DNA of 64,000 nt from Archangium violaceum (GTDB lineage Bacteria; Myxococcota; Myxococcia; Myxococcales; Myxococcaceae), in the NCBI RefSeq assembly GCF_016887565.1, contig NZ_CP069396.1, positions 6,492,001 to 6,556,000 of the forward strand, in the 5' to 3' direction. Positions 1 to 64,000 of the stretch are shown here, piece by piece (within the stretch, counting starts at the first letter, position 1; the number at the start of each line of letters is the position of its first letter). The notes beneath the pieces are model-generated. The model had not been told where the DNA came from and ran no database searches. It worked only from the letters and a program-made list of their open reading frames with translations. Position numbers and translations under genes: made by a program.

Positions 1-444
<444 letters not shown>

Positions 445-544
445 GGGAAGGACAGAGATAACACGCGCTCCCCACGCGGCACCATCCGCACGGGTCGTCC
501 TTCTTGCGGGGGGACGAGCCAACGTGGCACGCTCGCGGGTCCGC

Positions 545-853
545 ATGCGATCGTCCGCCAGACGCCCCCCGTCCGACGCCGAGCTCCACGCGCGGCTGTC
601 CGCCCGGATCGAGGCCTTGGAGGACCGTGTCCGCCGGCTCGAGGCCCTGGTGCGTGGCGCCGCCGCGTCCGGACGTGCGCGTGCCTCGGGACAGGTGCGG
701 CGCAAGGCGGCCGCTCCCCGGGTCGCCGGCCGGGCCCGCCCCCGGTGCCCCGGGTGTACACTGGAGCTGCCCCCGGGCCGCCGGGGCGAGGCGTGCGTCT
801 GGTGCGGGTTCCAATTCGACGCCGTCCGGCCCCCCCGGAAGAGGAAGGGATGA
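545..853 (+). CDS. Small coiled-coil plus zinc-ribbon protein, function unknown
   Basis: A 102-residue protein that I do not recognise as a named family. Residues ~15-40 form a heptad-like Leu/Glu/Arg helix (RLSARIEALEDRVRRLEALV), followed by an Ala/Arg-rich linker. A C-terminal four-cysteine knuckle (CPGC, 12 residues, CVWC) should bind one zinc ion. Its TGA overlaps the ATG of the following pseudokinase gene (ATGA at 850-853), so the two are probably translationally coupled and may work together. An in-frame GTG at 524 is an alternative start. The Cys spacing and the coupled stop argue that this frame is real. The function (regulatory adaptor or oligomerisation module) is a guess from architecture only. 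Confidence 0.65.
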   Translation: MRSSARRPPSDAELHARLSARIEALEDRVRRLEALVRGAAASGRARASGQVRRKAAAPRVAGRARPRCPGCTLELPPGRRGEACVWCGFQFDAVRPPRKRKG

Positions 854-3087
854 GCAGCTCCTACCGGTTGACCGGCCGCATCGAGGCCGGAGAGCTCGCC
901 GAGCTGTACGAAGCCGTCCAGGAGCCGGGTGGCTTCAAGTTCGTCATCAAGCTCTTCCACCCCAAGACGTCCGATCCGCGCTACGCCACCGTGCTGGCCC
1001 AGACGTACAGCGTCCTCAACCCCCTGGGCTCCGAGGGCATCGTCCACGTCGTCGACCTGGGCTTCGTGAAGGATCGGCTCGCCGTGGTGCGCGAGGCGGT
1101 GGATGGCTACACCCTCGGCACCGCGCTGCAGCGGCTCAACACCAAGGAGGTCCTCCTCCCTCCGGCCATCGCGCTGCACCTCGTCATCCAGCTCCTCGAT
1201 GCCGTGGAGCGCGCCCACTCCGTTGGAGTCATCCACGGCGCCATCACCCCGGGCAACGTCCTGCTGTCGCGCGCCGGCCAGCCCCGGGTGGCCGACTTCG
1301 GGGCGCTCCGGGCGCTCCTGGAGGTGCCCCAGCTCAAGCGCGTCTTCGCCCACCGGGGCCGCGGCGCCTACCGCGCCCCCGAGGTGGGCCGGGGCGACCA
1401 CCCCGACGTGCTGGCCGACATCTATTCCATCGGCGCCATCGCCTACGAGCTGCTCACCCTGCGCGAGGCCGTCGTCCCGGATGGGGGCGTCAGCACCCGC
1501 CGCGCCGGTCTGCCCCCGCCCAGCCGCCTGGATCGCCGCATCCACGCCCGGTTGGATCCGATCATCCTGCGCGCGCTGGAGGGCATGTCCTCGCGGCGGT
1601 TCCGCTCGTGCGGCGAGTTCGCCAACGCGCTGCGCAACCACCTCGCCACCAACGGGGGCGTGCCCGGCCCCGAGGAGCTGCGCCGCTTCGTCTCCGAGCT
1701 CCTCCCCAACGAGGTGTCCGTCGGGGCGCTCGGCCCGGTGCCGTTCTCCGAGCGCTTCACGCTGACGCCCATCTCCGGTGTGTCGCTGGCGCAGGTGAAC
1801 GCGGACGCGCTGGAGAAGTCCGTGATGGTGCGGCCCTCCTTCAGCCCGGCCCTCAGCGACGCCGACACCATGGAGGCCCCGCCCGCCTTCGAGGACTACC
1901 GGCCCGAGCCCACCGTGGCGCCGGGGCCCGTGATGGATCGCAGCGTCCTCGACTCCACCCACATCTTCGGGCTGTCGAAGGAGGGCTCCGCCGAGGTCAC
2001 CCACTTCCCGCCGAAGCCCGAGGCGACCCGTGTCTCGGCCAAGGACAAGGAGGCCCCCCGTGTCCCGGTGACGGAGCTCGAGGCGACCCCTGTCTCGGCC
2101 AAGGACAAGGAGACCCCCGAGGCCACCCGAGTGGGACCGAAGGAGGGGAGCGAGGCGGGGCGTCAGGGTCCGCCAGGAGACGACGAGCAGACGTGGGTGG
2201 CTCCGCCGGGAGCGGCACCGCCCAAGCCGCGCCGGGGGCCCGTGCTGCCCCAGGGGGCCGCGAAGGAGGGGACACGGATCGGCAAGAACCCCCGCCTGCG
2301 CGTGGTGGAGGATCTCACCCGCCCCGAGCCCAAGCCCGAGGAGGGCGACGCGGAGGATCGGATCGACACCGCGAAGATGGAGCCCGAGCACACGGTGAGC
2401 CGATCGCGCGTGTCCGAGGGCACGGTGACGCGGGCTCGCATCCCTCCGTCCATGGTCCGGGGCCAGACCGAGAAGGCGCCGGCCGAGCCGGATCGCTCGT
2501 ACATCCCCATGCCCCCGCCCACGTCGCCGGAGGTGAAGGCGGCGGTGGCCTCGCAGCGCCTGTTCACCGAGGAGCGCAACCTCCTGGCGGACGCGCGGCG
2601 CCGGCGCCAGATGCTGGCCTTGGCGGGAGTCATCGCGCTGGTGGCGACGGTGTGTTTCGCCATCGGCGTGTGGCGGTTCACGCAGCGGCCACAGCTCGAC
2701 ACGGACCCCAAGGTCTCCGCCGTCAGCGGTGCCGTGGAGCAGTACCTTCAGCAGGAGCCCTCGCCGCCTCCCGCGCCCGCGAGGCCCCGGAATGCCTCGT
2801 CGCCGGATCCCGTGGTGGTCTCCGAGTCCGGTGCGTCCGAGGACTCCCAGAAGAGTGGCATCGCGTACCTGACGATCTCCGCCAACCTCCCGGCACGCGC
2901 CTACATCGATGGCGTCCGCGTGAAGCGCAACCTGCCCCTGGCGCGCTATCCGGTGAGGTCGGGCACCCGGGAGATCATCGTGGAGACGACCGGCACACCG
3001 CGGCAGCGCGAGAAGTTCCAGGTGCGCCTGGACCGCGGCGAGCACAAGAAGTTGGAGCAGCTCTTCCAGCACACCCCCAGCCCCTGA
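850..3087 (+). CDS. Membrane-anchored Ser/Thr protein kinase homologue lacking the catalytic Asp (pseudokinase)
   Basis: 745 residues. Residues ~5-270 form a Hanks-type kinase fold with the VAIK-type lysine (K34) and an intact DFG (149-151). The catalytic HRDxxxxN loop, however, reads HGAITPGN at 129-136, so the proton-acceptor Asp is replaced by Ala. The glycine-rich loop (GRIEAGELAELYEA) is also poor. A long acidic, Pro-rich linker (~300-580) contains a 60-bp-period repeat. It is followed by one transmembrane helix (~588-608) and a PEGA-like C-terminal domain starting near AYLTISANLPARAYIDG. The topology is cytosolic kinase domain, membrane, periplasmic sensor or peptidoglycan-contact domain. 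Start chosen: ATG 850, overlapping the zinc-ribbon stop. A response regulator follows 4 bp downstream. It may be a scaffold rather than an enzyme. Confidence 0.85.
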   Translation: MSSSYRLTGRIEAGELAELYEAVQEPGGFKFVIKLFHPKTSDPRYATVLAQTYSVLNPLGSEGIVHVVDLGFVKDRLAVVREAVDGYTLGTALQRLNTKEVLLPPAIALHLVIQLLDAVERAHSVGVIHGAITPGNVLLSRAGQPRVADFGALRALLEVPQLKRVFAHRGRGAYRAPEVGRGDHPDVLADIYSIGAIAYELLTLREAVVPDGGVSTRRAGLPPPSRLDRRIHARLDPIILRALEGMSSRRFRSCGEFANALRNHLATNGGVPGPEELRRFVSELLPNEVSVGALGPVPFSERFTLTPISGVSLAQVNADALEKSVMVRPSFSPALSDADTMEAPPAFEDYRPEPTVAPGPVMDRSVLDSTHIFGLSKEGSAEVTHFPPKPEATRVSAKDKEAPRVPVTELEATPVSAKDKETPEATRVGPKEGSEAGRQGPPGDDEQTWVAPPGAAPPKPRRGPVLPQGAAKEGTRIGKNPRLRVVEDLTRPEPKPEEGDAEDRIDTAKMEPEHTVSRSRVSEGTVTRARIPPSMVRGQTEKAPAEPDRSYIPMPPPTSPEVKAAVASQRLFTEERNLLADARRRRQMLALAGVIALVATVCFAIGVWRFTQRPQLDTDPKVSAVSGAVEQYLQQEPSPPPAPARPRNASSPDPVVVSESGASEDSQKSGIAYLTISANLPARAYIDGVRVKRNLPLARYPVRSGTREIIVETTGTPRQREKFQVRLDRGEHKKLEQLFQHTPSP
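2020..2112 (+). repeat. Two 33-bp direct repeats, 60-bp period, inside the pseudokinase linker
   Basis: The stretch 2020-2052 is repeated at 2080-2112 with one mismatch. Each copy encodes EATRVSAKDKE or EATPVSAKDKE. The in-frame period of 20 codons suggests a recent tandem duplication in the disordered linker between the kinase-like and transmembrane domains. Confidence 0.8.
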
Positions 3088-3091
3088 CTCC

Positions 3092-3751
3092 ATGGAACGG
3101 ACCCGCATCTTCGTCGTCGAGGATCAGCCGACCCTGCTGCGCAACCTCCTCAAGGTGCTCGGGACGTTCCCCGAGCTCGAGGTGGTGGGCAGCTCGCAGG
3201 ACGGCGAGCAGGCCGTGGAGGACGTGGTCCAGGCCCGGCCGCAGCTGGTGCTGTTGGACCTGGAGCTGCCGGGCCTCAACGGCATCGAGGTGACGCGGCG
3301 GGTGAAGCGCCGGGCCCCCGAGGTGGAGGTGCTCATCCTCACGTCCTTCGAGGACGAGCAGAAGGTGTACGAGGCGATCCAAGCGGGGGCCTCGGGCTAC
3401 CTGGTGAAGAGGGTGGGGCCGGAGAAGATCCGCTCGGGCATCCGCGAGGTGATGGAGGGCGGCACGGTGCTCGAGCCCCTCATCGCGCGGCGCTTCTGGA
3501 ACTACTTCCAGTCCATCCAGGCGAAGCCGCCCGAGCCGGCGAAGCAGAACCCGTGGGGCCTGACGCCCACCGAGTTCGACGTGCTGCGCTACGTGGCCAA
3601 GGGCCTGTCCAACGCCGAGGTGGGGCGGGTGATGACGCTGGAGCGGCGCACGGTGCGCACGCACCTGACGCACATCTACCGGAAGATGGGCGTCAACTCG
3701 CACGTGGACGCGGTGGTGATGGCCCTGCGCGCGGGGTTCGTGGAGCTTTGA
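3092..3751 (+). CDS. Response regulator, NarL/FixJ type (REC plus LuxR/GerE HTH)
   Basis: 219 residues. The N-terminal receiver domain (~1-122) has the acidic pocket E10-D11, the phosphoacceptor D56 (LLDLELPG), the T/S switch (ILTS) and the conserved Lys (YLVKR). The C-terminal helix-turn-helix (~150-219: LTPTEFDVLRYVAKGLSNAEVG) is of the LuxR/GerE type and binds DNA as a dimer after phosphorylation. The gene begins 4 bp after the pseudokinase stop, so both are probably in one transcript. No histidine kinase is adjacent, which makes the upstream pseudokinase a candidate partner or modulator (inference). Length and motifs are normal for the family. Confidence 0.93.
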   Translation: MERTRIFVVEDQPTLLRNLLKVLGTFPELEVVGSSQDGEQAVEDVVQARPQLVLLDLELPGLNGIEVTRRVKRRAPEVEVLILTSFEDEQKVYEAIQAGASGYLVKRVGPEKIRSGIREVMEGGTVLEPLIARRFWNYFQSIQAKPPEPAKQNPWGLTPTEFDVLRYVAKGLSNAEVGRVMTLERRTVRTHLTHIYRKMGVNSHVDAVVMALRAGFVEL

Positions 3752-3865
3752 GCCCCCGACCTTTCGAGCAGGCCAGGGTGTTGCTGGTGGTGAAACCCGA
3801 GTAGGCGCGCATGGACCGGGGGGCGTTGTTTCCCGTGCCGTGAGGCGTGCTTCACTGGCGCCATC

Positions 3866-5248
3866 ATGACAGCCGCCCCCGCGCTTCCTCCCACCGCTCC
3901 TCCCACCACCGGCGAGTACGCTCCCTCTCGCCTCGAGCTGATCAAGACAGCTCGGAGCCGCGGCCGTCTCGGGATGATGATGGACGTCTGGCACAACCAC
4001 GGTGACCTGACGCGCCTGCGGATCGGCCAGCGCCCGTTCTTCCTGGTGGTCCACCCCTCGCACGTGCGCCACATCTCCGTCACCCACCGCCAGAACTACG
4101 ACAAGCTCCAGAGCTACGAGAACGTCCGCCAGCTGTTGCTCGGCGATGGAGTGCTCTCCGCCACCGGCGAGGACTGGCGCCAGCAGCGCAAGCTCATGGC
4201 TCCGTTCTTCACCCCTCGCAACGTGGAGAAGTTCCTCCCCATCTTCATCGCCGACACCCAGCACTTCATCGAGCGCTGGCGCTCGCGCCAGGGCTCCGGC
4301 CAGCCCGTCGAGATGCTCACCGAGATGATGCTCATCACCGCCCGCGTCATCCTGCACTCCGTCTTCAGCACGGACTCGGACGAGACCCTGCTGCGCTTCA
4401 AGGGCGCGGTGGAGACGATGATCGGCTTCGTGTCGGCTCGGAGCAACCAGCCGTTCCAGATGCCGCTGTGGCTGCCCACTCCCGGCAACCTGCGCTTCAG
4501 GCGGGCCCAGCGGCTCGTGAACGCCTATATCCGCCAGCTCCTCGCGCAGCGCCGCGCCATCCCCGAGGCCCAGTGGCCCGAGGATCTCCTCACGAAGTTG
4601 ATGACCACGCGCGACGAGGAGACGGGCGCCACCATGGCGGACCAGCTCCTGCTCGACAACGGCATCACCCTGTTCTTCGCCGGGCACGAGACCACGGCCC
4701 GCACGCTGTCGTTCCTCTGGTACGCGCTCTCCCAGAACCCCGAGGTGGAGGCGCGCCTGCACGCCGAGCTGGACTCGGTGCTGGGGGACGCGCCGCCGAC
4801 GATCGACGACCTGAAGAAGCTCCCGTACACCCTCCGGGTCGTGAAGGAGGTGCTCCGGCTCTATCCGGCCGCGCCGTTCTACGCGCGCGATGCCATCGCC
4901 GAGGACTCGCTCGACGGGGTGACGATCCCCGCCGGTTCACGGATGCTGCTCTTCTCGTACGCCACCCACCGCCACCCGGACTTCTGGGAGGACCCGGAGC
5001 GGTTCGAGCCCGATCGCTGGTCGCCCGAGCGCGAGGCGGCACGTGACTCGCACGCCTACCACCCGTTCGCGGCCGGCCAGCGCATCTGCCTGGGCAACAA
5101 CTTCTCCCTGTTCGAGACGCACCTGATCACCGCCATGCTGGCGCGCCGGTTCAAGGTGCGTCTGGAGCCCGGTCACACGCCGCACATCGACACGGCCGGC
5201 ACGCTCGGCGTGCGCAACGGCCTGTGGATGCGCATCGAGGCGCGTTAG
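3866..5248 (+). CDS. Cytochrome P450
   Basis: 460 residues, with all P450 landmarks: I-helix oxygen-activation motif AGHET (272-276), K-helix ExxR (E328-R331), the PERF-like segment DPERFEPDRW, and the heme loop FAAGQRICLG with the axial thiolate C408. The length and sequence style (KLMAPFFTP, FYARDAIAEDSLDGV) match the longer class II-like bacterial or fatty-acid-hydroxylase-like P450s rather than the ~400-residue class at 15205. No ferredoxin or reductase gene is adjacent, so electrons must come from elsewhere. Start ATG 3866 follows a short 114-bp gap. The TAG stop (5246-5248) lies on the first bases of a MITE-like element, so the natural C-terminus may have been altered by a few residues. 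The substrate cannot be predicted. Confidence 0.93.
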   Translation: MTAAPALPPTAPPTTGEYAPSRLELIKTARSRGRLGMMMDVWHNHGDLTRLRIGQRPFFLVVHPSHVRHISVTHRQNYDKLQSYENVRQLLLGDGVLSATGEDWRQQRKLMAPFFTPRNVEKFLPIFIADTQHFIERWRSRQGSGQPVEMLTEMMLITARVILHSVFSTDSDETLLRFKGAVETMIGFVSARSNQPFQMPLWLPTPGNLRFRRAQRLVNAYIRQLLAQRRAIPEAQWPEDLLTKLMTTRDEETGATMADQLLLDNGITLFFAGHETTARTLSFLWYALSQNPEVEARLHAELDSVLGDAPPTIDDLKKLPYTLRVVKEVLRLYPAAPFYARDAIAEDSLDGVTIPAGSRMLLFSYATHRHPDFWEDPERFEPDRWSPEREAARDSHAYHPFAAGQRICLGNNFSLFETHLITAMLARRFKVRLEPGHTPHIDTAGTLGVRNGLWMRIEAR

Positions 5249-5438
5249 TGGGGTGTCCACGAAGTTCGTGGACAGAGTCGTGTTGCGCATGCTCCCTCTC
5301 CCTTTGGGAGAGGGCGGGGGTGAGGGTCGTCGCCTTCGTGTTCCGGGGGAAGACCCTCACCCTAGCCCTCTCCCAGAGGGAGAGGGGACATCCACGGACC
5401 CTCGGACCCTGTCCAAGGACTTCGTGGACACTCCACTC
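5246..5438. mobile_element. MITE-like element with TA-ended inverted repeats, about 193 bp
   Basis: The left end (5246-5273) starts TAGTGGGGTGTCC. The right end (5411-5438), read on the other strand, starts with nearly the same bases (AGTGGAGTGTCC), and about 24 of 28 positions match. The left arm contains a perfect 19-bp palindrome, GTCCACGAAGTTCGTGGAC (5255-5273). The outer bases match those of the second element at 20088-20363. There is no coding capacity. The ends resemble TA-targeting (IS630/Tc1-like) elements, which is an inference. The element lies between convergent genes, and its first bases form the P450 stop codon. Confidence 0.6.
5285..5392. repeat. Nested REP-like palindrome, copy 1
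   Basis: Two identical hairpins (CCCTCTCCC, 3-nt loop, GGGAGAGGG) lie at 5294-5314 and 5366-5386. Inside them are inverted GGTGAGGGT / ACCCTCACC arms, so the whole stretch can fold into a large cruciform. A second copy of the core is at 28130-28262. Both copies sit between convergent genes, where a bidirectional terminator role is plausible. Confidence 0.8.
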
Positions 5439-5452
5439 GAGGGGAAGGGGAA

Positions 5453-6112
5453 CTACGGCCGCACCAGCCGCAGGTGCGACTTGCGGCCGCGGCCACTCGG
5501 GGGCAGGGGGGGCATTCCCTGACCGTCATCCAGTGGGAGATCCCTCAGCTCCTCGCCCTGGTTGTTCTCCGGCGCGAGCGGATCCGCCGGCCCTCGCAGG
5601 CCCGAGCGGAGAATCACCAGGAAGAGCACCGTCAGCAGCAGGGAGATGGCGATGAGCGTCAGGCTGGCGTTGAGGTACAGCGTGTCGCGCGCTCCGGGAT
5701 CCGGGAAGAAGAGGATGGTGACGAGCAGCATCCACCACACCCCGAGCAGCGTGAGGCCCACGCTCCCGACCCACAGCTTCACCCGCGAGCCCAGGGAACG
5801 CCGCACCGGGAAGCCCACGACCTTTCTTGCAACGGGATACGACCCGGAGGGGTGGTTCTCCTTCTCCCTCGACGCGACCCGGGCCAGCGCGAGCTCGGGA
5901 ACCGCGTCCCTCCACTCGCGAGGCCTGCTGGACGACGGCACCCACGCGAATCCGCGCTCCCGGCGCACCCAGACGAGGGCCAGCGCCATCAGGGCGACGA
6001 GGGTGAACGTGGCGGGGCTCATCCGGAGGGACTCGATGGCGCCGCGCAGGAGCACGGCACCGGCGAGGCCCGAGAGCAGCAACCGGAGGCGAGGGGGAAT
6101 GAACACCGGCAT
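5453..6112 (-). CDS. Integral membrane protein, function unknown
   Basis: 219 residues, not recognised. Four hydrophobic segments are visible: two close together near the N-terminus (RLLLSGLAGAVLLRG and FTLVALMALALVWV) and two in the second half (LWVGSVGLTLLGVWWMLLV and LTLIAISLLLTVLFLVI). A ~65-residue hydrophilic loop separates the pairs, and a basic, Pro/Gly-rich tail ends LRLVRP. ATG 6112 is preferred because the protein then opens with MPVFIPPRLRLLLSG. An upstream ATG at 6226 adds 38 residues without protein-like character. The gene converges on the P450 across the repeat element at 5246-5438. No neighbour suggests a pathway. Confidence 0.7.
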   Translation of the reverse strand: MPVFIPPRLRLLLSGLAGAVLLRGAIESLRMSPATFTLVALMALALVWVRRERGFAWVPSSSRPREWRDAVPELALARVASREKENHPSGSYPVARKVVGFPVRRSLGSRVKLWVGSVGLTLLGVWWMLLVTILFFPDPGARDTLYLNASLTLIAISLLLTVLFLVILRSGLRGPADPLAPENNQGEELRDLPLDDGQGMPPLPPSGRGRKSHLRLVRP

Positions 6113-6265
6113 GGAGCGAACGGTAGCAGAGATGGGAGGCCTCTCCAGTTTGCCATCGGTCCGGGTCGATTGCACTCCTCGCGTAACCCCTTCCACTGTC
6201 CACCCCCCGACTCCGGTCTCCTCCACCAGGGAACTCAGGCCGTGCTTGACAGCCGGCCGGGCTCC

Positions 6266-7516
6266 TCAGGTGGTGGGGTCGACGATCGGCTCCGGCATCA
6301 CCCACAGCCCCGCGGGGTTTCCATAGGCCTGATCGAAGGCGTAGAGGATGCCCGTCCAGCGATCCCAGAAGGTGGCCCAGTTGTACTCGGTGGGAGGGGA
6401 GGTGAAGGGGTTGCCGTCCGGATCCGGCCGGCTGTAGGCATAGTCGGCGTACGTCCACTCCACGGTGCCGAAGTACGTCTTGAGCAGCGGGGTGATGGCC
6501 TCCAGCAGCGCGGAGCGGGACACCTCGTCCGGGCGCTGCACGGCCGGCGCGAAGACGGGCTGCGCCATGTCGTGCTGCTCGCGCCAGGCCACGTAGTTGT
6601 TGCCCATGGCGATGAGCGCGTCGCGCGCGGTCGGCGTGGGCGCCAGGCGGGCCTTCTCGTAGAGCGCGAAGGCGGCCACCAGCAGGCTCTTCCAGTGCAT
6701 GCCCGGGAAGATGCTCTCGAACTGGTAGGGCCGGGGTGTGTCGTTGGCGTGGGCGAGCGCGTACTCATAGGCGGCCCGAGCCTCCTGCGGCACGGCCTCC
6801 GGGAGGGAGAACTCCGTCAGCACGCGCTCGGGCGTCACCTCGCCGGTGGCGGTCCGGCGCCAGTCGAGGAACAGGCGCCCCGAGCCACCGATGTCCGTGA
6901 AGATGGCGACGTTGCCCTCGTGCAGGGTGCGCTCCAGGGTGATGACGAGGGACTCCGCCTTGTCGAGCGGAAGGAAGCCCGGCGCGCTCCAGTAGAGCGA
7001 GGCGAAGCGCAGGGTGGTGGCGGTGAGGGTGCGCGGGTCGGCCAGCGCCTCCCAGTTCATGGCCGTGGTGAGCGAGGCGATCGACGTGGCCGCGTCGAGG
7101 GGAATGCCGTGCAGGACGAGCTGCAGGGAGAGGCTCTCGACGGTGAGCCGCAGCTCGCCGGTGAGGCCCAGCCGGTCGAGGGCGTTGCCCACGGTGAGCA
7201 CCGGCTGTCCCCGAGCCGCGGCGATCGCCTGCCGCGCGAGGGCCGTGCCGAGCATGCCCTGGCCACCGGTCTGGGAGGCATGGGGCGCGAAGGTGAACCA
7301 GTTGGGGCGCACGGTGCTGCTGCCTCCGGGCTGGAGGCTCGGATCGAGCAGGGCGCCCAGCTCGTAGGCGATCTCGATGTAGCCCAGGGTGATGCGGCGG
7401 TTGTCCTGCAGCGGCGTGGGCTCCTCCGCGGCGTGGGCGCGGGACGCCAGCCCCAGGACGGCCAGCAGCAGCGCGGCGGTGGCGAGGGGGCGGAACGACG
7501 GCTCTTGAATCTCCAC
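6266..7516 (-). CDS. Secreted protein, function unknown
   Basis: 416 residues. A GTG start at 7516 is fixed by a clear AGGAG ten bases upstream. The N-terminus is a signal peptide (FRPLATAALLLAVLGLASRAHA, cleavage expected after AHA near residue 29). The mature part is rich in Trp, Tyr and Pro, with no Cys cluster or catalytic motif that I recognise. The C-terminal half (YGNPAGLWVMPEPI at the end) looks like a folded domain, not a repeat protein. It is transcribed divergently from the trehalase gene across a 261-bp AT-richer gap, so the two may share control. I cannot assign a function. Confidence 0.75.
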   Translation of the reverse strand: MEIQEPSFRPLATAALLLAVLGLASRAHAAEEPTPLQDNRRITLGYIEIAYELGALLDPSLQPGGSSTVRPNWFTFAPHASQTGGQGMLGTALARQAIAAARGQPVLTVGNALDRLGLTGELRLTVESLSLQLVLHGIPLDAATSIASLTTAMNWEALADPRTLTATTLRFASLYWSAPGFLPLDKAESLVITLERTLHEGNVAIFTDIGGSGRLFLDWRRTATGEVTPERVLTEFSLPEAVPQEARAAYEYALAHANDTPRPYQFESIFPGMHWKSLLVAAFALYEKARLAPTPTARDALIAMGNNYVAWREQHDMAQPVFAPAVQRPDEVSRSALLEAITPLLKTYFGTVEWTYADYAYSRPDPDGNPFTSPPTEYNWATFWDRWTGILYAFDQAYGNPAGLWVMPEPIVDPTT

Positions 7517-7620
7517 GAGGTGTCTTCTCCTGCGGTAGGGGGAACGGGGTGGAGCGGCGCGCACCGTAGTCACCTCGCGCGGCGTTCCAAACGGTTTCCC
7601 GGCGGATGATCGCAGGATGC

Positions 7621-7654
7621 TTTGAAGACAAACCAAATGTTTTGAAGCCAAATC
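7621..7654. promoter_or_regulatory. Direct repeat pair between the divergent secreted-protein and trehalase genes
   Basis: TTTGAAGACAAAC at 7621 and TTTGAAGCCAAATC at 7641 are spaced exactly 20 bp apart, about two helical turns, in a short AT-rich island within GC-rich DNA. That is the usual look of a tandem operator for a dimeric regulator. No regulator gene is adjacent, and the role is inferred from geometry and position only. Confidence 0.4.
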
Positions 7655-7777
7655 ATTTTCGTGGAGCGCGACGCGGACCGTGTGCCAGCAGCTGAGCGGG
7701 CGAGCCGCGTGAATGTGGATGGGCCGCGCGGCGGACTCGTGTACCTTGATCGCGCGCTTCCACGCAGAAGGTCGAAC

Positions 7778-9730
7778 GTGCCCATCCGGACGCCGTCTCC
7801 CCGTCTTCTCCGCTCCGCTTCCTCCCCGAAGAATCCGCTTCCCCTCGCCGCGCCGTCGGTTCCCGCCGCACGGCCCGCGACTCCGGGTTCCCTGTCCGCC
7901 ACCACGGCCACCGCGCGCCTCGCCTACGAGGTGCTGATGACCCTGGATCTCGATGGCGATGGTCGCCTCACCGCTCGTGACGCCGAGCGCGCCCGCGAGA
8001 GTGGGCAGCGCTTCGCGGTGGAGCTGGTGCTCGGCCCGGGGGCCCGCCTCGAGCTGGCCGGGGCGGAGCGGCTCGCGCACGCCGCGGACGTCCTCTCCGA
8101 GGAGGTGCTCGAGGGGCGGGGCGATGAGCCGGGACTGCCCGTGGAGCGGATGCTCACCCCACGCACCGAGACGATGCGGCGGCTGATCGACCAGGGCTGG
8201 GACGGACTCGTCCGCCGCTCGGACCGGGCCGAGGATCTGAAGAAGGCGCTCGCGGTGATGCCGGTGAAGGACCCGGAGGGCCGGCTGCGCGTGTACGTCC
8301 CCGCGCGCGATCGCAAGGCCCTCAAGAAGCTGCGTGCCGAGGCCCGGCGCTCCGGCGGCCTGGAGATGGTGCCGCTCCAGAAGCCTCGCGGGGCCGAGGA
8401 CTGGCGGGCGCTCATGCGCGCGCCGGGGATGCTCTACCTCCCGCGCCCCTACATCGTCCCGGGTGGCCGCTTCGTGCAGATGTTCGGCTGGGACAGCTAC
8501 TTCAACGCTCGGGGCGCCCTGGCCTCCGGCCGCTACGAGCTCGCGAGGGATCTGCTCGAGAACCAGCTCTACGAGATCGAGCACTATGGGAAGATCCCCA
8601 ACTCGAACCTCAGCTACCACCTGTCGCGGACCCAGCCGCCGCTCATGCCCCGGCTGGCGCTGGAGCTCCACGCGGTGCGCCCGGACCGGCGCCTGCTGAA
8701 GCGGGTGGCGAAGGTGGCCGAGCAGGAGCTCGAGAACGTCTTCCGCACGGGCCCGCGCGCCACGCCGAGCGGGCTGTCCCGCTACAAGGACGACGCCGAG
8801 GGGCCCGACGCCGAGGATCTGTCCGCGTTCTACGCTGGCTCGCGGCCGGACGACGCCGAGTTCCACCGCCACGACCGCGCCATCCGCGAGAGCGGCTGGG
8901 ACATGTGCCACCGCTTCGGCACGGCCACGCACCACCACGAGCCGGTGTGCCTCAACTCGCTGCTGTTCCAGTACGAGATGGATCTCGCGGAGATCCTCCG
9001 CCTGGTGGAAGGGGAGGACTCGCTGCGGGCGGCCCGGTACGCGAAGGCGGCGAAGGCCCGGGCGCGCACCATGCGCACGCGCTTCTGGGATGCCGGGCGG
9101 GGGATGTTCTTCGATCACGACTTCGTGGCCGGACGCCGCTCGCGCTACGAGTCCCTGGCCACCTTCTATCCGCTGTGGACGGGCTGGGCTTCCCGGGAGG
9201 AGGCCGCCGCCGTGGCCGCCGCGCTCCCGCGCTTCCTCCATGACGGAGGCCTGACCTCCAGCACCCGCGCCTCGCGCGAGGCCGCCGGTGGAGAGGCCCT
9301 GCAGTGGGACTGGCCCTTTGGCTGGGCGCCGCACCAGGTCATCGTGGTGGAGGGACTGCGCCGCTACGGCTTCCACGCCGAGGCCGATGCGGTGGCCTAC
9401 CGCTGGGTGTCCATGATCCTGGACATCGCGGGGAGCCACAACGGCCTGGTGAAGGAGAAGTATGACGTGGTGAGCAGGTCCGCCGAGGTGGCCGTGGAGT
9501 ACGGCAACCAGGGCGCGGATCGCGGGCCGCTGCTGGCGCCCCGGTCCGAGCGGACGCTGGGCTTCGCCTGGACGAATGCCTCGGTGTTGCTGCTGCTGAA
9601 CGGCTTGTCCCCCGAGCTGCGCGAGGCGCTCGATGCCGGCCTCCCCGCCGACAGCGTGCTCGGGCCTCCGCGCGACCAGGGCGGCAGCGGCCGTTCCCGG
9701 AAGAAGCGCGGCGCTCGCATCGCCGCGTGA
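7778..9730 (+). CDS. Trehalase (GH37) with N-terminal EF-hand
   Basis: 650 residues. Trehalase (EC 3.2.1.28) hydrolyses trehalose to two glucose molecules. Both family signatures are present: PGGRFVQMFGWDSYF (~228-242) and QWDWPFGWAP (~509-518). The usual HHEPVCLNSLLFQYE-type substrate loop lies between them. Near residue 54 is DLDGDGRLTARD, an EF-hand-type calcium loop like that preceding the catalytic domain of fungal neutral trehalases. No signal peptide is seen, so it is probably cytoplasmic. GTG 7778 is chosen because AGAAGG lies six bases upstream; an ATG at 7661 would add an unconvincing 39 residues. It converges on the HEAT-repeat gene across a strong inverted repeat. Calcium regulation is an inference. 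Confidence 0.93.
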   Translation: MPIRTPSPRLLRSASSPKNPLPLAAPSVPAARPATPGSLSATTATARLAYEVLMTLDLDGDGRLTARDAERARESGQRFAVELVLGPGARLELAGAERLAHAADVLSEEVLEGRGDEPGLPVERMLTPRTETMRRLIDQGWDGLVRRSDRAEDLKKALAVMPVKDPEGRLRVYVPARDRKALKKLRAEARRSGGLEMVPLQKPRGAEDWRALMRAPGMLYLPRPYIVPGGRFVQMFGWDSYFNARGALASGRYELARDLLENQLYEIEHYGKIPNSNLSYHLSRTQPPLMPRLALELHAVRPDRRLLKRVAKVAEQELENVFRTGPRATPSGLSRYKDDAEGPDAEDLSAFYAGSRPDDAEFHRHDRAIRESGWDMCHRFGTATHHHEPVCLNSLLFQYEMDLAEILRLVEGEDSLRAARYAKAAKARARTMRTRFWDAGRGMFFDHDFVAGRRSRYESLATFYPLWTGWASREEAAAVAAALPRFLHDGGLTSSTRASREAAGGEALQWDWPFGWAPHQVIVVEGLRRYGFHAEADAVAYRWVSMILDIAGSHNGLVKEKYDVVSRSAEVAVEYGNQGADRGPLLAPRSERTLGFAWTNASVLLLLNGLSPELREALDAGLPADSVLGPPRDQGGSGRSRKKRGARIAA

Positions 9731-9740
9731 GGGACCTCCC

Positions 9741-9797
9741 GGGCGCGTTTCGTACGAACTGGTCTGATTGTCGGACCAGTTGCCGACGAGCGCGCCC
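9741..9797. terminator. Large inverted repeat between convergent genes (repeat family copy 1)
   Basis: Outer arms GGGCGCG (9741-9747) and CGCGCCC (9791-9797) and inner arms AACTGGTC (9757-9764) and GACCAGTT (9774-9781) can form a two-tier hairpin 11 bp after the trehalase stop and 33 bp after the HEAT-gene stop. There is no clean T-tract. The inner part recurs at 20264-20288 inside a MITE, so this is also a repeat family. A bidirectional terminator role is plausible. Confidence 0.55.
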
Positions 9798-9829
9798 GGA
9801 CCGCCCCCTCCCGGGTGTCCCTTCTCGTA

Positions 9830-12800
9830 TCAACCCGTCGTGACCGTGACGGCCCGGGCGGCCGCGCGGACGGCGGGGCGCGGATGCTGGCGCAGCTCGC
9901 GCAGGAGGTTCCGGGCCTCGGCTCCGCGCCAGTACCGGCGCGTGCCCGCCTCGCGCACGAGCTCCAGTGCCACGAGTGGCGCTCCGGTTCGCACGCGGGC
10001 CGCCACGTCCAGCAGCAGCTCCGGTGCGCACTCCTCGTTCGCGAACTTCATCACCGACGCCACCATGGACGCGAGCGCCTGGGCGAAGAAGGGCTCCTCG
10101 CGGGTCTCCGCCGCCAGCCCGAGCAGCACGTCCGCGACCGGGCCCGCCTCCTTCCAGGTCAGACAGTGCACCCGGATCCGGGCGGACAGGGGCCACAGCG
10201 CGGCGTCCCGGGTGAGTACGCGCGCCACCTCGGCCAGGCGCGGACGCAGGCCCAGCACCACCGGACGCGGCTGGACCAGCAGCGCCTCGATGAGCTGCTT
10301 CAGCCGGTTGAACGCGGGCAGATCCCCCTGGGGCCCGGCGTCAGGCTCCTCCTGCATGGAGGCGGAGACGAGCGCCGCCACGCAGTCCACCACCTGCTCG
10401 AAGGCGCGCCCATCCAGCGTCACCAGCACCAGCGCCAGGGTGGCGGCATTCCACTCGTCCCCGCTGGAGAGATCCACGATGCGCGCCGCCGCGAGCCGAG
10501 CCACCCGCTCCTCGAGTCCCGCCGCCCAGTGAATCAGCGCATGGAAGGTCCGCTGGCGCACCTCGGAGTCCGGGTGGTCCACCAGTTGGAAGAGGAGCCC
10601 GGCGTAGCGGGGACGGAGCCGGGCGGGGAGCGCCTCGGGAGGCTGCTTGAGGAGACTCCGGGCCACGTACGGATCCGGGTCGCGGACCAGGATCTCCATC
10701 ATGTCCCAGGCGGACTCCTCCGTCTCCAACAGCCGGCGCGCGGCGTGGCCCATGGCGATGCACACGTCCCGGTGGACGTGGGGCTTGTCCCATTGCTGGC
10801 GCAGCAGGGCCAGGGCGCGCGGATCCCGGGCGGTGGCGAGCTGCCGCACCAGCTCCTTGTGCACCGTCACCTTCAGTCTGTCGCGCGAGAGCAGCGAGGC
10901 CAGCGTCCCGGTGCGGTGGGAGGGGGACAGTTGCTCCAGGATTCCGGGCAGCACGTACATGGCCACCCGCGCGCGGTCCCCGTCCAGGTGCTCCAGCAGC
11001 AGCGGGAGCGCGGACCCGGGCCGGTCCAGCCGGCCGAATGCGCCGAGCACGGCCTCCACCGTGGGCACGTCATTCCACCCGAGGAAGGGCTGGAGGTGCT
11101 TCTCCGTCACCACCGGCAGCCGGGCCAGGGTGTACAGCACGTCCGTCCGCTCCCAGTCACAGAGCACCTCATCGTTCGCGATCCGCAGGAGCAGCTCCCG
11201 GTAGCGCTCCTGGTGCCGGGGCAGCCAGCGGTGGAAACCTTCACGCAACACGGGCACCCAACCCCGGCCGTCCACGGCGAAGCGGCCCTCCAGCGGGCGG
11301 CCCTCGAGGTAGGGCTCCAACGACTCCGGCCGGTGCCGGTGAAGGTGCGCGAGCACCCGCGGGAAGATGATGGCCGAGGCGTCCCGTGCCAGCAGCTTGC
11401 GCACGCGCTGATCCCTCGTCCGGGGCGATTCCAGCCAGTACTGGATGGCCCGGTGTGCGTGCCACTCGACCTCCGACTCGGTGAGCGGTTCGAGCAGGGC
11501 CTGGAGCATGTCCACGTTCCATGCGCGCCGGCCGAGCGTCTCGCACAGGGCGAAGATGAGTCTGGCCCGCTCGTGCGGGCCGGCGGCGCGGATCCGCGGC
11601 AGCAGGGCGGCGACCAGGTGGTGCTCGGCACCTCGGGGCAGACCGTCGAGCCGGAGGGTATCCAGGGAGTCGTCCAGCCCGAGCAGCCGCTCCATCGTCC
11701 TCAGGGCGAATTGGAAGAGGGCGCCCCGGTGATCCATGAGGTGGGCACGGAGGAGCTCGAAGGTCAGGACTCGCAGCGCGGTCCGGGTGGCCTCCGAGGT
11801 GTCGCGCGCTTCGAGCGCGTCCGTCACCAACGTCTCCAGGAATGGAATGTGCTCGGAGGTGTAGAGGCCGGAGATGGCTTCGAGCGCGCGCAGGACCTCG
11901 CGGCGGACCGGATCCTGCTCGTTCTTCAGCCGGGAGAGATAGGTGAGCGTCTCGGTCACTCCCCGGCCCGACAGGCCGGTGCTGGCCACGAGGAGCGAGA
12001 GCGCCATCGCCCGGTCATGGGCGTCGCTGGCGAAGGCGGCCTCCTGGAGTTGCTCGCGCGAGTGCTCGATGGTGCGCAAGGCCAGCAGGCAGAGCCGCTG
12101 ATGGCGATCCTCCCGCACCTCGGGCCGTTCGAGCTGACGCGCCACCTCGGCGTCCCGCAGGGCCAGGGGCAGGGCGCAGAGGAGCTTCGTCTGCAATCGA
12201 GGCGGAGGGACGCCGTCGAAGGCATGGGTGAAGAGGGCGGCCCGCTCGCAGGGGGAGACTCGCTGCAACAGCCGGGTGAGGAGATCCTGGCGATCCACCA
12301 GCATGCGTGCGAGCTCGAGGCGCTGATCGAAGGAGAAGCACCTCGCCACCTCGCGGAGCATGCCCTGTGTCAGGACCCTGTCGTTCAGGCCCTTGCGGAG
12401 CGCGGGCCGGCCGAGGAGCTCGAAGAGCTGCTCCGGGTACTCGCGCACGAGCCGGGGCAGGGCCTTCACCACGAGCTCGGGCAGGGCGGTGGTGGTGTGC
12501 TCGCGCACGAGGGCGAGCACCGCCTCGCACCGGAGGACGAGCAGCTCCCTCAGGGGCAGGTCCCAGGTGAGGAAGAGCCCCTGGCGCTCCGAGGCGGCGG
12601 CCCCGGTGAACCGGGCCTGGAGGAAGGCGAGCACCGTGTCCGGGTGGCGGTGCACCAGCGTGGGCCAGGCCCGCACGGCATGGGCGAGCTCCGGCAGCAA
12701 GTGCCGCACGTCCTCGGTGTCCAGCGCGGGGAGCAGCAGGGCCGCCTCGCCGTCGCCATGGCGCGCGCGGACGACCGGGAGCAGCCGGGCCGCGAGCCGC

Positions 12801-13168
12801 TCCCGCCGGGCGAGCGCCACGCCCTTGAGCACCCGTCGGCGGATCATCGAGGGCAGCTCGGGGAGCACCTGCTCGAGGGCGGCCTCGTCCCGGATGGCTT
12901 TCCCCGCGAGGGAGGCGGCGCGTCCCCGCACCGCGCGGGAGGGGTGGGTGAGGCCGCGGAGCAGCACGGCCTCGTTCCGGGCGGCGCGGGCCATCACCAG
13001 CGCCAGGGTCGCCTCGTGCGCATCTCCGGCCACCAGCTCGCCCATCAACGCCGGCAGGGACGGGCTGTCCCGGGCCTCATGCCCGATCCTGGCCACGCGC
13101 TCGAGGCGTGCCCTGTAGCCCTGTGAGTCCAACTCCTCCAGCAGCGCGGCGCGAGTGGGTACCTGCAA
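9830..13168 (-). CDS. Large HEAT-repeat protein
   Basis: 1112 residues made almost entirely of amphipathic helix pairs typical of HEAT/ARM solenoids, for example SLPALMGELVAGDAHEATLALVMARA, DPDPYVARSLLKQ, and a C-terminal RQHPRPAVRAAARAVTV. There are no catalytic motifs, signal peptide or transmembrane helix, so it is probably a cytosolic scaffold or binding protein. TTG 13168 is preferred because GGAGGGGAG sits five bases upstream. An in-frame ATG at 13297 would add 43 residues of Arg/Gly-rich sequence that does not look coding. The gene is divergent from the histidine kinase at 13420, with a palindromic operator candidate in the gap. Giant HEAT proteins are common in myxobacteria; the partner is unknown. 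Confidence 0.85.
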   Translation of the reverse strand: MQVPTRAALLEELDSQGYRARLERVARIGHEARDSPSLPALMGELVAGDAHEATLALVMARAARNEAVLLRGLTHPSRAVRGRAASLAGKAIRDEAALEQVLPELPSMIRRRVLKGVALARRERLAARLLPVVRARHGDGEAALLLPALDTEDVRHLLPELAHAVRAWPTLVHRHPDTVLAFLQARFTGAAASERQGLFLTWDLPLRELLVLRCEAVLALVREHTTTALPELVVKALPRLVREYPEQLFELLGRPALRKGLNDRVLTQGMLREVARCFSFDQRLELARMLVDRQDLLTRLLQRVSPCERAALFTHAFDGVPPPRLQTKLLCALPLALRDAEVARQLERPEVREDRHQRLCLLALRTIEHSREQLQEAAFASDAHDRAMALSLLVASTGLSGRGVTETLTYLSRLKNEQDPVRREVLRALEAISGLYTSEHIPFLETLVTDALEARDTSEATRTALRVLTFELLRAHLMDHRGALFQFALRTMERLLGLDDSLDTLRLDGLPRGAEHHLVAALLPRIRAAGPHERARLIFALCETLGRRAWNVDMLQALLEPLTESEVEWHAHRAIQYWLESPRTRDQRVRKLLARDASAIIFPRVLAHLHRHRPESLEPYLEGRPLEGRFAVDGRGWVPVLREGFHRWLPRHQERYRELLLRIANDEVLCDWERTDVLYTLARLPVVTEKHLQPFLGWNDVPTVEAVLGAFGRLDRPGSALPLLLEHLDGDRARVAMYVLPGILEQLSPSHRTGTLASLLSRDRLKVTVHKELVRQLATARDPRALALLRQQWDKPHVHRDVCIAMGHAARRLLETEESAWDMMEILVRDPDPYVARSLLKQPPEALPARLRPRYAGLLFQLVDHPDSEVRQRTFHALIHWAAGLEERVARLAAARIVDLSSGDEWNAATLALVLVTLDGRAFEQVVDCVAALVSASMQEEPDAGPQGDLPAFNRLKQLIEALLVQPRPVVLGLRPRLAEVARVLTRDAALWPLSARIRVHCLTWKEAGPVADVLLGLAAETREEPFFAQALASMVASVMKFANEECAPELLLDVAARVRTGAPLVALELVREAGTRRYWRGAEARNLLRELRQHPRPAVRAAARAVTVTTG

Positions 13169-13361
13169 GCGTTCTCCCCTCCGGTGGAAGCCCTGACTCC
13201 ACGTGCCCCGGACGTCCGGTGCCCGTCCGTCTGACAAGCCCCTCGGGCCTGTAGGCCCACGACGCACTTCTCCCTTCATTGCCTGGAGCGGATCCAACGG
13301 AGACCCTCTCGGACAATGAGAATTTCAGAACGGTCGGGTGCGCGTGGCGGGGGCGGGAGAG

Positions 13362-13398
13362 TTGACGGCAACGATTCTCAAGTAAGTTACGAGAATCG
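13362..13398 (+). promoter_or_regulatory. Promoter/operator candidate with perfect 8-bp palindrome arms
   Basis: TTGACG (13362-13367) could be a -35 element. Just downstream, CGATTCTC (13372-13379) and GAGAATCG (13391-13398) form perfect inverted arms with an 11-bp spacer that would cover the -10 region (AGTTAC, 13385-13390). The site is 22 bp before the histidine-kinase start, in the gap shared with the divergent HEAT gene. It is a good candidate for a repressor or autoregulatory site. Confidence 0.45.
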
Positions 13399-13419
13399 GA
13401 TTCATCGAAAGACGAACAG

Positions 13420-15201
13420 GTGAGCGGACGGATGGAACTGCCCAGCCACCCCAGTCTCGCCGGGATGGGGGCCCCGGCACTCGACGTGCGCGAGGCGCAG
13501 ATGAGTGGTGAGACCACGGCGGAGCAGGCCCTGCGTGCCAGCAACCTGCTGCTCAAGGCCCTCACGGAAGCCCAGACGGAGTTCATCCAGGGCCATGAGC
13601 CGTATCGATTGTTCGACAAACTCCTATCAGTTCTGCTGAGGCTGACGGGGAGCGAGTACGGCTTCATCGGCGAGGTGATGCACAACCCGGACGGCACGCC
13701 CTACCTGCGGACCAACGCCATCACCAACATCGGCTGGACGCCGGAGCTCCGGGCGTTCCATGACCGCCAGGCGCCCAAGGGCATGGAGTTCCGCAACCTC
13801 AAGACGCTCTTCGGCACCGTGATGACGACGGGCAAGCCGGTGGTGGCCAACATGCCGGCGGTGGATCCGCGCCGGGGCGGGCTGCCCGACGGCCACCCCC
13901 CGTTGCGCTGCTTCCTGGGGCTGCCCTTCCACTCCGCCACCGAGATGGTGGGCATGGTGGGCATCGCCAACCGCCCCGGTGGCTATGACGACGAGGTCAT
14001 CACCTTCGTCCAGCCCTTCCTGGCCACGTGCTGCGCCATCCTCCAGGGGCTGCGCAGCGAGCAGCGGCGCCAGCAGGCCGAGGAGGAGGTGCGACGCTCG
14101 GCGGCGAGCTTCCGCACCCTCATCGAGCGCTCGCCGGATGCCATCGTCCTCCATCGGGAGGGCAAGGTGCTCTTCGCCAACCCCGCCGCCGCCAGCCTGC
14201 TGGGCCATGAGAACGAGGTGGAGCTGCGGGGCCTTTCGGTCGACGCGCTCGTCCTGCCCGGCAACGAGTTCGCCTTCGCCGAGCTCTCCAGCGTCGGCAC
14301 CCCCCACGAGGTGCAGTTCCGGCACCACGAGGGCCGGCGGGTGCTGGGCGAGGTGGTGACGGTCCCCCTGATCTTCGATGGCCAGCCGGCGATGGTCTCC
14401 ATCGCCCGCGACATCACCGAGCGCCGGCAGGTGCAGGAGAAGCTGCTGGCCACCGAGCGCATGGTCTCGCTGGGCACGCTGTCCGCCGGCGTGGCCCATG
14501 AGATCAACAACCCGCTGTCCTACATGTTGAGCAACCTGCGCTTCGTGGACGACGAGCTGGCCGCGCTGGCCGAGGCCGGCGAGACCCTCTCGGGCGAGCG
14601 GGGACAGGAGATCCGGGACGCGCTGAGGGAGGCGCTCTCGGGCAGCACCCGCGTGCGCGACATCGTGAGGGATCTGAAGACCTTCTCGCGCGGCAGCGAC
14701 GAGCAGCAGGGCGGGCCGGTGGACGTGCGCGCCGTGCTCGACTCGTGCGTGAACATGGCCTGGAGCGAGATCCGCCACCGCGCTCGGCTGGTGAAGGACT
14801 ATGGCGACGTGCCACACGTGAGCGCCAACGAATCCCGGCTCGCCCAGCTCTTCCTCAACCTGCTCGTCAACGCCGCCCAGGCCATCCCCCATGGGGATCT
14901 CCAGGCCAACGAGATCCGCCTCACCACCACCTTCGAGGAGGGACAGGTGGTGGTGTCGGTGCGGGACACCGGCGTCGGCATCCCCCAGGAGAACCTCGGC
15001 CGGCTGTTCGATCCCTTCTTCACCACCAAGCCCATCGGGGTGGGCACCGGGCTGGGCCTCTCCATCTGCCACGGCATCATCACCGCGCTGGGCGGACGCA
15101 TCACCGTGCGGAGCGCGACCGGCCAGGGCACCACCTTCCGGGTCTTCCTGCCCGTGGCTGGCTCCTCGGAGCACCGGGAGCCGGATCAGGCCGCCTCGTA
15201 G
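13420..15201 (+). CDS. Sensor histidine kinase, GAF-PAS-HisKA-HATPase, soluble
   Basis: 593 residues. The N-terminal GAF-like domain (~45-210, including the GSEYGFIGEV and RCFLGLPFHS segments) is followed by a PAS domain (~225-335, FRTLIERSPDAIVLHREGKVLFANP). A dimerisation helix carries the phosphoacceptor H360 (GVAHEINNPLSYML). The ATPase domain has N box NLLVNAAQAIP, G1 DTGVGIP, F box FDPFFTTKP and G2 GTGLGLSI. No transmembrane segment is visible, so it senses a cytosolic signal. No response regulator is adjacent (an orphan kinase, as is common in myxobacteria). GTG 13420 is used; ATG 13432, four codons later, is equally possible. A palindrome immediately upstream suggests regulated expression. 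Confidence 0.93.
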   Translation: MSGRMELPSHPSLAGMGAPALDVREAQMSGETTAEQALRASNLLLKALTEAQTEFIQGHEPYRLFDKLLSVLLRLTGSEYGFIGEVMHNPDGTPYLRTNAITNIGWTPELRAFHDRQAPKGMEFRNLKTLFGTVMTTGKPVVANMPAVDPRRGGLPDGHPPLRCFLGLPFHSATEMVGMVGIANRPGGYDDEVITFVQPFLATCCAILQGLRSEQRRQQAEEEVRRSAASFRTLIERSPDAIVLHREGKVLFANPAAASLLGHENEVELRGLSVDALVLPGNEFAFAELSSVGTPHEVQFRHHEGRRVLGEVVTVPLIFDGQPAMVSIARDITERRQVQEKLLATERMVSLGTLSAGVAHEINNPLSYMLSNLRFVDDELAALAEAGETLSGERGQEIRDALREALSGSTRVRDIVRDLKTFSRGSDEQQGGPVDVRAVLDSCVNMAWSEIRHRARLVKDYGDVPHVSANESRLAQLFLNLLVNAAQAIPHGDLQANEIRLTTTFEEGQVVVSVRDTGVGIPQENLGRLFDPFFTTKPIGVGTGLGLSICHGIITALGGRITVRSATGQGTTFRVFLPVAGSSEHREPDQAAS

Positions 15202-15204
15202 GCC

Positions 15205-16425
15205 TCAGCGCCGCTCGAACCGCAGCCGGAGGCTCCGGGGGCCCCGCAGCAGCAAGCTGCCACCCCAGTCGATGTGACCCTCCTGGCCGGAGGCGAAGGA
15301 GACGCGGCGCACCCGGCGGAAGAGCTCCTCGAAGGCCACCTTCGCCTCGAGCCGGGACAGCGGCGCGCCCAGGCAGAAGTGGATGCCGTGGCCGAAGGAG
15401 AGGTGTCCCTGGGCCTCGCGGGTGATGTCGAACCGGTCCGGCTCGGGGAACTTCCGCGGATCCCGGTTGGCCGCCGCGATCAGGAACATGACGCGCGAGC
15501 CCTTCGGCACCACCTGGCCCCCGAGCTCCGTGTCCGCCGTGGTCTCCCGGAAGACGGCATGGGCCGGCGGCTCGTAGCGCAGCATCTCCTCGATGGCGTT
15601 GGGGATGAGCGAGGGGTCCGCCGCCAGCTTCTCCCACTCGGAGGGGTGCTGGATCAGCGCCACTAGCCCATTGCCGAGCAGGTTGGTGGTGGTCTCGTTG
15701 CCGGCCACGAGCAGCAGCCGGGTGAAGGCGATGACCTCGATGGGGGCGAGGAGCCCTTCCTGCTCACCCGCTTCCAGCAGGGCGCTGATGAGATCCTCTC
15801 GCGGCTGCTGGCGGCGCCGCTCGATGGCGCCCTCCAGGTACGCGTTGAGGTCCCGGAGGTCGGCGATCATCCGCGGCAGCTCCTGCTTGTCCGTGGAGAA
15901 ATCCGTGCTCTGGACGACGGCGTCCGACCAGCGCTTGAAGTCCTCGCGGCGCTCGGGCTCGATGCCCAGCATCTCGGCGATGACGATGACGGGCAGGGGC
16001 TCGGCCAGGTCGGTCACGAAGTCGGGCTCCTCCCGGGCGAGCAGGGTGTCCAGCAGCCCGCTGGCGAGCTCCCGGATGCGCGGCTCCAGGTCGGCGATCC
16101 GGCGGGGCGTGAAGGCACGGCTCACCAGCGTGCGCAGGCGCGTGTGCAGGGGCGGGTCGTTGAAGAGCAGGCTGTTGCCGGGCTGGAAGTAGCGGAGCAG
16201 ATCCTCGCCGAGCTCCTCCGGAGGCCGCCCGCCGGGCGTCGTCTTCGAGGAGAACAGGGCCGGGTTCCTCAGGGCGGGAACGATGTCCTCGTGGCGGGTG
16301 ACGACGTAGCAGCCCATCAGGGCCTCGAGCTTCTGGACCGGGTGGGTGGACTCCCTCAGCGCCGCGTAGAAGGGGTAGGGGTTCGCCAGGACCTCGGGCG
16401 TCAACATGGGATTGGTCGGATTCAT
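15205..16425 (-). CDS. Cytochrome P450, ~400-residue bacterial class
   Basis: 406 residues, the usual length of class I bacterial P450s (CYP107/CYP109-like style). It has the I-helix motif AGNETTTN, the ExxR helix (EEMLRYEPP), the heme loop FGHGIHFCLGAPLSRLEA with thiolate C351, and the substrate-contact segment NDPPLHTRLRTLVSRAFTPRRI. ATG 16425 is chosen because GGAGAG lies three to four bases upstream. An ATG 14 codons earlier lacks support. It converges tail to tail with the histidine kinase (3-bp gap) and is divergent from the M16 protease genes. No ferredoxin is adjacent. It probably tailors a secondary metabolite or lipid made elsewhere; the substrate is unknown. Confidence 0.94.
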   Translation of the reverse strand: MNPTNPMLTPEVLANPYPFYAALRESTHPVQKLEALMGCYVVTRHEDIVPALRNPALFSSKTTPGGRPPEELGEDLLRYFQPGNSLLFNDPPLHTRLRTLVSRAFTPRRIADLEPRIRELASGLLDTLLAREEPDFVTDLAEPLPVIVIAEMLGIEPERREDFKRWSDAVVQSTDFSTDKQELPRMIADLRDLNAYLEGAIERRRQQPREDLISALLEAGEQEGLLAPIEVIAFTRLLLVAGNETTTNLLGNGLVALIQHPSEWEKLAADPSLIPNAIEEMLRYEPPAHAVFRETTADTELGGQVVPKGSRVMFLIAAANRDPRKFPEPDRFDITREAQGHLSFGHGIHFCLGAPLSRLEAKVAFEELFRRVRRVSFASGQEGHIDWGGSLLLRGPRSLRLRFERR

Positions 16426-16521
16426 GGGCTCTCCGTGTCGTGGGAGCGGCTTTTGGCCGTGAGACACTCCCGCCTCGAAACACCTGCTTGCTCCGAGGGA
16501 AGCCGTGTATAGGGTGTCCCC

Positions 16522-17865
16522 ATGCCGAAGGCACCCGCGAAACCCGCCGAGCGCATGGCGGACCCCGTCCTCCTATCCCTGTTCGATGTCCAGGAGGCCA
16601 CGCTTTCCAATGGCCTCAAGGTGCGTCTGCTCGCCAATCACCAAACGCCCGTGGTGAGCCTCTACACCTTCTTCCAGGTGGGCAGCCGCAACGAGCGGCC
16701 CGGCATCACCGGCATCAGCCACCTCTTCGAGCACATGATGTTCAACGGGGCGAAGAAGTACGGCCCCAAGCAGTTCGACAAGGTGCTCGAGTCCAACGGC
16801 GGCCGCTCCAACGCGTACACGTCCACGGACATGACGGTGTACTACGAGGACTTCGCCTCGGACGCGCTGGAGACGGTGTTGGACCTGGAGTCGGACCGGA
16901 TGCGCGCGCTGCGCATCAACGACGACTCGCTCACCAGCGAGCGCCAGGTGGTGATGGAGGAGCGCCGCGCCCGGGTGGACAACGACATCACCGGGATGAT
17001 GGACGAGGAGCTGGGCACGCTCCTGTGGAAGGCGCACCCGTACCGCTGGCCGGTCATCGGGTGGATGAAGGACATCGAGAACATCACCCGCCAGGACTGC
17101 GAGCAGTACTTCCGCACCTACTACGCGCCCAACAACGCGGTGCTCTACATCTGCGGGGACATCGACCCGAAGAAGACGCTCGCGCTGGTGCGCCGCTACT
17201 ACGGGGACATCCCCAAGGGCCCCACGCCCGCGTCCGTGCTCGACGCCGAGCCTCCCCAGAAGGGCGAGCGCCGCGCCGAGCTGCGCCACCCCGCCCAGTC
17301 CCCGTCGGTGATGATCGCCTACCGGGGTCCGGCGGCGCGTGACGAGGAGACGCTCATCCTGGACATCATCCAGTACGCGCTGACGAAGGGTGAGGGCAGC
17401 CGGCTGGTGAAGAAGCTCGTCTACGAGACGCAGCTGGCCATCTCCGTGGGAGTGGACTGGGGCTGGAGGATCGATCCCGGCGCCATCCTGGTCTTCCTGG
17501 AGCTCAAGCCGGACTCGGAGCCGCGCAAGGTGGAGGAGGTCGTCTACGAGGAGCTGGCGCGCGTGGCGCGCGAGGGCCTCACGGAGCGCGAGCTGCAGAA
17601 GGCGAAGAACAACCTGCGGGCGGACCACCTGCGGGAGCTGGCGACGAACAGCGGGCGTGCGCACGCCATGGGCCATTACGAGGCGCTGCTGGGCTCGTGG
17701 CGGGACGGGCTGTCGCTGCCCTCGGTGTACGCGGCCGCCACGAACGAGCAGGTGAAGGCGGTGGCGGCGAAGTACTTCGTCCCCGAGCGCCGCTCCGTGG
17801 TGACGCTCCTCCCCGCGCCGGGTGAGGCCGCCGAGGAAATCGAAGACGGAAAGGACGTCGAGTAG
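16522..17865 (+). CDS. M16 family zinc protease, catalytic subunit
   Basis: 447 residues. The inverted zinc motif HxxEH is present as HLFEH (H67-H71), and the third ligand is in the helix QVVMEERR about 75 residues later (near E147). This marks an active M16 (pitrilysin/insulinase/processing-peptidase) metalloprotease. No signal peptide is seen. The next gene, 2 bp downstream, encodes the inactive partner, so the product is probably one half of a two-chain M16B clamshell that degrades or processes short peptides. ATG 16522 is the first start after the divergent P450 promoter region, and the shared intergenic gap is only 96 bp. Confidence 0.93.
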   Translation: MPKAPAKPAERMADPVLLSLFDVQEATLSNGLKVRLLANHQTPVVSLYTFFQVGSRNERPGITGISHLFEHMMFNGAKKYGPKQFDKVLESNGGRSNAYTSTDMTVYYEDFASDALETVLDLESDRMRALRINDDSLTSERQVVMEERRARVDNDITGMMDEELGTLLWKAHPYRWPVIGWMKDIENITRQDCEQYFRTYYAPNNAVLYICGDIDPKKTLALVRRYYGDIPKGPTPASVLDAEPPQKGERRAELRHPAQSPSVMIAYRGPAARDEETLILDIIQYALTKGEGSRLVKKLVYETQLAISVGVDWGWRIDPGAILVFLELKPDSEPRKVEEVVYEELARVAREGLTERELQKAKNNLRADHLRELATNSGRAHAMGHYEALLGSWRDGLSLPSVYAAATNEQVKAVAAKYFVPERRSVVTLLPAPGEAAEEIEDGKDVE

Positions 17866-17867
17866 AG

Positions 17868-19271
17868 ATGGCCACCCGAGCCAAGACCCTGAAGAAGAAG
17901 GCGGCCCCGGCCAGGAAGGCCGCCCCCGTCAAGAAGGCGGCCCCCACCACGACGGGCGCCCTGACGCTGCCCACCCTGCACGAGAGCACCACCTCCAGCG
18001 GACTGAAGGTGCTGGCCGCCGAGCGCGGGCCGCTGCCGCTGGTGGCCATGCGGCTCGTCATCCGCGCCGGGAGCGCGACGGATCCCGCGGACAAGCACGG
18101 CCTGGCGGACTTCACCGCGCGCCTGCTGCGCCGGGGCACGGCGAGGATGAGCGCGGACGAGCTCGACGAGGCGATCGAGTTCGTCGGCGCGAGCTTCTCC
18201 GTGGGCAGCAACGAGGACATCCTCTCGCTCTTCATCACCACGCCGGCCGAGTACTTCCCGGACATGCTGTCCATCCTCGGGCAGCTGGTGCGCGAGCCCT
18301 CCTTCCCCGAGCGCGAGGTGGAGCAGTCGCGCGAGCGGACACTGGCGGGCTTCTCCAATGACCTGGACGATCCCTCCGTCATCGCCGACCGGGCCTTCAC
18401 GCGGGCGCTGTGGGGCAAACACCCGTACGGGCATGACGTGGGAGGCAGCACCGCGCACGTGCGGACCTTCACGCGGGATGATCTGGTGCGCTTCCACCGG
18501 GAGCGGATGGGTCCTCGGGTGTCGCTGCTGACGGTGGTGGGCGCGGTGAGCCCGCAGCGGGTGGCGGAGGAGGCGGAGAAGGCCTTCGCCGGCTGGGAGG
18601 GCGGGCCGGAGGCGCCGGTGGAGCTCGCGTCGGGCGACACGGTGGCCACGGGCCGGGTGATCGTGGTGGACAAGCCGGACCAGACGCAGTCGCAGGTACG
18701 CATCGGCGGGCCGGGCTACCGGCTCGGCCATCCGGACTACTTCCCGGCCACGGCGATGAACATCGCGCTGGGAGGGGGCTTCACCTCGCGGCTGGTGAAC
18801 GAGGTGCGCGTGGAGCGCGGCCTGACGTACGGCATCCACAGCTACTTCGACGCGATGAGCGCGGGAGGCGTGTTCGGCATCTCCACGTTCACCAAGACGG
18901 AGACCACGCGGGAGATCATCGACGTGTCGCTGGCCGAGGTGGCCAAGGTGCGCCAGGGAGGCATTCCCGCGGGCGAGCTGAAGAAGGCCCAGCGCTACCT
19001 GGCGGGGCTGTACCCGCTGCGCACGGAGACGAACGAGTCGGTGGCCGCGGTCATCAGCGACATCCGGGTGCACGGGCTCGGGGACGACTGGGTGGAGAAG
19101 TTCCGGGAGCGGCTGCTGGCGGTGAAGCCGAAGCAGACGGTGGAGGTGGCGGCGAAGTACCTGTTCTCCAAGTCGCCGCTGATCGTCGTGCTGGGGCGCG
19201 CGGATGCGATTGGCAAGCAACTCAAGGGGCTGGGCCCGGTGACGGTGGTCCCGGCCTCGGAGTACGAGTGA
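17868..19271 (+). CDS. M16 family protease-like protein, non-catalytic partner
   Basis: 467 residues. It has the M16 fold, but the zinc motif has degenerated to HGLAD where the upstream partner has HLFEH, so it cannot bind zinc in the normal way. It keeps the Arg/Tyr pair segment (GFTSRLVNEVRVERGLTYG) that binds substrate in non-catalytic M16 halves. The first ~30 residues are a Lys/Ala/Pro-rich tail (KKKAAPARKAAPVKKAAP) of unknown use. Separated from the catalytic gene by 2 bp and overlapping the next gene by GTGA, it is clearly co-translated. Together with the upstream protein it should form a heterodimeric peptidase. Confidence 0.92.
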   Translation: MATRAKTLKKKAAPARKAAPVKKAAPTTTGALTLPTLHESTTSSGLKVLAAERGPLPLVAMRLVIRAGSATDPADKHGLADFTARLLRRGTARMSADELDEAIEFVGASFSVGSNEDILSLFITTPAEYFPDMLSILGQLVREPSFPEREVEQSRERTLAGFSNDLDDPSVIADRAFTRALWGKHPYGHDVGGSTAHVRTFTRDDLVRFHRERMGPRVSLLTVVGAVSPQRVAEEAEKAFAGWEGGPEAPVELASGDTVATGRVIVVDKPDQTQSQVRIGGPGYRLGHPDYFPATAMNIALGGGFTSRLVNEVRVERGLTYGIHSYFDAMSAGGVFGISTFTKTETTREIIDVSLAEVAKVRQGGIPAGELKKAQRYLAGLYPLRTETNESVAAVISDIRVHGLGDDWVEKFRERLLAVKPKQTVEVAAKYLFSKSPLIVVLGRADAIGKQLKGLGPVTVVPASEYE

Positions 19272-19972
19272 GCGACGTCCGCGTTCTCTTCGAGGGCGCG
19301 GGGCTGCTCGCGGTGGACAAGCCGGCGGGGATGCTGGTCATCCCCGGCCGCGCCGAGGGGAGCGGGCCGTCGCTGCGCGAGGTGCTGGAGGAGCGGCTGG
19401 GGCGCAAGGTGTACGTGGTGCACCGGTTGGATCGGGACACCTCGGGGGTGGTGGTGTTCGCCCTGGAGCCGGAGAAGCACCGGACGCTGTCGATGGCCTT
19501 CGAGGCGGGCAAGGTGCGCAAGCGCTACCTGGCGCTGGTGGAGGGCCGGGTGGAGGCGCCTCGAATGGTGGACGCGGCGCTGGCGCCCGCGCGCAAGGGC
19601 CGCATGCGGGTGGCGAGGCCGGGTGAGGAGGGGAAGCCCTCGCGCACGCGGGTGAGGCCGGTGGAGGTGTTCGCGGCGGCGTCACTGGTGGAGGCCGAGC
19701 CGGAGACGGGGCGGACGCATCAGATCCGCGTGCACCTGCTGTCGGAGGGGCACCCGCTGCTGGTAGATCACCAGTACGGGCGGGCCGAGCCGCTGAAGGC
19801 GAAGGAGCTGGGCGGGGAGGGGGAGGAGGAAGTACTGGCGCGGACGCCGCTGCACGCGGCGAGGCTGGAGTGGCCGGCGATGCCCGGAGTGGAGGCGAGG
19901 ACGCTGGAGTCCCCGCTACCCGCGGACATGGCGAGGACCGTGGAGTTGCTGCGCAAGGCCCCCTCTCCGTGA
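19268..19972 (+). CDS. RluA-family pseudouridine synthase
   Basis: 234 residues. The family converts specific uridines in rRNA or tRNA to pseudouridine. The catalytic motif HRLDRDTSG carries the nucleophilic Asp (D55), and the downstream segments RKRYLALVEG and ETGRTHQIRVHLLSEGHPLLVD are characteristic. There is no S4 RNA-binding domain, as in RluA/TruC-type short members. GTG 19268 overlaps the TGA of the M16 gene, indicating coupling. That linkage is probably organisational rather than functional. The target site cannot be told from sequence. Confidence 0.93.
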   Translation: MSDVRVLFEGAGLLAVDKPAGMLVIPGRAEGSGPSLREVLEERLGRKVYVVHRLDRDTSGVVVFALEPEKHRTLSMAFEAGKVRKRYLALVEGRVEAPRMVDAALAPARKGRMRVARPGEEGKPSRTRVRPVEVFAAASLVEAEPETGRTHQIRVHLLSEGHPLLVDHQYGRAEPLKAKELGGEGEEEVLARTPLHAARLEWPAMPGVEARTLESPLPADMARTVELLRKAPSP

Positions 19973-20087
19973 TTGGAGCACCGTATCCACTCGGCGGAGC
20001 GGTGCGCAGTGTAGTCACTGGTCGGCAGGGTACGAAGGCATCATGTAGAGCGGTTCTGGTGCGCTGCTCCTGGCTCCGCTTGCCCTC

Positions 20088-20363
20088 TAGTGGAGTGTCC
20101 GACAAGTTTTTCAACATAGTCGGGAGAGACATCGGCGCAGCACCACATCGAGGAGAACGCCGGCTGCTCGGCGGCCTACCCAACTCGCGGAGACGATACC
20201 GAAGGTAGTGCGCCTTCGAGCCAGAAACCGCCCCAGAGGCACCTTCCGATCGCGCGCTGCTCGAACTGGTCTGACCATCGGACCAGTTGCTTGAACTCGC
20301 GCCCGGAGACCGCCTCGTTCTCGCTCCGCGACTATGTTGAAAGACTTGTCGGACACTCCACTA
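20088..20363. mobile_element. MITE, 276 bp, with 35-nt terminal inverted repeats and TA ends
   Basis: The ends 20088-20122 and 20329-20363 are inverted copies that match at 34 of 35 positions; each begins TAGTGGAGTGTCC. The terminal TA on both sides fits a TA target duplication as in IS630/Tc1-type elements. The interior has no plausible gene but carries the AACTGGTC/GACCAGTT hairpin also seen at 9741-9797. It ends 14 bp before the next start codon. The rest of the 405-bp gap between the pseudouridine synthase and that gene (19973-20087) shows nothing recognisable. Confidence 0.85.
20264..20288. repeat. Inverted repeat AACTGGTC/GACCAGTT, copy 2 (inside the MITE)
   Basis: Arms at 20264-20271 and 20281-20288 enclose a 9-nt loop. 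The same arms and loop length occur at 9757-9781, and similar bases flank both copies (the downstream CGCGCCC box is shared). This supports a common mobile or repetitive origin. Confidence 0.75.
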
Positions 20364-20377
20364 GTCCGGAGACCGAG

Positions 20378-20776
20378 ATGAGCTACGACCACAACTTCGA
20401 CGTCGATTGCGTCTTCGACATCCTGCGCACCATCAACGAAAAGTACCCAGAAGGCTCCCCAGAGGACGAAGCACTCCGAATCGCCGCAGTGGCACTGTTC
20501 TACGTCCGTGAAATCCAGAAGCTGGACGACTATCGCGAGTTCTTCCGCTCGTTCTACACGCCCGCCATCGATTACATCGTCGTGTCCCAGACGTTCGCCA
20601 CGAGAGAAGAGGCGGACGAGTGGCTCGGAAGTGGAAAAGCAAGGGATGGCGCTCTCGTCCGGATCACTGGCCAGGGATTCCAGGTCATGCCCGAGCGCAA
20701 GGGCGCGGGCTTGCGGTTCGTCAGGATGCCCCTGCCGGAAGAACTGATGAAGAACCATCCTCCGAAGTCAGATTAG
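20378..20776 (+). CDS. Small cytosolic protein, function unknown, directly behind a MITE
   Basis: 132 residues, not recognised. It is acidic in its first half (DHNFDVDCVFDILRTINEKYPEGSPEDEALRIAAVALFYVRE), with a helical segment followed by YIVVSQTFATREEADEWLGSG, which reads like a small sheet-helix unit. ATG 20378 is chosen because GGAG lies six to ten bases upstream (20368-20371). Longer starts would run into the MITE. Because the element ends at 20363, the native promoter has been displaced or replaced, and any promoter must now lie in or beyond the element. Codon use is less GC-biased than in the neighbours, which hints at an accessory gene. Confidence 0.7.
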   Translation: MSYDHNFDVDCVFDILRTINEKYPEGSPEDEALRIAAVALFYVREIQKLDDYREFFRSFYTPAIDYIVVSQTFATREEADEWLGSGKARDGALVRITGQGFQVMPERKGAGLRFVRMPLPEELMKNHPPKSD

Positions 20777-20805
20777 TGAGGGTAGGGCAGTGGCCCGCCG
20801 AGCGC

Positions 20806-21123
20806 CTACCTGGCGTCCAGGGCGGGAGGGGCTTGTGTCTCGCGGCGCAGCTGCGCATCGAGCCAGAAGGTTCCGCCCGGCACCAGCGACGCGACGAAGG
20901 CCAGCGTCACCCGCTTGAAGCCCCAGCGGTGCTCGATCGCCGCCATCATCAGCGTGTACAGGTAGGCGATGAACAGCACGCCGTGAGCCATTCCCACCAC
21001 GCGCACCATCTGGGGCATGCCCAGCGCGTACTTCAACGGCATGGCGATGAACAGGAGGAGCAGGAAGGACAGTCCCTCCCAGAAGGCGACGAGGCGGAAA
21101 CGTCCGAGGGGCGTGGTCAACAT
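20806..21123 (-). CDS. DUF3817-type small integral membrane protein
   Basis: 105 residues with three hydrophobic helices (LVAFWEGLSFLLLLFIAMPLKY, VGMAHGVLFIAYLYTLMMAA, LAFVASLVPGGTFWLDAQL). The order and motifs (R(F/L)...EG...L.....PLKY, HG..F..Y, P.GTF..D) fit the DUF3817 family, whose function is not established. ATG 21123 is used. It overlaps the stop of a possible 49-residue membrane ORF read from the same strand, so the two could be co-translated. It converges on the small gene at 20378. Confidence 0.8.
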   Translation of the reverse strand: MLTTPLGRFRLVAFWEGLSFLLLLFIAMPLKYALGMPQMVRVVGMAHGVLFIAYLYTLMMAAIEHRWGFKRVTLAFVASLVPGGTFWLDAQLRRETQAPPALDAR

Positions 21124-21266
21124 GGTGTGGATTCCCTGCTCACGGCCACGAACCGTCCGGCAATCAGCGAGCCGGCGGCCGAGATGTACGTGGCCACTGT
21201 CATCAGGATGAAAAGGAAGGCGAAGAAGTTCGCCGGGATCCGAACAAAACCCCGGTGATGGACCAC
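21117..21266 (-). CDS. Possible 49-residue single-pass membrane peptide
   Basis: A short frame from GTG 21266 encodes one strong hydrophobic stretch (ANFFAFLFILMTVATYISA) followed by GSLIAGRFVAVSRES. Its stop overlaps the ATG of the DUF3817 gene by seven bases. Codons end mostly in G or C, as in real genes here. There is no good Shine-Dalgarno and no known family, so it may also be chance. The frame stays open upstream of GTG 21266 without an obvious better start. Confidence 0.4.
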   Translation of the reverse strand: MVHHRGFVRIPANFFAFLFILMTVATYISAAGSLIAGRFVAVSRESTPC

Positions 21267-21399
21267 CAGGGTACAGGGGCCGGAACGGTCTTCCCAGGGG
21301 CTGCTGCGGACAGGGGCGCGGAACGCATGACGGTGATGAGATAACCTCTCGCGCCATGAGCGGGCGCACCGCCCATCCTATAGAGGGAGACCCACGACC

Positions 21400-21909
21400 A
21401 TGCAACGCCAGTCCTCAGTCGCGTGGATGCTGACGGTCGGATTCATCATCATTACCACCGGAGCATGCTCTCACGCTTCCAGTGATGTCCGCGAAGGGCC
21501 AGCCTTATCGAGGGAGACATACGAGGCGTACGGCGACGAGTCCGAGGACGGCGTACGTATCAAGGGCAGCACGGTTGCCAGCCGCATTCAGGCGTTGATC
21601 GCACAGGGTCGATTCGCCGAGGCTGAAACACTCATCGCTGAAGCGAGTGCCGGGAGTCTGATCTCTCGGGAGCAGGCCGCCCGGCTGCTGAACGATATTG
21701 CCCGTCTCAATACGAGGCTGGGGGATATCCCCGCCACGTTGCAGCGTGTCAGGGACTTTCCTTCTCAGCTTCGGGACCACACGCTCTATGAGATCGAGCA
21801 GATGTTGAATGCCAAGGACTACAGCCTCGCGACGCAAGCTCAACTCAAGATGGCCAAGAAGCTCATCCTCGAATCCCCACGTTTGATGGAGAAGGGAGGA
21901 GATCTGTGA
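21400..21909 (+). CDS. Lipoprotein, function unknown
   Basis: 169 residues. The N-terminus is a lipoprotein signal (MLTVGFIIITTGAC, with the lipobox ending at Cys near residue 24). The mature part is mostly helical and rich in Ala, Leu, Arg and Gln (SRIQALIAQGRFAEAETLIAEA, LLNDIARLNTRLGDIPATLQR), reading like one or two TPR-type hairpins. GC content is lower than in neighbouring genes, an accessory-gene sign. Its stop overlaps the start of the next gene (GTGA at 21906-21909), so the two form a coupled pair. The arrangement resembles lipoprotein/partner or toxin/immunity doublets, but no toxin domain is visible. Confidence 0.75.
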   Translation: MQRQSSVAWMLTVGFIIITTGACSHASSDVREGPALSRETYEAYGDESEDGVRIKGSTVASRIQALIAQGRFAEAETLIAEASAGSLISREQAARLLNDIARLNTRLGDIPATLQRVRDFPSQLRDHTLYEIEQMLNAKDYSLATQAQLKMAKKLILESPRLMEKGGDL

Positions 21910-22463
21910 CGCATCCCAGTCTCGACGAGTTGGTGGCAAGAATGCAGGCTGCTCGCGCGGAGGGTTGCGACAACCGCCCCAGTCGGGAGCAATTGCGGTT
22001 GCATCGAGCACTGGTCGAGTCCTGTCCCGCGTTCACGCCCAACCTGCTCGAACTCGCTCGTCTCTTGCGGCTCGACGATGCGCCACCCCCCGACTCGGGT
22101 GGCGAGGAGACCCTGCCGGAGATCCGGCGTCTGTTGGAGCTGGCCGTGCGGGCTTCGGGTCGAAGTGCCCCAGCCCTGGTGGAGCTCGCCTACTTCCTGG
22201 ACATCTTCCATGACTCGCCGCCCGAGGCCGAGACGCTCTTCGAGGAAGCAGCACGGAGGTCACTGCGCACGCTCGAGGAAGCCTGGGCGGGACTGATCAG
22301 CTTCTGGTCCTCGAAGAGGACCCGGGAGTCGCTGAGCAAGGCGCTTCAGCTTGGCGAGACGGCGGAGAAGCTCTTCCCGGATTCCGAGCGCATCGGCCAT
22401 GAGTTGCGCTTCGCCAGGGATCTGGCGGTGACGGATGGTCTGCTTCCACCCGAGCAGCCCTGA
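21906..22463 (+). CDS. TPR-like helical protein coupled to the preceding lipoprotein
   Basis: 185 residues. GTG 21906 overlaps the lipoprotein stop. The sequence is all-helical with TPR-like periodicity (LRLHRALVESCPAFTPNLLELARLL, LLELAVRASGRSAPALVELAYFLD, AETLFEEAARRSLRTLEEAWAGLISFW, ALQLGETAEKLFPDSERIGHELRFARDL). No signal peptide, so it is cytosolic. It probably binds the lipoprotein or another partner. It ends 6 bp before the convergent kinase gene. I do not recognise a family beyond the TPR-like fold. Confidence 0.7.
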   Translation: MTHPSLDELVARMQAARAEGCDNRPSREQLRLHRALVESCPAFTPNLLELARLLRLDDAPPPDSGGEETLPEIRRLLELAVRASGRSAPALVELAYFLDIFHDSPPEAETLFEEAARRSLRTLEEAWAGLISFWSSKRTRESLSKALQLGETAEKLFPDSERIGHELRFARDLAVTDGLLPPEQP

Positions 22464-22469
22464 GCCCGT

Positions 22470-25400
22470 TCAGGGCTCGGAAGGTGCATCCGCGCACAGC
22501 CGCAGGCCGACGCTGAGATCCCTGAAGTCGGGCTCGGGCGTCTCGCGGTTGGGCGCGCGGGCCGTGCTGGCGCCGAAGTAGTAGCTGCCTCCACGAGCCA
22601 CCGGACGGCCCGGCTGGAGCACGGAGTCGGTCCACTCGAAGACGTTGCCCACCATGTCGTCCAGGCCGAAGGGGCTCCGCGACTCGGGGTGGCGGCCCAC
22701 CTCGTCCGGGCCGAAGTTGGCGCCCACCTTGCCGTAGGTCTCGTCGAAGTTGGCCTGCTCGGGAAGCAGTGTGTCCCCGTGCGGAAACTCCCGCTCGTCC
22801 GCGCCTCGGGCGGCGTGCTCCCACTCCAGCTCGTTGCACAGCCGCGCGCCGGGAACGCGGCCCGTCCGGGCCAGCCAGGCCGCGTAGGCCCGGGCGTCCT
22901 CGTAGTTGATGGCCCCCACCGGCATGCGCCACCAGTCCTGCTCCACGTCACGCGGGCGCTGCGTGTAGCGGATGGGCTCGCCCTGGTCCGCCTCGTACGG
23001 CACCGTCCGGGGCTTGAAGCGCAGGTGCCAGCGTCCGTCCGGCCGCCGCTTCAACGCCACCTCGGCGTCCACCGACGCCACCGAGGCTCCATGCGGGACG
23101 CGGCGGGCCAGCTCCTCCGGGGAGAGCGTCTCCAGCCAGGCCACGTACTCGCCATATGTCACCTCGGTGCGGGAGATGAGGTAGGGCCCCGTCTCCACCT
23201 CGTGCAGCGGCACCGTGTCGAAGAACTGCCGGATGTTCTCGTCCGCCGCCGTGCCGAAGAGGAAGGTGCCGCGCGGCACGTAGACGAAGCCCTCGGGGAC
23301 CCGGGTGGCCTCCGGCAGGGCCAGCTCCAGGGTGCGTTCGGCGCCGGGCTCGGCTCGCAGCAGGTAGCTCACCGGAGCCCTCCCGGGCGCGCTCAGTTCC
23401 ACCACCCAGGTGCCGCGCTCCAGTGAGAGCCCCTCCTGCGGAGTGGGGCCCGGCTGGCGAGCCGGAGACAACACCCGCTTCCCGTCATGGGTGGTCTCGT
23501 AGCGCGCCAGCGACACCGTGGCTCCGGTGGGCCGGGTGCGCAGGTTCAGCCGCATGGGCGCCTCCCAGCGCGCCAGTTGCTCGCCCTGGGTGTCATAGAG
23601 GCGCAGGCGCTGCAGCAGCTCGTCCCGGGCGTCGGGGTGGAAGGTGCGCTCGGCGAGTCCGGCGCGCTCGGCGAGCACCTCCGCGAAGGCCTTCCGGAGC
23701 TCCTCTCGGCCCGGATCGAGCACCAGCACCCGCTCCAGTGCGTCACTGGCACGGGCATACGCCCGATCCGTTTCCACCTGGAGCCGGCGCGCCTCGGCCC
23801 AACGCGGCCGGGCCTCCTCCTGCTTGCCCGTGTCGAAGAGGGCGAAGGACTCCGTGCGTGCTCGCGTCAGCGTCCGGTTCCGTTCGCGGGCATGCTCCAG
23901 GCGGCCCCGCGCCTCCGTCAGCTGCGCGCGCACCTGCTTCTCCAGCGTGTACCAGTCATTCACCCGCTCGCCCACGTACACCAGCGCCAGCGAGGCGAGG
24001 AATCCCGCGGCGAGCACCCGTGTGAGCACCCTCCCGTGGCGCACCGCCTGGCGCGAAGACTCGAGGAAGGTGCTCTCCCGCACCGAGAGGCCCTCGGGGG
24101 CGAGCGCGTGGACCTCGGCCAGGTGCCGGGCTCCCCAGAGTGCCTCGCGCGGACGCCCCAGCCGCTCCCACTCCGCGGCGGCCCGCTCCAGCCGGGCGTG
24201 CAGCTGGCGCGCCTCGTTGGCCTCGGCCAGCCACTGGGCGAGCCGCGTCCAGCCCGTGAGGAGCGCCTCGTGGGCGATGTCGAAGGTGGTGCCTTCCTCG
24301 GAGCGGCGGGCCACCACCAGGCGCGCGCGGATGAGCGCCTCCAGCGCGCCGCGCGAGGCCGGATCATTTCCGAGCAGCTCGGGCTCGGAGCGGCGGGCGC
24401 GCGTGCCGTCCACCGTGACGAGCCGCATGAGCAACCGCCGCGCCGCCACCTGTTGATCCGGCAGCAGCTGGTCGATGACGCCATCCGCGTACCGGGCGAG
24501 CGCGCCATTGACTCCGCCCAGTGCATCCAGCGCCGCGGCGGGGATGATGCCCCGGGCGCGATCTCGCGCCTCCCACAGCTCCGCGAGGGTGAACTGGAGG
24601 AGCGGCAAGCTGCCCTCGGCGCGCAGGGTAGACTCCACCAGCGAGCCGATGAGGGCCTCGGACTCGAAGCGCGCGCCCTTGACGCGGGCGGGGCCCGTCA
24701 CCACCTCGCGCACCTCGGCGCGGCCCAGCGGGCGCAGCAGGTAGAGGGCACGCGCGAGGGCCTCGCCCAGGCCGGGCAGCGCGCCGAGCCGGGTGAGGAA
24801 GTCGCTCCGGGCCGTGGCCAGCAGGCGCAGCCCCGGCACTCCCGAGGCGAGCTGTCCCAGCAGCTCCGCCGCTTGCGCCGCCTCCATCGACTCACTGAGG
24901 GTGGTGAGCTCCTCGAGCTGATCCACGTGGAGGATCACCCCCCGGCGCGAGCCCCCTCCGAGGGCGGCGCGCAGGGCCCGCACCAGGGTGGTGGGCTCGG
25001 CGCGGGCGAGCTGGTCGATGCGCGCCTCCTCCAGGGGCACGTGGGGGGCGAGCGCGGCGGCGAGGCCGGACACGGGGCGGCGGCCGGGCACCATGCGCGC
25101 CACGCTCCACTGGAAGCCATCCTCCAGCGCGCCCTCCACCACCCGGGGCAGCACGCCCGCCGAGCACAGGGAGGACTTGCCCACGCCCGAGTCGCCGGTG
25201 ACGAGGACGAAGGAGCTGGCGCGCAGCCGCTCCAGCACGGCGCGGATCTCCTGGCGTCGGCCGAAGAAGAGGGCGCGGTGCTCCTCCTGGAAGGCCTGCA
25301 GGCCGCGGTAGGGGTTGCCCTCGGGGACGCGCGCGGCGGTGTCGCCGGCCTTCAAGTCCTCCAGCGCTTCCAGCAGCTCGTCGGCGGAGGCGAAGCGCTC

Positions 25401-26255
25401 GGTGGGCTCGCGGCGCAGGCAGCGGTCCACCACCGCCGCGAATCGGGGCTCCACCTCCGGGGCGGCCTCGTGCAGCGGGCGCGCCTCCTTCTCCTGGACG
25501 GCCTGGGCCAGCACCTGGAGGGGCACGTGGCGGAAGGGGCCCTGGCCAGCGGCGAGCTCGTACAGCACCGCCGCCAGCGAGTAGAGATCCGAGCGCACCG
25601 AGGCGGGCTCTCCGCGCCAGGCCTCGGGGGACATGAAGTAGGGCGTCCCCACCAGCGAGCCATGGGTGAGGGAGGGCAGCTCGACGTCCGGAGGGAGCTC
25701 CTCGTCGGGGGGCTCGCCCTGGGCGGGAGCGGCCTCCGCGGAGGGCACGTCGATGAGCTTGGCCAGACCGAAGTCGAGCAGCTTCACCTCGCCGGACTCA
25801 TCGAGGATGGCGTTGCCGGGCTTGAGGTCGCGGTGGAGGACATTGCGGCGGTGGGCGGCGGCGAGCCCGCGCGCCAGATCGATCCCGATGTCCAGCACGC
25901 GCTCCCAGGGCTGGGGCCTGGGCAGCCGGTCCAGGGAGATGCCGCGCACGTACTCGGAGACGAGGTAGGGGTGACCCTCGAACTGACTGGCGCGGTAGAG
26001 GGTGGCGACGTTGGGGTGCTGGATGCGGGCGGTGGCGCGCGCCTCGACGAGGAAGCGCGCCAGGGTCTCGTCATCGAGCGCGGGGATGAACTTCACCGCC
26101 ACGGTGCGATCCAGCAGCGTGTCCTGGGCGAGGTAGACGAGTCCGGTGCGTCCGCGGCCCAGGGGACGCAACAGCCGGTACTCGTCGAACTCCCGAGGGG
26201 GTTGCCAACGCGCGCGAGGGGCGTCGGCCCTGGAGGGGGGAGGGGAGTCGCTCAC
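22470..26255 (-). CDS. Ser/Thr kinase fused to an STAND-like ATPase and a C-terminal FGE-like domain
   Basis: 1261 residues. A complete Hanks kinase (~25-290) has K55, HRDLKPGN (catalytic D143) and DFG 161-163. A P-loop NTPase follows, with Walker A GDSGVGKS at ~354-361 and a probable Walker B VILHVDQLEE. One transmembrane helix lies at ~735-755, then a coiled region, then a formylglycine-generating-enzyme-like domain (~985-1255: FVYVPRGTFLFGT, EWTDSVLQPGRPVARGGS). Known FGEs use Cys near the RGGS motif, but here RGGSYYFGASTARAPNR has none, so this part is probably a binding domain. GTG 26255 overlaps the stop of the upstream response regulator gene, so the pair is co-translated: a hybrid of kinase and two-component signalling. 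Confidence 0.9.
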   Translation of the reverse strand: MSDSPPPSRADAPRARWQPPREFDEYRLLRPLGRGRTGLVYLAQDTLLDRTVAVKFIPALDDETLARFLVEARATARIQHPNVATLYRASQFEGHPYLVSEYVRGISLDRLPRPQPWERVLDIGIDLARGLAAAHRRNVLHRDLKPGNAILDESGEVKLLDFGLAKLIDVPSAEAAPAQGEPPDEELPPDVELPSLTHGSLVGTPYFMSPEAWRGEPASVRSDLYSLAAVLYELAAGQGPFRHVPLQVLAQAVQEKEARPLHEAAPEVEPRFAAVVDRCLRREPTERFASADELLEALEDLKAGDTAARVPEGNPYRGLQAFQEEHRALFFGRRQEIRAVLERLRASSFVLVTGDSGVGKSSLCSAGVLPRVVEGALEDGFQWSVARMVPGRRPVSGLAAALAPHVPLEEARIDQLARAEPTTLVRALRAALGGGSRRGVILHVDQLEELTTLSESMEAAQAAELLGQLASGVPGLRLLATARSDFLTRLGALPGLGEALARALYLLRPLGRAEVREVVTGPARVKGARFESEALIGSLVESTLRAEGSLPLLQFTLAELWEARDRARGIIPAAALDALGGVNGALARYADGVIDQLLPDQQVAARRLLMRLVTVDGTRARRSEPELLGNDPASRGALEALIRARLVVARRSEEGTTFDIAHEALLTGWTRLAQWLAEANEARQLHARLERAAAEWERLGRPREALWGARHLAEVHALAPEGLSVRESTFLESSRQAVRHGRVLTRVLAAGFLASLALVYVGERVNDWYTLEKQVRAQLTEARGRLEHARERNRTLTRARTESFALFDTGKQEEARPRWAEARRLQVETDRAYARASDALERVLVLDPGREELRKAFAEVLAERAGLAERTFHPDARDELLQRLRLYDTQGEQLARWEAPMRLNLRTRPTGATVSLARYETTHDGKRVLSPARQPGPTPQEGLSLERGTWVVELSAPGRAPVSYLLRAEPGAERTLELALPEATRVPEGFVYVPRGTFLFGTAADENIRQFFDTVPLHEVETGPYLISRTEVTYGEYVAWLETLSPEELARRVPHGASVASVDAEVALKRRPDGRWHLRFKPRTVPYEADQGEPIRYTQRPRDVEQDWWRMPVGAINYEDARAYAAWLARTGRVPGARLCNELEWEHAARGADEREFPHGDTLLPEQANFDETYGKVGANFGPDEVGRHPESRSPFGLDDMVGNVFEWTDSVLQPGRPVARGGSYYFGASTARAPNRETPEPDFRDLSVGLRLCADAPSEP

Positions 26256-26707
26256 CGGAGGCGCGATTTGCCCCCCGTCTTCTGGAGCAGGGCGCGGATC
26301 TGATCGGCCACCGTGTCCGGGAGCGCGGGCTTGGAGACGAAGGCATCACAACCCGCCTGCCGGGCTCGCTCCGTGTGCGAGGGGAAGACATGGCCGGTGA
26401 GCGCCATCACGGGGATGTCCCGGGTGCGAGCGTCGTCCTTGAGCTGCCGGGTGGCATCCCACCCGCTGATCACGGGCAGCGACAGATCCATGAGGATGAC
26501 GTCCGGGTGGTGCTCCCGCGCGGACTCGAGCGCTTCCTGTCCGTTGCGGGCGGTCTGGACCTGGTAGCCGAGGTACTCGAGGTACTCGGCGTACATCTCC
26601 CGGGCGTCGTCGTAGTCGTCCACCACGAGCACACTGCGGGCTTCCGAGGTGGGAGCCTCTTCGGACTCGGGGACTTGGGGCGGGGGAAGCTTGCGGGCGG
26701 CGTCCAT
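26252..26707 (-). CDS. Single-domain response regulator (receiver only)
   Basis: 151 residues. An acidic, Pro-rich lead of ~28 residues is followed by a complete receiver domain: acidic pair DD (VLVVDDYDDARE), phosphoacceptor in VILMDLSLP, switch Thr in MALTGH and Lys in VSKPALP. There is no output domain. ATG 26707 is chosen because AGGA lies a few bases upstream and the protein then opens MDAARKLPPP. Its stop overlaps the GTG of the kinase-ATPase-FGE gene (GTGA at 26252-26255). It may deliver phosphoryl-relay input to that kinase (inference). Confidence 0.88.
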   Translation of the reverse strand: MDAARKLPPPQVPESEEAPTSEARSVLVVDDYDDAREMYAEYLEYLGYQVQTARNGQEALESAREHHPDVILMDLSLPVISGWDATRQLKDDARTRDIPVMALTGHVFPSHTERARQAGCDAFVSKPALPDTVADQIRALLQKTGGKSRLR

Positions 26708-26855
26708 ATGTCCTGGGGGGAAGGATCTCCATCCTCCAGCGAGCACGCGCTCTGGACAATGGTCCCACGGCTCGAAGGGCTCCACTTCACGAGAAAACTG
26801 TTGATTGACGAAAGCTCCGTCCCCCGCGCGTCACACGCCCTGTCCGGAAATCACA

Positions 26856-26884
26856 TTGTCGTTTCCTTGGAAAACAAGTAGTCC
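26856..26884 (+). promoter_or_regulatory. Promoter candidate for the C39-like peptidase gene
   Basis: TTGTCG (26856-26861), a 17-bp spacer and TAGTCC (26879-26884) lie 32 bp before the start codon. The same pattern (TTGACG, 17 bp, TAGTCT) precedes the PilZ gene at 36752. The position and AT-rich spacer fit a housekeeping promoter, but the -10 is weak. Confidence 0.35.
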
Positions 26885-26916
26885 AGGAAGCTCCAGACAG
26901 TCAGGAGGTGGTTCTC

Positions 26917-28116
26917 ATGCGGAGCTTCAGGACGGCGGTGATCGCGGTACTCGTCACCCTCACGTGGGTGCCGGCGGCGCTGGCGGGCCAGAGTGCGTTC
27001 GTGCGCTGGCGGGGAAGCCAGGGTGACTTCTCCTCGTGGCAGCGCAGCGGGGTGAGCGTCGCGGCGGACGGCGCGCTCCAGGTGGATGCGCAGACGGCGG
27101 CGGCCGGGACGGATCCCTACGCGGCCGGTGCCTACAGCGGAGGCAACTTCTACAACGGCGGGAGCTTCCGCGTCGGCGAGGCGATCAGCCCGGTGATGCT
27201 GGCCGGCTTCGGTTTCCGCGAGGCCATCGCCTCCTGGGAGGCGGAGACGCCCCCGGGCACCTGGGTGGAGACGCAGATGAGGGCGCAGATCTCCGGCGTC
27301 TGGACGAAGTGGTACAACCTGGGCGTGTGGGCCGCGGACGGCTCGACGGTGCGGCGCCACTCGGTGAACGGCCAGTCGGATACCAACGGGTACGTGGGCA
27401 CCGACACCCTGGTCATCACCGCGAAGAAGACGGCGGCGACGGCGTTCCAGGTGAAGCTGCGGCTGTTCAGCGCGGACGGGGTCGCCCTGCCCCGCGTGCG
27501 CGCCAGCGCCGTCACGCTGTCCACCTCGCCGGAGCGCAGCCCGGCGGTCCCCCCGGGCAACGCGGCCTACTGGAACAAGGTGAACGCCGTGCCCGGGTGC
27601 TCGCAGATGGTGTACCCGGATGGGGGCGAGGTCTGGTGCAGCCCGACCTCCACGTCCATGGTGCTCGGCTACTGGACGGGTGACACCGGGGCCTGCGAGC
27701 CGCGGGTGCGCGCGGCGGTCAGCGGCGTGTACGACTGGATCTACCGTGGACACGGCAACTGGCCCTTCAACACGGCGTACGCCGCCTCCAAGGGGTTCCA
27801 GTCGCACGTGACGCGCTTCACCAGCTTCGCCCAGCTCGAGCCGTGGATCGCCGCGGGCGTGCCCGTCATCCTCAGCGTCGCCTGGGGGAGCGGGGAGCTG
27901 ACCGGGGCGCCCATCGCGTCGACGGCGGGCCACCTGATCGTCCTGGTGGGCTTCGACGCCGCGGGCAACGCGGTGGTGAACGATCCAGCCGCCGCGAGCG
28001 ACGCCGCGGTGCGCCGCACCTACCTGCGCTCCGAGCTCGAGCCGCTGTGGCTGAAGGCCTCCGCCGGCACGGCCTACCTCATCTACCCGGAAGGCTGGCC
28101 GGTTCCCGCGCTCTAG
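26917..28116 (+). CDS. Secreted C39-like cysteine peptidase
   Basis: 399 residues. ATG 26917 is fixed by a perfect AGGAGG (26903-26908) eight bases upstream, which makes the GTG at 26908 part of the ribosome-binding site. The signal peptide (SFRTAVIAVLVTLTWVPAALA) is followed by a ~200-residue beta-rich N-terminal domain. The C39-like peptidase domain (~225-395) has the nucleophile C241 in WCSPTSTSMVLGYW, H339 in AGHLIVLVGFD and the Asp/Asn in VVNDPAA, the usual papain-like triad order. It is secreted and probably cuts peptides or peptidoglycan cross-links outside the cell. The Gln-equivalent (VPGCSQMVYPDGGEVWC) precedes the Cys as expected. No transporter is adjacent, so this is a stand-alone enzyme rather than a bacteriocin-processing domain. 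Confidence 0.87.
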   Translation: MRSFRTAVIAVLVTLTWVPAALAGQSAFVRWRGSQGDFSSWQRSGVSVAADGALQVDAQTAAAGTDPYAAGAYSGGNFYNGGSFRVGEAISPVMLAGFGFREAIASWEAETPPGTWVETQMRAQISGVWTKWYNLGVWAADGSTVRRHSVNGQSDTNGYVGTDTLVITAKKTAATAFQVKLRLFSADGVALPRVRASAVTLSTSPERSPAVPPGNAAYWNKVNAVPGCSQMVYPDGGEVWCSPTSTSMVLGYWTGDTGACEPRVRAAVSGVYDWIYRGHGNWPFNTAYAASKGFQSHVTRFTSFAQLEPWIAAGVPVILSVAWGSGELTGAPIASTAGHLIVLVGFDAAGNAVVNDPAAASDAAVRRTYLRSELEPLWLKASAGTAYLIYPEGWPVPAL

Positions 28117-28129
28117 GAAAAGAGTGGGT

Positions 28130-28262
28130 TGCGCATGCTCCCTCTCCCTCTGGGAGAGGGCGGGGGGTGAGGGTAGTCGCCTCCGTGTTCCAATTCCCGT
28201 GTGGCCCGCGGGTGGGGAAATACCCTCACCCTAGCCCTCTCCCAGAGGGAGAGGGGACATCC
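28130..28262. repeat. Nested REP-like palindrome, copy 2
   Basis: Same architecture as 5285-5392: the hairpin CCCTCTCCC/GGGAGAGGG occurs at 28140-28160 and 28235-28255, with inverted GGTGAGGGT / ACCCTCACC arms inside. The leading bases GTTGCGCATGC and the trailing GGGGACATC are shared with copy 1, but the outer AGTGGAGTGTCC ends are absent. It lies between the convergent C39-like and M50 genes. Confidence 0.8.
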
Positions 28263-28290
28263 CACGGGTCCAGGGAACTCGGACGCTCCC

Positions 28291-29658
28291 TCAGGCGGCG
28301 CCGCGGCTCCGGAGCTGCTCGGCGATCTCCGGATCGGACCGCACCCTGGCCAGCACGGGCTCCTGGCCGAGCGTCTCGAAGTCGTCGTACCCCGCCCGCA
28401 GCGCGCGCTTGAGCCACTCGGTGGCCAGCTCCAGCTGGCCATCGTGCGCGTGATAGCGGGCCGCCTGGTAGGCGTCCTCGGCTCGACCTCCGGCCTCGAA
28501 GGCGCTCGCGTAGAGCGCCGCCGCCGCGCCGAACTCACCCCGGGCCACCGCCACGTCCGCCCGCCGCGCGTCCCGCGTGGCCGGCGTCTTCCAGGCGAAC
28601 TCCCGGGCGATGCGCTCGGCCTCGTCCAGCCGCCGCGCGCCCACCAGCAGCCGCAGCGCGAGCGCGGCCACCGCCTCCGTCGGCTCCTTCTCCAGCGCGG
28701 CGAGCGCGTGGGGGAGGGCGCGCTCGGGCAGGCCCGTGGCCTCGTACGCCATGGCGAGGCTGAAGGGCCGCGCGGCCTGGGGCGGATCCACCTTCTCCAG
28801 CTGCGACACGGCGGCGCGGCCATTGCCCTCGGCGAGCGCCACCCAGGCGAGCAGATCCCTCGCCGCGTTGCTCTCCGGACCGGGCTTCGCCGCCGACAGG
28901 GCCAGGTGGCCCAACCGCGCCGCCTCGCTCTCGTCGCCGGCGCGCAGGGCCTTCCAGGCGCGCGCGAGCGCATCCGGTTCGACCTCTTCCACCTTCGTGG
29001 GCTTCAGGGGCTTGATGTCCTTCGTCACCGACAGGCCCTGCCAGCAGCCGTAGCCCATCCAGCCGAACATGAAGGCCATGTAGAAGGCGCCAAGGCGCAG
29101 GGCCAGGGCGGTGATCGCTCCCGCGGTGATGACGCCCAGCCACAGGGCGAGCCGCTGCCGCGCGGGCCCGAGCACACCACTGGCGATGTGGCCTCCATCG
29201 AGCGGAGGCACCGGCATCAGGTTGATGACGCCCCACCAGAGGTTCACCCACTCGAGCTGGGCGAGGAGGACCTGGGCCATGTACCCGCGAGGCGGGACGA
29301 CATGGTTGACGCCGACGATCAGTCCGTAGAAGAGGAAGCCCGTGAGCGGCCCGGCCGCGGAGACGGCCACGTCCCGCCAGCGGCTGAGCGCCCGGTCGTG
29401 GTAGGTGAGCCCGCCCATGGAGTAGAGCTGGATGGCCGCCACCTTGCTGCCCAGGCTCATGGCCATGAGCGCGTGCCCCAGCTCGTGCATCAGGATCGAG
29501 ACGAAGACGACGCCCACCCAGGACACCAGGATGCGCCAGTCCCGGCCCGCTCCGATCAAGCCGAACATGACCGTCACCAGCCAGAAGCTCGGCTCGACCA
29601 CGACCGGGATCCGACCGAGGGTGAAGTTCCAGCTGAAGGGAGAGGATTCAGTGCTCAT
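28291..29658 (-). CDS. M50 (site-2-protease-type) membrane metalloprotease with TPR tail
   Basis: 455 residues. The zinc motif HELGH (58-62) lies in a transmembrane helix, and the third-ligand motif appears as NLMPVPPLDGGH (~140-151). About five hydrophobic segments make up the first ~220 residues, as in the short sporulation-factor SpoIVFB-like S2P class. The C-terminal ~230 residues are helical repeats (RAWKALRAGDESEAARLGHLALSAA and following) of TPR type. Such proteases cut membrane-embedded substrates to release signals; the TPR tail could select the substrate. The start overlaps the stop of the upstream lipoprotein gene by 11 bases, so the two are in one operon. Confidence 0.92.
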   Translation of the reverse strand: MSTESSPFSWNFTLGRIPVVVEPSFWLVTVMFGLIGAGRDWRILVSWVGVVFVSILMHELGHALMAMSLGSKVAAIQLYSMGGLTYHDRALSRWRDVAVSAAGPLTGFLFYGLIVGVNHVVPPRGYMAQVLLAQLEWVNLWWGVINLMPVPPLDGGHIASGVLGPARQRLALWLGVITAGAITALALRLGAFYMAFMFGWMGYGCWQGLSVTKDIKPLKPTKVEEVEPDALARAWKALRAGDESEAARLGHLALSAAKPGPESNAARDLLAWVALAEGNGRAAVSQLEKVDPPQAARPFSLAMAYEATGLPERALPHALAALEKEPTEAVAALALRLLVGARRLDEAERIAREFAWKTPATRDARRADVAVARGEFGAAAALYASAFEAGGRAEDAYQAARYHAHDGQLELATEWLKRALRAGYDDFETLGQEPVLARVRSDPEIAEQLRSRGAA

Positions 29659-30337
29659 GTGATTCGATTTTCAGTTTCTTCGAGAGGACCCGGAAGGAGT
29701 TCGACGAGGCCGAGCTGCCCTTGTCATCCATCATTCCGACGTTGAAGGTATTACCAACAACGTCGATGGTGATTTCCTGCCGGAGAACGCCCTCGGAGAA
29801 CGGGTTGCTCTGGATGGAGGTGGTGGGGGAGCCATCCTGGTAGATGATGATCGTCACGGTTCCCGCGAAGTGCTCGGCGTTCGGGCCCCCGGCATGAATG
29901 GTGACGGTGAAGGGCTTGTCCTGGAGCTGATCGCCAATCGATTCGATCCAGTAGCTGAGGTACGGGGTCACCGTGTAGGCCTGGGGGAGGGTAGCCTCGC
30001 GCCCGTCGCCCAGGGAGACCTGGACATCATAGGTATCGACGTCCAGCCCCGGGGGCACGGTGCCCTGGAACTGGCGATTGCCCAGGTAGCGGACGAGCGG
30101 CACCGTCCAGGGGCCGATCCGCAACTCGGGCTTCTCGATCATCTGCGCCGAGCGCGTGTTGAAGTCCACGAGGAAGCGGGGCTCCACGTCGAGCTCCACG
30201 GTGACTTCCTTGGCCTCCAGGGCGTTCTGCTCGGTGGGCGAGATGGAGAGGATGCTGAACGAGGGCGGAGGCTCCGGAGGCACGGCCTCGCACGCACACA
30301 CCACCGCCAGCAACAACATGGGCAGGAGCTTCTTCAT
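29648..30337 (-). CDS. Lipoprotein, function unknown, in the M50 operon
   Basis: 229 residues. The signal LLPMLLLAVVCAC, with the lipobox Cys at ~16, is followed by a Pro-rich linker. One or two beta-sandwich (IPT/TIG- or Ig-like) domains follow, judging from alternating hydrophobic strands (SILSISPTEQNALEAKEVTVELDV, TYDVQVSLGDGREATLPQAYTVTPYLSYW, FTVTIHAGGPNAEHFAGTVTIIIY). It overlaps the OM-protein gene upstream by ATGA and the M50 gene downstream by 11 bases. The trio may form an envelope-sensing or intramembrane proteolysis unit, inferred only from the coupling. Confidence 0.75.
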   Translation of the reverse strand: MKKLLPMLLLAVVCACEAVPPEPPPSFSILSISPTEQNALEAKEVTVELDVEPRFLVDFNTRSAQMIEKPELRIGPWTVPLVRYLGNRQFQGTVPPGLDVDTYDVQVSLGDGREATLPQAYTVTPYLSYWIESIGDQLQDKPFTVTIHAGGPNAEHFAGTVTIIIYQDGSPTTSIQSNPFSEGVLRQEITIDVVGNTFNVGMMDDKGSSASSNSFRVLSKKLKIESHEH

Positions 30338-31737
30338 AGCGAGTACCTCACCCCGAGGGACGCGGACAGGCCGCCGAGCTGTGCCTCGAGTTGATCCGTC
30401 CGTGCGGGAGCATGGCTGGCGCGCAGCTCGAACAGGGCGCTCACCGCGCCGAAGCGCCAGGCGGCTTGTGCGGCCAGGAAGCCCATGAACGCCTGTCCCC
30501 GCTGATAGGACTGCTTCTGCGAGTACTGCGTCGTCGTCTGGTGGTCGAAGTACATCGTTCCACCCCCCGCGCGTCCGGAGATGGACAGGGGCCCGCGTTC
30601 AAAGGCCAGGACGCGCGCGGACAGCATGATCGGTAGGGCCACCACCCGCGAGTCCAGCTCGCCCAGCGGCGTCACGGAGGGTCGAGTCCTGGACTGACGC
30701 AGCCCCACCTCCGCCTCCAGCGAGAAGCGGCCGCCCAGCGGAGGCAGGCGGTACGCCGCGCCCAGCGACAGCAGCGGCCCGAGGTTGTCGCCACCCGCGA
30801 AGAAGCCCCCGGCCAGCAGGCTGAACGACACGTTCTTCCTGTCCAGCCACGGCTCCCAGGCCGGGCGCTGGGGCGGAGTCTCCGTGACAGGCGGGCTCTT
30901 CACCACGGGCGGCGCCGGGGTGGGGGAGACGTGGGCCACGATGGGGACCAACACCGGAGCCACGATGCGCGCGGCGGCGGTGCCGTCCTGCCGGTGGGCC
31001 TCCACCACGACGGCGCTCGCCCCGGGCTCCGGCTTCACGCGGAACACGCCCGGGGAGCGCTCCTCCACGCCGCCACCCCGCACCCGCAGGGACAGCTCCG
31101 AGAGCGGGACGGGCTGCTCGCCCAGTATCACCAACCACCCGCTCCCGTCTGGCGGGAGCACGTCGGGGCTGATGAGCGCCAGCAGGGGCCGCTCGGGGGG
31201 CACGTCGAGCGGGGCGGTGCGGTTGGTCTGCTGGCCCTTGGCGGTGGCCAGCACGCGCGCCTCACGTACCCCGGGAGGCACCTCCACGTGCACCTGGGCG
31301 CCGCCCTTGCGGTTGGTGCGCACGGGGCCGAAGCGCGTGCCGGCGATCTGCACCACCACCTCGGCGCCCGCGCCCGCGTCGGTGACCACGTCCAGCACCG
31401 TGCGCCCCAACAGGGGGATGTGCACGGTGGTGACTTCCGGCGGGCCCTCGGGCGAGTCCACCCAGAAGGCGAGCACCGCCAGGAGCGGATAGCGGATGTC
31501 CGGAGGAACCCAGCGGTAGGAGTGCACGCCGCGGGCGGTGGCGGGCAGCGGCAGGAGGCTGCCCGTGGAGGCCGAGGCGCGGAGCCGGGAGGTGCCTCGC
31601 GGCACCTGCACCTGCACGCTCACCTCCATGTCCCGGCCGAGCACCACCTGGGAAGGAGTGGCCGTCACCGGGAACGGCGCCGCTGCCGCGACGGGCGGCA
31701 GGGCGAGCAGCAGCAGGGTGAGGAGCGGCGCACGCAT
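30334..31737 (-). CDS. Secreted/outer-membrane beta-rich protein, function unknown
   Basis: 467 residues. The signal peptide (PLLTLLLLALPPVAAAA) is followed by two or three Ig-like beta domains (~20-270) and a Pro-rich spacer (SPTPAPPVVKSPPVTETPP). The C-terminal ~170 residues have alternating polar/hydrophobic strands and Gly/aromatic turns (FSLLAGGFFAGGDNLGPLLSLGAAYRL) and end in YSL, all typical of an outer-membrane beta-barrel. It is the first gene of the minus-strand operon with the lipoprotein and the M50 protease. I do not recognise the family. A role as an envelope component watched by the protease is speculative. Confidence 0.75.
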   Translation of the reverse strand: MRAPLLTLLLLALPPVAAAAPFPVTATPSQVVLGRDMEVSVQVQVPRGTSRLRASASTGSLLPLPATARGVHSYRWVPPDIRYPLLAVLAFWVDSPEGPPEVTTVHIPLLGRTVLDVVTDAGAGAEVVVQIAGTRFGPVRTNRKGGAQVHVEVPPGVREARVLATAKGQQTNRTAPLDVPPERPLLALISPDVLPPDGSGWLVILGEQPVPLSELSLRVRGGGVEERSPGVFRVKPEPGASAVVVEAHRQDGTAAARIVAPVLVPIVAHVSPTPAPPVVKSPPVTETPPQRPAWEPWLDRKNVSFSLLAGGFFAGGDNLGPLLSLGAAYRLPPLGGRFSLEAEVGLRQSRTRPSVTPLGELDSRVVALPIMLSARVLAFERGPLSISGRAGGGTMYFDHQTTTQYSQKQSYQRGQAFMGFLAAQAAWRFGAVSALFELRASHAPARTDQLEAQLGGLSASLGVRYSL

Positions 31738-31776
31738 GAGCAGGGGACGTACCGTCCAGCCTCTCCGACGCCTCTG

Positions 31777-32352
31777 TCAACCCTCGGCGGGGCTGCCCGG
31801 CGAGGGAGCGGCCCCTTCCGTCGGCTGTGGCTGTGGCTTGTCCGCTGGGCCCGTAGCTTTCGGGCTGGGCGGCTGGAAGGCGGGCTTTTCGGCGGGGGCG
31901 CCGCCGCGGCCGTGCACCAGCGTCTTCGTCTCAGACTTGAAGGTGATGTCCACCTTGTCGCCGCGCACCGCCGTCACCAGTCCCAGCCCGAAGGTGGGGT
32001 GATGGATGACCTGATCCACCTGGTAGGTGTCCTTGGGGCTGTACTTGGGCGCGTTGGCGATGTCCTTGCCCGCCAGCTGCTCCTCGAAGGAGATGATCAC
32101 CTTCTCCTCGGAGGACTTGCTCGCCCGGGGGGCTCGCGTGGAAGAGCCGCCGCCGCTGCTGGCACGCGACGCGGGGCTCGGCCTGTCGGTGGTGCCCGGC
32201 GCGGACCGGTAGGCGTGGTCTCCGCCGCAGGTGTTGCAGCGGACTCGGGCGATCTTCGTTCCCACCATCGCGAGGATGGTGTGGGCCAGCGTGAGCTTGC
32301 ACCGGGTACAGAACGCGTCGACCTCGCCGCCGACCTTGTGGTTGGTCGCCAT
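31777..32352 (-). CDS. Zinc-ribbon protein with CarD-like basic domain, function unknown
   Basis: 191 residues. The N-terminus has a four-Cys zinc knuckle (CTRC, 18 residues, CNTC), followed by a Ser/Arg-rich linker. A small beta domain (YQVDQVIHHPTFGLGLVTAVRGDKVDITFKSETKTLVHG) resembles CarD/CdnL-N-like or Tudor-like modules, and the tail is Pro-rich and disordered. ATG 32352 is the first in-frame Met giving this clean N-terminus (MATNHKVGGEVDAFCTRC). Single proteins of this make-up are frequent in myxobacteria. A nucleic-acid or transcription role is an inference. The gene may start the operon that continues into the OM-protein genes (39-bp gap) and is divergent from mlaE. Confidence 0.72.
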   Translation of the reverse strand: MATNHKVGGEVDAFCTRCKLTLAHTILAMVGTKIARVRCNTCGGDHAYRSAPGTTDRPSPASRASSGGGSSTRAPRASKSSEEKVIISFEEQLAGKDIANAPKYSPKDTYQVDQVIHHPTFGLGLVTAVRGDKVDITFKSETKTLVHGRGGAPAEKPAFQPPSPKATGPADKPQPQPTEGAAPSPGSPAEG

Positions 32353-32552
32353 GGGGTGTGCTTCTCGCTTCTCTCTGAGAGGGGGTTGAAAAAGGGGGGC
32401 GGAACATAACGGCAACCCGGGACGGGAGAAACCCCCTTTATCGACCTGGGAACAGGAGCCTGGATGCCTGGGCTGCCTGGGGGCGGAGGGGGGCCGGGAG
32501 GCGTAGCCTTTGCTTGTGCCGGGAAGGGGGCCACGTAGAGTAGGGCCCTCCC

Positions 32553-33377
32553 GTGTCCTCAGAGAACGCACAGAAGGCGGAACAGCCCACCAGGACCCCC
32601 TCCCTGATCGTCCAGGCCGTGGAGGACGTCGGCCGGGGCGCCATCGCGAACGTCGAGGAGCTGGGCAACCTGGTCACGCTCGGGGCCAACGTGGCCCGGT
32701 GGAGCGTGCGCCGGCCCTTCCGCCTGCAGAACCTCTTCTTCCAGCTGGACTTCGTGGGGGTGGGCAGCGTCCTCATCGTCCTGCTCACCGGCCTGTTCAC
32801 TGGCATGGTGTTCGCCAACCAGTCCGCGCGCGCCTTCGCCATGTTCGACGCGCAGAGCCTGGTGGGTCCCACGGTGGCGCTGGTGCTCACGCGCGAGCTC
32901 GCCCCGGTGTTCTCCGCGCTGATGGTCACCATGCGCGCCGGCTCCGCCATGTGCACCGAGCTGGGCACCATGCGCGTCACCGAGCAGGTGGACGCCCTGG
33001 AGACCATGGCCGTCAACCCCATCCAGTACCTCCTGGTGCCCCGGGTGCTGGCCGGCCTGTTCATGGTGCCCCTGCTCACGCTGCTCTTCGATACCTCGGG
33101 CATCCTCGGCGCCTACATCGTGTCGGTGGGGACGCAGGGCGTGTCGGCCGGTACCTTCATCTCCCGCACCCAGCAGTGGTTGGATCCGGTGGACGTCTTC
33201 GAGGGGCTCATCAAGGGCGCCGTCTTCGGCCTGGGAGTGGCCCTCATCTGTTGCTTCAAGGGCTACAACGCCTCGGGTGGCTCCAAGGGTGTGGGCAAGG
33301 CCACCACAGAGGCCATGGTGACCAGCGCGCTCTCCATCTTCATCCTCGACTTCATCGTCGGGGTGCTCCTGCACTGA
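32553..33377 (+). CDS. mlaE: ABC transporter permease, MlaE/YrbE family
   Basis: 274 residues. MlaE-type permeases move phospholipids or hydrophobic substrates together with MCE proteins. After a ~55-residue N-terminal segment, five hydrophobic helices are visible, with the family motif around LTRELAPVFSALMVTMRAGSAMCTELG, the coupling helix that contacts the ATPase. GTG 32553 is used. Its TGA overlaps the ATG of the ATPase gene (TGATG). With the next two genes it forms a minimal MlaE-F-D importer/exporter set located in the inner membrane. The direction of transport is not settled in this family. Confidence 0.93.
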   Translation: MSSENAQKAEQPTRTPSLIVQAVEDVGRGAIANVEELGNLVTLGANVARWSVRRPFRLQNLFFQLDFVGVGSVLIVLLTGLFTGMVFANQSARAFAMFDAQSLVGPTVALVLTRELAPVFSALMVTMRAGSAMCTELGTMRVTEQVDALETMAVNPIQYLLVPRVLAGLFMVPLLTLLFDTSGILGAYIVSVGTQGVSAGTFISRTQQWLDPVDVFEGLIKGAVFGLGVALICCFKGYNASGGSKGVGKATTEAMVTSALSIFILDFIVGVLLH

Positions 33378-34141
33378 TGGTCGACACGAGCTCCCGGTCG
33401 ATGATCGAGATCGTCGACCTGCACAAGTCCTTCGGCGATTACCAGGTCCTCACGGGCATCAACCTCTGCGTGCCCGAGGGGAACACCTGCGTCATCCTCG
33501 GGGGAAGCGGCTCGGGCAAGACGGTGCTGATGAAGCACATGATCGGCCTGCTCAAGCCGGACAAGGGGCAGGTCGTCATCGACGGCGAGGACGTCGTCCC
33601 CATGGGCGCCGAGGAGCTGGAGCGGATGAGGCGCAAGTTCGGCATGGTGTTCCAGGCCGCCGCCCTGTTCGACTCGATGGACGTCTTCGAGAACGTGGCC
33701 TTCCCGCTGCGCGAGCACAGCCAGCTGTCCGAGCAGGAGATCCGCAAGCTCGTCCGGGAGAAGCTGGACTTGATGGGCCTGCCGAAGACGGTGGAGGACA
33801 AGTTCCCGGCGGACCTGTCCGGCGGCATGCGCAAGCGCGTGGGCCTGGCCCGCGCCATCGTGATGAATCCGAAGATCGTCCTCTATGACGAGCCCACCAC
33901 GGGGTTGGATCCCATCACCACCGACTACGTGGACGAGATGATCCTCGCGGCCCAGCGGGAGCTGGGCATCACCAGTGTGGTGATCAGCCACGACATCGCC
34001 TCGGCCTTCAACATCGCGGACCAGATCGCCTTCCTCAGCAAGGGCATCATCCTGGAGCAGGGACCCCCGGAGCAGGTGCGCGCCTCGCGCCACCCCACCG
34101 TGGAGGTCTTCATGCAGACCTGGTTCGGAAAGAATGATTAG
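33377..34141 (+). CDS. mlaF: ABC transporter ATPase, MlaF/MkL family
   Basis: 254 residues. Walker A GGSGSGKT, Q-loop FQAAALF, signature LSGGMRKRV and Walker B IVLYDEPTTGLDP are all intact, and the Mkl/MlaF subfamily hallmark GMRKRVGLARA is evident. It powers the MCE lipid transporter formed with the adjacent permease and MCE protein. ATG 33377 overlaps the permease stop. A second Met at 33401 is a possible start. The mlaD gene begins 12 bp after its stop. Confidence 0.95.
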   Translation: MVDTSSRSMIEIVDLHKSFGDYQVLTGINLCVPEGNTCVILGGSGSGKTVLMKHMIGLLKPDKGQVVIDGEDVVPMGAEELERMRRKFGMVFQAAALFDSMDVFENVAFPLREHSQLSEQEIRKLVREKLDLMGLPKTVEDKFPADLSGGMRKRVGLARAIVMNPKIVLYDEPTTGLDPITTDYVDEMILAAQRELGITSVVISHDIASAFNIADQIAFLSKGIILEQGPPEQVRASRHPTVEVFMQTWFGKND

Positions 34142-34153
34142 GAGTCAGACCCG

Positions 34154-35677
34154 GTGAAGAAGCTCGTCACGCCTTTCCGTGTAGGTCTGCTGGTGCTGGT
34201 CGCCGGAGGATTCCTGTTCGGCTTCATCCTGTTCACCCGCAAGGGAGGGCTGAGCAAGGACGAGTCCATCCAGGTGTACGCCTACTTCCGGGACGCCTCG
34301 GGCCTGGGCGCCAAGAGCCGCATCCAGATCGCCGGCATCCCCGTGGGCGAGGTGGAGGACGTGAAGCTGGAGGGCACGCGCGCCCGCGTCACCGTGCGCG
34401 TGCGCCGCGACGTGGCGCTGCACCAGGACGCCGCCCTCATCAAGCGCTCGGAGTCCCTGCTGGGCGACTACCTGTTGGACCTCAACCCCGGCTCCGAGGT
34501 GGCGCCACCGATGGAGGAGGGCGGGGAGATCCGCAAGGTGGTCGACGTGCAGGGCATGGAGGCCGTGTTCGCCTCGCTCAGTCAGATCACCTCCGACATC
34601 CAGCAGGTGACGGGGGCGCTGCGCGACGTGCTCGGCGGAGACAAGGGCACGGGCTCGCTCGAGCGCATCATCGCCAGCCTGGTGCGCGTGTCCGAGTCGG
34701 TGGACCTCACGGTGCGCAGCAGCGCCGAGCGCCTGGACGCCATCCTGCGCAACTTCGAGGGCGTGAGCGCCGACGTGCGTGGCATCACCGCCGACAACGA
34801 GGAGAGCGTCGGTCACATCGTGCACAACATCGAGATCATCACCCGCGACACGCGCGAGGTGCTCTCCACGGTGCAGAAGATCGTCGGCGGCAGCGCGGAA
34901 GGGGACCTGAAGGAGAGCGTGTCCAGCCTGAAGCAGACGATGAACCGGCTGGACAAGACGCTGGCCAACCTGGAGGAGATCACCTCCCGGGTGAACCGCG
35001 GCGAGGGCGCCGTGGGCGCGCTGGTGGCCGACAAGCGCCTGGGCCAGAAGATCTCCGAGTCCGTGGAGGACCTGTCCGACTTCTCCTCGAAGCTCACCGG
35101 GCTCCAGACGGAAGTGGGCCTGCAGGCCACCTATCTGATGGGGCAGGGGGCCTCGAAGAACAGCCTGTCGGTGCGGCTGGCCCCCAAGCCGGACAAGTAC
35201 TACCTGCTGGAGCTGGTGGACGATCCGCGCGGCACCACCGAGACGCAGTACGTGCAGTCCAACCCGCCGTCCTCGGGCGATCCGGTCCTCCAGACGCAGA
35301 AGATCACCAAGGAGGGCTTCAAGTTCAGCGCCCAGTTCGCCAAGCGCTACTACTTCACCACGCTGCGCTTCGGCATCATCGAGTCCACCGGTGGCGTGGG
35401 CGCCGACTTCCACTTCTTCAAGGACCACCTGATGTTGAGGCTGGATGCCTTCAACTTCTCGGTGGACGAGCTGCGCTACCCGCGCTTGAGGGCTTCGCTC
35501 AGGGCCCAGGCGTTCGACCGGCTCTTCATCACCGCCGGCATGGACGACGTGTTCAACAACCCCGTGCGCGACAGCAACCGGCGCATGCTCGGGGGCCGGG
35601 ATTTCTTCTTCGGCGGCGGCATCTACTTCACCGACGATGATTTGAAGGCCATCCTTCCCGCCGTCCCCACACCGTGA
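34154..35677 (+). CDS. mlaD: MCE-domain protein, MlaD family
   Basis: 507 residues. One N-terminal transmembrane anchor (VGLLVLVAGGFLFGFILFT) is followed by an MCE domain (~37-115: IQVYAYFRDASGLGAKSRIQIAGIPVGEV). A long helical region (~130-330) is rich in Ser, Val, Asp and Glu, and the C-terminal part looks like alternating beta strands (KRYYFTTLRFGIIESTG). This is longer than the ~180-residue enterobacterial MlaD and fits the extended MCE proteins that form a tunnel to the outer membrane. GTG 34154 lies 12 bp after mlaF. Together with mlaE and mlaF it forms a phospholipid or hydrophobic substrate transporter. Confidence 0.9.
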   Translation: MKKLVTPFRVGLLVLVAGGFLFGFILFTRKGGLSKDESIQVYAYFRDASGLGAKSRIQIAGIPVGEVEDVKLEGTRARVTVRVRRDVALHQDAALIKRSESLLGDYLLDLNPGSEVAPPMEEGGEIRKVVDVQGMEAVFASLSQITSDIQQVTGALRDVLGGDKGTGSLERIIASLVRVSESVDLTVRSSAERLDAILRNFEGVSADVRGITADNEESVGHIVHNIEIITRDTREVLSTVQKIVGGSAEGDLKESVSSLKQTMNRLDKTLANLEEITSRVNRGEGAVGALVADKRLGQKISESVEDLSDFSSKLTGLQTEVGLQATYLMGQGASKNSLSVRLAPKPDKYYLLELVDDPRGTTETQYVQSNPPSSGDPVLQTQKITKEGFKFSAQFAKRYYFTTLRFGIIESTGGVGADFHFFKDHLMLRLDAFNFSVDELRYPRLRASLRAQAFDRLFITAGMDDVFNNPVRDSNRRMLGGRDFFFGGGIYFTDDDLKAILPAVPTP

Positions 35678-35699
35678 GGACCCGAGTCTCCCGGATATC

Positions 35700-35728
35700 T
35701 TGACCTGACTGGCCGAAAAGTCGTACCT
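35700..35728 (+). promoter_or_regulatory. Weak promoter candidate before the PfkB-type kinase gene
   Basis: TTGACC (35700-35705), a 17-bp spacer and GTACCT (35723-35728) lie in the 120-bp gap after mlaD. The -35 is good but the -10 is poor, so the call rests on spacing and position. Confidence 0.25.
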
Positions 35729-35797
35729 CGCACGGGCACGGGCGGTCCGCCGGGAGCCCCGTGCCTGTCGTCACGGCCTCTTCTCCCTGGAAAGCCC

Positions 35798-36721
35798 ATG
35801 TCTCTTCTCGTCGTTGGCTCGGTCGCGCTGGACTCGGTGGAAACCCCCTTCGGATTGAAGGAGGACATCCTCGGCGGCTCCGCCACCTACTTCTCCACCT
35901 CCGCTTCGTTCTTCACGCCCGTGAAGATGGTGGCCGTGGTGGGCGAGGACTTCCCCCAGGCCCACCTGGACTTCCTCAAGGGCCGGGGCGTGGACCTCGA
36001 GGGCATCACCCGCGAGAAGGGCCGCACCTTCCGTTGGAAGGGCCGCTACGGCTGGCAGCTCAACGAGGCCGAGACGCTCGACACCCAGCTCAACGTCTTC
36101 CAGTCGTTCTCGCCCAAGCTGCCCGAGAGCTACCGCGATGCCCAGTTCGTGTTCCTGGGCAACATCCACCCCGAGCTCCAGTCCCAGGTGGTGGATCAGG
36201 TGAAGGGGCCCAAGCTGGTGGCCGCCGACACCATGAACTTCTGGATCAACGGCAGCCGGCCCTCGCTGCTCAAGACGCTCAAGCGCGTCAACCTGCTCTT
36301 CGTCAACGACGCCGAGGCCCGCCAGCTCTCCGGTGAGCACAACATCGTGCGCGCCGCCCGCGCCATCCTCGGCATGGGCCCCCAGCGCATCGTGGTCAAG
36401 CGCGGCGAGTACGGCGCGCTCCTCTTCGACCAGGAGCACATCTTCGCCTGCCCGGCGCTGCCCCTGGCGGACGTGTTCGACCCCACCGGGGCCGGGGACA
36501 CCTTCGCCGGTGGCTTCATGGGCACCCTGGCCACCGCCGGCCGCGTGGACGGCGAGGTGCTGCGCCGCGCCATGGTGATGGGCAGCGTCATGGCCTCCTT
36601 CACCGTGGAGAAGTTCAGTCTCGAACGTTTGCGCGAGGTGGAGCGCAACGACATCCGCGTCCGATTCTCGGAATTCAAGCGACTCACGCATTTCGAGGAA
36701 CTGGGGCCACTCGACGGGTAA
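35798..36721 (+). CDS. PfkB-family sugar/nucleoside kinase
   Basis: 307 residues. The family phosphorylates sugars or nucleosides (ribokinase, adenosine kinase, fructokinase and others). The N-terminal GG motif occurs as ILGGSATYFSTSASF. The C-terminal catalytic signature is DPTGAGDTFAGGFMG, with the general base D234 and the anion hole GAGD. The protein is slightly short and lacks a long lid, close to archaeal/bacterial adenosine-kinase-like members. ATG 35798 follows an AT-richer gap with a weak promoter candidate. The substrate cannot be told from the sequence, and the neighbours (MCE transport, PilZ) give no clear hint. Confidence 0.9.
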   Translation: MSLLVVGSVALDSVETPFGLKEDILGGSATYFSTSASFFTPVKMVAVVGEDFPQAHLDFLKGRGVDLEGITREKGRTFRWKGRYGWQLNEAETLDTQLNVFQSFSPKLPESYRDAQFVFLGNIHPELQSQVVDQVKGPKLVAADTMNFWINGSRPSLLKTLKRVNLLFVNDAEARQLSGEHNIVRAARAILGMGPQRIVVKRGEYGALLFDQEHIFACPALPLADVFDPTGAGDTFAGGFMGTLATAGRVDGEVLRRAMVMGSVMASFTVEKFSLERLREVERNDIRVRFSEFKRLTHFEELGPLDG

Positions 36722-36751
36722 GCAGATTTCCGGTGAGGTGGGACCCCCTCC

Positions 36752-36780
36752 TTGACGGATTTTTACGCTGTCACTAGTCT
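36752..36780 (+). promoter_or_regulatory. Promoter candidate for the PilZ gene
   Basis: TTGACG (36752-36757), a 17-bp spacer (36758-36774) and TAGTCT (36775-36780) give the best sigma70-like match seen in the window's intergenic DNA. A transcript starting near 36787 would begin within the hairpin at 36781-36816. Confidence 0.45.
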
Positions 36781-36816
36781 CCGCTCTTGCGAATCCTGAT
36801 TCTTGGGAAAGAGCGG
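36781..36816 (+). promoter_or_regulatory. 5' leader hairpin upstream of the PilZ gene
   Basis: Outer arms CCGCTCTT (36781-36788) and AAGAGCGG (36809-36816) are perfectly complementary, and an inner GAATC/GATTC pair lies within the loop. Being at the predicted transcript 5' end and ~48 bases before the start codon, it could stabilise the mRNA, block translation, or serve as a DNA operator. Confidence 0.45.
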
Positions 36817-36863
36817 TAGGGCGTGGGGACGCGCGTGACGGCCGCGCACCGGAGGACAAGGGG

Positions 36864-37211
36864 TTGCGGACGGAGAACCGAAAGCACGCTCGTATCACCT
36901 CGCGCCTGCGCTGCTGGTGCGAGGCGGAGAACATCACCCTGTACGCGCGGGTGGCGAATCTGAGCGAGGGGGGATTGTTCCTCCAGACGAACACGCCACT
37001 GGCCCAGGGCCGGCGGACGTTGCTGAAGCTGGGCGGGGGGACGGTGCGGGAGGTGATGGCCGAGGCGACCGTGGTGTGGCGACGTCCCCAACGGGAGCAG
37101 CTGGGCCCCCCTGGCATGGGGTTGAAGTTCGAAGGACTGGATGCTGGCGCGCTGACCCTACTACAGCGCATCATCTCCGAAGAGCAGCGAGGGTTCGTGC
37201 TCGGCACCTGA
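36864..37211 (+). CDS. PilZ domain protein (c-di-GMP receptor)
   Basis: 115 residues, essentially one PilZ domain. The two c-di-GMP contacts are present: RxxxR as RKHAR (near residue 6-10) and the N/DxSxxG motif as NLSEGGLF. The C-terminal strand has the usual GxGVKFxxLD-like end (GMGLKFEGLDAG). Such proteins bind cyclic di-GMP and switch motility, polysaccharide or transcription outputs. TTG 36864 is chosen because GGAGGACAAGGGG lies just upstream. It is followed after 31 bp by a metallophosphoesterase gene. A diguanylate cyclase that could supply its ligand is encoded at 57601-58560. Confidence 0.92.
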   Translation: MRTENRKHARITSRLRCWCEAENITLYARVANLSEGGLFLQTNTPLAQGRRTLLKLGGGTVREVMAEATVVWRRPQREQLGPPGMGLKFEGLDAGALTLLQRIISEEQRGFVLGT

Positions 37212-37242
37212 CGGGCGGGCCTGGGGCCCGCGGGAACTCCAC

Positions 37243-37974
37243 ATGCGCATCGCGATCATCTCCGACATCCACTCCAACATCGAGGCGTTGACGGAGGTGC
37301 TGCGGGTCGCGGAAGAGCAGAAGGTGGATCGAATCGTGTCGCTGGGGGACGTGGTGGGCTATGGGGCCTCGCCCAATACCTGCTGTGACCTGGTGCGCTC
37401 GGTGACCGAGGTGACGCTGCTGGGCAACCACGACGCGGCGGTGGCCGGGCGGATGGACTACTCGTACTACTACGACGCCGCCCGCCACGCGCTCGACTGG
37501 TCCGCCGGGGTGTTGTCGGACGAGAACATGGATTGGCTGAAGAGCCTCCCGTACACGTACCGGATCGGGGACGTGGGGTTCAGCCATGGCTCGCCGGTGG
37601 AGCCCAAGGCGTACGAGTACATCTTCGCGCTGGAGCAGGCGCGGGAGCTGGCGCCGTACGTGGAGCACCTGCCGGAGGTGACGTTCATCGGGCACAGCCA
37701 TTTGTGCAAGGCGTTCGCCATCGGCAACGGCGAGGTGCACGACGTGGTGGCGCAGAAGTTCGGCATCCGGCGGGGCTACAAGTACATCATCTCGGTGGGC
37801 AGCGTGGGGCAGCCGCGGGACTACGACAACCGGGCGTGCTTCGTCATCTGCGACACCGGGGCGCGCACGGTGGAGTACCTCCGGGTGGAGTACGACATCG
37901 AGTCGGCGGCGCAGAAGATCTTCGACGCCTCGCTGGCGCTGAACTTCGGTAAGCGCCTGTTCCTCGGGGTGTAG
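37243..37974 (+). CDS. Calcineurin-like metallophosphoesterase
   Basis: 243 residues. All five metal/phosphate motifs are visible: DIH (D8, H10), GDVVGY (D36), GNHD (N62-H63), GSPVEP with the H of FSHG, and GHSH near residue 150. The order and size match YfcE/Mj0936-type phosphodiesterases, which hydrolyse phosphodiesters such as 2',3'- or 3',5'-cyclic nucleotides, or phosphomonoesters. It is cytosolic, with no signal peptide. ATG 37243 is unambiguous. Its closeness to the PilZ gene is suggestive of nucleotide signalling, but the substrate is not known. Confidence 0.92.
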   Translation: MRIAIISDIHSNIEALTEVLRVAEEQKVDRIVSLGDVVGYGASPNTCCDLVRSVTEVTLLGNHDAAVAGRMDYSYYYDAARHALDWSAGVLSDENMDWLKSLPYTYRIGDVGFSHGSPVEPKAYEYIFALEQARELAPYVEHLPEVTFIGHSHLCKAFAIGNGEVHDVVAQKFGIRRGYKYIISVGSVGQPRDYDNRACFVICDTGARTVEYLRVEYDIESAAQKIFDASLALNFGKRLFLGV

Positions 37975-38030
37975 TTGGCTCGCCCAGCCGTGCGTCCAAC
38001 GGCTTGACGACCGTCTCGGAGAGGTGCGGT

Positions 38031-38682
38031 TTGCTCACTCGTTTCGGCGCGCTGGCGCTGAGCGTTCTTCTGCTCCAACTCGGATGTGCCACGGGGACGG
38101 TCTACGGGACTCCGTTTGCGCCTCCGCAACGCGGTTGGGGAGGAGGGGAGCGCGGTGTTCCCTCCCACTACGCGCAATCCTGCATCTCCCAACCAGCGGC
38201 TTGCGCGCCCGTTGGAGCCACCGGGGAGATCGTCGTCTCCCCGCGGCAATTACCCGAGTGATGCCGAGTGCGGACGCGTGGTGGGCCGCACCCCGAAGGG
38301 GGTGGACATCACCAGGGCCATGGAGCTCGGAAAGATGAAGCACGAGGTGGCCTTTGCCTGTGTCGAGCGAGAGCTCGGACCGGAATTCGCGGACCACCTC
38401 ACCAGGGAACCACGCTACGGCAAGAATCCCGATACCGGTCGGTATTCCCTCTCGGAGCAGTGGGACGACTCTCTGGTCCCCGACATCGTTCTGCACCTGG
38501 TTCGCAACGCCAACAGGATTCAATTCATCTACGACTTCCTTTTTCCTTGTACCTCCAAGAGCAAGAGCAATCCCCTCGGTGTGGATGCGAGGAATTTGAG
38601 CACGAAGCAGACGAAGTACACACCTCTCGGTGGCAACCAGAAGCCTGCTCTCGTCACTCCTCAGCTTGGAATCAGCCGATGA
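38031..38682 (+). pseudogene. Lipoprotein toxin-like gene split by an apparent +1 frameshift
   Basis: Frame one starts at TTG 38031, supported by GAGAGG six bases upstream. It gives a lipoprotein signal (FGALALSVLLLQLGC) and a Gly/Pro-rich start (TPFAPPQRGWGGGERG), then leaves sense and stops at 38261. The frame one base later is open from before 38086 to TGA 38682. It encodes a folded-looking C-terminal domain (ECGRVVGRTPKGVDITR, CVERELGPEFADHLTRE, QWDDSLVPDIVLHLVRNANRIQFIYDF). One extra base, most likely in the G-rich run near 38140-38160, would join them into a 216-residue lipoprotein. The downstream gene looks like its immunity partner. The toxic activity is unknown, and a sequencing error is possible. 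Confidence 0.55.
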
Positions 38683-39358
38683 GACGGTCCATCGCTACGT
38701 GAAGAACCAGTTCGAGCGTACCGTTGAGTTGTTGAGCGGCGACTCCGTCAGTGGCTACGGTTTCTTCTACTGGGCCCGCCTGCCTTGGCGCACGCGGACT
38801 CGTGTCGCGGAAGAAGTCAGCCTGGTGAGCTTCTCCTGGCCCACGGAGTACCTCGAGGAGCACGGCCCCGGGAAAATGCGCGAGCTGGCCATGGAGCTCT
38901 CCTCGCCGCTCCCATTCTCCTCCGGTCACGCGGGCCTGGCCTTCTATTCTCCCAACACCTTCTGTGACTCCATGAAGGGGATTCACGAGGAGTGCTTTCG
39001 TCATCCGGGAATGGATGTGTCCCATGGCATCCGGGAACTCGGGACCCGAGTCGATGGGGTGCATTGGCTCAACTTCCTGGGCCAGCCGGTGCTCGGGGAG
39101 TTGGGCGGCGCGGCGGGTCTGCGCGCCCGGCTGCATTCCCCCGGGACCACCGTCCAGGAGATGGAGGAGCAACGGGCGGTGGTGACCCTGGGGCAGTGGC
39201 CCGAGGCCGGAGACCTGACCCGCGGCCAGGACCTCCCCGCGTACCGTGAGCTCGCGCGTGTGCTGGAGCCCTGGTTGTACGAGTGCCCCAGCTACTACGA
39301 CTTCGACGACGCCTCCCACGAGGAGACCCTCCGGTGGTGGCGTCGCTTCCTCGACTGA
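38630..39358 (+). CDS. DUF3396-like (type VI immunity family) immunity protein
   Basis: 242 residues as drawn from GTG 38630. The core (VSFSWPTEYLEEHGPGKMRELAMELSSPLPFSSGHAGLAF, then WLNFLGQPVLGELGGAAGLRARLHSPGTTVQEME) matches what I remember of DUF3396 proteins, which are encoded next to lipoprotein toxins in myxobacteria. The start is uncertain: the N-terminus is shorter than in the members I recall, the GTG lacks a Shine-Dalgarno, and it overlaps the toxin frame by 53 bases. TTG 38666 is another option. It is probably cytosolic and neutralises the product of the gene just upstream. The assignment of partner and class is by context and memory. Confidence 0.65.
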   Translation: MATRSLLSSLLSLESADETVHRYVKNQFERTVELLSGDSVSGYGFFYWARLPWRTRTRVAEEVSLVSFSWPTEYLEEHGPGKMRELAMELSSPLPFSSGHAGLAFYSPNTFCDSMKGIHEECFRHPGMDVSHGIRELGTRVDGVHWLNFLGQPVLGELGGAAGLRARLHSPGTTVQEMEEQRAVVTLGQWPEAGDLTRGQDLPAYRELARVLEPWLYECPSYYDFDDASHEETLRWWRRFLD

Positions 39359-39423
39359 GGATTCGGGCTCCCCGCGCGAAAAAGGGGCGCGGCGGCCCGG
39401 AAATGTCGTAGAAAACCGGCCCC

Positions 39424-40137
39424 GTGCGGACCTACACCCCTGTTTCTGGCCGGATTTTCACTGGTCTCCTGACGGCGCTCCTGGTGGTGGCGGCCCCCGT
39501 GGCCTGCCGCAAGCCCGCTCAGCCCTCAGAGGCCTACACCCAGGCTCACACCCTCTTCGGCAAGCTGTATGGCGCCAAGGGCGACGAGGCCTTCCTGGAT
39601 CCCCAGATGGACCAGGTGGAATCCCTGCTGTCCCAGGTGCCCTCGGACAGCCTCGACGCACCGGCCGCCCATGATCTGCGCGCCCGCATCCAGGCCGGCA
39701 AGCAGCAGGCCCAGGCGCGGGAGAAGGCCCAGAACGACGCCCTCGCCAGCGCGCGCACGCCGGCGGGGATGCCCCCTGGATTCGGCTCGTCCTCGGAGCC
39801 CACGCCTCCCGCTCCCACTCCCTCCGAGGAGGCTCCCGAGGCCCAGGCCGAGCCCCCCGATGCCGGCACGGGCGGCATGCCCGGGATCGGTACCCCGGTG
39901 GCCCAGCTGGCGAGCGGCTTCTCCGGCTGCTTCCAGAAGGGGGAGCAGATCGACGTGAAGGGTCGCGGTTTGCGCGAACGCTGGGAATTGCAGGACCGCG
40001 TGGCGTGTCGCCAGCAGTATGCCTCGCTCCAGGAGCAGGTGCTGATCATCGAAGAAGGCAAGGTGCTCGCCCTGGTCTCCAAGAGCGCGATCCAGGCCAT
40101 TCCCGTGGACGGCGGTACGCCTCCCGCGGGTCGCTGA
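39424..40137 (+). CDS. Lipoprotein with Pro-rich linker, function unknown
   Basis: 237 residues from GTG 39424. A lipoprotein signal (TGLLTALLVVAAPVAC, Cys ~28) is followed by a helical stretch (SEAYTQAHTLFGKLYGAKGDEAFLDPQMDQVESLLSQ) and a Pro/Glu/Ala linker (~110-150). A small C-terminal beta domain contains two Cys (SGCFQKGEQIDVKGRG, RVACRQQY), possibly a disulfide. No catalytic motif is seen. It is upstream of psd by 57 bp and may share its transcript. I do not recognise the family. Confidence 0.72.
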   Translation: MRTYTPVSGRIFTGLLTALLVVAAPVACRKPAQPSEAYTQAHTLFGKLYGAKGDEAFLDPQMDQVESLLSQVPSDSLDAPAAHDLRARIQAGKQQAQAREKAQNDALASARTPAGMPPGFGSSSEPTPPAPTPSEEAPEAQAEPPDAGTGGMPGIGTPVAQLASGFSGCFQKGEQIDVKGRGLRERWELQDRVACRQQYASLQEQVLIIEEGKVLALVSKSAIQAIPVDGGTPPAGR

Positions 40138-40194
40138 AGCACGCCCCCCGCATCTCCATTCCACCTCGGACATCTCTCGAGCGGTACCGGTCTC

Positions 40195-41037
40195 ATGAAC
40201 GAACAGACCTTCATGAAGTTGATGCAGATCCTCCCCAAGTCCGCGCTGTCCACGGCGGTGGGAATGGCCACGCGCCTGCCCGTGCCGGCTCCGTTGCACC
40301 GGGCGGCCATCAAGACCTTCGCCAAGGCCTACAACGTCGACGTGGCCGAGGCGGAGCACGCCCTGGAGCACTACCCCACGTTCGCCCAGTTCTTCACCCG
40401 CGGGCTCAAGGCCGGCTCCCGTCCGGTCGACCCGGGTGCGAAGGTGGTCGTGTCCCCGGTGGACGGCGCCGTGTCCCAGGTGGGCTACGCCGAGCACGGC
40501 CGCGTGATGCAGGCCAAGGGCATCCACTACACGGTGGGCGAGCTGCTCGGTGACGAGAAGGCCGCCGAGCCCTTCCACGGCGGCGCGTGGACCACCATCT
40601 ACCTGTCCCCGCGCGACTACCACCGCATCCACTCGCCGCTGGGCGGGAAGATCACCGGGTACGCCTACATCCCCGGCGAGTTCTGGCCCGTCAACCCGGC
40701 CTCGGTGAAGAACAAGCAGGCGCTCTTCTGCGTCAACGAGCGGCTCGTCACCTACCTGGACACCGTGGCCGGCAAGTGCGCCGTGGTGAAGGTGGGCGCC
40801 ACGTGCGTGTCGCGCATCAAGGCCGCCTACGACGAGATCCTCACCCACGACGGCAAGCCGGGCAAGGTGCACCGCTACGACACCGCCATCCCCGTGGAGA
40901 AGGGTGGCGAGCTGGGCCGCTTCGAGATGGGCTCCACCGTCATCCTCGTGTTCGAGCCGGGCCGCGTGAAGTGGGACGAGGGCTTCCAGCCCGAGGCCGT
41001 GGTGCGCATGGGCCGGCGCATTGGAGAGATTCCGTGA
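40195..41037 (+). CDS. psd: Phosphatidylserine decarboxylase
   Basis: 280 residues. It converts phosphatidylserine to phosphatidylethanolamine at the inner membrane. The proenzyme cleaves itself at the GST motif FEMGSTVILVFEPG (S247 becomes the pyruvoyl group of the alpha chain). The beta-chain motifs FFTRGLKAGSRPVD, SPVDGAVSQVG and YLSPRDYHRIHSPLGG are present with the catalytic His. Its length and the GST in place of LGST fit the family. GTGA overlap with hisS shows tight packing, although the two reactions are not related. Confidence 0.96.
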   Translation: MNEQTFMKLMQILPKSALSTAVGMATRLPVPAPLHRAAIKTFAKAYNVDVAEAEHALEHYPTFAQFFTRGLKAGSRPVDPGAKVVVSPVDGAVSQVGYAEHGRVMQAKGIHYTVGELLGDEKAAEPFHGGAWTTIYLSPRDYHRIHSPLGGKITGYAYIPGEFWPVNPASVKNKQALFCVNERLVTYLDTVAGKCAVVKVGATCVSRIKAAYDEILTHDGKPGKVHRYDTAIPVEKGGELGRFEMGSTVILVFEPGRVKWDEGFQPEAVVRMGRRIGEIP

Positions 41038-42308
41038 GCCAGAAGGTCAGTGGCGTCAAGGGCATGAATGACCTCCTCCCCGGCGACGTGGAGGTGTGGC
41101 AGCACGTGGAGCGTACCGCCCGGGACATCTTCTCGCGCTTCGGCTACGGCGAGGTGCGCACGCCCATCGTCGAGGACACCGCGCTCTTCGTGCGCAGCGT
41201 GGGCGAGGAGACCGACATCGTCGGCAAGGAGATGTACACCTTCGATGACAAGGGCGGTCGCAGCCTGTCCCTGCGTCCCGAGGGCACCGCTCCCGCGGCG
41301 CGCGCGTACATCGAGCACTCGGTGGGGAACCAGGAGCCGCTCACGCGCTGGTTCTACATGGGCCCCATGTTCCGCTACGAGCGGATGAAGACGGGCCGCT
41401 ACCGGCAGTTCCACCAGATCGGCGCCGAGGCGTACGGCTCGAAGGAGCCCGCCCAGGACGTCGAGGTGATGGACATGGTGGTGCAGCTCTTGCGGCAGCT
41501 GGGGCTCTCCGACGTGTCGCTCAACATCAACTCGCTGGGCGATGACGCGTGCCGGCCCGTGTACCAGGCCAGGCTCGTGGAGCACCTGCGCGGGCACGCC
41601 AGCGAGCTGTGCGCCGATTGCCAGAAGCGGCTGGAGCGCAACCCGCTCCGGGTGCTCGACTGCAAGAACGAGCGCTGCCAGCAGATCGCCGGCGCCGCGC
41701 CCAACATCCTCGAGTCACTGTGCGAGCCGTGCCGCGCGCACTTCGACGAGGTGAAGCGCAAGCTGGACGCGCTGGAGATCAAGTACGTGGTCAACCCGCG
41801 CATCATGCGCGGCCTGGACTACTACACGCGCACCACCTTCGAGTTCATCGCCGCGCACCCGGTGCTGGGCACCGCCAGCACCGTGGGCGGAGGCGGCCGC
41901 TACGACAAGCTGGTCAAGAGCCTCGGTGGGCCGGACGTGCCCGCGGTGGGCTTCGGCCTGGGGTTGGACCGGCTCTGCCTGCTGCTCAAGGAGAGCGGCC
42001 AGCACTTCGGCCGGCCGACGGATCTCTTCATCGCGGTGGCGGACGAGGGCTCGGCGGACGTGGCCTTCACCCTGGCCAGCCGGCTGCGCCGCGAGGGCCT
42101 TCGCGTGGAGTTCGACACGCGCGGCGGCAGCCTCAAGAGCCAGATGAAGCGCGCCGACAAGGTGGGGGCCATCTTCGCCCTGGTGATCGGCGAGGCCGAG
42201 CGTCAGAGCGGTCAGGCTCAGCTCAAGCCCATGGCCGGGGGTGAGCCCATGCCCGTGCGGCTCGACGAGCTGGCCAACACCCTGCGCACCCGGCTCACCC
42301 CCGCCTGA
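41034..42308 (+). CDS. hisS: Histidyl-tRNA synthetase
   Basis: 424 residues. It charges tRNA-His. Class II motif 2 (FRYERMKTGRYRQFHQIGAEAYG) and motif 3 (AVGFGLGLDRL), plus the histidine-specific HisA-type segment (GGGGRYDKLV), are present. The C-terminal anticodon-binding domain begins near DLFIAVADEGSADVAF. GTG 41034 overlaps the psd stop by GTGA. A hairpin at 42355-42386 about 47 bp after the stop probably ends the transcript. Confidence 0.97.
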   Translation: MSQKVSGVKGMNDLLPGDVEVWQHVERTARDIFSRFGYGEVRTPIVEDTALFVRSVGEETDIVGKEMYTFDDKGGRSLSLRPEGTAPAARAYIEHSVGNQEPLTRWFYMGPMFRYERMKTGRYRQFHQIGAEAYGSKEPAQDVEVMDMVVQLLRQLGLSDVSLNINSLGDDACRPVYQARLVEHLRGHASELCADCQKRLERNPLRVLDCKNERCQQIAGAAPNILESLCEPCRAHFDEVKRKLDALEIKYVVNPRIMRGLDYYTRTTFEFIAAHPVLGTASTVGGGGRYDKLVKSLGGPDVPAVGFGLGLDRLCLLLKESGQHFGRPTDLFIAVADEGSADVAFTLASRLRREGLRVEFDTRGGSLKSQMKRADKVGAIFALVIGEAERQSGQAQLKPMAGGEPMPVRLDELANTLRTRLTPA

Positions 42309-42354
42309 GGGGAGCGAGCAGGCGGCGACGGGAACGCGTCTGGCCGGAAAGAGC

Positions 42355-42386
42355 CGGAAAACCCTTGAGAATCCAGGGGTTTTCCG
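42355..42386 (+). terminator. Hairpin terminator candidate after hisS
   Basis: CGGAAAACCC (42355-42364) pairs with GGGTTTTCCG (42377-42386) across a 12-nt loop, giving a 10-bp stem. There is no T-tract, but the position fits a transcript end between hisS and the next operon. Confidence 0.55.
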
Positions 42387-42397
42387 CGCCCCCCGGT

Positions 42398-42427
42398 TTG
42401 GTGTGGGTGTTTCCGTGACGTTACAAT
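42398..42427 (+). promoter_or_regulatory. Promoter candidate of the six-gene peptide cassette, nearly leaderless
   Basis: TACAAT (42422-42427) is a good -10 and TTGGTG (42398-42403) a fair -35 with an 18-bp spacer. A transcript would begin near 42433, only about seven bases before ATG 42440. No Shine-Dalgarno fits in between, so the first gene may be translated from an almost leaderless mRNA. Confidence 0.4.
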
Positions 42428-42439
42428 TCCGTCCCAGTC

Positions 42440-42847
42440 ATGCCGCCAGACTGGACGCACGGACGTCGAGCCGAGGGCCTGTGCTGGATTCCCATAAAGG
42501 GAGACAGCATGTGGCCCTCGTTGCGTTCGGGGGACGTGGCGGGCGTGGAGCCGCTGGCGGAGGCACCCCGGCCGGGTGAGGTCGTGCTCGCGCGTTTCGC
42601 GCACGCCCTGGTGGTGCACCGCGTGCGCCGGTGTGACGGCGAGACGTGCGTGCTGCTCGGGGACAACGTGCTGGCGGAGGATCCGCCGCTGCCGCGCGCG
42701 CGAGTGCTGGGGCGGGTGAGCCTGGTGCGCCGCGGTGACGAGGTGCTCGCGCCGGGCCGGTGGGACCGGGGGCCGTTGCGCCGGGGCCGCTGGCGGCTGG
42801 TGGTGAAGCGCTGGCTGGCGGCACTGCTCGGACGGAGGCGCGCATGA
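42440..42847 (+). CDS. S24/S26 (signal-peptidase-like) peptidase with Ser-His dyad, no membrane anchor
   Basis: 135 residues. The nucleophile motif KGDSMWPSLRSGDVAGV contains S23. The later VVHRVRR motif has His (H60) where bacterial signal peptidase I has Lys, as in the SipW/Sec11 branch, and the closing GDN motif (LLGDNVLAEDPPLPR) is intact. No transmembrane helix is present; the C-terminus is basic and amphipathic (RWRLVVKRWLAALLGRRR). It heads a six-gene cassette and overlaps the PqqD-like gene by ATGA. In that setting it could trim the leader of the peptide encoded at 46692 (inference). No Shine-Dalgarno precedes ATG 42440. Confidence 0.82.
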   Translation: MPPDWTHGRRAEGLCWIPIKGDSMWPSLRSGDVAGVEPLAEAPRPGEVVLARFAHALVVHRVRRCDGETCVLLGDNVLAEDPPLPRARVLGRVSLVRRGDEVLAPGRWDRGPLRRGRWRLVVKRWLAALLGRRRA

Positions 42848-43134
42848 GCTTCCGCGCGGACGGCATTCCCCGCAGGCGCGAGGGCGCGGACGGCCAGCGC
42901 TTCGGCGAGGACTTCGTGGTGATGGACCCGGAGGGGCGGACGCTGCGGGGCCTCAACGAGACCGCGGCGCGCGTCTGGGAGCTGAGCGACGGGAGTCGAA
43001 CCGCGCGGGACATCGCCGGCGTGGTGGCGCACGAGTACGGCGTGGAGGTGGAGCGGGTGCTCGGGGACTGCCTGCGCTTCCTCGAGTGGCTCGCGGGACG
43101 TGGGCTGTTGGACGCGGAGGAGGTGCTTCGATGA
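42844..43134 (+). CDS. PqqD-like protein (RiPP recognition element)
   Basis: 96 residues. PqqD folds (a three-helix, three-strand winged-helix-like unit) hold the leader of ribosomal peptides for modifying enzymes. The family pattern is clear: FVVMDPEGRTLRGLNETAARVWELSDGSRTARDIAGVVAHEYGVEVERVLGDCLRFLEWLAGRGLL. The gene overlaps its neighbours on both sides by ATGA, placing it firmly in the cassette. Paired with an HPr-kinase-like gene (46894), it recalls the kinase/PqqD sets that I know from unassigned systems. No radical-SAM gene accompanies it here. A partner for the 63-residue peptide is the natural guess. Confidence 0.85.
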   Translation: MSFRADGIPRRREGADGQRFGEDFVVMDPEGRTLRGLNETAARVWELSDGSRTARDIAGVVAHEYGVEVERVLGDCLRFLEWLAGRGLLDAEEVLR

Positions 43135-43607
43135 GAGCGCTCGCGGTGGTGTCGGTGGCCTTGTGGCTGGCGGCCTGCGACGAAGGCGTTTCGGAGCCGC
43201 CGGGCTCGGGGCCCGTGGTGCCCGCCGAGGTGTCGTGGAATGGAATCACCCCGCCGGTGCGGTCCACGCCGCCGCTGCCTCCGCGGGTGGGCACGGCGGA
43301 CGTCACCTACGTGCCGGCGGGGGCGCGCGGCCTGTCCGAGGTGACCTCGGTCGAGGTGCGGCTGCGCGTGGGAGGCATCGTCGGCTCGGCGTCGGTGGAC
43401 GTGGAGCTCCTCGCCCCCGGGCCCTCGGCGTACGAGAGGCGCACCCGGACGGTGGTGGCGATCCCGACCGAGGAGCGCGAGCTCGTCTTCAGCCTGCCGG
43501 TGGCGGGGACGAACATTCCCATCCACGGACTGGGTGGTACCTGGGAGGCGCGCTTCTTCATCGACGGCGCGCCCCTGACCACCACTTTCTTCACCCTGGA
43601 GCGTTGA
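43131..43607 (+). CDS. Small lipoprotein of the peptide cassette
   Basis: 158 residues. The signal VVSVALWLAAC has its lipobox Cys at ~16. The mature protein is beta-rich with an N-terminal Pro/Gly linker (EPPGSGPVVPAEVSWNGITPPVR) and looks like a single Ig-like domain (VRLRVGGIVGSASVDVELLAPG, FSLPVAGTNIPIHGLGGTWEARFFIDG). ATG 43131 overlaps the PqqD-like stop. The large secreted protein gene begins 8 bp later, so the two envelope proteins may form a complex. I do not recognise the family. Confidence 0.72.
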   Translation: MRALAVVSVALWLAACDEGVSEPPGSGPVVPAEVSWNGITPPVRSTPPLPPRVGTADVTYVPAGARGLSEVTSVEVRLRVGGIVGSASVDVELLAPGPSAYERRTRTVVAIPTEERELVFSLPVAGTNIPIHGLGGTWEARFFIDGAPLTTTFFTLER

Positions 43608-43615
43608 AGCCCGCC

Positions 43616-46600
43616 ATGAACGCACGCCCGCTCGCGCTCCTGCTGCTCCTGCTGCCCGCCACCGCGCTGGCCCAGAACGCGTGGACCGTCACGCCCGTCG
43701 ACGGCACCGCGGTGATGGGGGAGATCTCCTCGCTCGTCTTCGAGGTGCGCAACGCCTCCACCAGCACCCGCCCTCTCAACGAGATCAGCCTCGCGGTCGA
43801 CGGTGCCGCCTATGACGTCGACGGAGGCGATGCCCCGGCCGGCTGGACGGTGAGCACCATCGACCGCAAGGAGCGCCGCATCACCTATACGGCGAGCGGT
43901 TCCTGCACCCCGGGGCCGCTGGGGCTCGCGCCGGGCACCGCCGCGCGCTTCACGCTGCGGCTCGTGGGCCTCGCCGCCAACGCCGATGCCACCGATGCGT
44001 TGGTGGGCGGGAACAACCCCAACAAGTCGAGCATGGCCCGTGACTCGTGCTCCGGCACCACGTTCAACGGAGACCCGAGCACGGCGAGCTGGAAGCGCGC
44101 GGGCCTGTCCGCGTCCCTCACGGTGCTGCCGCGCACCCTCCAGCTCGGGGGCGTTGTCTCCGTGCAGCTCCAGGTGGTGAATCGCTCCCTGGCGACCCAG
44201 GGCAACATCACCCTGAGCGGCCCGGGGGTGGTGGGCGGTGCGTCCTTCAACCAGACGGTGGCCTTCTCTCCGGCCTCGCTGTCGCTCGCGCCCGGTGCCA
44301 CCGGGGCCTTCACCGGCAAGCTCCAGTCCACGGGGGAGGGGACCGCTGTCTTCCAGGCCTCGGCGGGCAACGGCACGGTGAGCACCGCGACGACCTCCTC
44401 GCTCCAGGTGATCGTCAGCAGCTTTCCGGCGCTCCTCGAGGTCCTGCCCTCCAGCATCGCCCCGGGCGACACGGTGACGGTGCGGCTCGTGGTGTCCAAC
44501 CCGTCCACGAGCACCTACCGGAACGTCGTCCCCAGCGCGCCCACCTTCACGGGGACGGCGGTGCCCTCCCTGCTGAGCAGCCCCATGCCCGCGAGCGCCG
44601 CGTCGCTCGGACCGGGCTCGTCCGTCTCCTTCCTCTGGAAGTACCAGATGAACGGGCCCATTGGCTCCACATTCCAGTTCGGCGGCCAGGCGGACGCCAC
44701 GCGCGACGGCGCGCCCATCTCCACGGGCACGGCACTCTCCGCTCAGGGCCGCATCGTGGAGCACCGACTCTCCATCGCTCCGTCCTCCGTCATCTCCGGG
44801 GCGAGGAACCGGACGCTCCAGTACACGATCTACAACGGCGGCACGGTGGAGATCCGGAGCGTGAGGCTGCTCACGCCGGACGCGACCTTCTTCACCGTCT
44901 CCCCGTCCGCGCCCTTCGCCAGCGACACCAGCGGTTGGACCCAGTCCGCCACCAACAAGGGCTACACGTGGACGGCCCTCTCCGGGCAGCCCGGCATCAC
45001 TCCGGGCACGCAGAAGACCTTCTCGATCGACTACGCGTCCTTCGGCACCGTCTCCAGCGACACGGCCCTCACCCACCAGTTGGAGCTGACCCAGGTGAGC
45101 GGCTCCACCTCCAACACCCTGCGCGTGGACGCGCCGGTCTCGCTCTTCGTCAACCGGATGATGCCCGAGGTCGACTCGCTGGTGGCGCTCGCCGGACCTG
45201 GCCGCAACACGCTGCTGTGGACCAACCCGTCCGAGCATGACGGGGTGCTCGTGCTGCGCGCCGAGGGCCTCGCCCCCAACACCGCCCCCGAGCCCGGCCG
45301 CCGGTACGCGGTGGGGGAGACGCTCGGCAACGCCACGGTGGTGTACTCGGACGAGCTGAGCGTGGCCTCCACCTACGCGGATACCGGCGTCACCGACGGC
45401 ACCGTGTACTTCTACCGCGTCTACAACCATGACCCGCTGTACCGGTACTCGCCCGGCAACGCGCCGCAGTCGCTCGGGCTGAAGTCCGTCCCCACCAGCC
45501 GTGGAACCGGTCAGCCCCTGTGGTGCTACAGCGTGGGCTTCTCCACCCTGCAGCAGCCCATCACCGAGCTGGGCGTGGGCATCTTCACCGCCAACACCTC
45601 GGGCAGCGTGACGGCCAACCTGACGAACACCTCCACGCCCGTGGCCGATGGCTCCGAGCGCTGGCGTCCGGTGCGGCTCCAGGGCTCCGTGCAGAGCCGC
45701 TTCCCCATCGTCCCGCTCTACAACCGGCCCGGGCAGTACATCCTCACCGGAGACCAGGCGGGCTTCACCTACGCCATCCGCACCGAGACCGGCGAGCTCC
45801 TCTGGCGGAGCACCTCCTCGCTCGGCACCATCCAGTCCTTCCCGGTGGTGCAGCTCTTCAACACCGGCAGCACCAATCAGGCCTACAAGGATGCCTTCCC
45901 CGGGAAGGATCTCGCCTTCTTCGCCACCCGGCTGAGCACTGGCACCACCAACCAGGTGGTGGCGCTCGAGGCCGCCACCGGCGCCCCCGTGTGGACGTAC
46001 TCCCCGGGCGATCTCGGCATGGTGAGCGGGGGCATGCTGATCGATTACACGACCAACCGTCTGTACATGGGCGCTCGCTCCAACGGGGGCTCGCTGGCCT
46101 CGCTGCGCGTGCTCGACAGCCTCACGGGGACGGAGCTGGCCCGGCTGTCCCTCGGGGACATCGACTTCGGCATCATCCGGTATGGCACGAACCTGGCGCT
46201 CGTGACGAACAGCGACGGCAAGGTGTACGGCATCGACATGACGGCGATGACGGTCGCCTGGAGCGCGTCGGTGGCCTCCCGGCCGTCGGCCTCGGTGCCC
46301 GCGTTCTCCCAGTACGCCCGGCCGGTGGGTGGCGGCTTCGTCGTGAGCATCCTCGGCGCCACCGACGCGCTGGGCCGCGTGGAGCGCTGGAGCGTCACCA
46401 CCGACGCCACGGGCGCCACCTCGGTGACCCGGGTCTGGTCCACGCCCATCCCGAGCCCGTCCGGCACCTTCTCGTTCACGAGCGGAGGCGTGCAGCGCCT
46501 CTACGTCGGAGGCAAGGACGAGAAGGTGCACGAGCTGGACTACACCACCGGCGTGGACGGCAAGCAGGTCTCCCTGCCCGGTGCGCTGGCCGTCGGCACG

Positions 46601-46684
46601 CCCACGGTGGACAGCACCGTGTCGCGCCTCCACGTGGGCACACAGGACGGCCGCATCTGCGCCTTCCCGGTGCCGTTCCCCTGA
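43616..46684 (+). CDS. Large secreted protein: repeated Ig-like domains plus PQQ-like beta-propeller
   Basis: 1022 residues with a signal peptide (RPLALLLLLLPATALAQ). The N-terminal ~500 residues are a string of Ig/CARDB-like beta domains rich in Ser and Thr (SFPALLEVLPSSIAPGDTVTVRLVVSNPSTSTYRNV and similar). The second half (~620-1022) has short repeats such as TGDQAGFTYAIRTETGELLWRS, VVALEAATGAPVWTYSPGD, and SDGKVYGIDMTAMTVAWSAS. These match the tryptophan-docking repeats of quinoprotein (PQQ-like) propellers. Whether a cofactor is bound cannot be told. ATG 43616 is 8 bp after the lipoprotein stop, and the peptide gene follows 7 bp later. It could be the surface receptor, carrier or target of the cassette's product. 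Confidence 0.8.
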   Translation: MNARPLALLLLLLPATALAQNAWTVTPVDGTAVMGEISSLVFEVRNASTSTRPLNEISLAVDGAAYDVDGGDAPAGWTVSTIDRKERRITYTASGSCTPGPLGLAPGTAARFTLRLVGLAANADATDALVGGNNPNKSSMARDSCSGTTFNGDPSTASWKRAGLSASLTVLPRTLQLGGVVSVQLQVVNRSLATQGNITLSGPGVVGGASFNQTVAFSPASLSLAPGATGAFTGKLQSTGEGTAVFQASAGNGTVSTATTSSLQVIVSSFPALLEVLPSSIAPGDTVTVRLVVSNPSTSTYRNVVPSAPTFTGTAVPSLLSSPMPASAASLGPGSSVSFLWKYQMNGPIGSTFQFGGQADATRDGAPISTGTALSAQGRIVEHRLSIAPSSVISGARNRTLQYTIYNGGTVEIRSVRLLTPDATFFTVSPSAPFASDTSGWTQSATNKGYTWTALSGQPGITPGTQKTFSIDYASFGTVSSDTALTHQLELTQVSGSTSNTLRVDAPVSLFVNRMMPEVDSLVALAGPGRNTLLWTNPSEHDGVLVLRAEGLAPNTAPEPGRRYAVGETLGNATVVYSDELSVASTYADTGVTDGTVYFYRVYNHDPLYRYSPGNAPQSLGLKSVPTSRGTGQPLWCYSVGFSTLQQPITELGVGIFTANTSGSVTANLTNTSTPVADGSERWRPVRLQGSVQSRFPIVPLYNRPGQYILTGDQAGFTYAIRTETGELLWRSTSSLGTIQSFPVVQLFNTGSTNQAYKDAFPGKDLAFFATRLSTGTTNQVVALEAATGAPVWTYSPGDLGMVSGGMLIDYTTNRLYMGARSNGGSLASLRVLDSLTGTELARLSLGDIDFGIIRYGTNLALVTNSDGKVYGIDMTAMTVAWSASVASRPSASVPAFSQYARPVGGGFVVSILGATDALGRVERWSVTTDATGATSVTRVWSTPIPSPSGTFSFTSGGVQRLYVGGKDEKVHELDYTTGVDGKQVSLPGALAVGTPTVDSTVSRLHVGTQDGRICAFPVPFP

Positions 46685-46691
46685 GCCCTCG

Positions 46692-46883
46692 ATGACGCGC
46701 GATCGCACCCCCACGCCTGAAGGAACCCCGCCCGCGTTGGCCTCGTCCGAGCCGGTGCCGGCCGTGCGTGCGCGCGTCTATGAGCCGCCCGCGGTGCTCT
46801 GGGAGCAGCCCTTCGTCGCGCTCGCGCAGGTGTCCAACAAGGACTACGCCTGTGAGCCGGGTGCGTGCGAGGACGTCCCGTGA
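46692..46883 (+). CDS. Candidate ribosomal peptide precursor (63 residues)
   Basis: A Pro/Glu-rich N-terminal leader is followed by YEPPAVLWEQPF (30-41), reminiscent of the Y-x2-P aromatic patches that RRE proteins bind. The short C-terminal segment VSNKDYACEPGACEDVP has two Cys (54, 59) suited for cyclisation, oxidation or thioether formation. It starts 7 bp after the large secreted-protein gene, and its stop overlaps the SD (GAGG) of the HPr-kinase-like gene. The length, leader/core split and PqqD partner make a modified peptide plausible. Not in any family I know. The boundary between leader and core is not defined. Confidence 0.65.
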   Translation: MTRDRTPTPEGTPPALASSEPVPAVRARVYEPPAVLWEQPFVALAQVSNKDYACEPGACEDVP

Positions 46884-46893
46884 GGTTCCTCCG

Positions 46894-47697
46894 TTGTCCG
46901 GGGTGACACTCGCGTTGGCGGGATGGACGGTGTCCGTCGAGTCGGAGGAGCCATCGCTGGAGGAGCTGCTCCTGCGGGCCTTCGCGGCGTTCCGTACCTG
47001 CGAGCCGGCTCGGGCGCACGTGCGGGTGCTGCGCCCGGAGGCTCCGAGGCCCGCGCCCGACGTGCGTTGCCTGCCCGAGCCCCGGCCGGTCTCCGGAGGT
47101 GGCCTGCGGGTGGAAGGGGAGGACTACGTCGCGGACATCGCGCCCGAGGGCCGGAGCGCCACGGTGACGGGCGAGGGCCGCTTTCCGGTGGACACGGTGT
47201 TGAAGGTGATGCTCGCGGGCGAGCTGGCGAGGCGCGGGGGCCTGTTGGTGCACGGGGTGGCGGTGGAGCACCTCGGGCGCGCGGCGCTCTGGACGGGCCC
47301 ATCCGGGGCGGGGAAGAGCACCCTGGGAGCGCTCTGGGCGGGGGCCGGAGGCACGGTGCTGACGGACGAGCTGGTGGCGGTATGGCCCGAGGCGAGGGGT
47401 TGGCGTGCGGCGGGGACGCCGTGGAACGTGGGGGTTCCCCGCGAGGCCGCGCTGTGCGTCGTGGGGACATTGGGTTGGGACACGGCCTCGCGCTGGGAGC
47501 CGGTGGGCGCCGGAGAGATTGCCCGGGTGTTGCTGCTCAACGCGCTCCTGTCCGAGGCCTCCGCCGCTGGACGTCGCCACCTGATGGGCGCGGCGAGCCG
47601 TCTGCTCGGAGGCGTGGAGACGGCCCGGCTCGTCTTCGCACGGGATGCGTCCGCGGCGGAGGTTGTGCGCGCGAGGCTGGAGGGGGCGAAGCTCTGA
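46894..47697 (+). CDS. HPr kinase-like protein (P-loop)
   Basis: 267 residues. The Walker A GPSGAGKST lies near residue 136, and the surrounding GGLLVHGVAVEHLGRAALWTGPSGAGKSTLGALWAG and VLTDELVAVWPEARGW segments match the HPr kinase/phosphorylase C-terminal fold. The N-terminal part is variable. It may phosphorylate a peptide or a protein partner rather than HPr. TTG 46894 is chosen because GAGG lies eight bases upstream (46882-46885); GTG 46903 is an alternative. The first bases sit inside the precursor's stop region, so the two are translated together. In lasso and other peptide clusters similar kinases modify the precursor, which is the reason to link it to the 63-residue peptide. Confidence 0.82.
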   Translation: MSGVTLALAGWTVSVESEEPSLEELLLRAFAAFRTCEPARAHVRVLRPEAPRPAPDVRCLPEPRPVSGGGLRVEGEDYVADIAPEGRSATVTGEGRFPVDTVLKVMLAGELARRGGLLVHGVAVEHLGRAALWTGPSGAGKSTLGALWAGAGGTVLTDELVAVWPEARGWRAAGTPWNVGVPREAALCVVGTLGWDTASRWEPVGAGEIARVLLLNALLSEASAAGRRHLMGAASRLLGGVETARLVFARDASAAEVVRARLEGAKL

Positions 47698-47710
47698 CAC
47701 CGCATTGGTT

Positions 47711-49051
47711 TCAGCCCCGGTGGCGCTCGGCCGCGCGGTAGAGCTGCGTGAGGGAAGAATCCAGGAGAGACTGGCACGACCGCATGTAGTGGTGGGCCCG
47801 GGCAAAAGGAAACCACACGCGGTTGCCGACGAGCACCTGGGCTTCCTCTAGCTTCTTGCGCGGTATCCACTGCCCTCCCAGGTTCCGCACCAGAACCTCG
47901 CCCAGGTAGCCGCCAATGGCGGGCACCGCGTGCGCGTCGATGTGCTGCCGCTCGAATATCCTCGGGAACTCCTCGTGCCAGAACTGGTAGTCCACATCCG
48001 TGAGTGACTCGGGTGTCCCCTTGAGCACGGAGGTCACCTTCGTGTGCAGCAGGGCCACGAGGCGCTCGGCGAGGTAGCCGTAATGCTCGAGGGCTCGCTC
48101 CGGGTCCTCTACGTCTGAGGGGAGGGCGGAGTCGGCGGAGCGCCATTCCTCTGGATCCGGCGGTTTGTACGAGTTGAGCTCGCCGATCTTTCGCTGGCGC
48201 TCATGAATGGCGACGCTGTCCACGACGCGAGAGAGAAGCGGGACCACGTCTGGGTGGAAGCAGGGCTCTACGGGGGCGAGCGTCGCGCTGCGCTCGCGCA
48301 AGGTACGAAGCACGGAGCCGTAGTCCAGGTCTGGCCGGAGGTGGACATGTGCCCGGGCCTGGGCAACGCGCGCTTCCTCGCGGGCGAAGTCCGCGGCGGT
48401 GGGCCACGCCACCAGGAGGACGGAGCCGTTGGCCAACCCCTCCACCCGGTGGGCCGGCGTGGACAGCATGCGCTGGCGGCCCACCGTCTCCACCAGCTTC
48501 GGGCCGAAGACGTTGAGCCAGGACACCTCATAAATCTTGTCGAACCCGTCCCTTCGCGAGGTCCTGTCATCGCGACCGAAGTCGGGAGCGCCCGACAACT
48601 GATCGTCAGCCAGACTGTGGGCCGAGGCATGGGAGACCGGGTAGTGAGAGGCCCACGCGCGCACCATCTCCACGAATGGGATACAGCGCTCGGCCTCCGT
48701 GAAGAAGGAGAGCGGCCGCACCTCGAGCAAGATGTCCAGTCTGGGAGGGGTGGTCGAGAAATAGAGCCTCAGCGTCATGCGTAGACCGGGCCACTTCGTC
48801 CGGTAGAGCCCGATGGTCGTGACGCGTTCGCCGTGCTTCTCCTCCAGCGCCTTCCAGATGGCGGCGCGGGCGTATGGACGTTGCCGCTTGCCTTCGACGA
48901 CGTCCGGCATCCACTCGCCCGCGTACTCCTCGAGCGCTTGAAACAGGGGACCGAGTTCGCTCTCCAGTGCCGCCCGCATGTCGAAGGCCCCATCGAAGGT
49001 GAGCAGGAGACTGTCCTCCGCCTTCATGTCGTGAAACTCCAGCACCTTCAT
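47711..49051 (-). CDS. Probable cytosolic immunity protein for the adjacent toxin
   Basis: 446 residues without signal peptide or transmembrane segments, not recognised with certainty. A beta-rich N-terminal half (LLLTFDGAFDMRAAL, TTIGLYRTKWPGLRMTLRLYFST) precedes a helical C-terminal half. The ATG at 49051 overlaps the toxin stop (ATGA at 49048-49051), the arrangement usual for toxin-then-immunity pairs in myxobacteria. The codon use is less GC-rich than in housekeeping genes. It faces the HPr-kinase-like gene tail to tail, with 13 bp between. Function by context only. Confidence 0.65.
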   Translation of the reverse strand: MKVLEFHDMKAEDSLLLTFDGAFDMRAALESELGPLFQALEEYAGEWMPDVVEGKRQRPYARAAIWKALEEKHGERVTTIGLYRTKWPGLRMTLRLYFSTTPPRLDILLEVRPLSFFTEAERCIPFVEMVRAWASHYPVSHASAHSLADDQLSGAPDFGRDDRTSRRDGFDKIYEVSWLNVFGPKLVETVGRQRMLSTPAHRVEGLANGSVLLVAWPTAADFAREEARVAQARAHVHLRPDLDYGSVLRTLRERSATLAPVEPCFHPDVVPLLSRVVDSVAIHERQRKIGELNSYKPPDPEEWRSADSALPSDVEDPERALEHYGYLAERLVALLHTKVTSVLKGTPESLTDVDYQFWHEEFPRIFERQHIDAHAVPAIGGYLGEVLVRNLGGQWIPRKKLEEAQVLVGNRVWFPFARAHHYMRSCQSLLDSSLTQLYRAAERHRG

Positions 49052-51216
49052 TGGAACAGCACCTCCACTCCCGGAACTTCTTCCTCGACTGCGGCCACGG
49101 CCCTCTTCAGTTCTTTTACTTCCTTGGGCATCAGGGGGCCGCCCTCGTAGACGAGACGAACCCTTGGGACCCGTACCTTGCTGCCCCCGCGGAGAAGCGG
49201 CTGGAGGGAGTCGCGACGGATGTCCAGCGTCTCACCGTATTTCCGCAGAGCTTCCCTCGCATCCGCAATCATCTGCGCATCCAGGGCTGGACCTTTCACT
49301 CCCGAGAGATCGCGGCTCTTGAAGCTGAATGTCTCCACGCGCCGAGGCTGTCCGGCGCGCTCGCTCTCCTCGATGACGAGCACATCCGCATAGCGCAGGC
49401 CGGGGTCCTCCTTCCTCACGCCCACATTCGTCTCGATGCGGGGCTTGTCGAAGTCCCCGAGAAAGCGGCGCTCTGCCCGAGGCAACTGTGCGTCGGCCTC
49501 CAGCAGTTTCACCATGATGCGCTCGAAGGCCAACCCCCGGGCGAACCACCCCCGCATCTGCTCGTAGGCCTCCCATGGCAGGGGACCCTTGGCGGCCTTG
49601 CCCTCCATCACCTCGTGGAGGCGCTTCTCGTAGTATTCGACGTACTCGCGCCAGCGTGGATTACCTCGGGCCTCGGGCGGCGGAGCGTCGAGGGAGGGAC
49701 GCTGCTTCTCCAGCACACCCACGTCCTTGGGCAGGCGCGGGCCCGTGGACTCGAACTCCACCGCCGAGAGTTTTGCTTCCACCACCTCGGGCGTGAGGCC
49801 CGCCTCCTTGTCCACCAGCGAGGCCAGGCTGCCAGGGCGCTCCACACCATGAGCCTCCTTGGAAGAGGGTCCTCTCCTCCCCGCGGAGGAGCCTGTGGCC
49901 CCGGGCCTGGCCCTGGACATCAGCGGCCGTGCCTTGGTCACATCCCCCCGCGCCTCGTATAGGGCCAGCGCGGCGTCCGCTCCGCCCAAGGAGACGAAAC
50001 GGCCCGCCTCTCGGCTGGCTTGTAGATACCGGGCCAGCTCCCGCATGCCGTTCACGCCCAACAGCCCTTCCAACCGCCACGCTGTCTCCTTGAGGGCCCG
50101 TAGGCGCAGCTCCATTGCCTCGAGGCCGGTGAGGACCGGTGCGCCTCGGGCCTCGGTGAGGTAGCGCATGCCCTTTCCGCCTGCGTAGATGGCTACCAGC
50201 AGTGCCGCTGGCGCCAGCTCGCGCGTGGCCTGCTCGTACTTGCCCTGCGTCAGCGAGTACGCCCCATGGCCCGTCCCGGCCAGCAGGCCGTAGAAGCCCA
50301 GCGGCACGCCGAAGGTGAGGTGGTCGAAGCCGCCCAGCACCACGTTGCCTGCCGAGAAATGCTGCTCCGCCCACTTCTTCTCCGCCTCGTCGAGGGCCTC
50401 CTGGTACTCCGGCGGCAGTTGGCCTCGTATGGTGGAGAAGGCGAAGGCTGCCCCGTCACCGCTCATGGGTGAGCTGGAGAGGGCGTCTCTGCCAGCTCGA
50501 GCAAGGCCTCGGCCCACGTCGCTCATTTCAAAGCCCCGGTCCGGACGGGCCGTGGGTTTCAGGCCCCGCTTCTCCAGTGCCGTCTGGAATGCGGGCAGGA
50601 ACTCGAGAGTCTCCGCCAGCCGCTTGTCTTGGGCCAGGAGGGAGACAATCTCCCTCAAGTCGTCATCATGGGCCGAGTTGACGATGAAGAGGGCGAGCAC
50701 CTCGGCCCTGAGGGTTCCATGATGCTCGGTGGCCTCCACGAGGAAGGAGGTGCGCTTGCGGTTGAGGAGGCTGGCGGCATCCTCGCGCAGTGTACCCTGG
50801 GCACCGAGTCGCACGGCCTGCCAGCCGTCCAACGCCCCCACCAGGCGGGGCATGTCCACGTGCTCCTGCAGCGCGAGGAATTCCGCGGGCGAGGTGCATG
50901 TGAGGAAGGGGGCAAGGAGTGCCTCCCTGTCGCCGGAGGAGAAATCGGGCCAGCCTGGAGGCACGGCCTCACCTCCGCAGGAGGGTGGGGCTTGGGTGGC
51001 AGGGGGCGTCTCGCCCGTGCTCGCCAGGGCGGCGTCCAGGCCCAGCCCGAGCCCCGGCGCTCGCAACGTGGAGAAGGCGCGCGGGCCCTCGGAGTTTCTC
51101 CTGCCGGGTTGCGGCGCCAGCGTGACGCAACCGCTCGTCAGCAGCGCGGCCCCCAGAAGCAGCGCCGTCCACCTGTGCGCCCGGGCATGGATCCATTCGA
51201 GGAGCTGGCGCCGCAT
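49048..51216 (-). CDS. Large lipoprotein, polymorphic-toxin-like, with REase-like C-terminus
   Basis: 722 residues. A lipoprotein signal (ALLLGAALLTSGC) is followed by a long helical N-terminal region, a pair of hydrophobic segments (FGVPLGFYGLLAGTGHGAYSL, LAPAALLVAIYAGGKGM) and a linker rich in Arg, Ser and Gly. The C-terminal ~150 residues contain RYADVLVIEESER, then VETFSFKSRDLSG: a D...xxK pair resembling PD-(D/E)xK nuclease cores. Myxobacterial toxins of this kind are exchanged between cells through outer-membrane contact. ATG 51216 is chosen (GAGG upstream). The nuclease call is tentative. Confidence 0.7.
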   Translation of the reverse strand: MRRQLLEWIHARAHRWTALLLGAALLTSGCVTLAPQPGRRNSEGPRAFSTLRAPGLGLGLDAALASTGETPPATQAPPSCGGEAVPPGWPDFSSGDREALLAPFLTCTSPAEFLALQEHVDMPRLVGALDGWQAVRLGAQGTLREDAASLLNRKRTSFLVEATEHHGTLRAEVLALFIVNSAHDDDLREIVSLLAQDKRLAETLEFLPAFQTALEKRGLKPTARPDRGFEMSDVGRGLARAGRDALSSSPMSGDGAAFAFSTIRGQLPPEYQEALDEAEKKWAEQHFSAGNVVLGGFDHLTFGVPLGFYGLLAGTGHGAYSLTQGKYEQATRELAPAALLVAIYAGGKGMRYLTEARGAPVLTGLEAMELRLRALKETAWRLEGLLGVNGMRELARYLQASREAGRFVSLGGADAALALYEARGDVTKARPLMSRARPGATGSSAGRRGPSSKEAHGVERPGSLASLVDKEAGLTPEVVEAKLSAVEFESTGPRLPKDVGVLEKQRPSLDAPPPEARGNPRWREYVEYYEKRLHEVMEGKAAKGPLPWEAYEQMRGWFARGLAFERIMVKLLEADAQLPRAERRFLGDFDKPRIETNVGVRKEDPGLRYADVLVIEESERAGQPRRVETFSFKSRDLSGVKGPALDAQMIADAREALRKYGETLDIRRDSLQPLLRGGSKVRVPRVRLVYEGGPLMPKEVKELKRAVAAVEEEVPGVEVLFQ

Positions 51217-51324
51217 TGCCAGCCGCCTCAGTCGCTTCCCGAAACAACGGCCGGGGTGGGTGTCGGCGTCATGGCTGCCAGTCTGTTGCCACCGCAATGC
51301 ACCGCGCAAGCCTGCCTGAGAAAC

Positions 51325-52245
51325 TCATCGCGGAATCGCCACCTTCGGGATGCTGATCGAGCGGGGTCCGTCCTCCCGAAGCATCACGGTGATGTCTCCG
51401 ACAGGCTCTCCACTTCCGGCGTCCGCCTCCACCACCACCAGACGCCGCTCCTTCGGTGGGATGGCACCCTCCTGCCAGAGCCGTATGCCCGGCAACTTCG
51501 CCCCCGTGGCATCCACCAGCGCCGCGTCAGCTGCCGTCCAGGGTTCCGGACTGTCGTTGCGCAGCCATACCTCCACCGCCACCCGGTAGGTGGAGCGATA
51601 GCTGGTGCCCCTGAACACCGAGAGCATGCCCTCCGTGTATCCGATGAGTTCCTTTCTGAAGTCCTGGGCGCGGATGCCATCCTTGCCCATCGCCCTGCTG
51701 GCGATGAGCCTCCGCATCCCCCCCGGATCTCCACACTCGATACTCAACTGCTCGAATCGATGCTGGAGCCGCTCGAACTCGTTCCGCAGTTGCTCGTTCC
51801 TGGCGCGTTCCTGCTCCATCTCATGCTGGAATGACTCGCGGGTCCGCTTGTCGCGGTACACCTCCACCTGGTGCGCCGCCTGTCCCGAGTGAGCCACCAG
51901 GATGAAGGTGACTCGACCCTGGACGCTCCCGTCTCCGAACACAGCCGTCAGCCGGAGCCGTTCCCCAGGTGTCATATCCACCGGGGGGATGATGCTGATG
52001 CTGGTGCGGCTGCGCGTCACCTCCATGAAGCGCACCTCGTCTTGCAGATCCACGACGACGGGGACGTCGAAGACGAAACCCGTCAGCAGACCCGGGCTGA
52101 CACAGATCTCGTATGTGCCAGCTGTCAGTGACAGTTCGATGCGCTGCACGCTCTGGCAACTCGGAGCAGCAGGGGCCGGTTGCACAACGGGTGCGCTTCG
52201 AAGCAATACCAGAGCCAGGATGGAGATGGAGCAGGGAGGGAGCAC
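51325..52245 (-). CDS. DUF2381 family protein
   Basis: 306 residues. A signal peptide (SISILALVLLRSAPVVQPAPAAP) is followed by beta-rich halves split by a coiled coil (~140-175: ESFQHEMEQERARNEQLRNEFERLQHR). The segments EICVSPGLLTGFVFD, VEVYRDKRTRESFQ, and YRVAVEVWLRN are typical of DUF2381, a family I know from myxobacteria, often beside Ser/Thr kinase genes as here. Function not established. It lies 18 bp downstream of the kinase gene's stop and probably belongs to its transcript. Confidence 0.85.
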   Translation of the reverse strand: MLPPCSISILALVLLRSAPVVQPAPAAPSCQSVQRIELSLTAGTYEICVSPGLLTGFVFDVPVVVDLQDEVRFMEVTRSRTSISIIPPVDMTPGERLRLTAVFGDGSVQGRVTFILVAHSGQAAHQVEVYRDKRTRESFQHEMEQERARNEQLRNEFERLQHRFEQLSIECGDPGGMRRLIASRAMGKDGIRAQDFRKELIGYTEGMLSVFRGTSYRSTYRVAVEVWLRNDSPEPWTAADAALVDATGAKLPGIRLWQEGAIPPKERRLVVVEADAGSGEPVGDITVMLREDGPRSISIPKVAIPR

Positions 52246-52263
52246 GGAGCGCGGTCTCCTGGC

Positions 52264-53922
52264 CTAGTTGAATGTGTATGACGCCACGACGGTGACGCTG
52301 GGGCTGATGTTGGGATTCCTGGCCGTACCGCCTTCCATGGGCAATACGCCCAGAACGCCGTTCTCGTACACCTCCAGGCAGATCGGCACGACCTCTCCGC
52401 TGGCGAGACGCGCCTCGGTGAATCGGGCGTAGACCCGCTCCTTCCCGACGAAGAGCTCCCCGGAGAATATCGTTCCGTCCGGTATCCCTCCCCAGGGCCC
52501 GATGTTCATCGCGGAGACAGGGCCCGGCTTCGCGGACATGACCATGGGTTTATCGAAGGGAGGGAACAGCGCGCCGTGCACTTCTCCGAAGCGGATATCG
52601 AATCGCTTGAACGTCTCGGCCGAGCCGGGCGGGCACGTGGTCGGGGCAGGGGGACGGAGCGGCGGGCCACTCGCGCAGGCGGTACCCACGCAGATCAGGG
52701 CGGTGGTCAGGATGCGGTTCTTCTTCATTTCGGGTTCCTCGCTGGTCGTCGCGCTGGCGACGGGCGCGGGGGTAGGTGACTTCCGCGGTTCCGCGCCGTG
52801 CACAACTTCTCCCGTCACCTCGGGGAGCGCTATTTCCTGGCGAGGAATGGCCTGGTGCGGAGGGAGGGGGGGAGGAGACGTGGAACGTTGGACGGTGTGC
52901 CAGGAGAGCACGCTGGTCGCCACCAGGACCGTGGTGAGGACGAGCCCCGCGATCCATCTCGGCCTGGAGGTCCGGCGCGCGGGTGCGGCCGTGGCTCGTT
53001 TCCCGGGGCGTCCGTCACCGGCGAAGAGCGGCACGCTCCAGGCGGCATCCGCCAGGGCCAGGAGCTCCACCAGCGCGCGCTCGAGTGCCGTGGCGTCCAC
53101 GTACCGGGCCTCGGGGGCCTTCTCCAACATGCGCAGGCACAGCCGGCTCAGCGCCAGGGGAACGCGCGGGTTGCGCTCGTGCGGAGGGACCGGGTTCTCC
53201 TGGAGGATGGCGAGCATCAGATCCGGACGGCTCCGGTCCCCGAAAGGGAGCTCGCGCGTCAGCAGGCAGTAGAGCGTGACGCCCAGGGCCCACAGGTCGT
53301 CTGCCGGCCCGGCCGGGTAGTGCTCCCCCTCCCACGCCCGTGCGAAGCGCACCACGTCGGGGCTGCGGTACTCGGCCGTCCCCGGAGGGAGCCGCATCGT
53401 CAGGCGCGGCGCGCCCTCGTATCCGGCCGCGCCGAAGTCCACCAGCACCGGTTGCCCATCCGCCTCGCGCATGAGGATGTTGGCTTCCTTGATGTCCCGG
53501 TGCACCACTCCGGTTTCATGCACGTCCGCCAGGGTGCGCGCGAGCGGCAGCAGCACCTGGGTCACCAGCTCGAGCGCGGACGGGTTCTTCCCCTGGGCCC
53601 ACACGTCCAGGGGCTCCCCCTCGATGAGCTCCAGGGCCAGGACCAGGAAGCGAGGCTCCTCGTCCGGCCAGAAGCCATAGCCGTGGAATTCCACCACGTT
53701 CGGGTGACGCCACACCCGGCGCAGGGTGTCCACCTCCCGGTCCCCTCGCGGGTCCATGGGGACCAGCTTGATGGCGAAGGGGTGCTCGAGCCGCCTGGCG
53801 CGATAGACGGTGCCGAAGCTGCCGGAGGCGAGCTTCCCCTCGATGATGAAGCCCGCCACCTCCGTTCCGGGAGACAGGTCCTGCCAGGATCGCTCACGTG
53901 ATTCATCGCTTCCGTCTTGCAT
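52264..53922 (-). CDS. Ser/Thr protein kinase fused in frame to a lipoprotein-like domain
   Basis: 552 residues. An active-type Hanks kinase (~20-290) has K52, HRDIKEAN (D143) and DFG 162-164, followed by one transmembrane helix (~323-341). After a Pro/Glu linker, residue 399 is a Met that begins a second lipoprotein signal (MKKNRILTTALICVGTAC) and a small beta domain. That ATG (52726-52728) has GAGGA seven bases upstream, so it can be translated on its own. Thus either a fusion protein or two overlapping products exist. ATG 53922 has GGAGG eight bases upstream. DUF2381 follows. Such kinase-tail domains are common in myxobacteria. Confidence 0.85.
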   Translation of the reverse strand: MQDGSDESRERSWQDLSPGTEVAGFIIEGKLASGSFGTVYRARRLEHPFAIKLVPMDPRGDREVDTLRRVWRHPNVVEFHGYGFWPDEEPRFLVLALELIEGEPLDVWAQGKNPSALELVTQVLLPLARTLADVHETGVVHRDIKEANILMREADGQPVLVDFGAAGYEGAPRLTMRLPPGTAEYRSPDVVRFARAWEGEHYPAGPADDLWALGVTLYCLLTRELPFGDRSRPDLMLAILQENPVPPHERNPRVPLALSRLCLRMLEKAPEARYVDATALERALVELLALADAAWSVPLFAGDGRPGKRATAAPARRTSRPRWIAGLVLTTVLVATSVLSWHTVQRSTSPPPLPPHQAIPRQEIALPEVTGEVVHGAEPRKSPTPAPVASATTSEEPEMKKNRILTTALICVGTACASGPPLRPPAPTTCPPGSAETFKRFDIRFGEVHGALFPPFDKPMVMSAKPGPVSAMNIGPWGGIPDGTIFSGELFVGKERVYARFTEARLASGEVVPICLEVYENGVLGVLPMEGGTARNPNISPSVTVVASYTFN

Positions 53923-54089
53923 TCAGCCCACCTCCAGAGCAGTGCCGGACGCTACCAGACCGGTGAGCCAAGTCCCTGGACGCCCGAGGTAGGGAGTTTC
54001 TCGTGCGACTTCGAGAGCAGGCTCGGAACAGGGCAGATGCGGCCCCCGGGGTTCGGCGTGGACGTGATACGAGCGGGGGTGGAGCGCCG

Positions 54090-54989
54090 ATGAAGCCCTT
54101 CCTCACCGTCATCGCCGGACCCACCGCATCGGGAAAGACAGCGATCGCCATCGAGCTCGCCCGCCGACACGGTGGGGAGATCGTCAGCGCGGACTCGCAG
54201 CAGGTGTACCGGCACTTCGACATCGGTACGGCGAAGCCCTCGGCGGAGGAGCTGGCCACGGTGCCGCACCACCTCATCTCCGTGGTGGAGCCGCTCGAGC
54301 CCTTCTCCGCGGCCGAGTATCAGCGTCGCGCCGACGAGGCCATCGCGGACATCACCTCCCGGGGCAAGCCCGTCTTCGTGGTGGGCGGGACGGGGATGTA
54401 CCTGCGCATCCTGCTGCACGGGCTGGTGGAGGCACCGGGAGCGGATCCCGAGCTGCGCGCCGAGCTGGAGGCGCTCGCCGCCGCCGAGGGCCGTGAGGCC
54501 GTGCACCGCAAGCTGGCCGAGGTGGATCCGGAGACCGCCGCGAAGCTGCCGCCGCAGGATCTGGTGCGCACCATCCGGGCGCTGGAGATCCACAAGCAGA
54601 CGGGGAAGCCAGCCTCCGAGTTCCGCCGGGAGCATGCCTTCACCGAGGACCGGTATCCCTTCCGGATGTACGTGCTCTCGCCGCCGCGCGAGGAGCTGTA
54701 CCGGGTGATCGACGCGCGCACGGCCGCCATGTTCCAGCGCGGGCTGGTGGACGAGGTGCGGGAGCTGATCGCCCGGGGTTGGGCCGAGGCCGCGCCGATG
54801 CGCAGCGTGGGCTACGTGCAGGCGAAGGCGGTGGTGGACGGGAGTCTCTCGGTGGAAGAGGCCATCGAGCAGGCGGCCCAGGAGACGCGCCGCTACGCCA
54901 AGCGGCAGCTCACGTGGTTCCGTAAGGAGTCGGGGGCGGTCTTCGTGGAGCCCCCGTATGACGCACTCTTGAACGGAGGGGGAACATGA
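54090..54989 (+). CDS. miaA: tRNA dimethylallyltransferase
   Basis: 299 residues. It adds the dimethylallyl group to N6 of A37 in tRNAs that read codons starting with U. The P-loop GPTASGKT (~10-17), DSQQVYRHFDIGTAKPS, the VGGTGMYLRILLHG motif and the C-terminal RRYAKRQLTWFRKE signature are all in place. ATG 54090 with GGAG upstream is preferred over ATG 54003, which would add 29 residues. The stop overlaps the start of the SDR gene (ATGA). tRNA-Leu (UUG reader, 59762) is a natural substrate encoded nearby. Confidence 0.97.
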   Translation: MKPFLTVIAGPTASGKTAIAIELARRHGGEIVSADSQQVYRHFDIGTAKPSAEELATVPHHLISVVEPLEPFSAAEYQRRADEAIADITSRGKPVFVVGGTGMYLRILLHGLVEAPGADPELRAELEALAAAEGREAVHRKLAEVDPETAAKLPPQDLVRTIRALEIHKQTGKPASEFRREHAFTEDRYPFRMYVLSPPREELYRVIDARTAAMFQRGLVDEVRELIARGWAEAAPMRSVGYVQAKAVVDGSLSVEEAIEQAAQETRRYAKRQLTWFRKESGAVFVEPPYDALLNGGGT

Positions 54990-55828
54990 GCGAAGCCGAA
55001 GGAAGGGTCGTCCTCGTCACTGGAGCCTCGTCGGGCATCGGCCGGGCCTGCGCGGAGCTGCTGAGCGAGCGGGGCCACACCGTCTACGGCACGAGCCGCA
55101 AGCCGCCTCCCGCTCCGACGCGCCACCGGATGCTGGCGATGGATGTCACCGAGGACGACTCGGTCCAGAAGGCGGTGGACGCCGTGCTCCAGGAACGGGG
55201 CCGCGTCGATGTCGTCGTGAACAACGCCGGCTACGCCCTGGCCGGACCGGTCGAGGACACGTCGCTCGAGGAGGCGCGGCGTCAGCTCGACACCAACTTC
55301 TTCGGTGTCCTGCGCGTGTGCAAGGCGGTGTTGCCGTCCATGCGGGCGCGCGGCTCGGGCCTCATCGTCAACGTGAGCTCGCTGGGTGGCGTCGTGGGCC
55401 TGCCGTTCCAGGGCTTGTACAGCGCGAGCAAGTTCGCGCTGGAAGGGCTGACGGAGAGCCTGCGCCAGGAGGTGGCTCCGTTCGGCGTCCGGGTCACCCT
55501 GTTGCAACCCGGCGACGTGTGCACGCCCATCACCGACAACCGCGTGCGGGCCCGGGGCTGTGATTCGGGCTCCGTGTACTGGAACGTCTTCGAGGCCGCG
55601 CTCCGGATCATCGAGAAGGAGGAGCGGGCCGGAGCCCCCGTCGAGCTCGTGGCCCGGCGGGTGCTGGAGCTGATGGAGCGCGAGCCGCTGGCGGTGCGCT
55701 ACACGGTGGGCCACGTCTCTCAGCGCCTGCTCGCGTCCACCAAGGCGTTCCTGCCCTCGCGCGTCTTCGAGCGGATCCTCATGTCCTACTACGGCCTCGA
55801 GGCCCGGCGCCCGGGTCAGGAGGCGTAG
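54986..55828 (+). CDS. Short-chain dehydrogenase/reductase
   Basis: 280 residues, classical SDR fold. Cofactor motif TGASSGIG (11-18), NNAG (~78-81), catalytic Ser in VNVSSLGG and YSASK (Tyr, Lys). The basic residue after the GxxxGxG (TSRK) favours NADPH. The substrate is not known. ATG 54986 overlaps miaA by ATGA. It ends in a 13-base overlap with the convergent FAD-receiver gene. Confidence 0.94.
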   Translation: MSEAEGRVVLVTGASSGIGRACAELLSERGHTVYGTSRKPPPAPTRHRMLAMDVTEDDSVQKAVDAVLQERGRVDVVVNNAGYALAGPVEDTSLEEARRQLDTNFFGVLRVCKAVLPSMRARGSGLIVNVSSLGGVVGLPFQGLYSASKFALEGLTESLRQEVAPFGVRVTLLQPGDVCTPITDNRVRARGCDSGSVYWNVFEAALRIIEKEERAGAPVELVARRVLELMEREPLAVRYTVGHVSQRLLASTKAFLPSRVFERILMSYYGLEARRPGQEA

Positions 55829-57573
55829 CGTCCCGTCTCATCGGCCACGCTGCTCTCCGACTCGGGCCGGTGCTGGGCCACGGACGTGCTGGTGGGGAGC
55901 TGGCCCATGAGCTGGCGCAGCAACCGCTCGGGGTCCACGGGCTTGGGGAGGAAGGCCTCGGCACCCGCGTCGAGCGCGCGCTGGCGCACGTGCGGCCGGT
56001 TCAATCCGCTCATCACCACCACGCGGGTGTCGCGCGTGAGCGGGTGCTGCTTGAGGCCCTCGCACAGCCGCAGTCCGTCCACCCAGTGCAGCACCACGTC
56101 CAGGAGGATCGCCGTGGGAGGCCGGCGCGCCACCGCGCAGAACAGGGCCAGCTCGTCAGCGAAGGCCACCACCCGTGCACCCGTGGACTCCAGCAGCTGT
56201 GTCATCGCCTCGCGCTGATCCGGATCGTCGTCCACGATGTAGTAGAGATCCGGCTCCAGGGCAGGGATGGTCGCCGGCAGGGGCTCCACCGTCGTGCGCA
56301 CCCAGGAGGCCATCGTCTCGCGGATGCCGGCCCACCGGGCGGCGCTCAGCAGGGCCTGAGGAGTAGGGGAGGCGAGCCCCAGGATGCCCCCGGCGCCCAT
56401 GCCACCGGACGAGCCGCGGTTGCGCGCCTTCAGGAAGGCCTGGGGCGCCCGCCCTCCGGCCCGGCGCAGCCAGTTGACGGCGCGAGCCCCGGCCGCCGAG
56501 TCATCGAGCAGCTCGCCAAGGCCCTCGCGCACATAACGGCGCTCCAGGGCCGGAGCCTCCAGGCCCGCGTCCAGCAGGGCCACCGCCGCGCGGCTGCACG
56601 AGGCCAGCGTCTCCGACAAGCCCAGCTGCAGCGGGTGGCCGAAGGCGGCCGCGCCCACCGCGAGCTGCCCAGGCGCCACGATCGTGCGTCCCGGCCCGTA
56701 CGGCAGCCGTGTCGTCTCCAGCGCGGCGAGCTCGAAACCTTCCTCGACCAGCCCGTCACGGGCCGCCATCATCAACACCTGGCACAGGTCCGCGGGCGTC
56801 ACCGCGGGCCCGAAGGCGAGCGCGTAGACCGAGTGCGCACCGGGCAGTAGCAACAGTCCGTCCACGGTGGGCAGAGGGGAGAGCCACAGCCGGGCCAGCG
56901 GCGTCACGGTGAGGCGCGGAGAGGCGTGGCGCAACCGGGCCTGCACCGCGGCCACGGTGGGAGCGGGCTGGAAGCCCGGGAAGAAGGCATCGCCCAGGGA
57001 CGGACCGGCCCCCGTGGCCAGCACCACCGCGTGGAAGCGATCTCCACTGCCCTGGGCGCGCACCACGAGCGGGCCGCTCTTGCGCACCGCGGCGGGCGCA
57101 TCCGGCGCCGAGGGCTGGTTCTCCACGCGCTCCACGTGCCGCTCCACGAAGCGAGCACCCTGGGCCGTGGCCGCGCCGGCGAGCACCTCGCGCACCAGCG
57201 CCAGTCCGCCATGGCCCTGCGGCCACCCGTCCACCACCCACAGGCCACCCGGGGCGCACGGCAGCACCTCGCGCTGACCGTGGGAGAGGATCTCCACGCC
57301 GCGCAGCTCGTGCGCGCGCCACTCGGGCGGCACCCGGCAGCCGAGCGCGGCCAGGCGCGAGCGGCACTCGGGCGTCAGCACGGCGGGAGGGGCGATGGTG
57401 CCCGGATCGCCGCCCTCGTACACCCGGACGTCCAGCGTGCAGCCCCGGGCCCTGCCGTTGAAGAGCAGCGAGGCGGCCAGCCCCGCTCCGGCGATGCCGC
57501 CTCCGATGATGGCCACCCTCGACCCGCTCGCCAGCCTGCTCCCGTTCATCCGCGCCCTCGCTCCGCCTTCCAT
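55816..57573 (-). CDS. FAD-dependent oxidoreductase fused to a response-regulator receiver domain
   Basis: 585 residues. The N-terminal Rossmann motif GGGIAGAGLAAS (~24-35), preceded by VAII, and the later ATGAGPSLGDAF and VGAAAFGHPLQLG (GD-like) segments mark a FAD-binding monooxygenase/oxidoreductase of about 400 residues. The C-terminal ~120 residues (442-560) form a complete receiver: DDD pocket, phosphoacceptor D492 (ILLDVVL), switch MSG and Lys in PKPVD. A flavoprotein with its own receiver is rare. ATG 57573 is used; ATG 57549 is an alternative. It is the convergent neighbour of the SDR and lies 27 bp downstream of the REC-GGDEF gene, with which it may be co-transcribed. Confidence 0.85.
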   Translation of the reverse strand: MEGGARARMNGSRLASGSRVAIIGGGIAGAGLAASLLFNGRARGCTLDVRVYEGGDPGTIAPPAVLTPECRSRLAALGCRVPPEWRAHELRGVEILSHGQREVLPCAPGGLWVVDGWPQGHGGLALVREVLAGAATAQGARFVERHVERVENQPSAPDAPAAVRKSGPLVVRAQGSGDRFHAVVLATGAGPSLGDAFFPGFQPAPTVAAVQARLRHASPRLTVTPLARLWLSPLPTVDGLLLLPGAHSVYALAFGPAVTPADLCQVLMMAARDGLVEEGFELAALETTRLPYGPGRTIVAPGQLAVGAAAFGHPLQLGLSETLASCSRAAVALLDAGLEAPALERRYVREGLGELLDDSAAGARAVNWLRRAGGRAPQAFLKARNRGSSGGMGAGGILGLASPTPQALLSAARWAGIRETMASWVRTTVEPLPATIPALEPDLYYIVDDDPDQREAMTQLLESTGARVVAFADELALFCAVARRPPTAILLDVVLHWVDGLRLCEGLKQHPLTRDTRVVVMSGLNRPHVRQRALDAGAEAFLPKPVDPERLLRQLMGQLPTSTSVAQHRPESESSVADETGRYAS

Positions 57574-57600
57574 CCGGTCCTCTGGGGGTATGGGTGTCTG

Positions 57601-58560
57601 TCAGTGCCGCTGTGCCTTGGGGGGAGGCATCTCTTGCGCCCCGTACACCACCACGCGATCGCGCCCCTCGCGCTTGGCCTCGTAGAGGGCGGCATCGGCG
57701 GCCCTCAACAGGGACTCCGTGCTCTCCCGCGGGTTGGCGGTCGAGTGGTCGGCGATCCCCACGCTGACGCTCAGGCCGAAGGGCGCCGGCCGCCCGTCGC
57801 TTCGCGTCACCTTCACGGTGCGCAGTCCGGCGCGGATCCGCTCGGCGAAGACCGCCGCCTCGGTCGCCGTCTGGTGGGGCAGCAGCGCGACGAACTCGTC
57901 GCCCCCGAAGCGGGCCGCGAAGTCCACCTCGCGCAGGTTGGTGCGCAGGTGGCTCGCCAGGGCGAGGATTGCCCGGTTGCCCACGTCATGCCCCATGCCG
58001 TCGTTGATGGCCTTGAGGTGGTCCAGGTCGATGACCACCACGGACATCGGGTACTGGTAGCGGTTGGAGCGCTTGAACTCCTCGTCGAGCCGGATGGACA
58101 GGGCGCGGAAGTTGGCCAGGCCCGTGAGCGCATCCGTCTGGGCGAGCACCTGCAGGCGCTGCTGCTGCTCGCTCTGGCGCAGCGCCCGGTCGATGCGGGC
58201 CATCAGCTCGCGGCCGCTCGCCGGCTTGTGGACGAAGTCCACCGCCCCCATCTCCAGACACCGCTCCAGCGTGGCCTCGTCCGAATCTCCGGTGAGGAAG
58301 ATGACGGGCACGGACTCGGTCGCCTTGTCGTGCTGCAGCGACTCGAGAATCGTCAACCCGTCTTCGCGATCGAGGAAGCGATCCAGGAGCACCAGATCTG
58401 GCTGGCGTTCCCGGGCGAGCACGAGGCCCGACTGGCCGTCGCTCGCGCCCAGCACGTCGAACCTGGCGGCGAGCAGCTCCACCAGGCTGTCGCGCGTGCC
58501 CGCGTCATCTTCCACGACCAGGATCAGGGCCCTGTCCCCGCGGCGGTCGTGCCGTTCCAT
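57601..58560 (-). CDS. Response regulator diguanylate cyclase (REC-GGDEF)
   Basis: 319 residues. It makes cyclic di-GMP from two GTP. The receiver (~12-125) has the phosphoacceptor D60 (LVLLDRFLD). The catalytic domain has GGDEF at 219-223 and the inhibitory RxxD I-site (REVD, 210-213) five residues earlier, so it should be active and feedback-controlled. ATG 58560 with GGAG upstream is used; a Met 45 codons earlier is unlikely. The gene is in the same orientation as the FAD-receiver gene, which follows by 27 bp. A PilZ effector is encoded at 36864. Confidence 0.96.
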   Translation of the reverse strand: MERHDRRGDRALILVVEDDAGTRDSLVELLAARFDVLGASDGQSGLVLARERQPDLVLLDRFLDREDGLTILESLQHDKATESVPVIFLTGDSDEATLERCLEMGAVDFVHKPASGRELMARIDRALRQSEQQQRLQVLAQTDALTGLANFRALSIRLDEEFKRSNRYQYPMSVVVIDLDHLKAINDGMGHDVGNRAILALASHLRTNLREVDFAARFGGDEFVALLPHQTATEAAVFAERIRAGLRTVKVTRSDGRPAPFGLSVSVGIADHSTANPRESTESLLRAADAALYEAKREGRDRVVVYGAQEMPPPKAQRH

Positions 58561-58921
58561 GGTCCGCTCCACTTCCCGCGCCTGCCTCTCAATGGCAGGC
58601 CGAAAGTCTCGGGTGCCACGCCCGGAGGGATCTCCCTCCCGCCCGTCCGTCGCCGCCGCCCACGGGGAGCACCCCACGTCCTCCTCCTCCTTCACCCGAG
58701 ACCCCCGGCTGCCAAGTCCGATGTCTCATCACACCGACCCGCTCTGGCGGGTTGGCGTGGCCGACCCGAGGAGCAAGCGTCGTGCCCCTCTTCAAGTCCG
58801 GAGAGGCGGATGTGATTCCAGGGACTTGCAGTTCCCAACGCCTTGGAGGAGGCGCTCCCACTTGGCAAGAGTTGCAGCGTTCCCGGGTATCACACCAGTA
58901 GGAATTCCCGGGAGGTGTGGA
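58561..58921. other. Intergenic region, 361 bp, nothing convincing
   Basis: The gap lies between two minus-strand genes. Just after the downstream end of the TPR gene, CACACC/GGTGTG arms (near 58894-58918) with CCCGGG palindromes may form a weak terminator without a T-tract. A GG...GC pair that looks like a sigma54 promoter has the wrong spacing. No small gene or RNA can be supported. Confidence 0.4.
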
Positions 58922-59668
58922 TCAGCGTCGGGGGCTGAACTGAAAGCGCCTGCCACCGCCACCGCCGAGCACCTGGGTGGGGGGTGGCTCGAGGCCGAAC
59001 TGCCACCACATGGGCTCGTAGGGCTTCATCTTCAGCTTCTTGTCATTCTGGAGGGCGGAGAGGCTGCTCTTGAGCTTCTCGTCGGAGGGGTTGGCCTCCA
59101 CGCCGCGTCCCAGCACCTTGAGGGCCTCGTCCTTCTCCTTGTTCTGCACGAGGCACCAGGCGTAGACGGCCCACATCAACGGCTCCTTCTTGCCGGAGAC
59201 GACGGCGGTCTCGAAGGACTTCTTCATGGCGGCGAAGTCCTTGCGCTGGAAGAAGAGGGCGCCCTGCATGGCCTTGGCCATGTAGTTGCGCGGGCTGGCC
59301 TTGGACAGGTGCGCCTGGGCCCCGTCCAGATCCTTGGACATGTACTTCAGCATGCCGATCTGGGAGTGGATCTCCGAGCCCACGAGGAACTGCCACTTGT
59401 CGTAGACGAGCCCACCTTCGAGCATCTTGATGGCCCGCTCGACACGCGACTGGGCTTCCTTCTGGCTGGTGGGCTGCCCCTGGAGCTCCTTCTGGACGGA
59501 GGTCATGAGCTCCTGGAGCTTGTTGCCGATGCGACGGCCGAGCCAGACGTACGTGCCGAGGAGGACGAGGGTGCCCGGGATGAGGCCCTGCCAGAGCTTG
59601 AAGCCCGCGAACTTGGTCACCAGGGTGACGAGGAGACCCGCACCCAGGGCGATGAGAAGGTTGTACAT
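58922..59668 (-). CDS. Membrane-anchored TPR-like protein, function unknown
   Basis: 248 residues. Two hydrophobic segments at the N-terminus (LLIALGAGLLVTLVTKFAG, LWQGLIPGTLVLLGTYVWLG) anchor it with little outside. The rest is helical with TPR-type hairpins (SEIHSQIGMLKYMSKDLDGAQAHLSKAS, YMAKAMQGALFFQRKDFAAMKKSFETAV, EPLMWAVYAWCLVQNKEKDEALKVLGRGVEANPSDEKLKSSLSALQND). The C-terminus is Gly/Arg-rich. No partner is evident: upstream is the tRNA-Leu gene on the other strand. Confidence 0.78.
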   Translation of the reverse strand: MYNLLIALGAGLLVTLVTKFAGFKLWQGLIPGTLVLLGTYVWLGRRIGNKLQELMTSVQKELQGQPTSQKEAQSRVERAIKMLEGGLVYDKWQFLVGSEIHSQIGMLKYMSKDLDGAQAHLSKASPRNYMAKAMQGALFFQRKDFAAMKKSFETAVVSGKKEPLMWAVYAWCLVQNKEKDEALKVLGRGVEANPSDEKLKSSLSALQNDKKLKMKPYEPMWWQFGLEPPPTQVLGGGGGRRFQFSPRR

Positions 59669-59761
59669 GGCGCCCGTTTAGCGATCGTCGGGGGTGACCG
59701 CAATCTTCGGATGCGTCCGGGACGACATCGCGGTATACGTCTGCTTGTTCCAACCCCAAGG

Positions 59762-59847
59762 GGCCCTCTGTCGAAATTGGTAGACGAGGCGGACTCAAAA
59801 TCCGCTGCGGCTGACCCCGCGTCCCGGTTCGAGTCCGGGGAGGGCCA
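59762..59847 (+). tRNA. tRNA-Leu(CAA)
   Basis: 86 nt, without an encoded CCA. The acceptor GGCCCTC (59762-59768) pairs with GAGGGCC (59840-59846), with discriminator A. U8, D-arm, the anticodon stem GCGGA/TCCGC with loop CTCAAAA (anticodon CAA), the long variable arm of class II tRNAs and the T-loop TTCGAGT all fit. It reads UUG and is a likely MiaA substrate. Confidence 0.95.
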
Positions 59848-59919
59848 ATCCGGGGAGTACCCGCCCGCTGGGCGCTCCCGCGGGCAGTACGACTCCGGAG
59901 TGCCGGGTGGGAGGACCCA

Positions 59920-60570
59920 ATGAAGGTTCTGCTGGTGGAGGATGACGCCAGTCTCCGCGAGGGGATGGTCGAGCTCATCTCCGAGCAGGCCCCGGTGCGG
60001 GAGGCGGGCAGCGTGACCCAGGCGTTGGGGGCGCTGCGCGAGGAGACCTTCTCGCTGGTGGTCACGGATCTGCGCATCGGTGAGACGGGGGAGGGCGGGC
60101 GCATCATCCTGGAAGCGGCGCGTCAGCGGCTGCAGCCGGTGGCCATCGTCAGCGCGGCGACGGCCGAGGAGGTGGTGCGGGTGCTGAGGCCCCACGAGCC
60201 GGACGCGGTGGTGGCCAAGCCCTTCCAGATCGACGACATGCTGGGGCTGGTGGAGCGCTTCCTCTCGCTCAGGAGCGAGGTGGAGCGGCTGGTGGGGCAG
60301 GCGGCGCCGGAGGGGGCGTGGAAGGAGGCGGCCGCCGGTGTCCAGGCGGTCGAGGAGCCGGGCGGGCGGTTGTGGGTGCGGATGGAGGCGGGGACGAGCC
60401 TGCCCCGGCCGCTGCACCGGGGCCGCGCGGGCATGATGGTGCTGGAGGGCTCGCTCGAGGTGGAGGGCGAGCGCCGGGAGCGGCACCAATACTTCTATCT
60501 GTCGGCCGGACCGCGCGAGGTGCGGACCCGCGAGGGATGTCTGGCCGTCTCGCTGGCGTTCCGCGGGTAG
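59920..60570 (+). CDS. Receiver domain fused to a cupin-like domain
   Basis: 216 residues. The receiver (1-~118) has the acidic pair ED-D (LVEDDAS), phosphoacceptor in VVTDLRIGE, switch in VSAAT and Lys in AKPFQ. The C-terminal ~85 residues (GRLWVRMEAGTSLPRPLHRGRAGMMVLEGSLEVEGERRERHQYFYL) look like a cupin barrel, with HRG and E/H-rich strands but not the full metal motif. There is no DNA-binding domain, so the output may be ligand binding. ATG 59920 follows the tRNA-Leu gene by 72 bp. The RNA methyltransferase gene begins 24 bp after its stop. Confidence 0.8.
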   Translation: MKVLLVEDDASLREGMVELISEQAPVREAGSVTQALGALREETFSLVVTDLRIGETGEGGRIILEAARQRLQPVAIVSAATAEEVVRVLRPHEPDAVVAKPFQIDDMLGLVERFLSLRSEVERLVGQAAPEGAWKEAAAGVQAVEEPGGRLWVRMEAGTSLPRPLHRGRAGMMVLEGSLEVEGERRERHQYFYLSAGPREVRTREGCLAVSLAFRG

Positions 60571-60594
60571 CGCGGGACGCGGATCGTTCGAGCT

Positions 60595-61962
60595 TTGAGC
60601 ACACTCTGGCCCACGAGCTTCCTGGATGAGGAGCGCCTGGGGCGACCGTCGCGACGTGCGGCGACGGCGGCCCTGGAGGCGCACCTGTCGGTGTTGAAGG
60701 GCGAACCGTTGAAGCTGGCGCTGGCCAACGCGTTGAAGGACGCGGGCAGCCTGGGCGGCCAGGAGCGGCGCTTCACGGCCCTGGCGGTGCGGGAGATGTC
60801 CCGGCACCAGCGGCTGTTGGACCTGGCGGCGCGCACGTTGGGGCATGTCCCGAGCAAGATCGGCCTGCTGGAGGATCAGACGCTGGTGCGCTACGTGCTC
60901 TGGCGTCGGCTCTTCTGTGGCGAGGGCTGGGCGCGGATCGGCCCCGAGGTGAAGCTGCCCGGCCCGATGCGTCCGCGCACCATCAAGGATGATCTGCTGC
61001 GCCAGGTGGCGGAGTCGCCGCTGGCGGAGCCGCCGGTGCCCGAGTCCGGCCCCGAGCGCCTGGCGACGCGCTACTCCTTTCCCAACTGGCTGGTGCTGAG
61101 GCTGGCCGAGCTGCACCCGGAGCCGGTGCTGGAGGCGATGCTGGCGGCGCTGGACGAGGAGCCGACGCTGCACTTCCGCGCGAGGCCCACGGGAACCCGG
61201 GACGAGGTGCTGGCGCGGCTGGCCGAGGAGGGCGTGGCGGCGGAGCCGGTGGCGGTGGCCCTGGACGCGGTGCGCATCGCCGAGGCGAGCCATCGCGTCT
61301 TCGAGACGCGGGTGATGAAGGAGGGCCGGCTGCAGGTGCAGGACGTGGGCAGCCAGCTCATCGTCGAGGCATGCCGTCCGCTGGAGGGCTCGCTGTCGGG
61401 GCGGACGGTGGCGGACATGTGCGCGGGGGCGGGAGGAAAGACGCTCGCGCTGGCGGACGAGGTGGGGGCGAAGGGCCGGGTGGTGGCGGGAGACCGCTCG
61501 CGCCGGCGGCTGGCGCAGGCCCGTGAGCGGGCGAGGGAGCTGTCGCTGCGGCACGTGTCCTTCCCCCATCCGCTGCCGCTGGACCAGGCGGACGTGGTGC
61601 TGGTGGACGCGCCGTGCAGCGGAACGGGCTCGCTGGCGCGGGAGCCGGATCAGAAGTGGAAGCTGTCGGCGAAGGCCGTGGCGGAGTTCCACGACACGCA
61701 GCTGGGGCTGCTGGAGGAGCTGGCGCCGCAGGTGAAGCCGGGAGCACTGGTGGTGTACGCCACGTGCTCGCTGCTGCCCGAGGAGAACGACGCGGTGGTG
61801 CGGGACTTCCTCGCGAAGGTGCCCGGCTTCACGGTGGAGCCCCTGGCGCCTCTCTTCGGCGCCGAGCGGGCGGCGCTGTTGTGCGATGGCCCCTTCCTGC
61901 GGGCCCTGCCTCCCCGGGTGCCCGGGGGTGGATTCTTCGCCGCCCGGCTGCGCAAGGGGTAG
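60595..61962 (+). CDS. RsmB/NOP-family RNA (cytosine-C5) methyltransferase
   Basis: 455 residues. It transfers methyl from S-adenosylmethionine to C5 of cytosine in rRNA. An N-terminal NusB-like helical domain precedes the catalytic fold. SAM motif CAGAGGKT (~280), motif IV DAPCSGTG with Cys and motif VI YATCSLLPEEN with the second Cys are intact. TTG 60595 is the earliest in-frame start that gives a normal N-terminus; no strong SD, so the start is moderately uncertain. It is divergent from nothing and follows the receiver-cupin gene. Confidence 0.93.
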   Translation: MSTLWPTSFLDEERLGRPSRRAATAALEAHLSVLKGEPLKLALANALKDAGSLGGQERRFTALAVREMSRHQRLLDLAARTLGHVPSKIGLLEDQTLVRYVLWRRLFCGEGWARIGPEVKLPGPMRPRTIKDDLLRQVAESPLAEPPVPESGPERLATRYSFPNWLVLRLAELHPEPVLEAMLAALDEEPTLHFRARPTGTRDEVLARLAEEGVAAEPVAVALDAVRIAEASHRVFETRVMKEGRLQVQDVGSQLIVEACRPLEGSLSGRTVADMCAGAGGKTLALADEVGAKGRVVAGDRSRRRLAQARERARELSLRHVSFPHPLPLDQADVVLVDAPCSGTGSLAREPDQKWKLSAKAVAEFHDTQLGLLEELAPQVKPGALVVYATCSLLPEENDAVVRDFLAKVPGFTVEPLAPLFGAERAALLCDGPFLRALPPRVPGGGFFAARLRKG

Positions 61963-62032
61963 GCGGGGTTGACAGTGCCCGCGGGCGCACGCTACGCAGG
62001 AAAGCAGTCCTCTTTCCGAGAGGTTGCACCCG

Positions 62033-62431
62033 GTGGCAGCCGACCCGAAGCAGTCCGAGACCCTCCGTCAGATCCAGGAGGCGTTCCAGTCCGCCCAGTC
62101 CCAGATGGCCGAGCTCCGCGATCAGGTGGAGAAGCACGCCGAGTTGGCTCGAGCGAAGACACAGAGCGACTTCATCCAGAAGGAGAAGGATCGCGCGCTG
62201 CGCCAGCTGGGCGAGTCGGTCTTCAAGCAGGTGCAGAAGGGCAAGCTGCAGCTGCCCGAGGGCTTTGGTCCCTTCCTGAAGGCCGTGGAGCACGCGCAGA
62301 AGAAGGCCGAGGCCCATGCCCGGGAGATCGGCGATCTCCTCAAGGAAGGAGAGGAGGCGGCCCAGCGGCTGAACGAAAAAAAAGCGGGGCCGACGAATTC
62401 AGGAGTAGCGTCCCGCAAGAAGCCGTTGTAG
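62033..62431 (+). CDS. Small coiled-coil protein, function unknown
   Basis: 132 residues. It is almost entirely helical and charged: ETLRQIQEAFQSAQSQMAELRDQVEKHAELARAKTQSDFIQKEKDRALRQLGESVFKQVQ, with one short Leu/Pro/Gly interruption (KLQLPEGFGPF) and a Lys-rich end. No signal peptide. GTG 62033 with AGAGG nine bases upstream is preferred; TTG 62024 is possible. It ends before the tRNA-Ala genes. I cannot name a family; the sequence suits a coiled-coil adaptor. Confidence 0.75.
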   Translation: MAADPKQSETLRQIQEAFQSAQSQMAELRDQVEKHAELARAKTQSDFIQKEKDRALRQLGESVFKQVQKGKLQLPEGFGPFLKAVEHAQKKAEAHAREIGDLLKEGEEAAQRLNEKKAGPTNSGVASRKKPL

Positions 62432-62485
62432 AAGGGCGCCGCTTTTGACGGACGGCAGCCACTCCCCAGGTGGTTGCAGGGTTTC

Positions 62486-62558
<73 letters not shown>

Positions 62559-62570
62559 CAGTCGAAAAAA

Positions 62571-62599
62571 GAGGCCCGTCAGGATTGCTGACGGGCCTC
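62571..62599 (+). terminator. Terminator after tRNA-Ala copy 1
   Basis: A perfect 11-bp stem (GAGGCCCGTCA/TGACGGGCCTC) has a 7-nt loop and is followed by GTCTTT. An A-run (AAAAAA) precedes it. It likely ends the first tRNA transcript in part, with readthrough possible. Confidence 0.8.
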
Positions 62600-62630
62600 G
62601 TCTTTCACCCTCGAAGTCACAAGTGAATAT

Positions 62631-62703
<73 letters not shown>

Positions 62704-62711
62704 CAATGAAG

Positions 62712-62743
62712 AAGGCCCGTCAGGTTCACACCTGACGGGCCTT
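62712..62743 (+). terminator. Terminator after tRNA-Ala copy 2
   Basis: A perfect 14-bp stem (arms 62712-62725 and 62730-62743) with a 4-nt loop TCAC, followed by TTCATTTT. Its centre AGGCCCGTCAGG is shared with the first terminator. The remaining 150 bp to the next gene shows nothing recognisable. Confidence 0.88.
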
Positions 62744-62894
62744 TTCATTTTCGAAGGAAAGCGCGCACCACAAGTCCGCCCGCGAAGCGCCTGGGCGTCG
62801 ACGGAGGAGGGCCGTACTCGGGCCGCGAGGCGTCGGGGATACCTGAGCCACCCCCCCCGGGGCTCTCGAGGCGCCAGGGGCCTCGCGGAAGCGG

Positions 62895-63989
62895 CTAGGC
62901 CTCGCGAATCATCAGCATCTGCAGCAGGTCGCGCAGCATCTGCTTGAGGCCGCCGGCCTCGGGCAGGGTGTTGAGGATGCGCGCGGCGGCGTTGGTGGAG
63001 CGCTCGATGAGGCGCTCGGTGGCGGAACGGCCCCCGTGCTGCTCCACCAGCTCACGGGCGCGCTGCAGCATCATCTCGTCCTTGGGGCCGGGGATGCACA
63101 GCGTCTCCAGCTCCTGGCGGGCCTCGGGCGTCGCGCGGAGGTAGGCGGCCAGCAGCGGGAAGGTGCGCTTGCCCTGCGCCAGGTCCGAGTCCGTCGGCTT
63201 GCCCACCACGGAGGACTGCCCGTAGAGACCGAGGAGGTCATCACGAAGCTGGTAGGCGGTTCCCACGTAGCGACCAAAGCGCTCCAGCTTGTTGATCAGC
63301 TCCGGATCGGAACCCGCCAACATGGCGCCGCACACGAGCGGCGCGGTGAAGCCATACAGCGCCGTCTTCAGGTAGGCCACGCGCAGCGCGTGGTAGATGG
63401 ACAGCTCGGCCAGCGGTTGGTGCGGCAGCCGGATGTCCATGTACTGCCCGGCCGCGGTGTAGCGGCACACCTTGAGGAAGTAGCGCGTGGCCACGTCCGC
63501 GTCCGGCAGGTTGCAGCCCAGCATCACCTCCAGCGAACGGCCGTAGAGGTGGTCTCCGATCACGATCGCCAGGTTCTCGCCGAGCCGCCCCTCGCCGAGC
63601 ATCTTGTGCAGAGCGGCGCCCCCGCGCCGCGTGTCCGCCTGATCCGCCACGTCGTCGTGGATCAGCATGAACGTGTGCAGAAGCTCCGTGGCCGCCGCGA
63701 ACCGCCACAACCCCGAGGGAGCCCGCGTGTCGCCCCGCCCCAGGGCGTAACCCACGAGCACCAGGCCTGGTCGGATGCGTTTGGAGGGACGCAGACTGTA
63801 GCTGCGCACCTGCTCCAGCACCTTGTTCCAGGACGTGTCCAGGTGCCTCTCATCCTCGAGCTCGAGGATCTGATGCAGCACCACCTGCGTCTGGTACTGC
63901 ACCGTCTTCGCCCAGGACACGAAGTCCAGAGGGGACGAGGACTGTTCTGCCGCCGGAGTCCCGGCCGGTGAGGGCTTCCGCTCTTTCAT
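62895..63989 (-). CDS. Polyprenyl diphosphate synthase (geranylgeranyl/farnesyl type)
   Basis: 364 residues. It condenses isopentenyl diphosphate with allylic diphosphates. The first Asp-rich motif is DDVAD (D112-D116) followed by QADTRRGG. The second is DDLLG in YQLRDDLLGLYG, in the form usual for actinobacterial-type GGPP synthases, with GKPTDSDLAQGKRTFP after it. Product length (C15 or C20) depends on residues before the first motif (ELLHTFMLI), which I cannot score. ATG 63989 is near the window end. No terpene or carotenoid gene is in view. Confidence 0.93.
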   Translation of the reverse strand: MKERKPSPAGTPAAEQSSSPLDFVSWAKTVQYQTQVVLHQILELEDERHLDTSWNKVLEQVRSYSLRPSKRIRPGLVLVGYALGRGDTRAPSGLWRFAAATELLHTFMLIHDDVADQADTRRGGAALHKMLGEGRLGENLAIVIGDHLYGRSLEVMLGCNLPDADVATRYFLKVCRYTAAGQYMDIRLPHQPLAELSIYHALRVAYLKTALYGFTAPLVCGAMLAGSDPELINKLERFGRYVGTAYQLRDDLLGLYGQSSVVGKPTDSDLAQGKRTFPLLAAYLRATPEARQELETLCIPGPKDEMMLQRARELVEQHGGRSATERLIERSTNAAARILNTLPEAGGLKQMLRDLLQMLMIREA

Positions 63990-64000
63990 GACGGGGTTCT

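Follow-up and report, generated by a model that had tools for sequence, protein, structure and literature searches.

The question raised by this locus is whether the EF-hand-type loop near the N-terminus of a myxobacterial trehalase is an isolated motif or part of a calcium-binding domain (CBD) like that of the fungal neutral trehalases, and whether metal binding there could control trehalose breakdown. Here we analyzed the gene within a 64,000-nucleotide stretch of the Archangium violaceum genome (the window), and determined computationally the CBD fold, the register of the loop with the yeast Ca2+ loop, the conservation of the loop, and the co-occurrence of the CBD with an EYxNxG motif in the active-site loop.

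The trehalase and its N-terminal domain

The gene lies at 7778..9730 (+) and encodes 650 residues from a GTG start, which is backed by orthologues with a Met at the same place or close by. It is a real ORF for a GH37 trehalase as judged by its Pfam PF01204 match (E 1.4e-83; 282 bits against a cut-off of 21), with hydrolysis of trehalose as the predicted activity. Since there is no evident signal peptide, the enzyme is probably cytosolic; peak 12-residue hydropathy over the first 45 residues is 0.98, compared with 2.4–3.2 for relatives with signal-like N-termini. The genome (13.2 Mb, one contig) has a second GH37 gene, L001, at C1:12164329, whose product has a hydrophobic N-terminus and lacks the EF-hand-type loop. 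The nearest relatives with a species name are Archangium lansinium (86%) and A. violaceum (83%).

Residues 1–43 (7778..7906, +) form a Pro/Ser/Arg-rich tail that is predicted to be disordered, with pLDDT of about 33–41 across residues 1–30; this Ser-rich segment is poorly conserved among the aligned orthologues. Next is a domain of about residues 44–129 (7907..8164, +) that, by model pLDDT and structural match, has the fold of the Ca2+-binding domain of yeast Nth1. The GH37 (α/α)6 catalytic domain, residues 127–628 (8156..9661, +), matches PF01204 and has structural matches in both Nth1 and E. coli TreA. The TreA/TreF type shares the GH37 fold and lacks the CBD, and TreA aligns over the catalytic part only, from model residue 103 or later and mostly from 127. 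From knowledge of the family, we take D375 (8900..8902, +) to be the general acid and E560 of the EKYD motif (9455..9457, +) to be the general base. Both are invariant in a 39-row modelling alignment, composed of the window protein and 38 of the 74 ORFs carried on from the GTDB search, and the title of an Arabidopsis PDB entry names a D380A acid mutant. Residues 574–581 (9497..9520, +) form the active-site-loop motif EYGNQGAD, which is identical in yeast Nth1.

In the whole-protein model, pLDDT is about 90–95 across residues 41–140 (91–95 in blocks across 41–130), and the loop DLDGDGRLTARD lies in a confidently modelled helix-loop-helix. Foldseek ranked 5n6n_C, Nth1 in its 14-3-3 complex, first for the whole model. 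VIA aligned model residues 30..632 with 5n6n_C residues 72..751 (587 residues, rmsd 3.3, Z 45.7), so the CBD, as modelled, appears to sit about where it lies in the activated yeast complex. With the Nth1 entries lacking 14-3-3, the VIA alignment begins only at residue 127 or 128. The best VIA match of the CBD alone was to residues 96..181 of 5n6n_C (82 residues, rmsd 2.8) with a Z of 7.8, which by the tool's own scale is often reached by models that have no relatives; it is the gap of 3.3 to the next row (Z 4.5) that carries weight. This match arose from a second look, and we regard it as good support, short of proof, because Foldseek returned nothing for the lone CBD at E<=0.001 and four of the five lone-domain models were poor (pLDDT of only 54–70). 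AlphaFold training could also have included 5n6n. As modelled, the loop is part of a whole N-terminal domain with the Nth1 CBD fold rather than an isolated EF-hand. The earlier note, which had likened the loop to the Ca2+ domain of fungal neutral trehalases, was right and understated the case: the comparison holds for the whole domain in its fold, its place, and the register of its loop.

The loop and its counterpart in Nth1

The loop occupies residues 57–68 (7946..7981, +), within three residues of where it had previously been placed (near residue 54), and is flanked in the model by helices 46–54 and 66–74. Position 12 of an EF-hand is usually Glu, and an Asp there often weakens Ca2+ binding. 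The window loop has Asp at positions 1, 3, and 5, and its earlier description as canonical stands for positions 1, 3, 5, 6, 8, and 9 but not for position 12, which is Asp, as in yeast, in all aligned members. With standard residues at positions 1, 3, 5, and 9 and the yeast-like Asp at 12, this Asp-rich loop is a candidate Ca2+ binder. In the window protein, none of the Pfam EF-hand models matched at E<=1; in two relatives, L016 and L020, the matches stayed below cut-off.

D57, D61, G62, T65, and D68 (loop positions 1, 5, 6, 9, and 12) are invariant in 14/14 aligned myxobacterial orthologues, a set that includes the window protein, with the remaining rows 45–97% identical to it. The lack of conservation among orthologues that the earlier note had named as grounds for giving up its reading was thus checked and did not occur. 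In seven pairwise comparisons, the loop carried many silent changes and few or no amino acid changes, and the simple-count dN/dS was 0.12–0.34 for the domain versus 0.43–1.20 for the preceding tail. Six-frame open stretches of the window, 101,464 residues in all, contain the pattern D.[DN].[DN]G.[ILV]...[DE] once, and shuffling the window protein 20,000 times produced it in 10 shuffles; we consider the conservation stronger evidence than this rarity. One myxobacterial genome (G046) encodes two CBD trehalase paralogues, L018 and L020. The L018 loop, DVGRDGKITVDD, has a Gly at position 3, which perhaps weakens its metal site.

Yeast neutral trehalase was the top hit of a single-sequence PDB search with the window protein, at 268–270 bits compared with 151–155 for TreA. 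A profile of the 14 myxobacterial orthologues also had Nth1 on top, at 404 bits versus 234 for periplasmic TreA. The alignment with Nth1 begins at profile position 47 and places DLDGDGRLTARD on Nth1 residues 114–125, DTDKNYQITIED; TreA and plant trehalase join the same profile only from about position 218. The window enzyme and yeast Nth1 (PDB 5n6n, 5jta, 5nis, 5m4a) therefore share the order of tail, CBD, and GH37 domain, the CBD fold, the loop position with Asp at 1, 3, and 12, and the EYGNQGAD of the active-site loop. Nth1 is cytosolic, as is presumed for the window enzyme. Apart from being bacterial, the latter differs in showing no conserved 14-3-3/phosphorylation tail, in lacking the roughly 16-residue insert that Nth1 has ahead of VPGGRF, and in having no match to the Pfam family PF07492 (Trehalase_Ca-bi), unlike what would be expected of an Nth1-type enzyme.

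PF07492 matched neither the window protein (E<=1) nor L016 or L020. A genome search with it found 0/195 genomes in the phylum, and since the controls were silent too, this zero says little. The myxobacterial CBD profile alone ranked Nth1 97–181 third in a set of 1000 sequences made up of it and 999 shuffles. The isolated CBD is too diverged for sequence alone, and it is the structure that decides. The sequence gap between the myxobacterial CBD and Nth1 is bridged by relatives in the phylum that holds a Rhodothermia genome. With a profile of six of their CBDs, Nth1 residues 97–181 scored 80.8 bits, four distant myxobacterial CBDs scored 21.4, 17.8, 14.9, and 13.1 bits, and the best of 993 shuffles scored 7.4 bits. 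The CBD of the window protein itself scored a non-significant 4.7 bits, lower than several shuffles, and the sixth myxobacterial CBD in this test, from its close relative L012, was absent among the matches listed.

Distribution, active-site motif, and descent

CBD trehalases were counted by query coverage through the loop region. In Myxococcota they are present in 21/193 genomes (22 loci), leaving 172 sampled genomes with no CBD-type match. The phylum of the Rhodothermia genome has them in 8/296 genomes; all eight (L134, L136, L138, L141, L143, L144, L164, and L165) were read, and each contains the loop. This phylum is probably Bacteroidota in GTDB, while NCBI assigns the Rhodothermia MAG (L099) to Rhodothermota. 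The acidobacterial phylum sample gave 2/347 genomes, one of them cut by a contig end, and the phylum holding Anabaena (cyanobacteria) gave 0/386. L150 stops at a contig edge. Among the best 80 of the 320 GTDB loci found, 75 were readable (L050, L053, L105, L106, and L110 gave no readable ORF), 74 ORFs were carried on, and six had the domain, all in Myxococcota. L096, in which a loop-like DRDDSGAL lies ahead of the likely start, was excluded from the count. No CBD was seen on plasmids, where 0/79 matching records cover 80% of the query. Most bacterial GH37 relatives searched thus lack the CBD, as the earlier note had stated. L093 is titled Nevskia soli (BOG_genome_mining isolate), and its phylum sample shares genomes listed for the acidobacterial sample; it is probably mislabelled.

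Among the enzymes found, those of the Rhodothermia phylum stand nearest to Nth1. L144 scores 660 bits against Nth1 across nearly its whole length, versus 140–143 against TreA. PF07492 was above its cut-off in 4/6 of these proteins scanned, which means that a Pfam scan can already pick out some of the bacterial Nth1-type enzymes; the myxobacterial CBD trehalases scanned were missed by it. Like the window enzyme, the Rhodothermia-phylum proteins have a CBD with the loop, a GH37 domain, and EYxNxG where it was read, but they are much closer to Nth1, and several have signal-peptide-like N-termini (hydrophobic in L134, L136, L138, and L141; not in L143 or L144). The short GH37 trehalases of Acidobacteria, Cyanobacteria, and Archangium (L001) share the GH37 domain and catalytic Asp/Glu with the window enzyme but contain neither the CBD nor EYxNxG. 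By eye, those of Archangium and Acidobacteria mostly begin with a signal-peptide-like segment, which the window enzyme does not.

Among 127 distinct ORFs, 29/29 CBD proteins and 0/98 others have EYxNxG in the stretch that follows the catalytic Glu. The pattern that defines the CBD itself demands Asp at positions 1 and 12 and Asp/Asn at position 5, so these 29 proteins are evidence for the co-occurrence of motif and domain and not for those Asp residues. The active-site loop of L165 was left unread, as another EKYN came first. This association fits a CBD that acts through the active-site loop; the related sequences are not independent, and the link may reflect shared descent rather than coupling.

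Trees were built on the catalytic domain only, with the CBD excluded and Nth1 as the one eukaryotic sequence. In the later tree, the 12 myxobacterial CBD rows form one clade (100/96) apart from Nth1, and Nth1 forms another with nine bacterial sequences (100/100). These nine group without Nth1 (98/90), giving no evidence in this tree that Nth1 nests inside its close bacterial relatives. The short type also forms a clade (92/99), and the branching among the myxobacterial, Nth1-containing, and short-type clades is a three-way fork. TreF-type plasmid rows L146 and L147 share a separate branch with L148 and L123. Nth1 and the bacterial sequences close to it had grouped with the short type (90/83) in the first tree, a grouping that was lost once three rows were added; L149 was missing from that tree and present in the later one, and L145 was in neither. 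An AU test on the 41-row tree did not reject a single clade of all CBD proteins (p 0.365). The CBD was either gained once, or present early and then lost in the short type.

The term eukaryote-like, which had been applied to the loop, would imply a trait taken over from fungi, yet the domain is present in several bacterial groups and the tree does not put the bacterial forms inside the fungal one, for which there is one sequence. With relatives in a few bacterial groups besides the myxobacteria, this element of control is probably not peculiar to fungi. Contamination with fungal DNA, or a recent transfer into Archangium, was considered and is unsupported: orthologues are present in 21/193 Myxococcota, and 12 of them form one clade apart from Nth1.

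Possible role of the metal

In the yeast enzyme, bound Ca2+ is described as stabilizing the contact between the CBD and the flexible part of the catalytic domain, which raises activity (PMC10847541). Within the 14-3-3 complex, the CBD is held in position against the catalytic domain and the flexible part of the active site is stabilized (PMC9523730, PMC10847541). Docking of the yeast CBD additionally depends on phosphorylation and 14-3-3. By analogy, we lean toward a bacterial trehalase of the Nth1 type, made of tail, CBD, and GH37 domain, in which the Ca2+-loaded CBD would dock and order the active-site loop without 14-3-3. The Asp-rich loop would bind Ca2+, and the metal-loaded CBD would then dock onto the catalytic domain as in active Nth1. 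Once docked, it would order the flexible loop above the active site, with efficient trehalose hydrolysis only in this docked, ordered state. Docking in the bacterial enzyme would presumably need neither phosphorylation nor 14-3-3, so that metal occupancy alone would set activity. We favor ordering without 14-3-3 because the yeast-type control tail is not conserved here.

The main rival is a purely structural metal site, a less probable reading that still merits serious weight. Ca2+ or another divalent ion would be bound permanently at folding, and the CBD would be a fixed brace with no role in control. For the fission-yeast trehalase, the need for Ca2+ is reviewed as a folding requirement (PMC10969515, citing Franco 2003), and the tail that bears the control sites in yeast (PMC10847541) is not conserved here. 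A fixed brace would also fit the model, in which the CBD is firmly ordered with no partner present, and those Rhodothermia-phylum relatives with signal-peptide-like N-termini would work where Ca2+ is plentiful. However, the yeast homologue is regulated, and the window protein and several relatives look cytosolic; cytosolic free Ca2+ is low and variable.

It is improbable that the loop is no longer selective for Ca2+ and either binds Mg2+ or stays empty, with the domain kept for packing. The Asp at position 12 in all aligned members and the Gly at position 3 of paralogue L018 would be in keeping with such a loss, but Nth1 also has Asp at 12, with Ca2+ seen in its crystal (PMC9523730), and the window loop DLDGDGRLTARD is more canonical, at D5 and G6, than the Nth1 loop DTDKNYQITIED. 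Far less probable again is that the EF-like motif arose by chance or convergence and has no relation to the fungal domain. The silence of the Pfam EF-hand models and PF07492 at E<=1 in the window protein, and the lack of a direct significant sequence match for the isolated domain, would be expected of such a motif; the shared fold, the place before GH37, the loop register, the bridging sequences, and the conservation of the loop all argue against it. A chance loop was rejected on orthologue conservation and domain fold.

A further and doubtful suggestion is that a Ca2+-controlled trehalase switch predates the fungi: bacteria would have had the CBD and ordered the active-site loop with Ca2+ only, so as to free their trehalose stores, and kinase and 14-3-3 control of the docking step would have been added later in fungi. 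The myxobacterial enzymes would then be living examples of a simple, calcium-only trehalase switch.

The trehalase gene is flanked on both sides by opposite-strand genes: upstream at 6266-7531 (−), an uncharacterized protein whose start resembles a signal peptide and which matches no Pfam family, and downstream at 9830-13297 (−), a 1155-residue HEAT-repeat protein whose gene is convergent with that of the trehalase. Of these, only the upstream neighbor is kept, in two of the six loci checked; its counterparts in A. lansinium and A. violaceum are in the same place and 75–77% identical, and none was found near the trehalase gene in L036–L039. The HEAT-repeat neighbor is kept at none of the six, and no TreS is present in the 64-kb window. 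In Myxococcus xanthus, trehalose is reported to build up in spores, with treS, treY, and otsAB raised (PMC2875238). A cytosolic trehalase would suit the mobilization of spore trehalose, but nothing ties this enzyme to spores, as most sampled Myxococcota have no match and further bacterial groups have it too. The parts of a Streptomyces spore review that bear on this mention only a trehalase and, in a separate place, a protein with an EF-hand.

The literature searched, mostly outside subscription journals, held no description of a bacterial CBD trehalase. A 2024 review, in the sections that deal with Nth1, calls its control by phosphorylation, calcium binding, and 14-3-3 unique compared with prokaryote and higher-eukaryote trehalases (PMC10847541). 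The bacterial CBD enzymes would separate the old control, by metal and domain docking, from the fungal addition of 14-3-3, and would provide a 14-3-3-free system for testing the role of calcium. They also point to a possible link in bacteria between Ca2+ and trehalose breakdown.

Follow-up and report, generated by a model that had tools for sequence, protein, structure and literature searches.

We propose that a six-gene cassette of Archangium violaceum encodes a phosphopeptide RiPP pathway of Myxococcota that resembles the linear polyphosphorylated peptide (LPP) pathway of Bacillota, a reading that we consider rather likely. It builds on the genes themselves, their conservation and co-occurrence, the spacing of motifs in the precursor, and conserved active-site and binding residues. 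In the initial annotation of the window (the whole 64,000-nucleotide stretch of DNA that was analysed, from a genome of 13.2 Mb in a single contig), the cassette had appeared to be centred on a precursor without a known maturase. That view is most likely mistaken. A discrete recognition element (RRE), an SpI-like peptidase, an HprK-like kinase and a YxxP precursor together form the core of the LPP pathway, in which the HprK-like kinase is the maturase (PMC13381572), and a maturase is therefore probably present here as well, namely the HprK-like protein. A search of the literature for this gene set in myxobacteria found nothing.

Organization and inheritance of the cassette

A fresh reading of the DNA recovers all six frames, and the genes, their positions and their close packing agree with the initial annotation (Table 1), the junctions being 4-bp overlaps or gaps of 8, 7 and 10 bp. 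The HprK-like gene opens with a TTG, for which the GTG at 46903 is a possible alternative. Family-model searches returned zero matches for the peptide and the lipoprotein. A scan found no sigma-70 promoter or terminator, a result that is uninformative in this GC-rich genome.

Table 1. The cassette and its flanking genes, in window positions
Feature	Position	Strand	Basis
hisS, fixed upstream neighbour, outside the system	41034..42308	+	Neighbour in 23 loci; named from sequence
S24/S26 (SpI-like) serine peptidase, proposed leader peptidase	42440..42847	+	Pfam Peptidase_S24, conserved motifs
PqqD-fold RiPP recognition element (RRE), discrete	42844..43134	+	Pfam PqqD, PDB sequence matches
Short lipoprotein, lipobox LAAC	43131..43607	+	Sequence; ortholog in nearly every cassette
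Secreted 1022-aa protein: putative N-terminal Ig-like part, C-terminal PQQ/BamB-like beta-propeller	43616..46684	+	Signal peptide, PQQ_2
63-aa precursor peptide	46692..46883	+	Conserved motif, profile matches, LPP spacing
HprK-like P-loop kinase, proposed maturase	about 46894..47697	+	Invariant motifs, weak HprK matches
miaA	54090-54989		Follows cassette closely in most relatives

The order of S24/S26, PqqD, peptide and HprK-like genes recurs in other myxobacteria, where it had been suggested to look for it: among 44 loci compared by tblastn, more than 20 read hisS, S24, PqqD, lipoprotein, propeller, peptide, HprK. Downstream lies miaA, in some loci immediately and in others beyond a small number of inserted genes; the window is of the latter kind, with genes of the opposite strand at 47711-53922. 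Chance falls far short of explaining the shared arrangement, given that this order recurs in so many loci and that the peptide block is under coding selection. Of the relatives that have a name, the closest is an Archangium MAG (locus L032; kinase 75%), and loci L032-L035 represent the genera Archangium, Corallococcus (L033) and Pyxidicoccus.

Searches of 195 Myxococcota genomes with the peptide, the propeller and the kinase were compared genome by genome. The initial annotation had staked its peptide on being conserved wherever the other genes are, and the peptide, together with the propeller, is indeed present in every one of the 53 genomes that carry a close HprK-like homologue (a strong match, E below 1e-20). 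Propeller orthologs occur in 61 of the 195. Peptide, propeller and kinase are all missing from G136-G138, that is, from three of the five congeners of the window genome. From this joint presence and joint absence it follows that genomes either retain the complete unit or lose all of it. In almost all carriers, a peptide profile built from 16 sequences has a single match per genome. The cassette is vertically inherited and fixed at one chromosomal address in many myxobacteria. In one fragmented genome (G157), loci L113 and L114 hold peptide, propeller and lipoprotein together without an adjacent kinase, and L114 has PqqD on the opposite strand. The propeller of L040 is split into two or more frames, and the HprK genes of G081, G046 and G040 contain single in-frame stops; these reflect either decay or sequencing errors.

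A precursor with a conserved block and a variable tail

There is a real gene behind the 63-residue frame. Across 23 distinct peptide sequences, divergence in a 31-codon block amounts to 0.10, 0.10 and 0.24 at codon positions 1, 2 and 3, and this block is under coding selection. The N-terminal 20-30 residues are variable and rich in Pro and Ala. They precede a block that is almost invariant in Myxococcaceae, Y-x-x-P-x-[VI]-[LVA]-W-E-Q-x-F-V-A-L-A-Q-x-S, and after it comes a short tail which in most relatives has two Cys around Pro-Gly at variable spacing. The most frequent tail type is CNIPGESEC (CTIPGESEC in Corallococcus L033); the window has CEPGAC, and CIPGQDPRC, CTEPGSGPNC and others are found elsewhere. 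Since the tails differ between lineages, CEPGAC is variable and not the constant part. The initial annotation had singled out CEPGAC; the broader picture of a RiPP-like precursor with a conserved leader and a lineage-variable C-terminus, tied to PqqD, HprK and S24 genes, is borne out.

In the window peptide, the proposed RRE-binding motif is Y30-x-x-P33-x-V35-L36, with A45 at +15 and Ser48 at +18 from Y30. By analogy with LPP, cleavage would occur between A45 and Q46, Ser48 would be the phosphosite and the core would be QVSNKDYACEPGACEDVP; a further core type is QISQCNIPGESECTP. Position Y+18 is Ser or Thr in 33 of 34 distinct peptide sequences, including those of the distant loci L062 (PLT-AAS) and L110 (PAG-QVT). 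Two peptides have Thr in place of Ser, and the one from L056 has Val at Y+18 and Ser at Y+19. The residues A-L-A at Y+13 to Y+15 form an SpI-type cut site, A45 lying in the classical A-x-A context of signal peptidases. The distant peptides of L059 and L062 have Thr at Y+15, as does LppA.

Comparison with LPP and other peptide pathways

LPP pathways (LppA/B/S/K/N/D) are held by their authors to be confined to Bacillota (Nat Commun, 20 May 2026; PMC13381572). In these systems, the discrete RRE LppB binds the YxxP leader; the HprK-like maturase LppK adds one to four phosphates to core Ser3 and refuses Thr at the phosphosite of LppA; the SpI-like Ser-His-Asp peptidase LppS cuts after leader T-1, helped by the RRE; and an NTP transferase and an MsbA-like exporter also belong to the core genes (PMC13381572). 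The LPP consensus, YxxPxVLxHQxIxFETxxS, has its phospho-Ser at Y+18 and its cut after Y+15 (PMC13381572). Aligned with it, the Myxococcaceae peptides match in register at Y, P, V/I, L, Q and S and do not match at H, F, E and T. Composition alone would give at least three matches among the eight further consensus positions, those beyond YxxPxV, with a probability of about 0.006. The two systems share a discrete RRE, an SpI-like Ser-His-Asp leader peptidase, an HprK-like kinase and the lack of a macrolactam cyclase. Their precursors also have in common a YxxPx[V/I]L leader, with Ser at Y+18 and a cut-site region at Y+15.

What is new relative to LPP is the phylum, Myxococcota as opposed to Bacillota; a cassette that is fixed and vertically inherited outside capsule loci, whereas LPP genes show patchy transfer; a short core with a Cys pair; and the constant lipoprotein and Ig/propeller partners. 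The Myxococcaceae cassette also lacks two LPP genes: no MsbA-like exporter was found in or adjoining it in the loci read, and the NTP transferase, absent from the window cassette, occurs only in outgroups. Against an LPP-like reading stand these two missing genes, the weak HprK-like family scores, the Thr or Val at Y+18 of some peptides, a lasso RRE that scores slightly above LppB, a kinase model too poor to use, and the restriction to Bacillota drawn by the LPP authors (PMC13381572).

Other known systems share fewer elements with the cassette. Phosphorylated lasso peptides of the paeninodin type likewise have a discrete RRE, a YxxP/WxxP leader motif and an HprK-like kinase. However, neither the asparagine-synthetase-like lasso cyclase nor the transglutaminase-like B2 protease is found among the cassette genes or their neighbours as read, and the proposed phosphosite is near the start of the core, whereas that of paeninodin-type peptides is a C-terminal Ser. 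Radical SAM/SPASM RiPP clusters also pair a PqqD partner with a short Cys-containing precursor, but the cassette has no radical SAM gene, and no close relative was found in 40 genomes of the family. HprK-rel-A/B and SynChlorMet systems (NCBIfam TIGR04352, TIGR04355, TIGR04249, TIGR04248) combine an HprK-like protein with a PqqD-like chaperone, but their partner genes are different, and they were rejected because scores fell far below the curated cut-offs (26.6 of 200; 17.4 of 125; 17.8 of 100). PQQ biosynthesis was likewise discarded, the PqqD equivalog TIGR03859 reaching 24.9 bits against a cut-off of 46 and the cassette having no PqqE-like gene.

Binding and catalytic residues

The PqqD-like protein scores above the Pfam PqqD cut-off (59.5 bits). 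Its two best matches among PDB sequences are the lasso RRE TbiB1 (5v1u) and the LPP RRE LppB (9x8z), with LppB second at E 0.0046 and TbiB1 scoring slightly better. In LppB, D70 hydrogen-bonds the leader Tyr and Y60 belongs to the first pocket (PMC13381572). An ungapped alignment places the leader-contact residues N33, Y60, D70 and F74 of LppB at N38, Y65, D75 and F79 of the window RRE, and none of N38, D75 and F79 varies among 25 orthologues.

The peptidase (Pfam Peptidase_S24, 44.1 bits, above cut-off) has the catalytic-type residues Ser23 (in GDSM), His60 and Asp75, and the corresponding motifs GDSMWP, HR[VL] and GDN are found in 23 of 23 loci. The kinase scores below the Pfam cut-off (Hpr_kinase_C, 11.9 bits). 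Its motifs H120-G-V, G135-PSGAGKST and D158-E159 nevertheless align with HPr kinase in a PDB search, itself a weak match, and HGV, the P-loop GPSGAGKST and DE are kept in all 25 orthologues, with variation at the second residue of the P-loop. AlphaFold2 models of the kinase (pLDDT 44.6) and of the propeller protein (44.0) are too poor to use because the three-sequence alignments behind them are too shallow.

Radical SAM enzymes in distant relatives

In the outgroup locus L062, a PF14907 NTP transferase, S24, PqqD, a YEPPAIAWDEAFEPLT-AAS peptide, propeller, lipoprotein, HprK and a radical SAM/SPASM enzyme occur together, and four of the five LPP core genes are therefore present there. L110 similarly holds a propeller, lipoprotein, NTP-transferase-like gene, YEAPAVAWEEDFEPAGQVT peptide, HprK, radical SAM and PqqD. 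A radical SAM/SPASM gene lies next to HprK in the distant Myxococcota cassettes L062, L072 and L110, as assigned by Pfam, and in L144, L145, L147 and L150, as assigned by similarity.

Might the peptide be modified by an enzyme encoded elsewhere, for instance a radical SAM enzyme acting in trans, so that the HprK-like protein would provide a secondary mark or regulation? The neighbourhood of radical SAM/SPASM and HprK genes in other families points in this direction, as do the conserved Cys pair, which suggests a second chemistry, and the Cys-rich cores that fill the peptide slot in some lineages (L131-L133, L137). We nevertheless judge such a scheme unlikely. No close relative of the distant cassettes' radical SAM enzyme was found in 40 Myxococcaceae genomes at E ≤ 1e-25, so the enzyme is absent there rather than merely unlinked, and an unlinked maturase of this kind was rejected. 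Moreover, the complete genome G034, which has the cassette, gives zero matches to it at E ≤ 0.001, and the SPASM proteins of the window's own genome are weakly related to the distant enzyme.

Sets of PqqD, HprK, S24 and radical SAM genes occur in other Myxococcota families (L145, L147, L144, L150, L072), and several carry YExP peptides with Cys/Gly-rich tails, such as MSICKGGTSAGPFGPGCGCRGGGS in L145; they likely constitute a wide unexplored RiPP group. In one genus-level lineage (L131-L133, L137), peptides with WxAPxVxS-type leaders and cores rich in Cys and Gly, for example VLLCSSGTPYVCEGGYCCDWAPDCRGDCTGG, occupy the slot that follows the propeller, so that slot and leader type are kept and the core is new. 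An S24-like gene is nearby in L131-L133; HprK and radical SAM are absent from the stretch read in all four.

Secreted partners and a paralogous cassette

The propeller protein scores above the Pfam cut-off for PQQ_2 (34.7 bits), and its profile has zero matches among PDB sequences at E ≤ 0.01. The window's own genome contains a paralogous (type II) cassette, L068 (G000:C1:2547094-2564094), found also at L060, L061, L063, L069-L071 and L143. It comprises PqqD, a 1900-residue Ig-like and FG-GAP propeller protein with a lipoprotein signal visible in L071, a peptide of 45-60 residues (e.g. MRPEPKQPLPKKPYRPPRVRSERIIVPDLFQPTNCDPFGDPRPECL; the YRPP peptide of L068 ends in two Cys), and an HprK-like protein. 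It also encodes an S24-like protein, which carries an additional domain at its C-terminus. Lipoprotein and propeller are separate genes in type I and fused in type II. The chief argument for a functional connection of peptide and propeller is that the two travel together twice, in type I and in type II; it is an argument from linkage.

The secreted partners also bear on the idea that the peptide is a small phosphorylated regulatory or structural subunit inside the cell, carried by PqqD and switched off by the peptidase. Phosphorylation by an HprK-like enzyme is regulatory chemistry in the case of HPr, there is no exporter, and a single copy that is fixed in each genome, always at the same chromosomal address and strongly conserved within genera, would suit such a role. 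Yet the secreted partners are constantly present, the type II cassette, built on the same plan, has a secreted partner too, and the split into leader and lineage-variable core, together with the RRE-type leader motif, is characteristic of RiPPs; we thus regard an intracellular subunit as quite improbable. It is very improbable that a radical SAM RiPP pathway has decayed here and left a cassette that persists without a function: radical SAM and NTP transferase are missing relative to the outgroups and isolated genes are broken (the propeller of L040; HprK of G081, G046 and G040), but the peptide is under coding selection, retention is all-or-none in 53 genomes and active-site residues are invariant.

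Proposed pathway and implications

How might an LPP-like pathway operate in Myxococcaceae? Reasoning from LPP biochemistry, we picture three steps, in which the PqqD-fold RRE would bind the precursor via Y30xxP33xV35, the HprK-like kinase would phosphorylate Ser48 (core position 3), possibly several times, and the RRE would then present the precursor to the S24/S26 Ser-His-Asp peptidase for cleavage after A43-L44-A45. The product would be the core QVSNKDYACEPGACEDVP, 18 residues long, with two Cys that may be joined in a disulfide. In a fourth step, for which gene linkage is the basis and which we put forward tentatively, the product might act at the cell surface together with the secreted Ig/propeller protein and the lipoprotein, as ligand, cofactor or cargo.

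The constant tie to two secreted proteins suggests an unrecognised use for such peptides, and a link of a secreted Ig/beta-propeller protein and a lipoprotein to such a peptide pathway is undescribed as far as the literature was searched. Conceivably, though with some doubt on our part, Myxococcota harbour a family of RiPP-type cassettes, with PQQ-type and FG-GAP-type paralogues in one genome, in which the modified peptide is not a free product but serves a giant secreted Ig/beta-propeller protein as its cofactor, its ligand or its displayed tag.

If the LPP-like reading is correct, the LPP pathway would extend beyond Bacillota and would be nearly fixed in large parts of Myxococcaceae, among them Corallococcus and Archangium. 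The cassette would then represent a very small system, consisting of precursor, adaptor, kinase and peptidase, for phosphorylation as the sole RiPP modification, and its constant secreted propeller would be the first concrete candidate partner for a peptide of the LPP class.

Follow-up and report, generated by a model that had tools for sequence, protein, structure and literature searches.

The window analysed here, a 64,000-nucleotide stretch of the Archangium violaceum genome (13.2 Mb, single contig), holds a block of six plus-strand genes downstream of hisS, the fifth of which is a short frame for a conserved peptide. The genes of the block, together with the parts into which we divide the peptide, are as follows:

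42440–42847, plus strand: S26/S24-type signal-peptidase-like peptidase, a candidate leader peptidase (Pfam Peptidase_S24, 2e-11)
42844–43134, plus strand: PqqD-type RiPP recognition element, RRE (Pfam PqqD, 4.2e-16; ATGA overlap on both sides)
43131–43607, plus strand: putative lipoprotein (lipobox-like LAAC; conserved position in the block)
43616–46684, plus strand: large Sec-exported protein, 1022 aa, with a signal peptide, Ig-like domains and a C-terminal BamB/PQQ-like beta-propeller (Pfam PQQ_2, 1.9e-8)
46692–46883, plus strand: putative precursor peptide gene, 63 aa, conserved family
46692–46778, plus strand: N-terminal spacer of the peptide, near-neutral (dN/dS about 1)
46779–46835, plus strand: leader block YEPPAVLWEQPFVALAQVS with YxxP and ALA, Ser48 last (pN/pS 0.26)
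46836–46880, plus strand: core NKDYACEPGACEDVP, two Cys around Pro-Gly
46903–47697, plus strand: HPrK/PEPCK-fold kinase, starting at GTG 46903 or else at TTG 46894 (AlphaFold, Foldseek, VIA-align)

ATGA overlaps join the first three genes, and only some 7–20 nt separate the later ones; the block is therefore best regarded as one operon. Its order—S26-like peptidase, PqqD-type protein, lipoprotein, secreted protein, peptide, kinase—is fixed in over 40 loci. In nearly all loci the S26 gene opens the block and the peptide gene comes immediately after that of the secreted protein, and nearly all complete loci encode a PqqD-like RRE with the precursor. Domain searches of the six proteins found no classical RiPP-modifying enzyme, the kinase being the only modifying-enzyme candidate in this Myxococcaceae operon, and no dedicated exporter is encoded in it. 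Between the operon and miaA (~54090) lie 446-aa, 753-aa, 306-aa and Ser/Thr-kinase-like genes, all on the minus strand (47711–53922); this stretch looks like an insertion, since miaA directly follows the kinase gene in relatives such as L040.

The short frame is a genuine gene, far above what chance would produce. It runs from an ATG at 46692 to a TGA at 46881–46883 and encodes MTRDRTPTPEGTPPALASSEPVPAVRARVYEPPAVLWEQPFVALAQVSNKDYACEPGACEDVP; a first-pass annotation had called this 63-residue frame, and the two segments that it singled out, YEPPAVLWEQPF in the middle and CEPGAC near the end, are both present in the translation. The same annotation looked to orthologous short frames beside homologues of the flanking genes, and these exist: with the kinase as query in 59 relatives, followed by three-frame translation upstream of each match (minus-strand loci were turned beforehand), peptides with the same motif were recovered at the equivalent site. 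As for frameshifts in relatives, aligned orthologues differ in length by whole codons, and interior stops were not seen among them. None of the Pfam and NCBIfam models matches the peptide, and our literature searches found no description of a peptide/kinase/PqqD/S26/propeller system.

Purifying selection is confined to the peptide's own frame. Pooled over 31 codons in 39 genomes, with shared ancestry ignored, pN/pS is 0.33 in frame but 1.66 and 2.08 when the remaining two frames are read, a frame-specific pattern that rules out a chance ORF; in the same set, variable sites number 10, 10 and 24 at codon positions 1, 2 and 3. The first pass had proposed comparing synonymous and non-synonymous rates, and the pooled value departs from equality; however, whole-ORF dN/dS is only ~0.85 in the closest pairs, because the N-terminal 29 residues are near-neutral and constraint is restricted to the YxxP block (pN/pS 0.26) and the tail (0.43, both pooled and uncorrected for kinship). 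With a drifting N-terminus and few sites, whole-ORF pairwise values between the nearest species are uninformative.

While the spacer drifts, the leader block that follows it, YxxPAILWEQPFVALAQxS, is close to invariant, and the post-spacer consensus in most genomes reads Y[EV][AP]PAILWEQPFVALAQ[IL]SxCxIPGESECxP. Exactly two Cys are found in 49/49 tails of this main family (subfamily 1), with a Cys spacing of 4–8; in two genomes the pair persists although its second Cys is displaced by one position. ALA occurs in 47 of the 49 peptides, and the residue two after ALAQ (Y+18) is Ser in 47, Thr in one and insertion-shifted in another. All but a few of the tails terminate in Pro, and none in Ser. The YxxP stands in a lasso-like register, Y-x2-P-x-[ILV], and is replaced by WxxP in the L104 orthologue; motifs of both forms, YxxP and W/Y/LxxP, are on record as recognised by RREs (PMC12710340). 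With its recognition-motif leader and distinct core, the peptide has the build of an RRE-dependent RiPP precursor.

This leader/core reading, first drawn from the one sequence together with the likeness of Y-x2-P to leaders bound by PqqD-type domains and the pair of core Cys, is well supported by the near-invariant YxxP block, the drifting spacer and the constancy of the two tail Cys. About 50 genomes show the same split, as does a second, diverged system (below), and the suggested tie to a PqqD-type protein has its counterpart in the PqqD domain encoded upstream, and again in that second system.

With the peptide alignment (A1) as a profile over 145 genomes of the order, 55 genomes are matched, one copy each (two fragments in G010), with best E values within the family of about 1e-15 to 1e-26. 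The peptide is present in all 16 genomes of genus g26 and all 27 of genus g23, 43 species, and named records identify these two fully covered genera as Corallococcus and Myxococcus/Pyxidicoccus. Named records with the family come from Archangium, Citreicoccus, Corallococcus, Myxococcus (including M. xanthus) and Pyxidicoccus. One assembly titled Comamonas sp. KCTC 72670 (BNCN01000013.1, L142) also bears a Myxococcus-type cluster; it is probably mislabelled, since this stretch (G124) falls with genus g23.

The second system lies in the same genome at about G000:C1:2548490-2556000 (L128:6490-14001) and comprises a PqqD protein, a 1966-aa Ig/FG-GAP lipoprotein, a peptide (YRPPRVRSERIIVPDLFQPTNCDPFGDPRPECL), a kinase and an S26-like protein. 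Its peptide family (subfamily 2) is found in 21 of the 145 genomes, 18 of them convincing, and has two Cys in each of the six tails examined (6/6). The genome has two PqqD domains only, and each adjoins one such two-Cys peptide. In some relatives of this system the S26-like domain is fused to a GNAT acetyltransferase (L048:6358-7329, with equivalents in L049 and L051), an architecture that may combine modification and cutting in one enzyme.

Two outgroup loci (L107:7341-13399 and L127:2534-10247) combine a peptide of this kind with genes for PqqD, a kinase and a radical SAM/SPASM enzyme, a grouping that resembles RiPP clusters. Their radical SAM/SPASM enzymes are 51% identical; L127 adds an NTP_transf_5 gene, and in L107 the gene order is different with the peptide still present. 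The Myxococcaceae form appears to do without a radical SAM enzyme, because the window genome has no close homologue and only those two PqqD domains; the best match there, 35% over 156 aa, was rejected as an orthologue. Further afield, G054 (L166:7062-7199) and G157 (L167:7278-7412) encode two-Cys peptides of the form YxxPxIxxEExFExxALAC, whose neighbours are either a giant secreted protein or genes of the S26 and radical SAM types; these peptides may be wider relatives of the family. Weak profile matches in G171, G075, G185 and G193, on the other hand, resemble chance. A Cys-rich 60-aa YxxP-type peptide also follows a giant secreted protein at L053:4192-4374, with a kinase about 3 kb off.

The kinase was modelled with high confidence (AlphaFold pLDDT 94.5) and the model has a PEPCK/HPrK fold: VIA-align superposes it on PEPCK with Z 15.1 over 234 residues at 4.0 A, and Foldseek also returns HPrK/P. 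Against the NCBIfam model HprK_rel it scores 26.7 bits, with a cut-off of 200. The Walker A motif GxSGAGKST and the Asp of LxDE are invariant among loci. HPrK homologues are known to phosphorylate lasso RiPP precursors at a C-terminal Ser (PMC8498205); the phosphoacceptor here must be a different one, since the subfamily-1 peptides do not end in Ser, and by conservation Ser48 is the best candidate.

In the S26-like protein, a Ser (GxSMWPxL) and a His (LVxHRV) are conserved in subfamily 1 and in the outgroups, a pattern that we take to be that of SipW/Sec11-type signal peptidases; phmmer found no match to it among solved structures. Signal peptidases prefer A-x-A, and the ALA before Gln in the peptide agrees with this preference. 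A cut at that site is nevertheless a guess, because subfamily 2 lacks the ALA although it has an S26-like enzyme, and because the S26 gene was not detected in loci L044, L046, L047 and L127, several of them truncated where a contig stops. A review of RiPP leader proteases leaves signal-peptidase or S26 enzymes unmentioned (PMC10885120).

The AlphaFold model of the secreted protein reached a pTM of just 0.49, and in its top Foldseek rows long repeats are superposed at very large rmsd, so that among its structural matches those to a BamB-like propeller and Ig-like domains alone appear credible. Cys 97, 145, 637 and 1015 are invariant in 14/14 sequences; two of the four sit at the ends of the propeller. 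The four are possible partners for the Cys pair of the peptide.

The reality of the gene, its modular conservation, the fixed operon and the intact catalytic motifs are directly supported, and a model supplies the kinase fold. On these grounds the 63-aa peptide is probably a small precursor that is modified and trimmed by the machinery of its own operon. We put at roughly 0.6 the probability of an RRE-guided, RiPP-like system in which PqqD-guided modification by the kinase is followed by S26 trimming and by action with the secreted propeller protein. We infer the steps as follows: the PqqD-type protein would grip the YxxP...WEQPF leader block and bring the C-terminal tail within reach of the HPrK-like kinase; the most likely target of phosphorylation would be the conserved Ser/Thr that comes shortly behind LAQ, in this peptide Ser48; a cut at ALA|Q by the S26 signal-peptidase-like enzyme would then free a short peptide, whose two Cys could close a loop around Pro-Gly; and the short peptide would act together with the co-encoded secreted protein.

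Most natural-product RiPPs have variable cores; here the core is almost invariant and the gene single-copy in two genera. With a core that hardly changes, a single copy in each genome and a secreted partner, the peptide would seem more a conserved working part of the cell than a variable natural product. In its fullest form, this would be a kinase-modified, two-Cys, RRE-guided micro-peptide, made without a classical RiPP enzyme, trimmed by a signal-peptidase-like enzyme and docked on, or covalently joined to, a secreted surface beta-propeller protein—a proposal that we make tentatively and consider less likely than not.

A conventional RiPP natural product, with the modified core set free to work as a signal or an antibiotic and with the propeller protein as its receptor, carrier or immunity factor, is unlikely. 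An RRE, a precursor, a candidate protease and a tailoring-type kinase do share an operon, and there are relatives with radical SAM enzymes; however, the operon lacks an exporter, the core hardly varies over 39 genomes, and the cluster occupies one syntenic spot in every species of two genera, which is more housekeeping-like than expected of a variable weapon. We consider it improbable, too, that the peptide is processed but otherwise enzymatically unmodified, a structural partner whose assembly with the secreted protein is chaperoned by PqqD: the adjacency of the two genes and the four invariant Cys of the secreted protein speak for such a role, but the catalytic residues of the kinase are strictly conserved and the peptide itself carries no export signal.

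It is very unlikely that the frame is a regulatory or coupling ORF, translated in order to control the kinase gene that follows it. The gaps are short on both sides, and the first-pass annotation had seen the peptide's stop overlap the Shine-Dalgarno sequence of the kinase gene: in four genomes, this one and its three nearest relatives, TGAGG does overlap the stop, 8 nt ahead of TTG 46894. However, GTG 46903 is the more probable choice for the conserved start of the kinase, and the motif reads TGAGC or TGAAC in other genera, which leaves the shared-SD argument weak beyond the closest relatives. Conservation of the leader block and the Cys pair is at the amino-acid level, and the L107 peptide persists despite its altered gene order. 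A lasso peptide precursor is largely refuted: the leader register YxxPx[LIV] is as in lasso leaders, and HPrK kinases and nucleotidyltransferases are known in lasso clusters (PMC8498205; compare the NTP_transf_5 gene of L127), but the genome has no B2 protease (PF13471) above the Pfam cut-off, the six operon proteins include no Asn-synthetase-like cyclase, the -2 equivalent of the leader is Ala in nearly all peptides and the lasso Thr in one, and core positions 7–9 have no consistent acidic residue.

The RRE-guided, kinase-modified system that we favour nonetheless has parts in common with several characterised systems. Phosphorylated lasso systems of the paeninodin type share with it the discrete PqqD-like RRE (B1), the YxxP register and an HPrK-like kinase beside the precursor; in contrast, the present system lacks B2 and cyclase and has two core Cys and a secreted propeller protein, and its kinase shares the HPrK fold of PadeK-like lasso kinases but meets peptides that end in Pro or other residues. 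SynChlorMet (kinase-like ScmC, PqqD ScmD, radical SAM ScmE/F) and HPr-rel-A (TIGR04352/TIGR04353) likewise pair an HPrK-related protein with PqqD, and the outgroup radical SAM/SPASM enzyme matches ScmE among other models; unlike these, the Myxococcaceae operon has no radical SAM gene and adds the S26 peptidase and secreted propeller protein, and all scores against their curated NCBIfam models fall far below the cut-offs. PQQ biosynthesis (PqqA-PqqD-PqqE) has the PqqD fold and a short peptide substrate in common with the block, and the secreted partner here is a PQQ_2-type propeller, whereas PqqE and PQQ genes are absent from the block; the propeller matches BamB-like repeats, a match from which PQQ binding would not follow.

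The finding provides a peptide family outside Pfam and NCBIfam whose members are encoded with an RRE, a kinase, an S26-type enzyme and a secreted protein with a propeller, and it offers a concrete candidate substrate for the PqqD and HPrK-like kinase cassette. The family occurs in all examined species of Myxococcus/Pyxidicoccus and Corallococcus, including the genetically tractable Myxococcus xanthus, so that a role for RiPP-style machinery beyond variable natural products would be directly testable.
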